Below, one piece after another: positions 1 through 32,483 of a stretch of DNA of 32,483 bases. The stretch is taken from positions 1 to 32,483 of the IMG/VR virus record IMGVR_UViG_3300044732_003033, one strand, 5' to 3'. This DNA comes from a virus. The notes beneath the pieces were generated by a model. It was not told the origin of the DNA. It did no database searches and saw only the letters and a program-made list of their open reading frames with translations. Position 1 is the stretch's first letter, and every line of letters begins with the position of its first letter. The translations under genes were made by a program, and so were the position numbers.

Positions 1-620
1 GAATTTCCATCCCGGCCTGCGTCTATACTCCGAACGCGCTGGCCGAGGCTGTCTACTCAAAACGGGTGAAAAATGTTCCCCGGCCTGGCGATATTGCCTT
101 TTATAACTTTCCAACCCTAACGGGCTTTGCAATGCCGCACGTTGGCATCGTAACGGACGTCTCGCACTGGAAATCAGAGAAGATCTTCATGGCGATCGAA
201 GCTCAAATCGATTCAGGCCTGCCAAAAGGGTCAAAAGATAAAACGGGTGTCTTCCAGCGTGTTCGTGGGAAGTGGGATGTGGTTTGTTTCTATCGTCCTG
301 ACTTTAAAGCCAGGCCTGCTAAAGGAGCCAAAAATATCCTGACGGGCCCAAAAACGATCAAGTTGCGTAATATTCGCCCCGGAAAAGCCCATGCTGAGGT
401 TAAAATTGTTCATCAGGCACTGTCGACTGTGTTCTCACTTCGGCAGATCCCAAGAGACGTCTTCGATCCCGAGATGCAGAGCGTCTTCTCTCGATGGCAG
501 AGACTGATTGGACTCGTCGGCGAAGATGCCTCTGGAGTGCCAAATTCACCCAGTTTAGGGCGTTTAGGCCGAGAAACAGGGCTTTTTCAGCTGGATGCGG
601 CTTCTTCCACCGAAAATTAA
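1..620 (+). CDS. Endolysin, 5' end outside window: CHAP/NlpC-like hydrolase plus cell-wall-binding domain
   Basis: The reading frame is open from base 3, so the gene begins before the window; the in-frame GTG at 66 is probably internal. The visible part starts with a Cys-Val-Tyr-Thr-Pro stretch, then RPGDIAFYNF and PHVGIVTD, the pattern around the catalytic His of CHAP/NlpC-type peptidoglycan hydrolases in actinophage lysins, followed by MAIEAQ and a Phe-Tyr-Arg-Pro end. From about base 375 a second domain (VKIVHQAL, then FDPEMQSVFSRWQ, GEDASGVPNSPSLGRLG) resembles the peptidoglycan-binding repeats at lysin C-termini. It would cut host cell wall at lysis. The upstream catalytic Cys may lie before the window. 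Confidence 0.8.
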   Translation, partial: ISIPACVYTPNALAEAVYSKRVKNVPRPGDIAFYNFPTLTGFAMPHVGIVTDVSHWKSEKIFMAIEAQIDSGLPKGSKDKTGVFQRVRGKWDVVCFYRPDFKARPAKGAKNILTGPKTIKLRNIRPGKAHAEVKIVHQALSTVFSLRQIPRDVFDPEMQSVFSRWQRLIGLVGEDASGVPNSPSLGRLGRETGLFQLDAASSTEN

Positions 621-785
621 AGGAAGAAAACCGGTGCCAGAACCTTGCAGGCCAAAATGTCAGAAAAATATTAAAAAATATTTTTTACCTTCGAGGTGTC
701 GATTCACAGGAAGTTAGCGATAAATTTGCCATCTGCGATGGCAAACGCAAACGAGCCCGTAACTCGGGAAGTTATATTGACTCCA

Positions 786-1253
786 ATGAAACTGTCATCC
801 GCAGAAGAGCGCAAGCTTGGCTACGTCATCGTAAGCTGTCATAATTGCGAAGGTGACACAGCTGTGCACGCGCATGCTCTCGGCGCTACGAATGAAGACT
901 TCCCTCTCGACTCATGGTGGGAAGAGATAACCATCCCGTCTGGAAAGTACATACCGGCTGACAATGGCTTTTGCCTAGATCTAACCGGTCACTATGGTGG
1001 ATTTACAGACAACATCAACGGAGATCTGTCGAACGTAGTTCTATGCCACGATTGCGCGCTGGCGGTCGCTCGAGTTCTTTCCGGAATATTCAAGAAGCAT
1101 GACGGGCATCACTCAATGACAAACTCGGAGTTCGAAGCTCGCAACGGCGGATCGTGCTGCGAGTTCGCCTGGAAATCTGACGTTAGCGGCAGTACGTATG
1201 TCGGTGACGGCAACGGCGGCTGGATTGACAGACGAGGTCTTCCGAGTTCATAA
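786..1253 (+). CDS. Cys-rich small protein of unknown function, likely leaderless
   Basis: The frame is open from a GTG at 696, but a promoter-like sequence (CTCGGGAAGT then TATATT at 773-778) ends 7 nt before the ATG at 786, so I choose 786 (155 aa, starting MKLSSAEERK) as a leaderless start. The protein has a CHNC motif near the N-terminus and CHDCALAV further on, spaced like a split zinc-binding site, plus a CC pair near the C-terminus. I do not recognise the family. The 165 bases between the lysin and 786 hold no convincing gene. Confidence 0.65.
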   Translation: MKLSSAEERKLGYVIVSCHNCEGDTAVHAHALGATNEDFPLDSWWEEITIPSGKYIPADNGFCLDLTGHYGGFTDNINGDLSNVVLCHDCALAVARVLSGIFKKHDGHHSMTNSEFEARNGGSCCEFAWKSDVSGSTYVGDGNGGWIDRRGLPSS

Positions 1254-1301
1254 CTCGGGAAGATACAGTTATAACCACACACATCCTACAAAGGAGACAT
1301 A

Positions 1302-1814
1302 ATGACAATATATAGAGTTCCAGCAACGGACCCTCGACGAGCGCGCGGAGTCAAGACTCGAAACATGATCCTCGAGATCGTTTCGAGTAGCGATCAGCCA
1401 CTCGTCTCAGCCGAGGTCCAAGCACTTCTCGCGCAACGCGGAATCATCCGTGACCGCTCGTACGTCTTGCAACTGCTGAACTTCATGGCCGAAGAGAAAT
1501 TAGTTTCTTCACGTCCTGAAACAGTAGACGAACGTGAGATCAGAACTTCTGACCGACGCGGCGTGCACTTAACATCCATTTACTTCTGGGCTCCGGCCGG
1601 TAAGGTACCGTACCGCACAAAGCCGATGGTGGCCAAGTCAGTTGACCGCAAGAAGCTAAAGAAAAAGACACAGACCAAAAAGCTCAGTGCTGCTCGAGCA
1701 GACGTCACTGGACTGATGACTCGCATCGAAAGCATGTCAAACGAACTCGCGCTGCTGCAACGTGTTGCAGAGCTCGAATCACAACTTGCGACTATTCGAA
1801 AAGCACTGAACTAA
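1302..1814 (+). CDS. Winged-helix-like DNA-binding protein with C-terminal coiled coil
   Basis: 170 aa. The start is set by AAAGGAGACATA just before ATG, downstream of a weak array promoter (TACAGT at 1264-1269) that abuts the upstream stop. Residues about 20-65 (NMILEIVSSSDQPLVSAEVQALLAQRG, then SYVLQLLNFMAEEKLV, written here with breaks) read as a winged helix-turn-helix with a recognition helix and a short wing. A basic Lys-rich linker near 115-130 leads to a heptad-like helix at about 140-170 that could dimerise it. A role as a phage transcription regulator is inferred; family not identified. Confidence 0.7.
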   Translation: MTIYRVPATDPRRARGVKTRNMILEIVSSSDQPLVSAEVQALLAQRGIIRDRSYVLQLLNFMAEEKLVSSRPETVDEREIRTSDRRGVHLTSIYFWAPAGKVPYRTKPMVAKSVDRKKLKKKTQTKKLSAARADVTGLMTRIESMSNELALLQRVAELESQLATIRKALN

Positions 1815-1818
1815 ATCA

Positions 1819-1851
1819 GGCTCGCGATAGCCGCGAATTTCAATGACGGGC
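1819..1851 (+). repeat. 34-bp repeat family, copy a
   Basis: 33 bases with the family ends: GGCTCGCGATA at the left and AATGACGGGC at the right, about 13 variable bases between. It lies between the HTH gene and the promoter of the next gene. Other copies are at 5968, 9005, 9042, 11428 and 13977. Confidence 0.55.
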
Positions 1852-1873
1852 AGTCGAGTGATACCATGTTCTT

Positions 1874-2179
1874 ATGGTTAACCTCGATCTGTTCGTTATT
1901 GAAGACGTCGAAGACGCGATCATTGCCGCGCACAGCGATATCTACGACTTTGTGATCGACGGGACTGAATGCCAACATTGTGGCATGATGCTCGGACCAC
2001 TTGGAGATGAATTCGTTTCGTGTGCGGTGGTTCGCGCTGGCGATGAAAGCTCATGGGCGATCTGCATTGATTGCGCGACACCCATGCTCTTTCCAAATGA
2101 ATTCGGAGTCCGAATCGAAATCATCTCTGATGACGACGATGACGGACTTTTTGACATGGACGACGACACAGGATGGTAG
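1874..2179 (+). CDS. Small acidic zinc-finger-like protein, leaderless
   Basis: 101 aa. A degenerate array -10 (TACCAT, 1862-1867) ends 6 nt before the ATG and there is no Shine-Dalgarno sequence, so the mRNA is predicted to be leaderless. Two Cys pairs, CQHC near residue 35 and CIDC near 66, could hold one zinc ion. The C-terminus is a run of Asp (SDDDDDG, DMDDDTGW). Family not recognised. Confidence 0.7.
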   Translation: MVNLDLFVIEDVEDAIIAAHSDIYDFVIDGTECQHCGMMLGPLGDEFVSCAVVRAGDESSWAICIDCATPMLFPNEFGVRIEIISDDDDDGLFDMDDDTGW

Positions 2180-2180
2180 A

Positions 2181-2354
2181 ATGACATCACAAACTAAACG
2201 ACGTTCCCAGGATGTTTCTTGGGAAGATATAATGGCTGAGTACCAATCAATAAAAAAGGACACAAGCCAAATGAAAACCTGGCACTTCTTCATACCAATG
2301 ATGATCAAAGGTATCGCGATACCAATCATAGTTATCGCAAGCCTCGTGCTCTAG
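2181..2354 (+). CDS. Small membrane peptide with two candidate starts
   Basis: The frame runs from ATG 2181 (57 aa) to 2354. An array promoter, TTGGGAAGA then TATAAT at 2228-2233, lies inside this frame and is followed by AAAAAAGGACACA and an in-frame ATG at 2271, exactly the spacing of the leadered genes. The 2271 product is 27 aa: a short MKTWHFF start and one hydrophobic helix. Both forms end in the same membrane segment; the longer one adds a polar 30-residue N-terminus. The 2271 start is better supported by the promoter and leader. Confidence 0.6.
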   Translation: MTSQTKRRSQDVSWEDIMAEYQSIKKDTSQMKTWHFFIPMMIKGIAIPIIVIASLVL

Positions 2355-2403
2355 CACAAACTAGGGAATGTATAGTTTCTAACAACCTACCGAAAAGGAC
2401 ACA

Positions 2404-2886
2404 ATGACAACCAACCCAACACCCACATCCACATGCGTCGGATACGCGATGTATTTGGAGCTCGAAAAGGGCCCATCAACTACTCAAGTTCTGATTATGC
2501 CTGAAGGCGTGTCGTCAGCACATCGAGATGCAAACCTCGCTGTCTATCGTCGACGTCTCACAGCTCTCACGCCACGCAAGACCTGGCGCCACGCGCAATC
2601 AGCACATCGCTACGCTGCACTCAAAACAGCCGATCCAGGGATTGCAAGCGCGCAAGCTGTTAGCAGTGTCACTGACTTCATCGCTACGTACCTCGTCTCA
2701 CTCAGTGATAATGGCTGGAAGGTTCGCAACCAAGTCATCACTGTCGAAGTGACAGCTGAAGACCTTGAAGACTCGCGCATGGCCAAGACACCATACAAGG
2801 TGCTCGGTCGCGTTTGGAAAGTCCGCAAGAAGATGGGCTTCCCGAAGGAATTCATCGTCGTACCCGAACCTTCACCTGCATTCTAA
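2404..2886 (+). CDS. Hypothetical protein, 160 aa
   Basis: Array promoter TATAGT at 2371-2376, leader with CGAAAAGGACACA, ATG at 2404. The protein has a Thr/Pro N-terminus, a basic helical middle (VYRRRLTALTPRKTWRHA) and a C-terminus with alternating charge (RVWKVRKKMGFPKEF). No membrane segment or metal site. I do not recognise it. It precedes the AAA+ ATPase gene by 47 bases, separated by a promoter. Confidence 0.75.
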   Translation: MTTNPTPTSTCVGYAMYLELEKGPSTTQVLIMPEGVSSAHRDANLAVYRRRLTALTPRKTWRHAQSAHRYAALKTADPGIASAQAVSSVTDFIATYLVSLSDNGWKVRNQVITVEVTAEDLEDSRMAKTPYKVLGRVWKVRKKMGFPKEFIVVPEPSPAF

Positions 2887-2933
2887 GGAATGTATAGTAG
2901 TACACATAACCTACCAAGAAAGACACCTACACA

Positions 2934-3941
2934 ATGACTATTTACACATCTTCAGCGACCATTGACAAGATGGCGCCGGGACTCTCAACAGCCGTTTCAT
3001 ACGTTGCCGCACAGGCATTCGACCCGAACGCGCTGACTACATTGTCTGCAATGACTCCGGACTCAGGCCGTATCTCCACTCGTGGAACATCTACGGCCGC
3101 AAAGAAGAAAGCAGCAATCGTGGAAGCAGACGCACTCGTTGGCGAGTCCAAGTTCGCACGCCCTAATGGCGAAGACTATTACTCACGCAAGTGGGGCGAC
3201 CATGATGACGTCATGGTTCTGCGCGCTGCTCGTGACATGAGCGGCTATGTGCTTCTTTACGGCGCACCCGGGTGCGGCAAGACTGCACTCGTCGAAGCGG
3301 CATTCAACGATCAGCCTGGCGGTGTTTACACTGTCCTCGGTTCAGGTGACACTGAAGTTTCCGACCTTGTTGGTGGATACGTTCAGACGCCAAGCGGCGG
3401 CTTCGTTTGGGAAGACGGCCCACTGCTCAAGGCAGCCGAATCTGGCGGCGTGCTTCTAATTGACGAAGTTGGTTTGATTGACCCTAAGGTTCTCTCAATC
3501 ATCTACGGTTTGATGGATGGTCGACGTGAGTACACAGTCACAGCCAACCCCGAGCGCGGGACTGTCAAGGCCAAGGACGGCTTCTACGTCGTCGCGGCGA
3601 CAAACCCTAATGCGCCTGGCGTGCGACTATCCGAAGCACTTCTTTCGCGCTTCACTGTGCAGGCAGAGATGACTACTGATTGGTCACTTGCGCGCAAGCT
3701 CGGTGCACCAACTCCGATTGTGACTGCCGCTCAAAACCTGAGCAAGAAGCAGCAATCAAACGAAGTATCATGGGCACCACAGATGCGCGAACTCTTAGCC
3801 TTCCGCGATCTGGCAAAGACCTTTGGCACCAAGTTTGCGATCGCGAATCTCCTGGCTGCCGCGCCTGAGCTCGACCGACCAATCGTTGCCGACGTCTTCA
3901 CCCGCGTGTTTGGCGAGGAATGCCGACCAGCGAAAATCTAA
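2934..3941 (+). CDS. MoxR/CobS-type AAA+ ATPase
   Basis: 335 aa. Promoter TATAGT at 2893-2898 starts 7 bases after the previous stop. Walker A GAPGCGKT is at residues 110-117, Walker B LLIDE at 174-178, sensor-1 Asn in ATNPN near 224, and an arginine-finger candidate in LLSRF near 239. The first ~80 residues are a phage-specific extension with a Lys-rich patch. MoxR-class ATPases remodel partners that carry a VWA domain, and such a protein is the next gene (4090). The pair resembles CobS/CobT of cobaltochelatase but with no cobalamin genes nearby, so the phage function is unknown. Confidence 0.9.
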   Translation: MTIYTSSATIDKMAPGLSTAVSYVAAQAFDPNALTTLSAMTPDSGRISTRGTSTAAKKKAAIVEADALVGESKFARPNGEDYYSRKWGDHDDVMVLRAARDMSGYVLLYGAPGCGKTALVEAAFNDQPGGVYTVLGSGDTEVSDLVGGYVQTPSGGFVWEDGPLLKAAESGGVLLIDEVGLIDPKVLSIIYGLMDGRREYTVTANPERGTVKAKDGFYVVAATNPNAPGVRLSEALLSRFTVQAEMTTDWSLARKLGAPTPIVTAAQNLSKKQQSNEVSWAPQMRELLAFRDLAKTFGTKFAIANLLAAAPELDRPIVADVFTRVFGEECRPAKI

Positions 3942-3950
3942 TGTTCTGAA

Positions 3951-3978
3951 GGTCCGGGCCTGTAGGTTGGCCCGGGCC
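3951..3978 (+). terminator. Hairpin terminator candidate after the AAA+ gene
   Basis: GGTCCGGGCC (3951-3960) pairs with GGCCCGGGCC (3969-3978) around an 8-base loop, with one G-U. A weak pyrimidine-rich tail follows instead of a clean T run. Confidence 0.6.
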
Positions 3979-3990
3979 TTCGACTCTTAC

Positions 3991-4057
3991 TTGGGAATGT
4001 ACAGTACACTCCACAAACCTACGACGAGCCCAGGCGATAAACTTGGGAACGTATAAT
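3991..4057 (+). promoter_or_regulatory. Tandem array promoters upstream of the VWA gene
   Basis: Two copies of the array promoter occur 52 bases apart: TTGGGAATG then TACAGT (4000-4005), and TTGGGAACG then TATAAT (4052-4057). Only the second has the standard leader and gene (4090). I see no gene between them, so the first may add a longer leader or be a remnant of a lost cassette. Confidence 0.65.
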
Positions 4058-4089
4058 AACTTCATACCCCATACGAAAGGACAAACACT

Positions 4090-5895
4090 ATGGGACATTT
4101 CAATCCAACCCGACAAACCCGAGCCGAGGTCACGCCCTCTGAATGGCTCAGCGTTGGAGCACAAATTGGTCAGCTGACCAACGTGTTCTCAGGACGCAGT
4201 GATGTCATCGCGTACGTAGGACCAGGTGCCGGCCAAGGCGGTGCACCTGCATCGTTCACCCCAGCAACTGCGGAAGTCGAAGTCAATGTTGACATAGCCT
4301 TTGGCAAGGGTGTGACGCCCGCTGACATTGGCGACTTGCGCGAACGTTCAAACCAATTCGAATGGCCAGTTGCAACAGGAGCAATCTTCCATGAAGCACT
4401 TCACGCGAAGTACTCCCGTTGGGACATGGAAGCTGCATACAAGGAGCTTTCACCTGCTGAGTTTCGCGCGCTTATTCTTCTCGAGGAAGGACGCATCGAA
4501 TCTAATGGCGTGACAATCGCACCTGAGAATGCAGGGTTCCTCCGTGCGTGTGCTCTACGCATCGTGCTCGCTGACTTCGCTGAGGACGTCGCTGGCGAGT
4601 CTGACACTGTCGCGGCAGCCACACTTGCAGCGCTTTCGCTTGCTCGTGTAGACGCTGGCTCACTTGAGTTCGAAGACGTCGAAGCAATTGAACGTGCAGT
4701 GCTCGGCAAGATTAGCAAAGACAAGCTCGACGCGCTTCGCTCAATTTGGCTACAAGCACAAGAGTATGCAAACCATTACGATGCACGAGGCATGTATGAC
4801 CTCGCTCGTGAGTGGGTGCGCCTCGTTGATGAGCAAGCCGAAGAGAATGGTGACCAACCTTCAAAGGGCGAGCCACAAGGCTCAGGCGGAATGATGACTG
4901 CCGATGAACTCGGCGAGTTTCTTGGCGAGCTTACTGAAGCGATTGAGAGCGGAGCTGACAGTGCAACCATTGGTTCGCACGAGCAACTCGGTGACCAACA
5001 GACAATGGAAGACTGGAAGAACGAAGTTACCGAACGTGGCAAAGCAAGCCAAGAAGAAAAGGAACACAAGGCCACAGCAGACGAAGTCTTTGGCAAAGGC
5101 ACAGGCCCAATGCCTGGCAGCCCAACGCGTTCACGCTTAGTCGAAGAGCGCCAGCCCACAGGACCTGAGCGTGCAGCGGCGGTCAAGGTGGCAGCCATGC
5201 TTGAGAAGGCGAAGTATCGCGAACGTGACGAGGTGGACGTCCACTCGATCGTTCCTCCCGGTCGCTTGCGCACTCGCGCAATGGTTCAAGGTGCAGCGCT
5301 CAAGTCGAAAGGCATCATGACTCAGACAGAGCCGTGGCGCCGCACAGTGCGCAAGCACACGGACGACCCAACTTTGAACGTCGGTGTCCTTGTAGACATC
5401 AGCGGCTCAATGAGCGACGCGATGGTGCCGATGGCGGTTACCGCGTGGGTGCTCTCAGAAGCGGTGAGACGCGTTCAAGGACGTGCGGCGATGGTGTACT
5501 ACGGGGAAAGCGTATTCCCTACGCTAAAGCCCGGACAACACCTCGACAAGGTGAATGTCTACAGCGCGCCAGACGGAACGGAAAAGTTCAACACAGCATT
5601 CAAGGCGGTCAACGGTTCGCTCAACTTGCTCAATGGCTCCGGAGCGCGGCTGCTTGTTGTGGTCAGTGACGGGTGCTACACTATGCAAGAGAAGCAAGCA
5701 GCCAGGACGTGGCTCGAACGTTGCAAGCAGTCAGGCACAGGCGTGCTGTGGCTCGCGAACGATGACGGGCGAGAGGCAAGGCGAATCACTGATGGCACGG
5801 GCGCGAAGTTGCTCGTGAACATGGTGAACCCTGTGACCGTCGCGTCAGAGATCGGCTTGACAGCGGCACGCGCCTTGACGGGTGCGTCCGCCTAA
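4090..5895 (+). CDS. CobT-like protein: HEXXH metallopeptidase-like region plus VWA domain
   Basis: 601 aa. Leader ACGAAAGGACAAACACT before ATG. Residues 101-105 are HEALH, followed about 30 residues later by LLEEGRIES, giving a HEXXH...E pattern as in the N-terminal part of CobT-like/VWA-linked peptidases. A long acidic, Gln/Gly-rich linker spans about 245-345. The C-terminal VWA domain has a MIDAS motif DISGS at 436-440 and VVSDG later. It is the probable partner of the adjacent MoxR-type ATPase. Whether the peptidase site is active, and its target, cannot be told here. Confidence 0.88.
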   Translation: MGHFNPTRQTRAEVTPSEWLSVGAQIGQLTNVFSGRSDVIAYVGPGAGQGGAPASFTPATAEVEVNVDIAFGKGVTPADIGDLRERSNQFEWPVATGAIFHEALHAKYSRWDMEAAYKELSPAEFRALILLEEGRIESNGVTIAPENAGFLRACALRIVLADFAEDVAGESDTVAAATLAALSLARVDAGSLEFEDVEAIERAVLGKISKDKLDALRSIWLQAQEYANHYDARGMYDLAREWVRLVDEQAEENGDQPSKGEPQGSGGMMTADELGEFLGELTEAIESGADSATIGSHEQLGDQQTMEDWKNEVTERGKASQEEKEHKATADEVFGKGTGPMPGSPTRSRLVEERQPTGPERAAAVKVAAMLEKAKYRERDEVDVHSIVPPGRLRTRAMVQGAALKSKGIMTQTEPWRRTVRKHTDDPTLNVGVLVDISGSMSDAMVPMAVTAWVLSEAVRRVQGRAAMVYYGESVFPTLKPGQHLDKVNVYSAPDGTEKFNTAFKAVNGSLNLLNGSGARLLVVVSDGCYTMQEKQAARTWLERCKQSGTGVLWLANDDGREARRITDGTGAKLLVNMVNPVTVASEIGLTAARALTGASA

Positions 5896-5909
5896 AGCAA
5901 CCAATCGAG

Positions 5910-5964
5910 GTGTCCGGGGTTAGCGTATTCTTGTCCTTTCCGCGCCCCGGACACTTCCATTTTT
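5910..5964 (+). terminator. Strong terminator whose loop is complementary to phage leaders
   Basis: GTGTCCGGGG (5910-5919) pairs perfectly with CCCCGGACAC (5945-5954), followed by TTCCATTTTT. The loop is 25 nt, unusually long, and contains TTGTCCTTTC (5931-5940), the exact reverse complement of GAAAGGACAA present in several gene leaders, including that of the gene it terminates (4090). Confidence 0.85.
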
Positions 5965-5967
5965 GCA

Positions 5968-6001
5968 GGCCTGCGATAACGTCAAAAAACTATTGACGGG
6001 C
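5968..6001 (+). repeat. 34-bp repeat family, copy b
   Basis: GGCCTGCGATA ... TATTGACGGGC with 13 bases between the conserved parts. It lies between the strong terminator and the first promoter of the small-gene block. A second GGCCTGCG follows immediately at its right end. Confidence 0.65.
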
Positions 6002-6036
6002 AGGCCTGCGTAACCTGGGAAAATATAATGACGGGC

Positions 6037-6195
6037 ATGAGCGAATATCAAACAATTGAAGATGAGACGTGTGTGCTCTGCAGCGAGAAAGTCTCGTACT
6101 GCGGATGTCTACGCTGTCAGGAATGCGAGCAGCTGTTCGAAGAATCAGATGACCCAGAGGTAGACTGTCCGCATTGCGGCGGCGAGCCGTACTAA
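6037..6195 (+). CDS. Zinc-ribbon micro-protein, leaderless
   Basis: 52 aa. TATAAT at 6024-6029 is 7 nt before ATG and no Shine-Dalgarno is present. Cys motifs CVLC, CGC, CQEC and CPHC give about four metal-binding pairs, so it may fold around two zinc ions. Acidic overall. Its stop codon TAA runs straight into the next promoter. Confidence 0.75.
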   Translation: MSEYQTIEDETCVLCSEKVSYCGCLRCQECEQLFEESDDPEVDCPHCGGEPY

Positions 6196-6213
6196 GGAAA
6201 GTATATTGGCGCC

Positions 6214-6366
6214 ATGGCAAGAATGAAAGAACTCAGCATCATCATTGATGACCTCAAGGAATTCTTCCCGGGGTCTGAAGTCGAGGTAGACTTCAACTCA
6301 GGAAAGTATAGTGACGTCATCATCACAATCCAAGTCAAGCACCGGGAGCCCCGGCACCTCGACTAA
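6214..6366 (+). CDS. Hypothetical 50-aa protein, leaderless
   Basis: TATATT at 6202-6207 lies 6 nt before ATG. The product starts MARMKELSII and has a helix followed by two strands. Within its second half the codons spell another array promoter (GGAAAG then TATAGT at 6307-6312), with no gene at the expected distance, so the tail of the gene may be built on a captured promoter copy. Confidence 0.65.
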   Translation: MARMKELSIIIDDLKEFFPGSEVEVDFNSGKYSDVIITIQVKHREPRHLD

Positions 6367-6430
6367 GGAAAGTATAATGGTGGCGTGACGTCATTTACCG
6401 AATGAGTTGAAAAACTCTGGAAGTTATAAT
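6367..6430 (+). promoter_or_regulatory. Two close array promoters, the first without an obvious gene
   Basis: TATAAT at 6373-6378 is followed 6 nt later by a GTG (6385) that opens only a six-codon frame ending at 6405. TATAAT at 6425-6430 then drives the structured RNA described next. Confidence 0.6.
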
Positions 6431-6436
6431 GACATC

Positions 6437-6680
6437 ATCGCTTCTCAGTCCGCTGAGAATAACATAGCAACTACCCAGTTGCGCACGCAAAGATAAGGCT
6501 CTCAAGAAGATAAGGCTCTCTGCTGCGACATCCTCTTCGACGTAACTAGTTCGTCGTACGTTCCCTCCAGCATGATCCGTCCTCTGCTCACGATCCGCCC
6601 TCGCCTGCGTCGAAAACACGTCGACGGACAATGGGTGGTGGTGGTAGCTCCACTGGCTGTGTTATTCTCAGCGAACTGAG
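6437..6680 (+). ncRNA. Structured RNA candidate, copy A of a two-member family
   Basis: Promoter TATAAT at 6425-6430 predicts a start near 6437. No plausible protein is present. Arms 6452-6468 and 6656-6672 form a 17-bp helix with a single G-U, extended outward by CTCAGT (6444-6449) with ACTGAG (6675-6680). Inside are two copies of GATAAGGCTCT (6492, 6509), two of ATCCGYCCTC (6575, 6593), a hairpin CGTCG/CGACG (6608/6622) and a GGTGGTGG stretch. Copy B at 12204-12429 keeps these motifs and the helix while changing nearly all helix bases. Function and family unknown. Confidence 0.85.
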
Positions 6681-6722
6681 GAATGTAAAATGATTCCACA
6701 CCTACCGAAAGGACACAACACA

Positions 6723-7046
6723 ATGACCACCGTAACGACCACAACAACGACCACTCGCACAGAGGGCGTCGCCGATCTCGACCCATCAGTCGAGGCACTC
6801 ATCGTTCAGTTCAACGAAGCCAAGGCTGCCATCAAAGCACTCGAGGCCAAGAAGTCTGAGGCTGAGGCCGCTATTCGTGACGCGCTCGCAGGCAACGACG
6901 TGGGCCGCATCAATGGAGTCGAGCGCATCCGCGTTCAGCATCGCAACATGAGCAAGGTCGACCGCGAGCTTCTCAAGACAGCGTTCCCTGAAGCACACGA
7001 GGCAACACTCATCCAGTCGAGCTACACGGTTCTCCAAGCCAAGTAG
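6723..7046 (+). CDS. Phage coiled-coil protein, 107 aa
   Basis: Promoter TAAAAT (6686-6691), leader CGAAAGGACACAACACA, ATG 6723; an upstream in-frame ATG at 6690 overlaps the -10 and would not be transcribed. After a Thr tract, residues about 25-60 are a strongly helical KAAIKALEAKKSEAEAAI segment. The second half (GVERIRVQ, DRELLKTAFPEAHEA) resembles small phage proteins that sit near recombination nucleases, but that similarity is only by eye. Confidence 0.75.
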   Translation: MTTVTTTTTTTRTEGVADLDPSVEALIVQFNEAKAAIKALEAKKSEAEAAIRDALAGNDVGRINGVERIRVQHRNMSKVDRELLKTAFPEAHEATLIQSSYTVLQAK

Positions 7047-7060
7047 CCACTTTCGCGGGC

Positions 7061-7091
7061 GCCGGAGATGGTCCCCCCGGTTCACTCCGGC
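7061..7091 (+). terminator. Hairpin terminator candidate
   Basis: GCCGGAG (7061-7067) pairs with CTCCGGC (7085-7091) 15 bases after the stop at 7046. No T run follows, so termination efficiency is uncertain. Confidence 0.5.
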
Positions 7092-7152
7092 ACTCGCACC
7101 AAGTCAACATGGGACTGTATAATAGTCTCATACCTACCGAAAAGGACAAACA

Positions 7153-7332
7153 ATGAAGATTATCGTTCACCCTGGCACAGGCACAATCATTCGTGCAGAC
7201 GAGTGTGTAATCGTCGACCCCGAAAAGCTCAACGCTGAAGACAACGCAGCTCTTTGGTCAGCACTCGAAGAAGGGCTCGACCAAGAAGTAGTTGAGATTG
7301 CAGAGCGAGTCGGCGACGTACTGATCGACTAA
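7153..7332 (+). CDS. Hypothetical 59-aa protein, HPGTGTII family-like
   Basis: Promoter TATAAT 7118-7123, leader with GAAAAGGACAAACA, ATG 7153. Starts MKIIVHPGTGTIIRADECVIVD, cut here at two points: MKIIVHPGTG and TIIRADECVIVD. I recall similar N-termini in small actinophage proteins of unknown function. The second half is acidic and helical. Stop TAA is followed after three bases by the next promoter. Confidence 0.75.
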   Translation: MKIIVHPGTGTIIRADECVIVDPEKLNAEDNAALWSALEEGLDQEVVEIAERVGDVLID

Positions 7333-7354
7333 CTCGGGACTGTATAATAGTATT

Positions 7355-7627
7355 ATGAACAAGATAAAGATTACTTGGAAGGCCTTCTCCAATGGAGGCA
7401 GCCGGCCAGAGACTTCGGTCGAATTTGACACGGAACTCTTCATCACGCCGATCGCATTCTGCGATGCAGCGTTCCGCGCAACAAACGTCTACTCAGGTGC
7501 ATTGTGGGACATAATCCAGCCAATGCTCTCGCCTGACCGCACGCACACCGCGCTGTCAGTCGGCGATGAGGTAACTGTCGACGACGTCACGTTCCGCTGC
7601 GAGCCTGCGGGCTGGTCAGTCAACTAA
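7355..7627 (+). CDS. Hypothetical 90-aa protein, leaderless
   Basis: TATAAT 7343-7348, ATG 6 nt later, no ribosome-binding sequence. Predicted mostly beta (MNKIKITWKAF, VGDEVTVDDVTFRCEP). No motif recognised. Confidence 0.75.
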   Translation: MNKIKITWKAFSNGGSRPETSVEFDTELFITPIAFCDAAFRATNVYSGALWDIIQPMLSPDRTHTALSVGDEVTVDDVTFRCEPAGWSVN

Positions 7628-7669
7628 GGACTGTATAATGACATCACAACCTACGGAAAGACAATAACA

Positions 7670-8074
7670 ATGTTTCAACACGCAACAATCACAGAGCGAG
7701 ACCGTCGCACGACGTACGCATTCAATGGCCCAGTCATCGAAGAGAAAGACGTCTACGATGGCGATGACGTTTGGAATGAGCGCATCAAGGTCACGTGCTC
7801 GCACAACAAAGACAAGAAGCGCTACGAGGCGTACGTGTCATGGTGCAAAGCATCGTCACGCGGCAACTTCTCAGTCGAGCAGTTTGCAATCTTCACAGAT
7901 CCAAATGTCCTCGTGCACGCAGAGCCAACAGGCCGCTTCAGCGACAACAAGTTCAACGCGTTCTGTGCGGAAGTGCAGCACGTGTGCATTAGCATCGCGG
8001 CTGACACATACAACATCAGCAGTGCAGCCGAGCTTCTGCGCAAGGCGCAGAGTTACTCCTTGGTCAACAACTAA
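7670..8074 (+). CDS. Hypothetical 134-aa protein
   Basis: Promoter TATAAT 7634-7639 begins 7 bases after the preceding stop; leader has ACGGAAAGACAATAACA. Contains an Asp-rich turn (EKDVYDGDDVWNERI) and a helical C-terminus. Not recognised. Confidence 0.75.
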   Translation: MFQHATITERDRRTTYAFNGPVIEEKDVYDGDDVWNERIKVTCSHNKDKKRYEAYVSWCKASSRGNFSVEQFAIFTDPNVLVHAEPTGRFSDNKFNAFCAEVQHVCISIAADTYNISSAAELLRKAQSYSLVNN

Positions 8075-8119
8075 GGACTGTATAATGTACTCATACCCAA
8101 TACGAAAGGACACACAACA

Positions 8120-8338
8120 ATGTCAACATCAATGAGCATTCACGCCGAACGTGGCGACAAGATTGCAGTCGAGGTAAAAGACTGGGGCACGTACATGTCA
8201 GTGACAGTTACGTTCGGTCGCAACTCAATTGCGATGTACCCGAAGGAGCACGAAGGTGTGTCTGTCGCTGAACAGATTCACGAAGTGCTGAAGGCGTTCG
8301 CCAACGCGAGCGTCTCTTTCCCAAACCAAGAAAACTAA
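8120..8338 (+). CDS. Hypothetical 72-aa protein
   Basis: Promoter TATAAT 8081-8086, leader ACGAAAGGACACACAACA. N-terminal half is beta-like (KIAVEVKDWGTYMSVTVTFG), followed by one helix (VAEQIHEVLKAF). Not recognised. Confidence 0.75.
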   Translation: MSTSMSIHAERGDKIAVEVKDWGTYMSVTVTFGRNSIAMYPKEHEGVSVAEQIHEVLKAFANASVSFPNQEN

Positions 8339-8386
8339 AACTAGAGAAGTTATAATGACTTCATACCCAATTGAAAGGATAACAAC

Positions 8387-8758
8387 ATGGGCGACAGAGC
8401 AGTAATCGGATTCAAGGCAGACAAGGAAGCAATTCCAGTCTTTTTATACGCACACTGGGGCGGCAGCGATAGGTATCGCGACGCGATGAAAGCAATCGAG
8501 GCAGCACGTCCTCGATGGGACGACGCAGCGTATGCAACGCGCATCGGCATCTCACAAATTGTCGAGAACTACTGGCACGAGGAACTTGGGTTCGGCATCA
8601 GTGCCGGCCACAACTCATTCAGCACGCCCGACTATGACGACGTCATTCTCATCACATGGGCGGACAGGACCGTCGACGTAGTGAGCGCAGATGACTCAAC
8701 CGTTGTCAAGCAGACGATGCCATTCGACATGTTTCTCAGAATTACGATAATGAGCTAA
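8387..8758 (+). CDS. Conserved phage protein, MGDRAVIGF type
   Basis: 123 aa. Promoter TATAAT 8351-8356, leader TTGAAAGGATAACAAC. The N-terminus MGDRAVIGF followed by VFLYAHWGG is a pattern I associate with a widespread phage family of unknown function (usually MGDRANI... with LYxHWGG). The end carries VDVVSADDSTVV. Function unknown. Confidence 0.8.
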   Translation: MGDRAVIGFKADKEAIPVFLYAHWGGSDRYRDAMKAIEAARPRWDDAAYATRIGISQIVENYWHEELGFGISAGHNSFSTPDYDDVILITWADRTVDVVSADDSTVVKQTMPFDMFLRITIMS

Positions 8759-8777
8759 GGACTGTATAATGGCTACT

Positions 8778-9002
8778 ATGACGAATGATACATACATCAA
8801 AAAAGAATACGGCTCGCTTGTCGGGCGCACAATTATGGGCGTCCGCCCACTGCGCCAGGCAGAGCTCGAGGACATGGGCTGGGAAGACGGGTGGGGCTCG
8901 ATAGGCTTCGCCATCATTCTCGATGACGGGCAGGTACTAATTCCATCATCAGATCCAGAAGGTAATAGCCCAGGCCATGTGTTCATGGGCGACCTTGCGT
9001 AA
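8778..9002 (+). CDS. Hypothetical 74-aa protein, leaderless
   Basis: TATAAT 8765-8770 is 7 nt before ATG 8778; an in-frame ATG at 8769 lies inside the -10 and is excluded. Begins MTNDTYIKKEYGSLVG; beta-rich middle GFAIILDDGQVLI. Followed by two tandem 34-bp repeats rather than by a promoter. Confidence 0.75.
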   Translation: MTNDTYIKKEYGSLVGRTIMGVRPLRQAELEDMGWEDGWGSIGFAIILDDGQVLIPSSDPEGNSPGHVFMGDLA

Positions 9003-9004
9003 CA

Positions 9005-9038
9005 GGCCTGCCATAGGCTGCATAATTTATTGACGGGC
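9005..9038 (+). repeat. 34-bp repeat family, copy c
   Basis: GGCCTGCCATAGGCTG ... TTATTGACGGGC. It starts 3 bases after the stop at 9002 and is followed 3 bases later by copy d. Its centre has CATAAT, a -10-like box. Confidence 0.75.
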
Positions 9039-9041
9039 TCA

Positions 9042-9075
9042 GGCCTGCCATAGGCTGTGCAGCCTATTGACGGGC
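9042..9075 (+). repeat. 34-bp repeat family, copy d
   Basis: Same length and ends as copy c; its centre is GGCTGTGCAGCC, a near-palindrome. Bases 9076-9140 hold another hairpin-prone GC stretch (GGCGC gcaa GCGCC) and no gene; the next promoter is at 9150. Confidence 0.75.
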
Positions 9076-9178
9076 ATCACGTCTGCGGAATAGCGCTGGC
9101 GCGCAAGCGCCGATAGTGGAAGGCGCGCAGTCGACGTAGCCTAGGAAAGTATAATGAACCCATACGAAAGGACACACA

Positions 9179-9361
9179 ATGTCACAAAAATACAACGCGT
9201 CAATAGTACTGACCTTTGACCAATTCGAAGCCAAGGATGGTGATGCAGCTGATGTACTGCTCGAAGACTTCATTGACAAGCTCAATGCACTCTGCGAAGG
9301 AATAGACTCCAAGCTGGTCTACCATTCCGCCGACCCGTATGTCGAGCACGTGACTTTCTAG
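9179..9361 (+). CDS. Hypothetical 60-aa protein
   Basis: Promoter TATAAT 9150-9155 and a short leader ACGAAAGGACACACA. The product is acidic with a helix (DVLLEDFIDKLNAL). Its stop TAG overlaps the start of the next promoter's GAGAAGT box. Confidence 0.75.
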   Translation: MSQKYNASIVLTFDQFEAKDGDAADVLLEDFIDKLNALCEGIDSKLVYHSADPYVEHVTF

Positions 9362-9401
9362 AGAAGTTATAATAAACTTGTCAACGACGAAAGGACACCA
9401 A

Positions 9402-9590
9402 ATGAAGAGCAAGACTGAAGTGAAAATGATTGAGATCCCAAAGTGCGACATCTGCGGAGACGATGCTGAGTACGATGGAAAGACTGTAATGGGGCCTTGG
9501 AGCTTCATGTGCCAAGACGACTTCGAGTTCTTCGGTGTTGGCCTCGGCACTGGCCTAGGTCAGCGAATCGTTCTCGTCGAGAGCAAGTAG
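9402..9590 (+). CDS. Small Cys-containing protein, 62 aa
   Basis: Promoter TATAAT 9368-9373, leader GACGAAAGGACACCAA, ATG 9402. CDICG near residue 15 plus one later Cys (FMCQDD) suggests an incomplete zinc site. An in-frame TTG at 9378 would translate the leader itself but is not needed. Confidence 0.72.
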   Translation: MKSKTEVKMIEIPKCDICGDDAEYDGKTVMGPWSFMCQDDFEFFGVGLGTGLGQRIVLVESK

Positions 9591-9639
9591 CGAGACTGGG
9601 GAACTTATAATGAACTTGTCAATCACGAAAGGACACACA

Positions 9640-9963
9640 ATGAAGAACCCACACACCTGGCGACTCGACTGGAAGCAACGCGAGACGTTCAAAGGCGTCA
9701 CGCAAGTTTGGACTGCCGATGGCGACATGTTCGCTCTCGAAGTTCAAGAGCAAGACGATGACACAGTCGTTGGAACTGTTTGGCGTCGAATCCCGGCGAC
9801 CTTCTGGGAACCCGAAGACGTCGCCTGCGTACATGAGCAGACCTATGAGTCAGTGAACGAGGCGAAGTTCCTGCTCGAGAAACTAGACGCGGACGAACTC
9901 GCTGCCGAGTTGGAGAACGAAGCACGCCTTGAAGAGTCATACCGCGAGTTAGCTGAAAACTAG
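9640..9963 (+). CDS. Hypothetical 107-aa acidic protein
   Basis: Promoter TATAAT 9606-9611, leader ACGAAAGGACACACA, ATG 9640. N-terminal half beta-like with several Trp; C-terminal half a long acidic helix (LDADELAAELENEARLEE). Not recognised. Confidence 0.75.
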   Translation: MKNPHTWRLDWKQRETFKGVTQVWTADGDMFALEVQEQDDDTVVGTVWRRIPATFWEPEDVACVHEQTYESVNEAKFLLEKLDADELAAELENEARLEESYRELAEN

Positions 9964-10008
9964 AGAAGGTATAATGACTGTATACCCAGTACGAAAGGAC
10001 ACAACAAA

Positions 10009-10515
10009 ATGGGAATGGACGTAGTTGGCCGGAGCAACCCGGACGCATACTTTAGAAACAATGTATGGTGGTGGAGACCACTATGGGACTACTGTGTTGA
10101 GGTAGCACCTGAACTATGTGGCGACGTGGAAGGTCACACCAACGATGGCGACGGGCTCGATGAAGACGGCGCGGCACAGCTTTCCGCAGTTCTCTGCAAC
10201 GAGATTGAGTCGGGTCGCACTGCGCGATACATGCGAAGTTACAATAAGATGCTCGCAAGCTTTCCAAGGCACGACTGTAAGCACTGCCAGGGCACGGGCA
10301 TTCGCGAAGACCAGGTAGGCATCGACATGGGCATGCCAACCAAAGAACTCGACGAACACGCTGCTGTCATCACGGGCCGCACGCATGGCTGGTGCAACGC
10401 ATGCAATGGCGAAGGCAAAGCCGATGACGTCGCCACCTGGTACGCATTCAGTGTCGAGAATGTGCAGAACTTCGCGGACTTCCTCGACGACTGCGGCGGC
10501 TTCCACATCTACTAA
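10009..10515 (+). CDS. Conserved phage protein with DnaJ-type CxxCxGxG zinc motifs
   Basis: 168 aa. Promoter TATAAT 9970-9975, leader ACGAAAGGACACAACAAA. The start MGMDVVGR with NNVWWWRPLWDY is a pattern I associate with a common phage family. CKHCQGTG and CNACNGEG are two DnaJ-like zinc-binding motifs about 45 residues apart. The C-terminus ends in a helix and GGFHIY. Role unknown; DnaJ-like zinc domains usually bind protein. Confidence 0.82.
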   Translation: MGMDVVGRSNPDAYFRNNVWWWRPLWDYCVEVAPELCGDVEGHTNDGDGLDEDGAAQLSAVLCNEIESGRTARYMRSYNKMLASFPRHDCKHCQGTGIREDQVGIDMGMPTKELDEHAAVITGRTHGWCNACNGEGKADDVATWYAFSVENVQNFADFLDDCGGFHIY

Positions 10516-10559
10516 TCTAAGGATTGTATAATAATCTACGTAACAACGAAAGGTACGAA

Positions 10560-10763
10560 ATGAAAATTGGAGACAAAATAATCATCCGTGAAGAGGGTGC
10601 TTTCTTCGGCGAGGAAGGAATCATTTTTGAGCTTCCAAAAGCCGAACTCAAGGGACCAGGCTTTGACTTGAGCGTCCCGGTAGAGCACCAAACAGCCGTG
10701 GTAAAGATCTTCGGTGGGGCTATGGGCGTCTTTGTAAAGCCATCAGACCTCGAGCTAATCTAA
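10560..10763 (+). CDS. Small SH3/KOW-like protein, 67 aa
   Basis: Promoter TATAAT 10527-10532, leader ACGAAAGGTACGAA, ATG 10560. MKIGDKIIIREEGAF followed by EEGIIFEL and VVKIFGG reads as a small beta barrel of KOW/SH3 type, as seen in phage proteins with a G-x-x-V/I core. Function unknown. Confidence 0.75.
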   Translation: MKIGDKIIIREEGAFFGEEGIIFELPKAELKGPGFDLSVPVEHQTAVVKIFGGAMGVFVKPSDLELI

Positions 10764-10797
10764 GGATTGTATAATAGTATTCAACGAAGGGACAACA

Positions 10798-11046
10798 ATG
10801 ACAACTAAGACAACCATCACCGATCAGGAACTAATCGACGCGTTTAGCGGCCAGGGCCACTGCAAGATTTGGGAGGCGACGTTCATTCCAGAAGAGGCAC
10901 CGTACCCAAGCGTTGACTTGTGGGACCGCCGGTTCTTCATGGCGCCTAACAAAGCAACGGCTACCAGAATCGCACGGGAGTACGGGAAGCGCATCATTGA
11001 CAAGAAGATGATTTACGTCTATGTGGCGGGCCGCTCAGGTTGCTAA
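10798..11046 (+). CDS. Hypothetical 82-aa protein
   Basis: Promoter TATAAT 10770-10775, short leader ACGAAGGGACAACA. Contains a central NKATATRIAREYGKRII helix and a C-terminal GRSGC. Not recognised. Confidence 0.75.
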   Translation: MTTKTTITDQELIDAFSGQGHCKIWEATFIPEEAPYPSVDLWDRRFFMAPNKATATRIAREYGKRIIDKKMIYVYVAGRSGC

Positions 11047-11095
11047 CCTGGGACGGTATAATAACTACATCAACCTCAACGACGAAGGAAAAACA

Positions 11096-11374
11096 ATGAA
11101 CGCAAAAGAAATGCCAAAAGCTGGTGACGTAATCACTCTTGAAAAGTGGCGCCACAATCCTGACCTTCCGTGGGAGTGCCAATTCAAGGCGTTCCATCAC
11201 GGCGGCTACGGCGGTGAGTGCTACTGCAAGAAAAACGAGCAGTACTTCATAAAGTTCACTGTCGAAGAGATTATGTGGTTCGCCGATAACTCGATTGAGG
11301 CGCACGGGCACCTTGAGGATGGCACGCGCCATTACATGATGCTCGACGGGCCTCATGGCGACGCGTGCTACTAA
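11096..11374 (+). CDS. Hypothetical 92-aa protein
   Basis: Promoter TATAAT 11057-11062, leader ACGACGAAGGAAAAACA, ATG 11096. Starts MNAKEMPKAGDVITLEK; has HHGGYGGECYC in the middle and several His, so a metal role is possible but unsupported. The next 200 bases are non-coding. Confidence 0.74.
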   Translation: MNAKEMPKAGDVITLEKWRHNPDLPWECQFKAFHHGGYGGECYCKKNEQYFIKFTVEEIMWFADNSIEAHGHLEDGTRHYMMLDGPHGDACY

Positions 11375-11399
11375 TCGCGCGTAAAAGTTTGCCCGGCTC

Positions 11400-11418
11400 G
11401 AGATAGTAAAATAATCTC
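11400..11418 (+). promoter_or_regulatory. Divergent promoter with inverted repeat around the -10
   Basis: TAAAAT at 11407-11412 is framed by GAGAT (11400-11404) and ATCTC (11414-11418). Unlike other array promoters it lacks the GGGA box, so it may be separately regulated. Confidence 0.5.
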
Positions 11419-11556
11419 AGACGGGTAGGCCTGCTACGTGGGCTTCCACGTAATGACGGGCCACAAAAGACCTGGGTGACTTTCGTCGCCACCCAGGATG
11501 TAAGTGCTTGAGCGCTAGGGTACAGCCTCCTTTCGTCCCCTAGCGCTCGCGCTTAC
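11419..11556 (+). ncRNA. Candidate sRNA with anti-Shine-Dalgarno hairpin loop
   Basis: No gene fits here. Hairpin 1: CCTGGGT (11471-11477) with ACCCAGG (11491-11497), containing ACTTTCGTC. Hairpin 2: GTAAGTGC (11500-11507) with GCGCTTAC (11549-11556), a two-base bulge, then a perfect 11-bp stem 11510-11520/11538-11548. Its 17-nt loop (11521-11537) contains CCTCCTTTC, as in the 3' tail of actinobacterial 16S rRNA, and TCCTTTCGTC, the exact complement of the leader GACGAAAGGA. Start near 11419 and end near 11556 are inferred. Confidence 0.7.
11428..11461 (+). repeat. 34-bp repeat family, copy f
   Basis: GGCCTGCTACGTGG ... CACGTAATGACGGGC; the middle can form a CTACGTGG/CCACGTA hairpin. It lies at the 5' end of the candidate sRNA. 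Confidence 0.65.
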
Positions 11557-11584
11557 TCCAACCTGGGACTGTATAATAGCTCTT

Positions 11585-11740
11585 ATGGAAACGACAAACA
11601 CACCAACAAAAGCAGAAATAATCGTGAAGACCTGTGAGTTCCTCGCGGACGTCGAGAAAAAGCTCGCCGCCGGAGAAATTACAGAGTACCAGGCAGACCT
11701 ACAGTACAGTGTCGCGCTGCTGGCACTCAGCCAGGCATAA
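11585..11740 (+). CDS. Hypothetical 51-aa helical protein, leaderless
   Basis: TATAAT 11572-11577 is 7 nt before ATG. Product METTNTPTKAEIIV..., almost entirely helical with one Cys. Not recognised. Confidence 0.75.
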   Translation: METTNTPTKAEIIVKTCEFLADVEKKLAAGEITEYQADLQYSVALLALSQA

Positions 11741-11784
11741 CCTGGGATTGTATAATAGTTCTTACCACGACGAAAGGAAACACA

Positions 11785-12009
11785 ATGACAATGATTGACA
11801 CACCCGAAGGAATTGAGCACTGGCGCGTCGCGTCTGCAATCTCGATGCTGAGACTCGAGGTCAACACCGGGATGAAAGCTGCGCGCTACAGCCTTCTCAA
11901 GGCGTGCGAGCTCAACTGGGGCTGCCCTAAGAAGACCAAGGCAGGCGCTCTCAAGTGGATGCTCGACTACTACGCGAAGACGTACGGTCACGAGTACGGG
12001 GCGGCATAG
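11785..12009 (+). CDS. Hypothetical 74-aa helical protein
   Basis: Promoter TATAAT 11751-11756, leader ACGACGAAAGGAAACACA, ATG 11785. Helical, with LRLEVNTGMKAARYSLLK and a CPKKTKAGAL segment. Possibly DNA- or protein-binding; not recognised. Confidence 0.76.
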   Translation: MTMIDTPEGIEHWRVASAISMLRLEVNTGMKAARYSLLKACELNWGCPKKTKAGALKWMLDYYAKTYGHEYGAA

Positions 12010-12020
12010 CCCCCAACTTG

Positions 12021-12080
12021 GGACTGTATAATGGTCTTACAAGCCAGCGCGGCAATTGCGCCGGCAGGGACCACGAACTT
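12021..12080 (+). promoter_or_regulatory. Array promoter with only a ~50-nt non-coding stretch behind it
   Basis: TATAAT 12027-12032 preceded by TTGGGACTG. The following bases to the next promoter contain a GC-rich foldable segment (GCGCGGCAATTGCGCC) and no start codon at the expected distance. It could make a very short RNA or be a decayed cassette. Confidence 0.6.
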
Positions 12081-12099
12081 GAGAAAGTATAATGGTCCT

Positions 12100-12180
12100 A
12101 TAAGATCTGGTTGGAACGACCAAAACCTTCCGATTATGGAAGGCCCTGGCCCGGGGTAAAAGTTCCAGGGCACCCAACAA
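12100..12180 (+). ncRNA. Small structured RNA candidate with consecutive hairpins
   Basis: TATAAT 12088-12093 predicts a start near 12100. No frame longer than a few codons. Hairpins in order: TGGT/ACCA (12108/12119), CCTTCC/GGAAGG (12126-12131/12138-12143), CCCTGG/CCAGGG (12144-12149/12165-12170). It ends before the promoter of RNA copy B. Confidence 0.55.
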
Positions 12181-12203
12181 ACTTGGGACTGTATAATGAT
12201 ACT

Positions 12204-12429
12204 GTTCCGGTTCGCTGGATACCACATAATCAGCCACTTGGTTGGTGTTCGCTGTCACTGTCACGATAAGGCTCTGCAGGAAGATAAGGCTCTTCGTTCG
12301 TCCGCGGCGAAAGAATCCGTCCTCCTCTCACGTATCCGTCCTCCTCTGTTACACTCCCGAACGTCAGCTCCCGACGGGGAAGAGTGGTGGAGGTCGCCCC
12401 TCCCGATTGTGTGGTATCCCGCGACTCGG
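12204..12429 (+). ncRNA. Structured RNA candidate, copy B
   Basis: Promoter TATAAT 12192-12197. Arms GGATACCACATAATC (12217-12231) and GATTGTGTGGTATCC (12405-12419) pair over 15 bp with one G-U; CCGGTTCGC (12207-12215) and GCGACTCGG (12421-12429) extend it. GATAAGGCTCT occurs at 12265 and 12283, ATCCGTCCTC at 12315 and 12334, hairpin CGTC/GACG at 12362/12373, then GTGGTGGAGGT. The motif order is the same as in copy A. The 3' arm runs into the GGGA box of the next promoter. A weak open frame across it has no leader and is not credited. Confidence 0.85.
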
Positions 12430-12446
12430 GACTGTATAATGATTCT

Positions 12447-12653
12447 ATGACGAAGGGAAACAAAATGAACAAGTACACTGAAATGCTGGTGCTCAAGAGA
12501 CTGGTCGCAGCCGAGGTAGTCATCGATAAGTTGAGCGATGAACAAAAGTATCGGGACGTGATGACTGTGTCCGAGTTTGTCAAGCTCAAGATGGCAGTCG
12601 AAGGAGCACGCGCGCTCCTCGAGGAAGACCTGGTCTCGCGAGTCGCGAACTAG
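12447..12653 (+). CDS. Small helical protein with two in-frame starts, paralogue of 14636
   Basis: TATAAT 12435-12440. ATG 12447 is 6 nt downstream (leaderless, 68 aa). The leader's CGAAGGGAAACAAA is itself in frame and leads to ATG 12465 (62 aa), so the long form would begin MTKGNKM. The shared body NKYTEMLVLKRL ... VKLKMAVEGARALLEEDL matches the gene at 14636 (NIYTEITAIEKL ... VAVKMAVEAALRLLRDDL). Function unknown. Confidence 0.76.
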   Translation: MTKGNKMNKYTEMLVLKRLVAAEVVIDKLSDEQKYRDVMTVSEFVKLKMAVEGARALLEEDLVSRVAN

Positions 12654-12687
12654 GGATTGTATAATAGTAAACGACGAAAGGAAACAA

Positions 12688-12864
12688 ATGAGAAACGAAG
12701 ATTACGATTACGACCACCGTGACGACCTCCAGGGTCACCACGCCGCAGGCGCAGCCGAGGCGGCTTGGGAAAACGCGATGGACGAGGACGAGGACGAGGA
12801 CGAGGTCGATCCCAAGTGGGAGATGGAACTCGAGTCGCGACCCTGGCACTGCCCGTTCGACTAA
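12688..12864 (+). CDS. Highly acidic 58-aa protein
   Basis: Promoter TATAAT 12660-12665, leader ACGACGAAAGGAAACAA, ATG 12688. MRNEDYDYDHRDD start, Ala-rich middle, then an Asp-Glu repeat (DEDEDEDEV). Could mimic DNA charge, but only the composition suggests it. Confidence 0.72.
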   Translation: MRNEDYDYDHRDDLQGHHAAGAAEAAWENAMDEDEDEDEVDPKWEMELESRPWHCPFD

Positions 12865-12887
12865 CTAAGGACTGTATAATGAACAAC

Positions 12888-13076
12888 ATGAAGACAGCAA
12901 CATCATCGCCCCGCCTCCGCCAGATCGCCAAGGAGGTCACGGAGGCAGTCATGGACTTTCCGAGCGGAGATCGCGGAGAGGTTCTCGAGGCCCTCATTGA
13001 GATCGCGGCCGTAGACCATGAATTGACAGACGCAGAAGTTGCGGTGGTCCAGACTCTAATCTGGGCCCGCAGCTAA
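12888..13076 (+). CDS. Hypothetical 62-aa helical protein, leaderless, paralogue of 16405
   Basis: TATAAT 12875-12880, ATG 7 nt later. IAKEVTEAVMDFP ... EVLEALIEIAAVDHELTDAEV aligns by eye with IARDIKEEARDYP ... EVLEELAAIAVREEELTAAEI of the gene at 16405. The paralogue is leadered, so the two copies differ in translation mode. Confidence 0.75.
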   Translation: MKTATSSPRLRQIAKEVTEAVMDFPSGDRGEVLEALIEIAAVDHELTDAEVAVVQTLIWARS

Positions 13077-13124
13077 ACTAGGGATTGTATAATAGTATTC
13101 ACAACGACGAAAGGACACGCCAAC

Positions 13125-13532
13125 ATGGCAAACGTTGAAAAAGTAAAAGCACAGGCCATCATGGATGAGCTTGGGCCCATCATCAGGGAAGTTGTAGAGC
13201 GCCACGGCCTCGCGGCTCCACAAATGCAATGGAAGTATGGAGCATGGTTTGAACTCAAACTCAATGCGGCACTCATGGAAGAGGGCCCACACGGTATCAA
13301 TCTTGGTTCCAAAGAGGCCTCATGGTTCACCAAGTTTGGGTTCCACGGATTGAACGCGCCGCTTGGTACGGTGTTCATGTCAAAGCATGACTCCTACGTC
13401 TTTGCGGGAATCGCTTCAAAGCGACCTAAGTACCCGGTCTACGCGAAGAATCTTCTTCAAGGGACGTACCACTTCTTCCCGGAAGGCATCATTCCGAGCA
13501 TCAACGCGGCTGCTGAAAAAGCAGCTGTGTAG
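13125..13532 (+). CDS. Conserved phage protein, 135 aa
   Basis: Promoter TATAAT 13088-13093, leader ACGACGAAAGGACACGCCAAC. C-terminal part GTVFMSKHDSYVFAGIA then KRPKYPVYAKNL resembles a domain I have seen in many phage hypothetical proteins (KRPKYPI motif after a small beta unit). Molecular role unknown. Confidence 0.77.
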   Translation: MANVEKVKAQAIMDELGPIIREVVERHGLAAPQMQWKYGAWFELKLNAALMEEGPHGINLGSKEASWFTKFGFHGLNAPLGTVFMSKHDSYVFAGIASKRPKYPVYAKNLLQGTYHFFPEGIIPSINAAAEKAAV

Positions 13533-13579
13533 GCTCGGGACTGTATAATGATTCTACAAGCTGATACAAAAAGGACAAA

Positions 13580-13960
13580 ATGAAAACAATAGCAATTCTC
13601 CAACCCACCGGCGAGCTCACCGCAGTCGGATTCCAACCAGATGAAAACGAGATGCTGGCCAGGCTCCAAGCAGCATGCGGCGGGTACGTCCAGGCGATTG
13701 ACTTGACGGGCACGCTAACGATGTGGGTCAACGAAGAAGGCAAGCTCAACGGGTCTGAGTGGAATGAATGTGCCACGGCTGTCTGGCACGCCATCTACGG
13801 CCCGAGCGATACCATCTTCGGGACGGTAGTGTTTACCGGTGGCGCCGATGAGGACGGTGACACGCAGAGTATCTCTGATGAAGACTGGGCCCGGCTGGCG
13901 CTGGTGGCCGAGGCCTACGACAGAGCGGTCAAGGAAGGCTTCGCCGGGGTTGGGATGTAG
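13580..13960 (+). CDS. DUF3846-like protein, 126 aa, paralogue of 15993
   Basis: Promoter TATAAT 13544-13549, leader AAAAAGGACAAA. The signature VQAIDLTGTLTMWVNEEG then LNGSEWNECATAVW and GTVVFTGG fits the DUF3846 family of small phage proteins. The gene at 15993 shares VKAIQI, MTMWVNEN, ATAVWHAVFGP and GTVVFAG. Function of the family unknown. Confidence 0.8.
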   Translation: MKTIAILQPTGELTAVGFQPDENEMLARLQAACGGYVQAIDLTGTLTMWVNEEGKLNGSEWNECATAVWHAIYGPSDTIFGTVVFTGGADEDGDTQSISDEDWARLALVAEAYDRAVKEGFAGVGM

Positions 13961-13976
13961 CGTTCCGACCAGGCCT

Positions 13977-14008
13977 GGCCTGCCATAGCGCCCGCAGGCA
14001 TGACGGGC
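13977..14008 (+). repeat. 34-bp repeat family, copy e
   Basis: 32 bases: GGCCTGCCATAGCG ... GGCATGACGGGC, with GCCTG/CAGGC inverted ends. It directly precedes a diverged promoter. Confidence 0.6.
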
Positions 14009-14064
14009 ACAGGAATGTAAGATAGGCTCGACAAGGCACGCCGAAAAGAGAGGACGGGCACAAA

Positions 14065-14229
14065 ATGGGATTGTTCACGACGTACATCGCGTACTCGCTG
14101 GGAAAGCGCGCACAGCGGAATCGAGATGCACAGGAGAGATGGGTGCAGTTCGGGAATCTCGACGAGTGCGAAGTATGCGGGTATTCCGAGGAAAAGCACG
14201 ACGACCAAGGTAACTGCCCGACGTACTAA
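14065..14229 (+). CDS. Small Cys/His protein, 54 aa
   Basis: Diverged promoter GGAATG then TAAGAT (14018-14023); leader GAGAGGACGGGCACAAA, where ACGGGCAC replaces the usual sequence and echoes the end of the 34-bp repeat. Product MGLFTTYIAYSLGKRAQRNR with CEVCGYSEEKH and a later Cys: three Cys and one His suggest a zinc knuckle. Confidence 0.72.
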   Translation: MGLFTTYIAYSLGKRAQRNRDAQERWVQFGNLDECEVCGYSEEKHDDQGNCPTY

Positions 14230-14251
14230 CCCGGGACTGTATAATGATCTT

Positions 14252-14325
14252 ACCGGGCCGACCACGAGGGAAGGCTCCCCAATAAATAAATAGTCGGGAG
14301 AGGGCGCCCGGCGAGCCTGCCTCAA
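14252..14325 (+). ncRNA. Promoter-driven RNA candidate with pseudoknot potential
   Basis: TATAAT 14240-14245 is followed by no gene until the next promoter (14361). CCGGGC (14253-14258) can pair with GCCCGG (14306-14311), and GAGGGAAGGCTC (14266-14277) with GAGCCTGCCTC (14313-14323). The interleaved order of the two helices is that of an H-type pseudoknot. Confidence 0.5.
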
Positions 14326-14400
14326 GGTTCAAACAAAATGCCCGCATGAACTCGAGACTGTATAATAGTCTACGTAAGCCAGCGACGAAAGGACAAAACG

Positions 14401-14571
14401 ATGGTCTCAAGAGAAAAGCCCTCACTGAAAATGCACGAGGTTGTGGATACCTCGTATGCCGGGTACACGATGGTTGTGCACTGTGGATCGAAGAGCTCCT
14501 GCTTCGGATACTACGACGCCCAACCAGCGCAAAAGCGCCAGGACCTCGACGTGAGGGTGGCGAAGCGCTAG
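14401..14571 (+). CDS. 56-aa protein, family of three paralogues (14401, 20116, 21212)
   Basis: Promoter TATAAT 14361-14366, leader GCGACGAAAGGACAAAACG. Shared features: KPSLKMHEVVD, an HCGSKSSC stretch, AQPAQKRQ, and C-terminal RVAKR. The two Cys are about six residues apart. A small basic protein, function unknown. Confidence 0.8.
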   Translation: MVSREKPSLKMHEVVDTSYAGYTMVVHCGSKSSCFGYYDAQPAQKRQDLDVRVAKR

Positions 14572-14635
14572 CGCGCCCAGCCATCCTCCAACCAAGGATT
14601 GTATAATAATTTACGTAACGACGAATGGAAGCCAA

Positions 14636-14815
14636 ATGAACATTTACACTGAAATAACAGCAATCGAAAAACTCGCGATCGCGATGCGCATCATGGAATC
14701 GCGCAGCGGAACGTGGGACCAAGGCATGAATGTCGAAGACCACGTCGCGGTCAAGATGGCAGTCGAGGCAGCACTTAGGCTGCTCCGCGACGACCTTGCC
14801 GCCAAGGCGATCTAA
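14636..14815 (+). CDS. 59-aa helical protein, paralogue of 12447
   Basis: Promoter TATAAT 14602-14607, unusual leader ACGACGAATGGAAGCCAA, ATG 14636. MNIYTEITAIEKLAIAM ... VKMAVEAALRLLRDDL; see the 12447 entry for the match. Stop TAA is the first three bases before the next GGA box. Confidence 0.76.
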   Translation: MNIYTEITAIEKLAIAMRIMESRSGTWDQGMNVEDHVAVKMAVEAALRLLRDDLAAKAI

Positions 14816-14855
14816 GGATTGTATAATGATTACACGTACGACGAAGGAAAACAAA

Positions 14856-15116
14856 ATGACAGAACAACGAGCATCCCTAACAGAAGAACACATCGGTTAC
14901 CCAGGTTGCACTTGCGGTCCGGAAGCGCGCTGGGACGCCCTTTGCGTCATTTGCGAGGAAGTCCTAAACGACGAAGCCGCTCAAGACGCGCTGATCAAGT
15001 ATTGCACAGTGTGCGATGGTGGCCACGATGGTGGCGAGTTCGGCGAACTTTGCCCAGCGAATGGCCCACGTTGGTTCGAACCATCGGATCCGCGGGACCT
15101 CGACGATCAGTTCTAG
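14856..15116 (+). CDS. 86-aa Cys-rich protein
   Basis: Promoter TATAAT 14822-14827, leader ACGACGAAGGAAAACAAA, ATG 14856. Cys motifs CTC, CVIC, CTVC and a late Cys (ELCPANG) could hold zinc. Acidic C-terminus DPRDLDDQF. Confidence 0.75.
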   Translation: MTEQRASLTEEHIGYPGCTCGPEARWDALCVICEEVLNDEAAQDALIKYCTVCDGGHDGGEFGELCPANGPRWFEPSDPRDLDDQF

Positions 15117-15159
15117 GGAATATATAATGACTACATCGACAAATGACGAAACGGAAAAA

Positions 15160-15393
15160 ATGAAAACAGTTACGCACACACTCGCTGCAGACTACACGTC
15201 AATAGAAAGCGTACCAAAAGCCATCGCAAGCGCGCAAGTAGTTGCGATCAGCGAGCCATGGATCGGCGACCCAGACTGGGTGCTCGAAATAACAGTCCCG
15301 GTATCTGACGAGGGCGCCTTAGGCGAATTCCTTTTCAAGGATCCAATTGACTTTATTGCTGGTTGCTATTCTTACGAGCGAAGAGAAAACTAA
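15160..15393 (+). CDS. Hypothetical 77-aa protein
   Basis: Promoter TATAAT 15123-15128 and leader GACGAAACGGAAAAA, ATG 15160. An in-frame ATG inside the -10 (15127) cannot be in the transcript. Product beta/alpha (VLEITVPVSDEGALGEFLF). Not recognised. Confidence 0.72.
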   Translation: MKTVTHTLAADYTSIESVPKAIASAQVVAISEPWIGDPDWVLEITVPVSDEGALGEFLFKDPIDFIAGCYSYERREN

Positions 15394-15411
15394 AGAAAGT
15401 ATAATGATCAT

Positions 15412-15615
15412 ATGAACACAACACGCATAACACTTATCCACACAAATGATCCACACACAAAACTAAAGCCCGGCGACAAGGGAACTCTCAAAAGCAGCAG
15501 GGTTGACCCTTGGGGCGACCGGGTTATCTCAGTCAAGTGGGACTCAGGATCTAGCCTTTCCCTCATTGAAGGTGAAGATCATTGGAGCGAAGAAGAAATG
15601 GCAGTCCTCAACTAA
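15412..15615 (+). CDS. DUF4314-like 67-aa protein, leaderless
   Basis: TATAAT 15400-15405, ATG 6 nt later. LIHTNDPHTKLKPGDKGTL followed by VISVKWDSGSSLSLIEGED fits DUF4314, a small beta-barrel family common in mobile elements and phages. Function unknown. Confidence 0.82.
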   Translation: MNTTRITLIHTNDPHTKLKPGDKGTLKSSRVDPWGDRVISVKWDSGSSLSLIEGEDHWSEEEMAVLN

Positions 15616-15633
15616 GGACTGTATAATGTATTA

Positions 15634-15715
15634 GTGGATACCCCGCCAGCAGAAGGGGGTTAGAAACGAGGGGAAGTAAAAGCCCCGAGCGCAGTGATTA
15701 TCGGGTGCGCCAGCC
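15634..15715 (+). ncRNA. Promoter-driven RNA candidate with three hairpins
   Basis: TATAAT 15622-15627 is followed by ~105 bases without a gene. Possible stems: ACCCC (15640-15644) with GGGGGT (15655-15660); GGGG (15670-15673) with CCCC (15683-15686) around AAGTAAAAG; GCGCA (15689-15693) with TGCGC (15706-15710). Stems are short, so support is moderate. Confidence 0.5.
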
Positions 15716-15745
15716 ACACATACCAAGGACTGTATAATGACTAAC

Positions 15746-15946
15746 GTGACGAAGGAAAAGAAAATGAAAATTCAAGTATTTGTGGAAGACGGCTGGTGGC
15801 ACGCGGACTTCGTGGACGACGCGCACACGCTCGAATTGTTTGGGACAACGGTCCTCCCTACGCCCTTTGAGGAATCGTACGGCGCGGGCAATGTGGTGGA
15901 AGTCCTGCGCCAGATCAATCCCGGCAAGATCGTAGAGATCCGGTAA
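15746..15946 (+). CDS. 60-66-aa protein with two in-frame starts
   Basis: TATAAT 15733-15738. A GTG at 15746 is 7 nt downstream (leaderless) and reads through the leader GACGAAGGAAAAGAAA in frame to ATG 15764. The long form begins MTKEKKM. Body: MKIQVFVEDGWWHADFV ... VVEVLRQINPGKIVEIR. Not recognised. Confidence 0.75.
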   Translation: MTKEKKMKIQVFVEDGWWHADFVDDAHTLELFGTTVLPTPFEESYGAGNVVEVLRQINPGKIVEIR

Positions 15947-15992
15947 CCTAGGATCGTATAATAATCTTACAAGCCACGACGGAAGAGACGAA

Positions 15993-16364
15993 ATGATAAC
16001 AGTAGCAGTATCCACAACGACAAACGATGTGTACAAAGGTGCGCTCATTGAAGGCCAGGAACTCTATGTTCTTCAAAGTATCTTGGGCGGAAACGTCAAA
16101 GCAATCCAAATCAATGAATCGATGACCATGTGGGTAAATGAAAACTGCATGGTTCGCGGACCAGAAATCAATTACTTAGCGACCGCGGTCTGGCACGCGG
16201 TGTTCGGCCCAACCACGGCAATTGTTGGAACCGTTGTGTTCGCCGGCACTTCAGATGAAAAAGGCGCCGCGAAGGCGATAGACCCGGCAGATCGCAAGAA
16301 GCTCGAGGAAATTGTCGCGGTGATAATCGAAGAAAACAAAGCTCAAGCCGGAGCACTTCTGTAA
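15993..16364 (+). CDS. DUF3846-like protein, 123 aa, paralogue of 13580
   Basis: Promoter TATAAT 15957-15962, leader ACGACGGAAGAGACGAA. Shares VKAIQI, MTMWVNEN, ATAVWHAVFGP, GTVVFAG with 13580; N- and C-termini differ. Function unknown. Confidence 0.8.
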   Translation: MITVAVSTTTNDVYKGALIEGQELYVLQSILGGNVKAIQINESMTMWVNENCMVRGPEINYLATAVWHAVFGPTTAIVGTVVFAGTSDEKGAAKAIDPADRKKLEEIVAVIIEENKAQAGALL

Positions 16365-16404
16365 CCTAGGAAAGTATAATGACATTATCGACGAAAGGAC
16401 AACG

Positions 16405-16566
16405 ATGAAAGACATCAAGAAGATTGCGCGAGACATCAAAGAAGAGGCGCGAGACTACCCTGCGGACGTTAGGTACGAGGTGCTAGAGGAGCTCGCCGCG
16501 ATCGCGGTTCGGGAAGAAGAACTGACCGCGGCCGAGATCAGCCAACTGTACATCTTGCTCGGATAA
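16405..16566 (+). CDS. 53-aa helical protein, paralogue of 12888
   Basis: Promoter TATAAT 16375-16380, short leader GACGAAAGGACAACG. MKDIKKIARDIKEEARDYP ... ELTAAEISQLYILLG, nearly all helix and very charged. Confidence 0.76.
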   Translation: MKDIKKIARDIKEEARDYPADVRYEVLEELAAIAVREEELTAAEISQLYILLG

Positions 16567-16612
16567 CCTGGGAAAGTATAATAAAACCAACAACGACGAA
16601 AGGACGCGACAA

Positions 16613-16759
16613 ATGCTCGCAGACATCACAATCACCATCCCAACACAGGTCATACACGCGGCAGCGTGGTTCGCGATTGGCGCGGCAACAGTAGTTGTTG
16701 CTCTGCTTTGGTCAGACGTCCGCGCGCGCAAGTCACACGAAACAGAAGACCAGATCTAA
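16613..16759 (+). CDS. Small single-pass membrane protein, 48 aa
   Basis: Promoter TATAAT 16577-16582, leader ACGACGAAAGGACGCGACAA. Short polar N-terminus, one hydrophobic helix (AAAWFAIGAATVVVALLW), then a basic VRARKS stretch, so the C-terminus is predicted inside the cell. Confidence 0.75.
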   Translation: MLADITITIPTQVIHAAAWFAIGAATVVVALLWSDVRARKSHETEDQI

Positions 16760-16801
16760 GGATTGTATAATACACTTATACGTACGAACACGAAAGACAG
16801 A

Positions 16802-17014
16802 ATGACCACTTACGAAACACCAGAAATGCCAGATACATGCTATTGCTCCAGCAATGGGGAATGTTCCCACTGCCTAGCGCTGCTCGAGGCGTCAGACGTC
16901 TTTTCAGTGTACGACAGACATGGCGCGGGTCTATTCACAGGGACACTAGACGAGTGTCGAGAATTTCACGCGCAAGGCGAGTCGTCGATGCGAGTACACC
17001 TGTGGGTGAAGTAA
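16802..17014 (+). CDS. 70-aa Cys-rich protein
   Basis: Promoter TATAAT 16766-16771, leader ACACGAAAGACAGA, ATG 16802. CYCSSNGECSHC gives four clustered Cys. The second half is beta-like (VFSVYDRHGAGLFTG). Confidence 0.74.
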   Translation: MTTYETPEMPDTCYCSSNGECSHCLALLEASDVFSVYDRHGAGLFTGTLDECREFHAQGESSMRVHLWVK

Positions 17015-17054
17015 ACCTAGGATTGTATAATGGTAAATAACGAAAGGACAAATA

Positions 17055-17330
17055 ATGACACTGAATGAACTCATCGAACGTCTCACGGACATTCGCGACG
17101 ATTACGAAATAAGCGGGGACACCCCGGTGCGCGGCGCGTTTCAACCGAACTACCCACTGATCGCGGGAATCGGGGCAATCACGACTGTGCTTGAGAATAA
17201 CGGCGACAAGGCTGGAATCTACATCGCGCTTGGCGACGCGGGCGAATACGGTTCGCGCGACTTGTGGGACGACGACGTGGTTGAGCGCGAAGAAGAAGTT
17301 GACGAGGACGACGAGGACGAGGACGACTAA
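17055..17330 (+). CDS. 91-aa protein with long acidic tail
   Basis: Promoter TATAAT 17026-17031, leader ACGAAAGGACAAATA. N-terminus MTLNELIERLTDIRDDY, middle GIYIALGDAGEYGSRDLW, then a C-terminal run of about 18 Asp/Glu-rich residues. The N-terminal two thirds resembles small phage proteins that start with a LxELIERL helix. Confidence 0.76.
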   Translation: MTLNELIERLTDIRDDYEISGDTPVRGAFQPNYPLIAGIGAITTVLENNGDKAGIYIALGDAGEYGSRDLWDDDVVEREEEVDEDDEDEDD

Positions 17331-17349
17331 GGAAAGTATAATGGCTAAC

Positions 17350-17535
17350 ATGACGAAGGGAAACAAAATGGAAGTACGAGTATACACGGTGAAGGTTGAA
17401 ATGAACCTTGGCGGCGCGAGGTGCGAGATTGTGGCTGAGGTACCAGCCGTGCCCGGCGAAGTTGACGCGTTCCGCACCTTGATTGAAGGATTGAACGTGG
17501 TAGGCGATCCGGTGACCATGAAGGTCAGCCTGTAA
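17350..17535 (+). CDS. 55-61-aa protein with two in-frame starts
   Basis: TATAAT 17337-17342. ATG 17350 is 7 nt downstream (leaderless), and the leader ACGAAGGGAAACAAA is in frame with ATG 17368. The long form begins MTKGNKM, the same seven residues as at 12447. Body beta-rich: MEVRVYTVKVEMNLGG ... GDPVTMKVSL. Confidence 0.75.
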   Translation: MTKGNKMEVRVYTVKVEMNLGGARCEIVAEVPAVPGEVDAFRTLIEGLNVVGDPVTMKVSL

Positions 17536-17563
17536 TCGAGGCTTAGGAAAGTATAATAACTAC

Positions 17564-17698
17564 ATGAGTTACATCGCGCCAGCAAAAAACCACGTCAACA
17601 GAATCTGCCAACGATGCCAGCATTACTTTGGACACAAACGAGGCAACCCAGTTATCTGCCCGCCATGCCAAAGATCTGAAAAACCTAAGACTGTATAA
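17564..17698 (+). CDS. 44-aa zinc-ribbon micro-protein, leaderless; stop lies in next -10 box
   Basis: TATAAT 17552-17557, ATG 6 nt later. CQRC and CPPC spaced by 17 residues make a clean zinc ribbon in a basic protein. The stop TAA (17696-17698) is inside the TATAAT (17694-17699) of the next gene, so the last codons are also promoter. Confidence 0.77.
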   Translation: MSYIAPAKNHVNRICQRCQHYFGHKRGNPVICPPCQRSEKPKTV

Positions 17699-17722
17699 TT
17701 GCTAATAACGAAAGGGCAAAAT

Positions 17723-17953
17723 ATGATGAAGTTTATTGAGGCGGTAGCGTGGGGCGGATCGAAAGATGATGAGACGTTGGACGATGTCCTGGGCGAAATG
17801 AAGTCGATTGCCCCGTCGTTGCGGTGGTCACGATTCGAAGTGACGAATGCGGGATGGCCGGTTTACGAGTTCGCGTGCGACGAAAGTGATCTCAAAAAAA
17901 TTGCGGATTATATGTCGATCGAAGTCGAAGATCTAGGCGCGGTCAAGATCTAA
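17723..17953 (+). CDS. 76-aa protein, paralogue of 21443
   Basis: Promoter TATAAT 17694-17699, leader AACGAAAGGGCAAAAT, ATG 17723 (ATG 17726 also possible). AWGGSKDDETLDDVL ... GWPVYEFACDESDL aligns with AFGGSDDMESLHDAL ... GWPVYRISVDSTEI of 21443. Function unknown. Confidence 0.77.
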   Translation: MMKFIEAVAWGGSKDDETLDDVLGEMKSIAPSLRWSRFEVTNAGWPVYEFACDESDLKKIADYMSIEVEDLGAVKI

Positions 17954-18023
17954 TGACGTGGCATGGGCCAGGGCCAGAACCTAAGACTGTATAATGTACT
18001 TACCAACGATAAAGGAGAAAACG

Positions 18024-18335
18024 ATGGTGGACGTAGGATACGACTTGAGTCAAATGTTTGAGTCGATTGAAGAGATGATTCTCGAATCAGAAGCAGGTCG
18101 CGAGTACATGGTATGGATGGCCGTCGAAGGTGCCTGTTCAAAGTTGGGAATCGTGGTCCCGAACGAGAATAACGCGGACGAAGTTGAAGATGCGGATGCA
18201 GAGTTCGTGGCAAGTGCGCGAGCCAAGTATGGTGAAGTTATTGAAGAGTTTGAAGAAATTGTTCGCTCGTTCTACGAAACAAGTGACGAACTTGAGCTTC
18301 TGAAAAAAGTAAGGAAGATGAGTTTCTTCTACTAA
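18024..18335 (+). CDS. 103-aa acidic helical protein
   Basis: Promoter TATAAT 17990-17995, leader ACGATAAAGGAGAAAACG, ATG 18024. Predicted nearly all helix, Glu-rich with a basic tail (LKKVRKMSFFY). Not recognised. Confidence 0.76.
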   Translation: MVDVGYDLSQMFESIEEMILESEAGREYMVWMAVEGACSKLGIVVPNENNADEVEDADAEFVASARAKYGEVIEEFEEIVRSFYETSDELELLKKVRKMSFFY

Positions 18336-18351
18336 CAAAAACTGAGACTGC

Positions 18352-18373
18352 GGTCCGGGCTTCGGCCCGGGCC
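18352..18373 (+). terminator. GC-rich UUCG-tetraloop hairpin
   Basis: GGTCCGGGC, TTCG, GCCCGGGCC. Very stable but without a T run. The same stem sequence appears in the hairpin at 3951. Confidence 0.65.
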
Positions 18374-18400
18374 ACTGACCAGGGAATGTATAATGATTCC

Positions 18401-18511
18401 ATGACCAACGACGTATCCTGCCCAACCTGTAACGACTACGTACGCGACTGCATTTGCTGCGACGACTGCGGCCAGCGATACGGCGACTGTGACTGCGGCG
18501 GAGAGAACTGA
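18401..18511 (+). CDS. 36-aa multi-Cys micro-protein, leaderless
   Basis: TATAAT 18389-18394, ATG 6 nt later. About nine Cys in 36 residues (CPTC, CICCDDC, CDC), enough for two zinc sites. Strongly acidic otherwise. Confidence 0.72.
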   Translation: MTNDVSCPTCNDYVRDCICCDDCGQRYGDCDCGGEN

Positions 18512-18530
18512 GGATCGTATAATGGGTAAC

Positions 18531-18662
18531 ATGAACAGCGACGAAACCTGCGCAACTGAAAATTGCAAAAACCTAACTGAGTTCCACGTCTGCGACGATT
18601 GCTTGGACGAAATGATGAGTTCGTACGAGCGACGTCTTGAACGAGCCTACTACGGCGACTAA
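18531..18662 (+). CDS. 43-aa Cys-containing micro-protein, leaderless
   Basis: TATAAT 18518-18523 follows the upstream TGA by six bases; ATG is 7 nt downstream. Four Cys (C, C, CDDC) precede a charged helix SYERRLERAYYGD. Confidence 0.72.
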   Translation: MNSDETCATENCKNLTEFHVCDDCLDEMMSSYERRLERAYYGD

Positions 18663-18684
18663 CACAGGAAAGTATAATAATCTT

Positions 18685-18927
18685 ATGGAAACAAGCAACG
18701 TACCAACCGCAACAATCCTCGACATCGACGCCGACTCGCCTGTCACCTACGTCACGTTTCGTACTCAATACGGTGCCATCCTCACGATCGGTAACAACAA
18801 CGACAACACGTTTACTGTCTTCTATCCAAACGAGGATTCTGAAATCGTTCGCGCCGCGGAACTTGCCGGAACATTTGTCGACTACCCAAACGTTCGCGCC
18901 GCGCTCGACACGCCGTGGAATGGGTAA
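18685..18927 (+). CDS. 80-aa beta-rich protein, leaderless
   Basis: TATAAT 18673-18678, ATG 6 nt later. VTYVTFRTQYGAILTIG and NNDNTFTVFYPN look like beta hairpins. Not recognised. Confidence 0.76.
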   Translation: METSNVPTATILDIDADSPVTYVTFRTQYGAILTIGNNNDNTFTVFYPNEDSEIVRAAELAGTFVDYPNVRAALDTPWNG

Positions 18928-18982
18928 GTTACAGAACCAAGGATTGTATAATGATCTCATACCGCAACAACAAGGACAAAAA

Positions 18983-19198
18983 ATGACAACGACAAAATAC
19001 CCAGACATCAGTATTCCACTGGTCGGAGAAGACGGAAACGCGTTCTCCATACTCGGAAGAGTCTCGCGCGTCATGAAGCGTAACGGGATTCATGACCAGT
19101 GGGACGAGTTCCATACAGAAGCAACTTCTGGTGACTACGACAACTTGCTCCGCACAGTAATGGCGTGGTTCGCAGTAGACGAAGACGACGAGGACTAA
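18983..19198 (+). CDS. Conserved actinophage-type 71-aa protein
   Basis: Promoter TATAAT 18947-18952, leader ACAACAAGGACAAAAA, ATG 18983. IPLVGEDGNAFSILGRV and EATSGDYDNLLRTVMAWF are features I recall from a common small phage protein of unknown role. Acidic end VDEDDED. Confidence 0.8.
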   Translation: MTTTKYPDISIPLVGEDGNAFSILGRVSRVMKRNGIHDQWDEFHTEATSGDYDNLLRTVMAWFAVDEDDED

Positions 19199-19242
19199 GG
19201 ACTGTATAATAATCTCATCAGCCAGTAAAAAGGAAACGAAAC

Positions 19243-19461
19243 ATGGACACTGAAACAGTAAAAAAACTTGCGGGCGACATCGCTGAAAACATCATCGATA
19301 AGTATTTAGACGTAACAGACCTTGCCGAAGACATCGCTGACGATGCCGACGTTGCTGAGTTTACCGCAGAAAACACCAGCGCGTTTGCGGGTGAAGTTGC
19401 ACGCCTAATCGAGGAATGGGTACGCACCGCGATTGTAGATGCCCAAAACGCTGACTACTAA
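19243..19461 (+). CDS. 72-aa acidic helical protein
   Basis: Promoter TATAAT 19205-19210, leader AAAAAGGAAACGAAAC. All-helical and Asp-rich, with an FAGEVARLIEEWVR C-terminal helix. Not recognised. Confidence 0.75.
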   Translation: MDTETVKKLAGDIAENIIDKYLDVTDLAEDIADDADVAEFTAENTSAFAGEVARLIEEWVRTAIVDAQNADY

Positions 19462-19492
19462 TCGAGAGAACTTAGGACTGTATAATGATTAC

Positions 19493-19651
19493 ATGGCAAA
19501 GGCACCAACATACAAAAAACAAGTAAACCGCTGGTCGATTGACGAGCGCCAGGGATTCGCGGATGGCAACCGCTTGCGCGCACAAACAATCCCAAACAAA
19601 AAGCGCATCGCGAATCGCAAGGCGTGCCGAGGTCGAGTGCGCCCGATCTAA
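19493..19651 (+). CDS. 52-aa very basic protein, leaderless
   Basis: TATAAT 19481-19486, ATG 6 nt later. Rich in Lys/Arg (MAKAPTYKKQVNRW, NKKRIANRKACRGRVR), so nucleic-acid binding is plausible. Its basic character stands out among acidic neighbours. Confidence 0.74.
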   Translation: MAKAPTYKKQVNRWSIDERQGFADGNRLRAQTIPNKKRIANRKACRGRVRPI

Positions 19652-19693
19652 GGATTGTACAATAGTCAACGTAACGATGAAGGGAACGAAATA

Positions 19694-19816
19694 GTGGGAA
19701 TACTTTTCTTTAGAGACCAAGAAGAATACGACAAGGCGATGAACGAGTGCGAAGAGTGCCGTGACGCAGACACCGTGTTCTGTGACGAGTGCGAAGATAA
19801 GGAAGACGAAGACTAA
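19694..19816 (+). CDS. 40-aa Cys-rich micro-protein, GTG start
   Basis: Promoter TACAAT 19658-19663, leader ACGATGAAGGGAACGAAATA, GTG 19694. CEEC and CDEC spaced by nine residues make a small zinc site in a strongly acidic chain. Confidence 0.68.
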   Translation: MGILFFRDQEEYDKAMNECEECRDADTVFCDECEDKEDED

Positions 19817-20058
19817 TGGGCACAGGATGGAACATGCCAGATGGCGTGACGGAAAGTATGATTCCGGGATACAACGACATCGAAACTGACGTTGAGTTTC
19901 AATGCGATAATGAGGATTGCGGGAATGAATGGACTGAGGCGGACGTCACGGTCGACCCAACATCAGGCGGGCACGAAGTTGAGGCGGTCTGCCCGGAATG
20001 CGAGACGCTCGTAAAGTTTCAGTGGGAACCGTACGTTCCCGATCGGGACGACTACTAA
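19816..20058 (+). CDS. 80-aa zinc-ribbon protein, translationally coupled
   Basis: The start overlaps the previous stop as TAATG and there is no promoter between the two, a rare exception in this block. CDNEDCGNEW and CPECETL form a zinc ribbon. The previous product is also a Cys-pair protein, so the two may act together. Confidence 0.77.
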   Translation: MGTGWNMPDGVTESMIPGYNDIETDVEFQCDNEDCGNEWTEADVTVDPTSGGHEVEAVCPECETLVKFQWEPYVPDRDDY

Positions 20059-20115
20059 CTGAGGATTGTATAATAATCTCATCAGCCACTGCTGATAACG
20101 ACGAAGGGACAAAAA

Positions 20116-20280
20116 ATGCTCGGTGGAAAGCCATCAACCAAAATGCACGAGGTCATCGATAACTCGTACGCGTTCCCACTCATGGTGCACGCGGGGTCAA
20201 AAAGCTCCTGCAACGCCTACTGGCTCGCTCAGCCAGCCAAAAAGCGCCAGACCTTGGTGGTCCGCGTCGCGAAGCGCTAA
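20116..20280 (+). CDS. 54-aa protein, second member of the 14401 family
   Basis: Promoter TATAAT 20069-20074, leader ACGACGAAGGGACAAAAA, ATG 20116. KPSTKMHEVID, HAGSKSSC, AQPAKKRQ, RVAKR; one of the two shared Cys is Ala here, so the family's Cys pair is not essential. A GC-rich foldable stretch (20281-20310) follows. Confidence 0.8.
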   Translation: MLGGKPSTKMHEVIDNSYAFPLMVHAGSKSSCNAYWLAQPAKKRQTLVVRVAKR

Positions 20281-20361
20281 CGCGCTCGCGGCCCCGGCCG
20301 ACGCGGCGCACTCAAGAAAGTATAATGGTACTTGCCGGGCGGAGGCGAAAGGAAACCAGAA

Positions 20362-20463
20362 ATGGAACCAACACTCACCATACTCATCGCGTACGTGGGA
20401 TTCTCGATGTGCTGGATAGCACTGTGCCAGTACATGCGCGGACGACCAAACCGAAGAAAGTAA
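20362..20463 (+). CDS. 33-aa single-pass membrane peptide
   Basis: Promoter TATAAT 20321-20326, leader GCGAAAGGAAACCAGA. One hydrophobic helix (LTILIAYVGFSMCWIALC) then a basic RGRPNRRK tail. Its TAA stop is the first half of the next -10 box (TAAAAT, 20461-20466). Confidence 0.72.
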   Translation: MEPTLTILIAYVGFSMCWIALCQYMRGRPNRRK

Positions 20464-20472
20464 AATGACATC

Positions 20473-20658
20473 ATGATGACATACGACTACCAAAACATTG
20501 AGTTCGCGACAGAGCACGAGGACTGCCATGAATGTGAGGCGATGCTGGTTCACGCCTACACGGCGTTCAAGCAGACACATGGGCGATCGGACGTCTCGAC
20601 AGGCGATGGAATCCACTGTGGGCAGGTCGCGGTGATTGACCGTAGCGCTGATACTTGA
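20473..20658 (+). CDS. 61-aa Cys/His protein, leaderless
   Basis: TAAAAT 20461-20466, ATG 6 nt later (ATG 20476 also follows). HEDCHECEAML and a later HCGQ could bind zinc. Not recognised. Confidence 0.73.
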   Translation: MMTYDYQNIEFATEHEDCHECEAMLVHAYTAFKQTHGRSDVSTGDGIHCGQVAVIDRSADT

Positions 20659-20675
20659 GATTGTATAGTTAGATC

Positions 20676-20756
20676 ATGACAGGCGCACTAGTACTAGTTA
20701 TCATCTCAGCATTCACTGGAATCCTCGCGGCGTGGTACACCGGCCGAGGAAAGTAA
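20676..20756 (+). CDS. 26-aa single-pass membrane peptide, leaderless
   Basis: TATAGT 20664-20669, ATG 6 nt later. MTGALVLVIISAFTGIL is a single membrane helix with a short GRGK end. The TAA stop is the first half of the next -10 (TAAAAT, 20754-20759). Confidence 0.65.
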   Translation: MTGALVLVIISAFTGILAAWYTGRGK

Positions 20757-20786
20757 AATAGTACCAACAACGACGAAGGACACAAA

Positions 20787-20987
20787 ATGACACCATCAGA
20801 ATTAGCAGGCAAAGAGTTCGCGGAATACGTTATTCACCTTGCGAATGGCACGGTTGACGTCGCATTTGAACTTGAAGACGCGAAGGAAACGACTTCCGAC
20901 TTCGACGAGGCTGAGTTCCTTGCGAGCGCGGTTGACGCTTTCAAGAACGAGCTTGTTGAGTATCTGCACCTTCGAGATGAGATCTGA
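20787..20987 (+). CDS. 66-aa acidic helical protein
   Basis: Promoter TAAAAT 20754-20759, leader ACGACGAAGGACACAAA. Helical, MTPSELAGKEFAEYVI start. Not recognised. Confidence 0.74.
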   Translation: MTPSELAGKEFAEYVIHLANGTVDVAFELEDAKETTSDFDEAEFLASAVDAFKNELVEYLHLRDEI

Positions 20988-21006
20988 GGATTGTATAATA
21001 ATCCAC

Positions 21007-21162
21007 ATGAGGTATACTGAAATCGACGAGGCGCTCGACTTCGCGAGGGATTACGCGCGGGTCAACAAGTTCTGCGCAAAAATGTGGAAACAATACTCAT
21101 ACTTTGGGACGCTGACCCAGGGACAGGTTCGCGCCCTGCTCAAAATCAAGCGAGGGCGATAA
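21007..21162 (+). CDS. 51-aa basic protein, leaderless
   Basis: TATAAT 20994-20999, ATG 7 nt later. FARDYARVNKFCAKMWKQY then GTLTQGQVRALLKIKRGR resembles a short segment found at the ends of larger phage DNA-associated proteins (a long helix then G-x-L-T-x-x-Q), here standing alone. Confidence 0.75.
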   Translation: MRYTEIDEALDFARDYARVNKFCAKMWKQYSYFGTLTQGQVRALLKIKRGR

Positions 21163-21211
21163 CTCAAGATTGTATAATAATCTTATCGCAACGACGAAGG
21201 GACAAAACAAC

Positions 21212-21373
21212 ATGGCGCACAAACCGTCACTCAAAATGCACGAGGTTATTGACAACTCATACCATTACGCGATTATGGTTCACTGCGGTTCGCAAAACTC
21301 CTGCCACGCGTACGTCGCCGCTCAGCCAGCGAAAAAACGTCAATCCCTTACGGTTCGCGTTGCAAAACGCTAA
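21212..21373 (+). CDS. 53-aa protein, third member of the 14401 family
   Basis: Promoter TATAAT 21173-21178, leader ACGACGAAGGGACAAAACAAC, ATG 21212. KPSLKMHEVID, HCGSQNSC, AQPAKKRQ, RVAKR. Followed by a small hairpin at 21377. Confidence 0.8.
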   Translation: MAHKPSLKMHEVIDNSYHYAIMVHCGSQNSCHAYVAAQPAKKRQSLTVRVAKR

Positions 21374-21376
21374 CCT

Positions 21377-21388
21377 GGGCTTCGGCCC
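21377..21388 (+). terminator. Small UUCG hairpin
   Basis: GGGC, TTCG, GCCC three bases after the stop at 21373. Short stem and no T run, so weak as a terminator. Confidence 0.4.
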
Positions 21389-21442
21389 TCGCCGGTCGTA
21401 ACACTGGAATGTATAATGGTCTTATCAGGCAAGGAGCAAAAA

Positions 21443-21661
21443 ATGATTGATGTAACGACACCCATAGCGTTCGGTGGCTCGGACGATATGGAAAGCCTTC
21501 ACGACGCGTTGGCGTCGATCAAGCGACAAGTCCCGTCCGCGAAGTTCATGAAAACAGAATACGTTTCCGGTGGCTGGCCAGTGTACCGTATCTCCGTTGA
21601 TTCCACAGAAATCTGGGACCTGTGCGAGGTGCTGGGAATCGACCAGGGCGACGTCCTGTAA
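21443..21661 (+). CDS. 72-aa protein, paralogue of 17723
   Basis: Promoter TATAAT 21412-21417, short leader GGCAAGGAGCAAAAA, ATG 21443. Shares the GGSDD, SLHDAL and GGWPVY features with 17723. Function unknown. Confidence 0.77.
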   Translation: MIDVTTPIAFGGSDDMESLHDALASIKRQVPSAKFMKTEYVSGGWPVYRISVDSTEIWDLCEVLGIDQGDVL

Positions 21662-21683
21662 CCTGGGACTGTATAATGATTAC

Positions 21684-21776
21684 ATGACGAAAAACGACGA
21701 ACGAATCGAAGAAATGATGTACGGTGAAATCCCGGAAGGACACCCGGATGGTGAACCGGACCCCGGCGACGAGTGA
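21684..21776 (+). CDS. 30-aa acidic micro-protein, leaderless
   Basis: TATAAT 21672-21677, ATG 6 nt later. MTKNDERIEEMMYG then a Pro/Gly/Asp tail. Its start MTK resembles translated leaders elsewhere, so coding is less certain. Confidence 0.6.
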   Translation: MTKNDERIEEMMYGEIPEGHPDGEPDPGDE

Positions 21777-21831
21777 GGCGCCGAAAACTAAGGATTGTAT
21801 AGTAGTAAATGAACGAACGACAGGAGACAAA

Positions 21832-22038
21832 ATGAAATTTTGCGGAGAGATCCAGTATATGCCGACCGGGACGAGCGTACACAGCGACGTCTGTCACGAT
21901 TGCGCCGGCGCGGGAAGTCCCGTCTCTGACGCGAAGCGCGAGTATTATCACGCGCTCCTCGACGAATGGCTCGACAAGTCGAATGGCACTGGCGCGTTCT
22001 GGCTTGGCGACCCAAAGTTCATGAGCGACAACTTCTGA
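21832..22038 (+). CDS. 68-aa Cys-containing protein behind a short upstream frame
   Basis: Promoter TATAGT 21798-21803. ATG 21809, 5 nt downstream, opens an 8-codon frame that ends at a TGA overlapping this start (ATGA at 21832). Leader GACAGGAGACAAA. Product has FCGEIQ and CHDCAGAG. The short frame could couple or damp translation. Confidence 0.74.
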   Translation: MKFCGEIQYMPTGTSVHSDVCHDCAGAGSPVSDAKREYYHALLDEWLDKSNGTGAFWLGDPKFMSDNF

Positions 22039-22112
22039 ACCGGTGCCGCCGAAACCCGATCTAAGGATCGTATAATAGTACTTACCAACAACCACACGAA
22101 AGAAAAGACAAA

Positions 22113-22418
22113 ATGAACAAAATGACATTTATGCAGGCAGTCGAGATGATCGACATCGCGGCTAATGAGAATCGCCTTTGGCACTATAATGGTGGACAAG
22201 CCTACGTACGGTTGAATAATGACTCAAACGTATTGATGGTGATCGACCACACTGTTGCGAAGCGCGTTCCATCCATTATTCTCTGTGATGGCTCAGAGTA
22301 CTTCAAGACGTACGAAGGTGCACAATTCGCGCACTCTGAAACACGCCGCAATGACAAGCCACTCACCGAGTACTTCAGCAAGCAATTCGCTGATGTTATC
22401 GAACTTGAGACAGTATAG
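22113..22418 (+). CDS. Hypothetical 101-aa protein
   Basis: Promoter TATAAT 22071-22076, leader CACGAAAGAAAAGACAAA, ATG 22113. Alpha/beta with MTFMQAVEMIDIA and VLMVIDHTVAKRV. The stop TAG is inside the next -10 (TATAGT, 22414-22419). Confidence 0.76.
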   Translation: MNKMTFMQAVEMIDIAANENRLWHYNGGQAYVRLNNDSNVLMVIDHTVAKRVPSIILCDGSEYFKTYEGAQFAHSETRRNDKPLTEYFSKQFADVIELETV

Positions 22419-22471
22419 TAGGGAGTGTTCAACCAACACGAACATCGGGGGAGAAAGACAACAAACACAAA

Positions 22472-22702
22472 ATGACTAAAGATGATCCAAAAGTGCTCGA
22501 AACAGCATACTCCGCGGTGAAGATGCAAAGAATGAACGCGGACATTCGAGGCCTATGGGGTAGTGGCACCGAGAGCAGAGACAACTTCGTCAACATCGAG
22601 GAAGTCCTCAAGTTTGCTCTGATGCACGCAAAGCGCCAGGCAGAAGAAAAGCGACGCGGTGGAGCAAAGCCACGAGTTATTGCGATACACGAGACTATAT
22701 AG
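22472..22702 (+). CDS. 76-aa basic protein
   Basis: Promoter TATAGT 22414-22419; leader is different here (GGGGGAGAAAG). Helical with AKRQAEEKRRGGAKPR near the C-terminus. Stop TAG lies in the next -10 (22698-22703). Confidence 0.74.
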   Translation: MTKDDPKVLETAYSAVKMQRMNADIRGLWGSGTESRDNFVNIEEVLKFALMHAKRQAEEKRRGGAKPRVIAIHETI

Positions 22703-22725
22703 TAGTCAATACACACGGAGAGAAA

Positions 22726-23223
22726 ATGACAACAGAAACACAAATTGAAATAAAGACATACGAAGACGAATACAAGTCGCGGATCACAACACTGATCGAC
22801 GAATACGGTAATCCGTCAGACGTCCCGCACGATGAGCAGTTTCACGCCGGTGAAAAGCTTCGAGCGGCATACAGCATTCATGCCAATCCAGGAGTGCCTG
22901 TAGTGCAGACACTCAAGCAGTACGCAATCGCTGAAAGTGTGTGGTCGTACTTTACGGATGGCCCCACAGAGGCAAAGCCGTACAAGCGATTGTCGCGTGC
23001 GGAAAAGATTGACAGTGTCGTCAAGTGGGCCGCGAGTAACGTAGGTAAACAGATCACACTTCAGGCGTTGATTCAAGAAAATGACATCGCGTACTCGATG
23101 GCGAAAAAGATCACTGAAGATCGCCCTGACATCTTTCGCAAGATAAAGCGCGGCCAATTTGAGATCCGCGATCCGAAGGCCGACCGTGAAGCAGACAAGT
23201 CAAAGGAATCAAATGAAAAGTAA
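22726..23223 (+). CDS. 165-aa protein, possibly DNA-binding
   Basis: Promoter TATAGT 22698-22703, leader ACACGGAGAGAAA. The C-terminal third, SVVKWAASNVGKQITLQAL ... AYSMAKKITEDRPDIFRKIKRG, split here, reads as a winged helix-turn-helix. The N-terminus is acidic and helical. It is the last clear member of the promoter array before operon-like genes begin. Confidence 0.72.
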   Translation: MTTETQIEIKTYEDEYKSRITTLIDEYGNPSDVPHDEQFHAGEKLRAAYSIHANPGVPVVQTLKQYAIAESVWSYFTDGPTEAKPYKRLSRAEKIDSVVKWAASNVGKQITLQALIQENDIAYSMAKKITEDRPDIFRKIKRGQFEIRDPKADREADKSKESNEK

Positions 23224-24043
23224 AGCAGCATTCATAACAAGTGTGGCGCTCATTGCGAGCATGTATGTCGTGGCCCCGGCGGCTGCAGCAGACGTTCTGT
23301 GTGAAACTCCAGCTGTTGCGGTTGATGCGCAGGAGCCGACATCGTTTTCGATCTCGGGGGATCAGGTTTCAGTTGATGCGATGGACGCGCTGTGGCAGAT
23401 AGTTGCACCATCGCCGCCGACTCCGCATCAGCTCATCGGTCGACTCATCGGTGAGGACCAGAATTGGCTTGGCCGATGCACGTATCCTGGAATCGGAATC
23501 GGTGCGGGATCAGGATGGAATGCAGCAACCAAGAACGTGACGATATGGATTTGGGCAACTGGCGTTGACGCTGTGCAAGCGCGTCAGAGCATTTTGCAAC
23601 ACATCGGAGCGGTGCCTATAGCATCAACTACGTCTACAACCACTACCACGTCCACCACAACAACCACAACCACAACAACAGTGGCGCCGACCACAACAAC
23701 ATCTTCAACTACAACCTCCACTACAACTATAGCACCTGAGCCTGAACCGACTACAACGGTGGCTGCAGCAATAGCAACAGCTACAGCGACAGCATCTGTA
23801 CAGGAGCAGACGACGTTCAAACCTATCTCAACAGTGCAGGCACAAGCGCTTCAGCTACAGACACCTGTTCCAGTCGAAGTTGTGCGGGTAGTCTCAATGG
23901 AGCGCGTGACAGCGACCAAGACGAAGGTTGTTGTGAAGACAAAGGTGAAGCCTGCTGTGAAGGTGAAAAAGCCCAAGGCAAAACTTAAGAAAGTAAAATG
24001 GTCTCGTAACCAAATAACAGGGAGTACTAAGAATGCCAAATGA
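23213..24043 (+). CDS. Secreted Thr-rich protein with basic C-terminus
   Basis: 276 aa from ATG 23213, overlapping the previous gene by 11 bases. Signal peptide: MKSK, hydrophobic AAFITSVALIASMYV, then APAAAADV. A globular part of about 110 residues has one pair of Cys. Next come a long Thr/Ser tract of about 50 residues, an Ala/Thr part, and a Lys/Val-rich tail (KVKPAVKVKKPKAKLKK). The layout suggests a cell-surface or secreted protein, with the basic tail binding wall polymers or DNA. Family unknown. Confidence 0.8.
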   Translation: MKSKAAFITSVALIASMYVVAPAAAADVLCETPAVAVDAQEPTSFSISGDQVSVDAMDALWQIVAPSPPTPHQLIGRLIGEDQNWLGRCTYPGIGIGAGSGWNAATKNVTIWIWATGVDAVQARQSILQHIGAVPIASTTSTTTTTSTTTTTTTTTVAPTTTTSSTTTSTTTIAPEPEPTTTVAAAIATATATASVQEQTTFKPISTVQAQALQLQTPVPVEVVRVVSMERVTATKTKVVVKTKVKPAVKVKKPKAKLKKVKWSRNQITGSTKNAK

Positions 24044-24218
24044 ATCAGTCTTCGCACCAGCGGAAGTTTATATAATGATTGCCGCGCTGATGGGCGTATT
24101 TTGGTTCGTTGCCTACAACGTGATACGGTACATGCCTGGTGAGAAGCGTGCAATCAACCTTGCGCGCAAGCAAGCTCGACACACACGTAGCCACCACTAT
24201 AAGCTCGGCGACCGCTGA
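24033..24218 (+). CDS. Single-pass membrane protein, 61 aa
   Basis: Overlaps the end of the secreted-protein gene by 11 bases; an AGGGAG sequence precedes it, and a TAAAAT promoter lies inside the upstream gene (23994-23999). One membrane helix (YIMIAALMGVFWFVAYNVI), then a basic tail (KRAINLARKQARHTRSHH). Confidence 0.73.
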   Translation: MPNESVFAPAEVYIMIAALMGVFWFVAYNVIRYMPGEKRAINLARKQARHTRSHHYKLGDR

Positions 24219-24232
24219 GCGGGAAGGATATA

Positions 24233-24337
24233 ATGGAATTTCATATTGAGTTTTACAATACGATCGGAACCGTAGCTTGGGCATTAGTGACGTTTTTACT
24301 CGTCGGAATGTCGATAACAACGCGTAAGCGCCGCTGA
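24233..24337 (+). CDS. 34-aa single-pass membrane peptide
   Basis: ATG 24233 lies within the TATAAT (24229-24234), so it must be read from an upstream transcript, with GGGAAGGA as its ribosome-binding site. MEFHIEFYNTIG, a helix TVAWALVTFLLVGMSI, then TTRKRR. The same bases look like a promoter, so this is an ambiguous case. Confidence 0.62.
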   Translation: MEFHIEFYNTIGTVAWALVTFLLVGMSITTRKRR

Positions 24338-24362
24338 CCTATCGAGGTGTACGATCTAGGAC

Positions 24363-24950
24363 ATGACGACAATCATCGCAGTTCAAGGTCAAGAATGGGC
24401 AGTCGTGGGATTCGACTCTCGTGTGACTGAAGAAGGTGGTCGATCATACACACTCGGGAGAGGATCGGCCAAGGTCGTCAAGAACGGTCAGTACCTACTT
24501 GGTGCCGCTGGAGACGTGAGAGCCATCAACATTTTGGCGTACGCGTTCCAGCCACCAAAGGCGCTCGACTTGACAGGCATACGGCTTGATCGATTCATGA
24601 CAAGTAAGTTTGTTCCAGCGCTGCGTGAGTGTTTTGAGGATCACGGATACGCGGTGAAGGAGTCAAAGGAACAGGCCCAACACGGATCAACGGTACTCGC
24701 GATCGTGAATGGTCAGATCTATGAAATTGACGAGGACTACGCCTGGGTACGTGATATGACTGGCATATACTCATTCGGCAGTGGAGGCGACTATGCAATC
24801 GGTGCGATGTACACAAAGTCAGGTGGCGAAATTTCAAACCTAAACATGTCAGACGTCCAGAAGCTTATTCGCGACTCACTACATATTGCGGCTAAACTTG
24901 ATATTGGATCAGGTCCGCCGTTTCACATTCTCAGCCAATCAGCGCGATAA
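24363..24950 (+). CDS. Proteasome-like N-terminal-nucleophile hydrolase (HslV/Anbu-like)
   Basis: 195 aa. A diverged -10 (TACGAT, 24350-24355) is 7 nt before ATG, so leaderless. After removal of Met the chain starts TTIIAVQG, as HslV does (TTIVSV). Counting Thr as 1, an Asp is at position 17 (GFDSR) and a Lys near 36 (GSAKVV), matching the catalytic Thr1/Asp17/Lys33 set. FGSGGDYAIGAM corresponds to the conserved GSGG loop. No unfoldase gene is adjacent. It could mature or degrade proteins alone or with a host ATPase; activity is inferred. Confidence 0.82.
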   Translation: MTTIIAVQGQEWAVVGFDSRVTEEGGRSYTLGRGSAKVVKNGQYLLGAAGDVRAINILAYAFQPPKALDLTGIRLDRFMTSKFVPALRECFEDHGYAVKESKEQAQHGSTVLAIVNGQIYEIDEDYAWVRDMTGIYSFGSGGDYAIGAMYTKSGGEISNLNMSDVQKLIRDSLHIAAKLDIGSGPPFHILSQSAR

Positions 24951-24975
24951 AGCGCTACAACGTCAGGAAAGACAA

Positions 24976-25242
24976 ATGACAACAAACCAACAAATCGACC
25001 TTTCATGGAGAGACTATGCCGCTTGCGTAGGCAAGTCAGATCTGTTCTTCAGTGACAATATGAGCACTGTCGTTCGTAAAGCCAAAGAGGTCTGCTCAAC
25101 GTGCGTAGTACGGTTAAAGTGCCTCGACCACGCGATGACTCATCACGAATTCGGGGTATGGGGCGGAATGACAGCAAATGAGCGCCGTCGTGCAAAGAAC
25201 AAAAAGCTCCTTGCGGTCACTGTAGACGAAGTAAATGCCTGA
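24976..25242 (+). CDS. WhiB-family Fe-S transcription regulator
   Basis: 88 aa; leader GGAAAGACAA before ATG 24976. Four Cys at residues 17, 40, 43 and 49 (C, then CSTC, then C) fit the WhiB iron-sulfur site. GVWGG follows as the conserved turn, then a basic RRRAKNKK tail. WhiB proteins bind the primary sigma factor and occur in Actinomycetota and their phages. It is a candidate regulator of the promoter array. Confidence 0.92.
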   Translation: MTTNQQIDLSWRDYAACVGKSDLFFSDNMSTVVRKAKEVCSTCVVRLKCLDHAMTHHEFGVWGGMTANERRRAKNKKLLAVTVDEVNA

Positions 25243-25269
25243 TTCGTGTCGTCGTACCGGTGAGAGACG

Positions 25270-25293
25270 TAGTAATGTTCGAGAACATAACTA
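25270..25293. promoter_or_regulatory. Palindromic operator candidate
   Basis: TAGTAATGTTC, GA, GAACATAACTA: inverted repeat over 24 bases with one mismatch per arm, between the WhiB gene and the next start. The two-base centre is too small for an RNA loop, so a DNA site is likelier. It is not the LexA box orientation. Confidence 0.5.
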
Positions 25294-25315
25294 CTAATAC
25301 TCATGGTGAACCGCA

Positions 25316-25474
25316 GTGCAAGATCAACAACAAGAACAAAAGCAAGCAACAGTAAAATGGAAGTGCCCGGAGTGCGGCAATAAGATGACGACTCAAGTAG
25401 CGTTGAAGTATCCTCCAATCTGCACGAACCCAGAAAAGCACCCCAAGAAGTCAGTAACAATGGCGCCGCTATGA
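25316..25474 (+). CDS. 52-aa Cys-containing small protein, GTG start
   Basis: GTG 25316 with weak ribosome-binding signal. Gln-rich start, then CPECGNKM and a later Cys and His: a zinc knuckle candidate. The TGA stop overlaps the next ATG (ATGA). An alternative 26-codon basic frame from ATG 25303 overlaps its start and is less convincing. Confidence 0.6.
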   Translation: MQDQQQEQKQATVKWKCPECGNKMTTQVALKYPPICTNPEKHPKKSVTMAPL

Positions 25475-25647
25475 GCGCACTTGTGCGAAGACTTATCGTC
25501 GCACTTACAGCAGTGGCGACCGGAGCGTTCATGGTCATGTTTGCGGTAGAGCACTATAGAGGTAGGCGCCGCAGTAAGGAACAAGCTCAACAACTTACGA
25601 CGCTTCTCGGTACGGTATATCCGCACAACCATCAAAAAAATTTTTAG
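25471..25647 (+). CDS. 58-aa single-pass membrane protein
   Basis: Start overlaps the previous stop. One helix LIVALTAVATGAFMVMFAV, then RGRRRSKEQ. The stop is in an A/T run. Confidence 0.68.
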   Translation: MSALVRRLIVALTAVATGAFMVMFAVEHYRGRRRSKEQAQQLTTLLGTVYPHNHQKNF

Positions 25648-25660
25648 TCTAACGTTTACT

Positions 25661-25683
25661 TTGTTGAGAGCAACAAGTATAGT
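25661..25683 (+). promoter_or_regulatory. Promoter with adjoining inverted repeat
   Basis: TTGTTG, AGAG, CAACAA (25661-25676) abuts TATAGT (25678-25683). The repeat covers the place where a -35 would lie, so a bound protein would block the promoter. It drives the HTH gene, so autoregulation is possible. Confidence 0.55.
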
Positions 25684-25691
25684 AAGTAGAA

Positions 25692-26042
25692 ATGAAGAAT
25701 GACGACTTGATAAACACTTCGTACACAATCGCCGACAGCCACGCGCTGCTCGAAGAATCGCGCTCTCTCATTGAGCGAGCACGGCGTGTTTTGGAAGAAC
25801 CAGAACACGAACCAGTAAAACAAGCACAAAAAGACAGAAAGGTAAGACACACAATGTCGACCGAATTGACCCCACAAATGGCCGGTGAACTATATACGTC
25901 CGGACAGTCCGTCATCGAAGTTGCTCGCGCGCACGGTATGACCTACGCGCAGGTTCGTAAGCTTCTTACAACCAACGGCACCACGATCCGCAGCTCGTCC
26001 GATCGTCTTAAGGGTCGTACCCGCAAGTCTTCCGAAGGCTAA
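25692..26042 (+). CDS. HTH protein with internal start
   Basis: 116 aa from ATG 25692, 8 nt after the -10. An internal ATG 25854 has its own AGAAAGGTAAGACACACA leader and would give a 62-aa form. The C-terminal part (LTPQMAGELYTSGQSVIEVA, RAHGMTYAQVRKLLTTNGTT) is a helix-turn-helix like those of small phage regulators and resolvase ends. The N-terminal part is an acidic helix. Two forms could compete for the same DNA site. Confidence 0.75.
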   Translation: MKNDDLINTSYTIADSHALLEESRSLIERARRVLEEPEHEPVKQAQKDRKVRHTMSTELTPQMAGELYTSGQSVIEVARAHGMTYAQVRKLLTTNGTTIRSSSDRLKGRTRKSSEG

Positions 26043-26049
26043 TCGCAAC

Positions 26050-26217
26050 GTGCCTAACTGGTTTTCACGGCTTAAAGATCTTGTCTGGACGTCGATTATC
26101 GCGGTTATCATGGCAATTTGCACTGTAATTGCGGGAATTGCCGGATCAAGCTCCGAAACTGTGCAATCTTTAGGCATTTTTGCCTTGGTTATGGCAATTT
26201 TAGCCCCGAAGGCGTAA
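26050..26217 (+). CDS. Two-helix membrane protein, 55 aa, GTG start
   Basis: Starts 7 bases after the HTH gene. SRLKDLVW, helix TSIIAVIMAICTVIAGIAG, short loop, helix SLGIFALVMAILA. Size and two helices are holin-like, but no lysis gene is next to it, so the role is open. Confidence 0.65.
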   Translation: MPNWFSRLKDLVWTSIIAVIMAICTVIAGIAGSSSETVQSLGIFALVMAILAPKA

Positions 26218-26242
26218 AAACTCGGGAATGTATAGTATAGTA

Positions 26243-26460
26243 CTCCAGCGTCGTTGGTGCCAAATGAATACTGCTGGCACCAGCAACGTATGGGTAGTAA
26301 ACCCGTACTGAATAGGGTTTAGTGATAACGGCCCCGGCAGTCCGGCGCACCTCCCTAAGGAGAGTGCCAGCGGCTACGCAAAGGCAATGGCCTCGCAAGC
26401 TCCTAAACCGGCGCGCGACGTGTCCGTCTTGGAAACCGTTCACGGTACGGTGTTACTATC
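26243..26460 (+). ncRNA. Structured RNA candidate C
   Basis: Two overlapping TATAGT boxes (26231, 26236) behind CTCGGGAATG drive about 220 bases without a gene. Visible stems: CGTTG+GTGCC (26252-26261) with GGCAC+CAACG (26276-26288); GTATGGGT (26288-26295) with ACCCGTAC (26301-26308); GGTTTAG (26316-26322) with CTAAACC (26403-26409), enclosing a third hairpin GCACCTCC/GGAGAGTGC (26347-26354/26359-26367). The nesting suggests a compact multi-branch RNA. It lacks the tmRNA and RNase P hallmarks I know. Confidence 0.65.
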
Positions 26461-26495
26461 TACCTATACATTAGGAATATTACGAGGAAACAAAA

Positions 26496-26693
26496 ATGGC
26501 TGAACAAACTAACGAAGGCGCTGTCTATAAAGTGACAGTCATCGATGATAAAGGCACTCCGCTCGTGGCGTACGTCAACGAGGCATCGCGCCAATCATAC
26601 GCACGATTCATGCGTGAAGAGTACGGTAACGCGAAGGTCGAGCAAATCTCAATTGATGAGATTCCAGAAGGAATCAGCTTCGACAATGAGTAA
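26496..26693 (+). CDS. Hypothetical 65-aa protein
   Basis: Leader ACGAGGAAACAAAA after the RNA region; ATG 26496. Beta/alpha with VYKVTVIDDKGTPLVAYV. Probably read from the RNA C promoter or one I cannot place. Not recognised. Confidence 0.72.
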   Translation: MAEQTNEGAVYKVTVIDDKGTPLVAYVNEASRQSYARFMREEYGNAKVEQISIDEIPEGISFDNE

Positions 26694-26847
26694 CATCGAA
26701 CATCTTCGTATCAACGACGAGTCGAAGACGATTGAAGACGATCGCCGCGAACTACGTCGTGTAGCCAAGCTCGATGCCGACGCAAACGAGCGATACTTAC
26801 GTGACCTACTTGGTGACGATGAGTACGAGGACTGGGACAACGACTAG
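26686..26847 (+). CDS. 53-aa acidic helical protein
   Basis: ATG 26686 overlaps the end of the previous gene by 8 bases. MSNIEHLRINDESKTI start, charged helix RRELRRVAKLDADANER, and a DDEYEDWDND tail. Confidence 0.7.
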   Translation: MSNIEHLRINDESKTIEDDRRELRRVAKLDADANERYLRDLLGDDEYEDWDND

Positions 26848-26895
26848 TCCTAGTCAAAAACAACAAACCCCCCAACAGAAAGACAAAATGACAAC

Positions 26896-27246
26896 ATGTG
26901 GATTTTCACACAAGACGGCTTTATTAGTGCCGTCGACAACAAAGAAGTACCAGGCAAGCTTACAGTTCGAGCTCGCGACAAGCGCTCACTAGCACTACTG
27001 GCAGAATTTACCAATCAAGAAGTCACCCAGGTCGATGGCCGTGACTATCCGTACCGTGTACATGCAACGAAGGAACAGTTTTCTGATTTCCTTCAGGCTC
27101 ACGTCGATGATCTCAATTATCCCAACTTCAAGGATCAAGTCAAGTCAGTGCGTGGCCGTGACTTTGCGGCAGCATGTGGTTCAGTGTGGGCTGCGATGCT
27201 CGACGTCACTGATGATGACGCGCTTGGCCGTGGTCTTTACGCCTAA
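26896..27246 (+). CDS. Conserved actinophage protein, MWIFT family-like
   Basis: 116 aa. AGAAAGACAAA lies before it; another ATG at 26888 opens a different short frame. MWIFTQDGFISAV then RARDKRSLALLAE and YPYRVHATKEQFSDFL are features of a family common in actinophages near DNA or structural genes. Function unknown. Confidence 0.8.
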   Translation: MWIFTQDGFISAVDNKEVPGKLTVRARDKRSLALLAEFTNQEVTQVDGRDYPYRVHATKEQFSDFLQAHVDDLNYPNFKDQVKSVRGRDFAAACGSVWAAMLDVTDDDALGRGLYA

Positions 27247-27248
27247 CT

Positions 27249-27530
27249 GTGCCTAAAGACAAGACGAAATACGAATGCGCGTATTGTGGTGAGCGTTTCA
27301 TCAAAATGCATGACCACATGAGTCACGTCATCGAACAACACGACACAGGATACCGCGAACGCAAGGATCGACTGCAACGCCCGATTACGTGTTGGGGTTG
27401 CGCGAAGGCTGAAGTCACAAAAGGTGATGGACCAGATGGTTGGTTTATCTGTCAGGCTTGTGGGTATGAACTTCCGCGTAATTGGGTGAACGGTCAACTC
27501 ATGCCAGACGAAAACGGAGTGATCAAATGA
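27249..27530 (+). CDS. Two-zinc-finger protein, 93 aa, GTG start
   Basis: GTG two bases after the previous stop, so translation is coupled. ECAYCGERF with H...H (MHDHMSHVIEQH) is a C2H2 finger; CWGC and CQAC later make a zinc ribbon. A nucleic-acid-binding role is likely. Confidence 0.77.
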   Translation: MPKDKTKYECAYCGERFIKMHDHMSHVIEQHDTGYRERKDRLQRPITCWGCAKAEVTKGDGPDGWFICQACGYELPRNWVNGQLMPDENGVIK

Positions 27531-27542
27531 GGTGTAACAGTC

Positions 27543-27788
27543 ATGAATAATCAAAAAGTACTCAATGCGGTATCAGGCTGGATCGTGATACACACACGAG
27601 CAACTGACACTGTCACGTTTGGTCCGTTTTCATCACTTGACGATGCGCGTACATGGTTGATAGGCGAAGGCGCCGAATTGGGTGCACGAGGTATGATCAT
27701 GCCGTTGATCAAACCTGACTGTGATCCTGACGTCATGTGGACAGGTGCCGGATCGATCATCGACGCGTATTTCACGTCGAACGCGTGA
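27543..27788 (+). CDS. Hypothetical 81-aa protein
   Basis: GAGGTG ribosome-binding sequence before ATG 27543. GWIVIHTRATDTVTFGPF then SLDDARTWLIGEG: a small beta hairpin followed by a helix. The stop overlaps the next GTG. Confidence 0.74.
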   Translation: MNNQKVLNAVSGWIVIHTRATDTVTFGPFSSLDDARTWLIGEGAELGARGMIMPLIKPDCDPDVMWTGAGSIIDAYFTSNA

Positions 27789-28069
27789 GCCGACTGACAA
27801 AGGCGCTGCTCATCGCACCAGCCGTATTCACTGTGTCTTCACTCTTCGGTGCCAATCCGTTGACAAGTGACCATGACCCAGGCTTCGAATGTGAAAATGG
27901 AGGCCTTGTCGTTATTGCCGCTGAAAAGCAAACAACGCGCGCAATCGCTGAAGAATACTGTACAGGCGACGTCGAAAAAGCGAACATCGAACTGATCAAG
28001 CGATACGAAGGCACAATAATTCCTCATTGGGCGTTTATTGACGTCGAATCACTCAGTAGGCGAAAATAA
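27785..28069 (+). CDS. Secreted or membrane-anchored 94-aa protein, GTG start
   Basis: GTGA overlap with the previous stop. MSRLTKALLIAPAVFTVSS is a signal peptide or anchor. The C-terminal half (TTRAIAEEYCTGDVEKANIE, then IIPHWAFIDVES) has the helix-helix-strand rhythm of a LysM domain, but the match is weak. Directly upstream of terminase. Confidence 0.66.
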   Translation: MSRLTKALLIAPAVFTVSSLFGANPLTSDHDPGFECENGGLVVIAAEKQTTRAIAEEYCTGDVEKANIELIKRYEGTIIPHWAFIDVESLSRRK

Positions 28070-28087
28070 TAGTGGTATAGTTCAATC

Positions 28088-29503
28088 ATGGGTAAAAGCA
28101 TGATGGAACACCTGGCAATGCTGTCAGAGGAAGAACGTCGCGCTGTGCTCGATGGGCTTGATATGGATCAACTCGTATGGGACTGGAAGGCATGGGCTCG
28201 ACCAGAACAACTCCCTCCCGCGAATGACGATTGGGCTGTGTGGTTGTACCTTGCTGGACGTGGTGCCGGTAAAACAAGAAGTGCGGCTGAATGGGTACGC
28301 GACATGGCGAAACGTACCGATCGTGGCCAATTGAGATTTGCGTTGGTTGCGCGTACTGCAGCTGACGTACGTGACGTTATCGTCGAAGGTGAATCAGGAA
28401 TCATCAGCGTATCACCTCCAAGTGAGAAGCCGCTGTACGAACCATCGAAACGTCGTTTGACGTGGCCAAATGGAAATACAGCAACATGCTTTACTGCTGA
28501 CGAACCTGATGGTCTTCGTGGTCCTCAATTCCATTACGCTTGGGCTGACGAAATCGCGGCATGGCGTCAAACACCTGACGCTGCTGGCATGACGTCGTGG
28601 GACAACCTTCGTGTGGCAACACGTCTTGGTAAATCACCACAAATCATCTGCACAACGACGCCAAAGCGCGTACCTGTTCTCTATTCATTACTTGCTGAAG
28701 CGGATAAGACTGGCCGCGTCGTTATTTCACGAGGATCGACTCTCGATAACGCAGGCAACCTATCAAACGCGTACCTTGAAGCAATTACAGGAGTATATGC
28801 GGGTACGCGCCTAGCAGCGCAAGAGCTGTATGGCGAAATGTTGTCAGACGTCGAAGGTGCCCTTTGGGTAATTGAATTGATCGAACGCAGTCGCGAAACA
28901 GGATTTCCATCGAACACTCCGTTGCGCGTAATCGGTGTCGACCCATCTGTCGCTGAGAATCCACGCGACGAATGCGGTATCGTCGTTTGTGCGTCTACAG
29001 GCGAACGCGACCTGTATAAACGACACGCTTGGGTGCTTGAAGATGCATCAATTCATGGATCGCCAGAGCAGTGGGCAAACAAGGTCGTTGAGATGGCGCG
29101 GAAATACTCATGCCCTGTCGTCGCTGAAGTTAACCAAGGCGGTGCACTCGTACGCAATGCGATCAACACGATCGACCCAAATGTCAAGGTTCTTGAAGTA
29201 CATTCGAAGTACGGTAAAGCGCTACGCGCTGAGCCCATCACACTGGCGTATGAACAGAATCGTGTGCATCACATTGGCTACCTTGGAGACCTTGAATCTC
29301 AGATGTGCGCTTGGATTCCAGGCGAAGGTAAGTCGCCTGACAGAGTAGACGCTCTCGTTCACGCGCTCACTGCGCTGCTTATCAAGCCACCACCAGGATT
29401 CGTAGGTGGCACAATTACTGCTCGCTCTCTCGCAGCAAGACGTCTTCCTCCATTCAGAGGTAATAACGGTGGAGGAACATCGCGTGTGTTTATACCACGG
29501 TAA
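28088..29503 (+). CDS. terL: Terminase large subunit
   Basis: 471 aa. TATAGT at 28076-28081 is 6 nt before ATG, so leaderless. Walker A GRGAGKT at 57-63, Walker B WADE with Asp-Glu at 154-155, coupling motif TTTPKR near 190. The nuclease domain has Asp 285 (GVDPS), Glu 347 (VAEVNQGG) and Asp 421 (SPDRVDAL). It cuts and pumps DNA into the procapsid at the portal. Confidence 0.95.
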   Translation: MGKSMMEHLAMLSEEERRAVLDGLDMDQLVWDWKAWARPEQLPPANDDWAVWLYLAGRGAGKTRSAAEWVRDMAKRTDRGQLRFALVARTAADVRDVIVEGESGIISVSPPSEKPLYEPSKRRLTWPNGNTATCFTADEPDGLRGPQFHYAWADEIAAWRQTPDAAGMTSWDNLRVATRLGKSPQIICTTTPKRVPVLYSLLAEADKTGRVVISRGSTLDNAGNLSNAYLEAITGVYAGTRLAAQELYGEMLSDVEGALWVIELIERSRETGFPSNTPLRVIGVDPSVAENPRDECGIVVCASTGERDLYKRHAWVLEDASIHGSPEQWANKVVEMARKYSCPVVAEVNQGGALVRNAINTIDPNVKVLEVHSKYGKALRAEPITLAYEQNRVHHIGYLGDLESQMCAWIPGEGKSPDRVDALVHALTALLIKPPPGFVGGTITARSLAARRLPPFRGNNGGGTSRVFIPR

Positions 29504-29507
29504 GATG

Positions 29508-30005
29508 ATGCGGGTAACCACTACAAGGAGACAACAATGAATGAGAATGAGTCTGAAACACCAATCAACGTAGATGAGTCTGCTGTTGAGGAAACACCAA
29601 TTATCGAAGATCAGCCTGTCAAGCAACAGCCTGCACCTGCACCTGTACCTACTCCTGCTCCAGCTACTGACGCTGCTCCTGCTGCGAAAAACGCTGCGGT
29701 AAGTGGCAATGCGGTAGACGATGTCTTGCTCTCTCAGTGTGTGTACAAGAACATGTATGCGCGCAAGTCTTTGAGTGTACATCACGTGCAACGTCGTCTT
29801 GTCGAGCGAGGCTACACCAATGCGGTAGGCGATAAGGACGGTTGGTACGGTGACCTCACAAAGGACGCTGTAGCTTCCTTCCAAAAGGCACACGGGATTG
29901 AAGGTGCGGGTACTATGAACGCGGCCACATTGGTAGCACTCTTCGATGGCGATGAGAACGTACACATAGTGGCGTAGTGCGGTGAGACCCCTATGCGGGT
30001 AACCA
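29508..30005 (+). repeat. 13-bp direct repeats flanking the 29537 gene
   Basis: ATGCGGGTAACCA occurs at 29508-29520 and 29993-30005, just outside the gene on both sides. The spacing fits insertion of the gene by recombination, or paired regulatory sites. Confidence 0.55.
29537..29977 (+). CDS. Peptidoglycan-binding-domain protein with acidic/Pro-Ala linker
   Basis: 146 aa; ACAAGGAGACAACA before ATG. Acidic first 35 residues, then a Pro/Ala-rich linker (PAPAPVPTPAPATDAAPAAK), then a C-terminal PG_binding_1-like domain (HHVQRRLVERGY, GWYGDLTKDAVASFQKAHG, GTMNAATLVAL). No catalytic part or signal peptide. It could be a virion wall-binding or capsid-decoration protein. Confidence 0.8.
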   Translation: MNENESETPINVDESAVEETPIIEDQPVKQQPAPAPVPTPAPATDAAPAAKNAAVSGNAVDDVLLSQCVYKNMYARKSLSVHHVQRRLVERGYTNAVGDKDGWYGDLTKDAVASFQKAHGIEGAGTMNAATLVALFDGDENVHIVA

Positions 30006-30081
30006 TATATACATATACGTCGAACGCATACATTGACACACAGCTACATATGCGGTATGCGGTATGCGGGACATAGAAAAA

Positions 30082-30105
30082 GGCACCTCCCATTCGGAAG
30101 GTGCC
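30082..30105. terminator. Bidirectional terminator between convergent genes
   Basis: GGCACCT (30082-30088) and AGGTGCC (30099-30105) with AAAAA before and CTTTT after, so it can stop transcription from both sides. Confidence 0.85.
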
Positions 30106-30120
30106 CTTTTCGTTTATCGC

Positions 30121-30315
30121 TTAGGCGTTCAATCCCCAGGCGTTCTTCCACATCTGAGCGATGACCTCTGCCTGTGATTCGTTTACACATGGAAGGTTGT
30201 ATTGGAATGAGTCTGATGAGTCACCAGTAGGTGATGACATCCAAATCACCACGCGATTTCCTTGGGCGTAGGCCGCGATGACTGCGCCTTTCATTGTGAC
30301 TGTTGGTGTGTTCAT
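30121..30315 (-). CDS. 64-aa protein, the only minus-strand gene seen
   Basis: Reads from 30315 to 30121. Leader on that strand is GATGAAAGGACAAATACA, the same type as in the array. Promoter TATAAT at complement 30369-30374. MNTPTVTMKGAVIAAYAQG start, VVIWMSSPTG middle. Convergent with 29537, sharing its terminator. Not recognised. Confidence 0.75.
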   Translation of the reverse strand: MNTPTVTMKGAVIAAYAQGNRVVIWMSSPTGDSSDSFQYNLPCVNESQAEVIAQMWKNAWGLNA

Positions 30316-30368
30316 TGTATTTGTCCTTTCATCATTACCTAGGCAGGCTGCCTTGGCTTGATGAATTC

Positions 30369-30374
30369 ATTATA
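30369..30374 (-). promoter_or_regulatory. -10 box of the minus-strand gene
   Basis: On the minus strand GTTGATATAATG, with a start predicted near 30361 and a leader of about 45 nt. The GGGA box of the + strand array is absent. Confidence 0.6.
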
Positions 30375-30377
30375 TCA

Positions 30378-30800
30378 ACTGATTCTGCTTTCGTACATCA
30401 TTTCGCAAAGTTTTTTTCTGGCCCTGTGTTCTCATGGCCTACGTCCTTGACACGTGCCTGTCACACGCGCCTGTCACACGCGCACACGCACGCACACGTG
30501 CACACACGCACACATTAGTTGACACCTTGTATCTCACATAGACATAGACGTCTTGACATGCATACAACGCGTCTTCCTGCAAAAAAATTCACGCGCAGAT
30601 AGTCGAAAGCGAAATGCAAGTAACTTTTCTAAACAAAAGCCCGAAACACTTGAACACGGCCCGAAAATAGGCGACTGGCGTCTCGCAGGCCAAACCCACT
30701 TACCATAATGTACTAATTCCTCCGTTTCGTACAATCCCCAAAGTAGTTCTAACGGCAAGGTACAATTTCACGTGTATCGTTCACATTTTTCCGCTGCACT
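30378..30800. other. Intergenic region with alternating purine-pyrimidine tract
   Basis: No gene of useful length here. GCCTGTCACACGCG is repeated back to back (30456 and 30469), then an alternating CA/CG tract runs to about 30513, typical of Z-DNA-forming sequence. Farther on are TTGACA (30519) without a good partner and -10-like boxes near 30704 and at 30761. This is the largest gene-free stretch near terminase, so it may hold a replication or packaging signal. Confidence 0.45.
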
Positions 30801-30817
30801 GATGATACAGTAAGCCT

Positions 30818-31348
30818 GTGCCGAGGCAGATAGTGAACCTTCCCGCCGCAGAGTGTGATTTTCTGCGCGTCCTGATGAATGAAGAGCTCTATGCTCGAGC
30901 GCAAGAGCTTCACAGTGTGGGTTGGTCTGTGACAGCCATTGCGAATGCCTTTGACCCTCCCAGGCCACGTTCAACCGTCCACACATGGCTGTCCCGACCA
31001 CACACAATCACTCCCTCAAGAACTATCCCTTTTCCTTCCTCCTCTTCTTCGAATTCATTAATAGCCGCCGCGGAAAATAGCACTACGTCAAGGCCAAAAA
31101 GAGAACGACGAGTATACACTCCCTCTTCTCCAGCTCTTCTGGCAACAGAAAAGGCTCGAATCAATAAGATCGCGCCATTGGCTCGTCGCTATAGAGCTCG
31201 CGCAAATCCGAACGGCGTCTATGCCTCCGCAAACGACGAGCTAACGAGTATCGCTCACAAAGCGTACTCGAGAGGCGTTGCGATCTCTGAGCTTGCCGCC
31301 GCGGCAGGCGTCACGTACCGAGCAATGGCCCGCAGGCTAGGTAAGTAG
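30818..31348 (+). CDS. Double-HTH protein in the small-terminase position, leaderless GTG
   Basis: 176 aa. TACAGT at 30806-30811 is 6 nt before GTG. The N-terminal half has RAQELHSVGWSVTAIANAF and STVHTWLSR, a homeodomain-like HTH. A Ser/Pro-rich basic middle (RPKRERRVYTP) follows, and the end (YSRGVAISELAAAAGVTYRA) is a second HTH. The position between terL and portal fits a DNA-recognition (small terminase) role, but sequence alone does not prove it. Confidence 0.7.
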   Translation: MPRQIVNLPAAECDFLRVLMNEELYARAQELHSVGWSVTAIANAFDPPRPRSTVHTWLSRPHTITPSRTIPFPSSSSSNSLIAAAENSTTSRPKRERRVYTPSSPALLATEKARINKIAPLARRYRARANPNGVYASANDELTSIAHKAYSRGVAISELAAAAGVTYRAMARRLGK

Positions 31349-31357
31349 AGTAAAGCT

Positions 31358-31738
31358 ATGAAGATTATATATGACCTGTTTCCAGCACAGGCACTTGTCA
31401 CAGCACCTAACCTCGTGTCACGTGACATTTACGCAGAGCTCCAGGTTACGGACATTAAGCGTTTTGAGCACTCGCGCCGAGTTGAGCCTGTCCGCATTGT
31501 TCTTACTGAAGACATGATCATGGTTGCCGCGGACGGATCGAACGGCCCAATGCTGATCTTTCGAGAGAAGTATCTTCCTGACACGCTTCTTCTCGACAAG
31601 AAAGGCACCACGCGCCTGATCACAGTCAACGGAAAAGCACTTGCGTTCCGCAAGGATAGTGGCTGCGGCTGCGGAAGCATGTTGAGAGCGTGGAATCCAT
31701 ACAAGACACTTTACTCAATGAAAGACCCTACACAATGA
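31358..31738 (+). CDS. Conserved pre-portal protein with Cys cluster
   Basis: 126 aa, 9 bases after the previous stop. Beta-rich first part (VEPVRIVLTEDMIMVAADG); the end SGCGCGSMLRAWNPY resembles a signature I recall in actinophage genes just upstream of the portal. Function unknown. Confidence 0.75.
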   Translation: MKIIYDLFPAQALVTAPNLVSRDIYAELQVTDIKRFEHSRRVEPVRIVLTEDMIMVAADGSNGPMLIFREKYLPDTLLLDKKGTTRLITVNGKALAFRKDSGCGCGSMLRAWNPYKTLYSMKDPTQ

Positions 31739-32028
31739 TATTTAGCTTTTTAGACGGCATTATTTTAACTCTTGCCGTGTTTCGCATCACAAGACTAATC
31801 ACAACTGATGAGATTGTCTCAAAAATCCGCGAAAAAATCTGGAAAAAGTACCCACCACACAATGGCGGCGTTGGCTATTTGATTACTTGTGACTGGTGTA
31901 CCAGCATTTGGGTATCATCACTTGTTCTGACTGTGTATAAAATAGCTCCAACACCTGCCATCACCATTTGGGGTATATTTGCCTTGTCTGGTGCAGCAGG
32001 ATTATTGAGCCGCATTAGTCAATACTGA
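31735..32028 (+). CDS. DUF1360-like membrane protein
   Basis: 97 aa from ATG 31735, overlapping the previous stop as ATGA. RITRLITTDEIVSKIRE then CDWCTSIWVSSLV fits DUF1360, which has two or three membrane helices with a CxxC between. It commonly sits beside structural genes in actinophages. Confidence 0.78.
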   Translation: MIFSFLDGIILTLAVFRITRLITTDEIVSKIREKIWKKYPPHNGGVGYLITCDWCTSIWVSSLVLTVYKIAPTPAITIWGIFALSGAAGLLSRISQY

Positions 32029-32063
32029 CCGACTAGTTCCGTTCTAGCGACGAGGAGTTTTAG

Positions 32064-32483
32064 ATGGGCGTTTTTCGCCGAGAGCAATCAAGTACAGCAC
32101 GACAGAGCACAGCCTCGTCGCCACTTACGTACTTTTCAGGTCTGACTCCCGCGCAGGCGGCAACCTACGGGACACCACGAACGATTACCGCGGCCGCAAC
32201 TCAGATCCGTCTCAATGATAAAGGCGAAGCTGAGCAATTCAAGATGCGCCGCCAGGCACCGTCTTCCGCATGGCAATCAGAAGCCTGGGAGTACTACGAC
32301 GCAATTGGCGAAATCAAGTACGCTTTTAACCTCGTGGCATCTGTTGTCTCAAGAATTCGCCTTTATGCCGCAGTAATAGAAAACCCCGCTGAAACGCCAG
32401 TACCTGTACGTAATTCAAGTACTGTCGACCAACGCCTTGCGGCCGCCGCAGAGCGCGCTCTAGCGCGCCTAGACTCAGCGTAT
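32064..32483 (+). CDS. Portal protein, N-terminal part (continues past window)
   Basis: GACGAGGAGTTTTAG before ATG 32064; 140 codons visible. MGVFRREQ start, a polar N-terminus, then AWEYYDAIGEIKYAF and VVSRIRLYAA, the pattern at the start of actinophage portal proteins. Portals form the 12-fold DNA entry channel that docks the terminase. The frame is open at the window end. Confidence 0.85.
   Translation, partial: MGVFRREQSSTARQSTASSPLTYFSGLTPAQAATYGTPRTITAAATQIRLNDKGEAEQFKMRRQAPSSAWQSEAWEYYDAIGEIKYAFNLVASVVSRIRLYAAVIENPAETPVPVRNSSTVDQRLAAAAERALARLDSAY

Follow-up and report, generated by a model that had tools for sequence, protein, structure and literature searches.

A structured RNA family with a tandem internal-loop module, inferred to homodimerise, in phages of probable actinobacterial hosts

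The window analysed here is an entire IMG/VR virus record of 32,483 bases. Its large terminase shares 85% identity with that of Actinomycetia phage DSL-LC01 (129 kb, from Dishui Lake) and about 60% with those of Microbacterium phages; because of this resemblance, the window was assigned to an actinobacterial tailed phage. Two copies of a structured RNA, A and B, were located on the plus strand amid many tiny genes (Table 1), neither of them near the terminase and portal region (28088-32483). Elsewhere, an AAA ATPase lies beside a large protein annotated as cobalamin biosynthesis in DSL-LC01 (2934-5895), and this ATPase and large-partner pair recurs across all three RNA-carrying lineages described below. 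An HslV-like peptidase gene (phrog_1040) adjoins a WhiB-like gene at 24363-24950. A promoter-like element, ACTNGGACTGTATAATRG, occurs in at least about 35 copies, all on the plus strand between 6370 and 23991, the small-gene region; none was found on the other strand of the window.

Table 1. Coordinates of RNA copies A and B in the window, and of related features in other records (record handle before the colon)
Feature	Position	Strand	Remarks
Copy A, -10 promoter hexamer TATAAT	6425-6430	+	12 nt before P1
Copy A, whole RNA	6443-6681	+	R1 172.4 bits; fold z -3.98
Copy A, P1 5' strand	6444-6468	+	
Copy A, P1 3' strand	6656-6680	+	
Copy A, P2 5' strand	6470-6477	+	partner 6632-6639
Copy A, outer module strand 1	6492-6501	+	GAUAAGGCUC
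Copy A, inner module strand 1	6509-6518	+	GAUAAGGCUC
Copy A, P5 hairpin	6519-6575	+	palindrome ACTAGT 6545-6550, loop UAACUAGUU
Copy A, inner module strand 2	6576-6584	+	UCCGUCCUC
Copy A, outer module strand 2	6594-6602	+	UCCGCCCUC
Copy A, P7 mini-hairpin	6620-6629	+	GUC-GACG-GAC
Copy A, P4 hairpin	6640-6654	+	GGUGG-UAGCU-CCACU
Copy B, -10 promoter hexamer TATAAT	12192-12197	+	8 nt before P1
Copy B, whole RNA	12206-12431	+	R1 190 bits
Copy B, P1	12206-12231 with 12405-12431	+	
Copy B, P2 5' strand	12233-12239	+	partner 12382-12388
Copy B, P3 5' strand	12241-12251	+	partner 12358-12368
Copy B, outer module strand 1	12265-12274	+	
Copy B, inner module strand 1	12283-12292	+	
Copy B, P5 hairpin	12293-12315	+	palindrome CCGCGG 12302-12307, loop UCCGCGG
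Copy B, inner module strand 2	12316-12324	+	
Copy B, outer module strand 2	12335-12343	+	
Copy B, P7 mini-hairpin	12369-12380	+	UCCC-GACG-GGGA
Copy B, P4 hairpin	12389-12403	+	GGAGG-UCGCC-CCUCC
Half version of the RNA	L129:7192-7431; G005:13292-13331	-	palindrome TCTAGA, different scaffold
Genes of the ~100-aa protein family	L125:9351-9650; L126:8514-8837; L127:8142-8465		
Genes of the ~100-aa protein family	L148:3481-3804; L129:10193-10495; L128:13444-13740		

A first-pass annotation of the window had proposed that A and B are functional structured RNAs of no known family, and the proposal was borne out. In copy A, the 17-bp closing helix (6452-6468/6656-6672) and the outer 6-bp helix (6444-6449/6675-6680) that it described were both recovered, the two P1 arms being 92% paired over 25 nt. 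None of 200 shuffles equalled the fold of copy A, and one of 200 equalled that of copy B (z = -2.94). The repeated motifs were also as described: the window has four exact occurrences of GATAAGGCTCT in all, two per copy, against a chance expectation of 0.25 even when a single mismatch is allowed, and ATCCGYCCTC is likewise present twice per copy. What the annotation overlooked is that the strands of these repeats pair with one another as a tandem internal loop; it also says nothing of the GACG hairpin or of the palindromic loop at the apex of P5, both described below. Its third motif, GGTGGTGG, did not hold as a general one, being merely a piece of the variable P2/P4 stems that is not conserved in other members. 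Translation does not account for the pattern of conservation: there is no plus-strand open reading frame of at least 60 aa inside copy A, a plus-strand frame of 84 aa overlaps copy B, and no open frame is conserved: variation tracks the base pairs, and changes of length between members break the frame.

Paired copies of GATAAGGCTCT were present in other viral contigs. Members were sought by scanning 2.9 million viral contigs with this twin motif, and a relaxed pattern gave more true members; four loci (L004, L011, L014, and L022) and nearly all later pattern matches were rejected as chance. The family comprises 13 distinct full copies of about 190-240 nt, drawn from the window plus 17 other IMG/VR records; eleven of them are additional to A and B, and covariation is strong. 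A model, R1, built partly from A and B, matched every family record that was searched over its full length, and also the later-found L148 at 127 bits. Three lineages were distinguished: lineage I (the window and the G001 and G007 groups), with a DSL-LC01-like terminase; lineage II (G003, G006, and G009, whose RNA and gene neighbourhood are matched by L148/G017); and lineage III (G002, G005, G013, and G014). Protein identity between lineages falls to about 28% for the AAA ATPase, whereas the internal-loop module is nearly invariant. Each genome carries one or two full copies, several carrying two; G005 has two plus a half version. The hosts of these viruses are probably actinobacteria.

No catalogued relative was found within the databases searched. 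An Rfam scan of the window gave no match at E ≤ 1, and in an Rfam 15 scan of seven loci with other members the sole match was a chance snoRNA hit (E 0.14) below the gathering score; GOLLD, ROOL, OLE, pRNA, 6S, and riboswitches are among the families thereby covered. Neither R1 nor a second model, R2, gave a convincing match in 11 related phage isolates, including the nearest, DSL-LC01; blastn against INPHARED returned no family member, and the exact twin motif, sought in bacterial genomes of 84,980 species, found only unrelated repeats. In 2023, Fremin and colleagues reportedly listed candidate structured RNAs from viruses in the thousands. As far as tested, then, the family is uncatalogued, but an unnamed entry in such large lists is not excluded. 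Because DSL-LC01 lacks the RNA, it must be dispensable in that lineage.

Comparison of the 13 copies supports a common predicted architecture: a long P1, a junction with P4 in one subtype, then P2, P7, and P3, and an arm of two modules capped by P5. P4 is present in lineages I and II and missing from lineage III; in type I members its loop is a UNGCN pentaloop (UAGCU, UCGCC, UCGCU, UCGCA, or UUGCU; e.g. 6645-6649 and 12394-12398). Among the 37 pairs of P1, P2, and P4, 25 have changes on both sides; 92.2% of their cells are paired, as compared to 74.7% in shuffles, and no measure was matched by any of 500 shuffles. Pairing fell to 38-44% when the partner strand was shifted by a single column. 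The 5' strand of P1 pairs with its own partner at -40.0 kcal/mol and with that of another member at only -17.4 kcal/mol, a result not equalled in 2000 permutations; partner-swap permutations of P3 and of P5 gave the same count (0/2000 each). When the arm was replaced by a short clamp, unconstrained folding of all 13 RNAs returned P1, P4 where present, P2, P7, and P3. Compensatory change of this extent shows, at the level of sequence comparison, that these elements form a functional RNA family. In L002/G002, TTTTTGTTTT stands directly 3' of the closing helix (L128, after 9866); because of this adjacency, P1 may be part of a terminator there.

The four repeated motifs proved to be the strands of a single asymmetric internal loop that recurs in tandem along one arm. 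The module reads 5'-GA UAA GGC UC U.../...A NCC GYC C UC-3', with pairs GA/UC and GGC/GYC and a U-A pair that opens the distal helix. Over 22 distinct modules 91.5% of cells are paired, and none of 500 shuffles reached the observed pairing or covariation score; pair 12-19, second in the distal helix, takes five pair types with 11 double changes. The basal A2-U28 pair is replaced by U-A in L009b and by C-G in L148, exactly the two copies with a deviant UAAGG strand, and because these changes lie in the outer modules, the first motif must pair with the second CCGYCC. At the variable position, nested pairing fits 23 of 24 cases and crossed pairing 12 of 24. Unconstrained folds of the arm formed the module fully or nearly so in L010, L001, and L002. 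A version with two UAAGGC-hexaloop hairpins is allowed by many copies and was rejected: in L148 and L009b the closing pair of the first motif is lost, their changes follow the CCGYCC strand, and swap tests were non-significant (219/2000 and 882/2000). Duplex energy alone could not establish the short helix P6 (124/2000), and the pair counts anchored on the motifs were decisive instead. As far as tested, this tandem module represents a conserved RNA motif that is new. Its spacing hardly varies (17-19 nt and 18-20 nt), suggesting that the helical phase is fixed. G005 supplies a natural one-module variant in its half version: a plain hairpin stands in place of the first module, and a single UAAGGCUCU, a single CCGUCCUC, and a P5 with its palindrome are retained; no GACG hairpin was seen in the scaffold of this half version (L129).

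Inverted repeats can merely resemble RNA helices, and P1 and P5 are inverted repeats with P5 tips like 6-bp restriction sites, as a cruciform, operator, or recombination site might have. We consider such a DNA-level element very improbable. In 17 of 22 modules the pair G7-Y25 is a G-U, which argues for RNA rather than DNA, and P1 includes several changes to G-U; the model score is strand-asymmetric (172 versus 31 bits for copy A), and the internal loops are asymmetric and non-complementary.

P5 varies in sequence and in length (21-58 nt), yet all 13 copies place a palindromic hexamer no more than 2 nt from its centre, usually in a tip of stem, U, hexamer, and stem. Six hexamers are used: ACUAGU, CCGCGG, CCCGGG, UCUAGA, CCUAGG, and GCUAGC. 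Among random hairpins taken from these genomes, the frequency of such a palindrome is 2.4%; the chance of six distinct palindromic loops, calculated post hoc, is about 2e-10. Outside P5 the count of palindromic hexamers was 5 of 1607. In the L003/L007/L012 group the stem beside the palindrome is poorly defined. Since adjacent loop bases are unable to pair within one chain, conserved self-complementarity suggests that separate chains pair, and predicted hexamer duplex energies range from -4.8 to -11.5 kcal/mol. The same argument, from palindrome switching, has been made for the OLE L9.3 and GOLLD L21a contacts (Kretsch et al. 2025; PMC12286853). Homodimerisation through the P5 loop is thus strongly inferred, from sequence alone. 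Where a genome has two copies, their palindromes differ in the window and in G005 and are identical in the G001 group, so that specificity between copies cannot be general. Separately, 6-bp palindromes are depleted about two- to threefold in L125-L130 of lineages II and III (0.005-0.007 versus 0.016 expected), which suggests restriction avoidance, though P5 retains one; the window as a whole shows no such depletion (0.0164).

The loop of P7 is GACG in all 13 copies, on stems that vary (GUC/GAC, CCC/GGG, GCC/GGC, UCC/GGA, GGC/GCC, and GAGGG/CCCUC). A GACGG-CCGUC pseudoknot was discarded because it misfits L002, L006, and the copies with CCGCC; GACG is the loop of P7 instead. In murine retroviruses, GACG tetraloops form a kissing dimer of two base pairs (PMC7357161, PMC516450). 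That the P7 loop might assist dimerisation is by analogy only a suggestion, without covariation evidence because the loop is invariant. Intermolecular loops in an RNA of phage origin also recall a packaging-motor RNA, a ring at the portal like that of phi29 pRNA. This reading is barely credible: the window copies are not near the terminase and portal genes, some genomes carry two or more different copies, self-complementary loops yield pairs and not the joining of two distinct loops seen in phi29 pRNA, and the close relative DSL-LC01 does without the RNA.

A box of the ACTNGGACTGTATAATRG type precedes copy B, and a close variant precedes copy A. Because the -10 box ends 8-12 nt upstream of the closing helix, the transcript would begin at or just before that helix. 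An independent transcript is moderately inferred, resting on the promoter in lineage I; in lineages II and III the promoter matches are weak. A leader acting in cis, whether like a riboswitch or by some other control of the downstream mRNA, with the tandem modules as a double ligand site, would account for the same-strand gene that directly follows the RNA in most members. In lineages II and III, genes for a family of ~100-aa proteins also neighbour the RNA, mostly directly or less than about 1 kb downstream and at most a few kilobases; sharing this gene makes a cis role possible there. The one family member examined had no Pfam match, and the protein is a candidate partner of the RNA. In lineage I, however, another promoter box about 4-10 nt after P1 serves the next gene, and the downstream genes are mutually unrelated. 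Neither an alternative terminator nor a helix masking a Shine-Dalgarno (SD) sequence is conserved. A cis leader is unlikely, though it is not to be dismissed.

Module strands that stay nearly invariant while the helices drift are what a protein site would produce. They would also fit an RNA that decoys or hijacks a host RNA-binding factor or the ribosome as a monomer, with the palindrome serving the stability of P5 alone; an SD-like word (UAAGG) and an SD-complementary one (UCCUC) both occur. We find this about as unlikely as a cis leader. E. coli rRNA contained no such module by model R2 or motif search, leaving rRNA mimicry unsupported there, and stability of P5 needs no self-complementary central tetranucleotide.

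The reading we favour, and hold to be probably correct, is an independently transcribed phage non-coding RNA that homodimerises and displays tandem docking modules; its transcription, dimerisation, and protein partner are inferred without experiment. The RNA would be transcribed on its own from the adjacent promoter, and two molecules would pair through their palindromic P5 loops in the manner of retroviral dimer signals, perhaps with help from the GACG loop. As many as four identical modules, held in fixed phase, would then be displayed by the dimer as a putative docking platform for a protein during infection. That the module is a protein docking site, four of which are presented by the dimer, is weakly inferred, as are the partner and function of the RNA. 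Because DSL-LC01 lacks the RNA, an accessory role (host takeover or defence evasion) may be preferred to a core step such as packaging. A more specific proposal, a homodimer with two retrovirus-like contacts whose tandem modules serve as a platform for ribonucleoprotein or multi-dimer assembly in the takeover of actinobacteria, is possible but remains tentative.

Natural RNA homo-oligomers are rare, and the phage ones known, GOLLD and ROOL, are very large and of unknown function. At about 190-240 nt, with a well-inferred structure and natural variants (six palindromes and the half version), the RNA described here opens the function of phage RNA oligomers to simple bench tests, and the ligand or protein partner of the tandem module should be retrievable.

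The HIV-1 dimerisation initiation site (DIS) likewise has a hairpin with a self-complementary hexamer in its apical loop. Its 9-nt loop has 2 nt before the hexamer and 1 nt after, and the loop of copy A is built the same way. The phage hexamer, in contrast, is not fixed in sequence, the usual loop is U plus the hexamer (7 nt), and the RNA is a short non-coding RNA of a DNA phage, not a genome. MoMuLV and MoMuSV share the invariant GACG tetraloop on a changing stem with a palindromic element alongside (PMC7357161, PMC516450), but the P7 stem of the phage RNA is just 2-5 bp and kissing has no covariation support. phi29 pRNA is also a phage RNA with intermolecular loop pairing; its two complementary loops form rings, locus and architecture differ, and there is no Rfam match. 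GOLLD and ROOL are structured non-coding RNAs of phages and prophages, of unknown function, that form homo-oligomers by kissing loops (PMC12286853); they are much larger and of other architecture, the phage RNA has no Rfam match to them, and a tandem module like the one described here was not met in the available part of that source. As far as tested, the mode of working inferred for this RNA is like that of known homo-oligomeric phage RNAs, while its sequence and architecture are unrelated to theirs.
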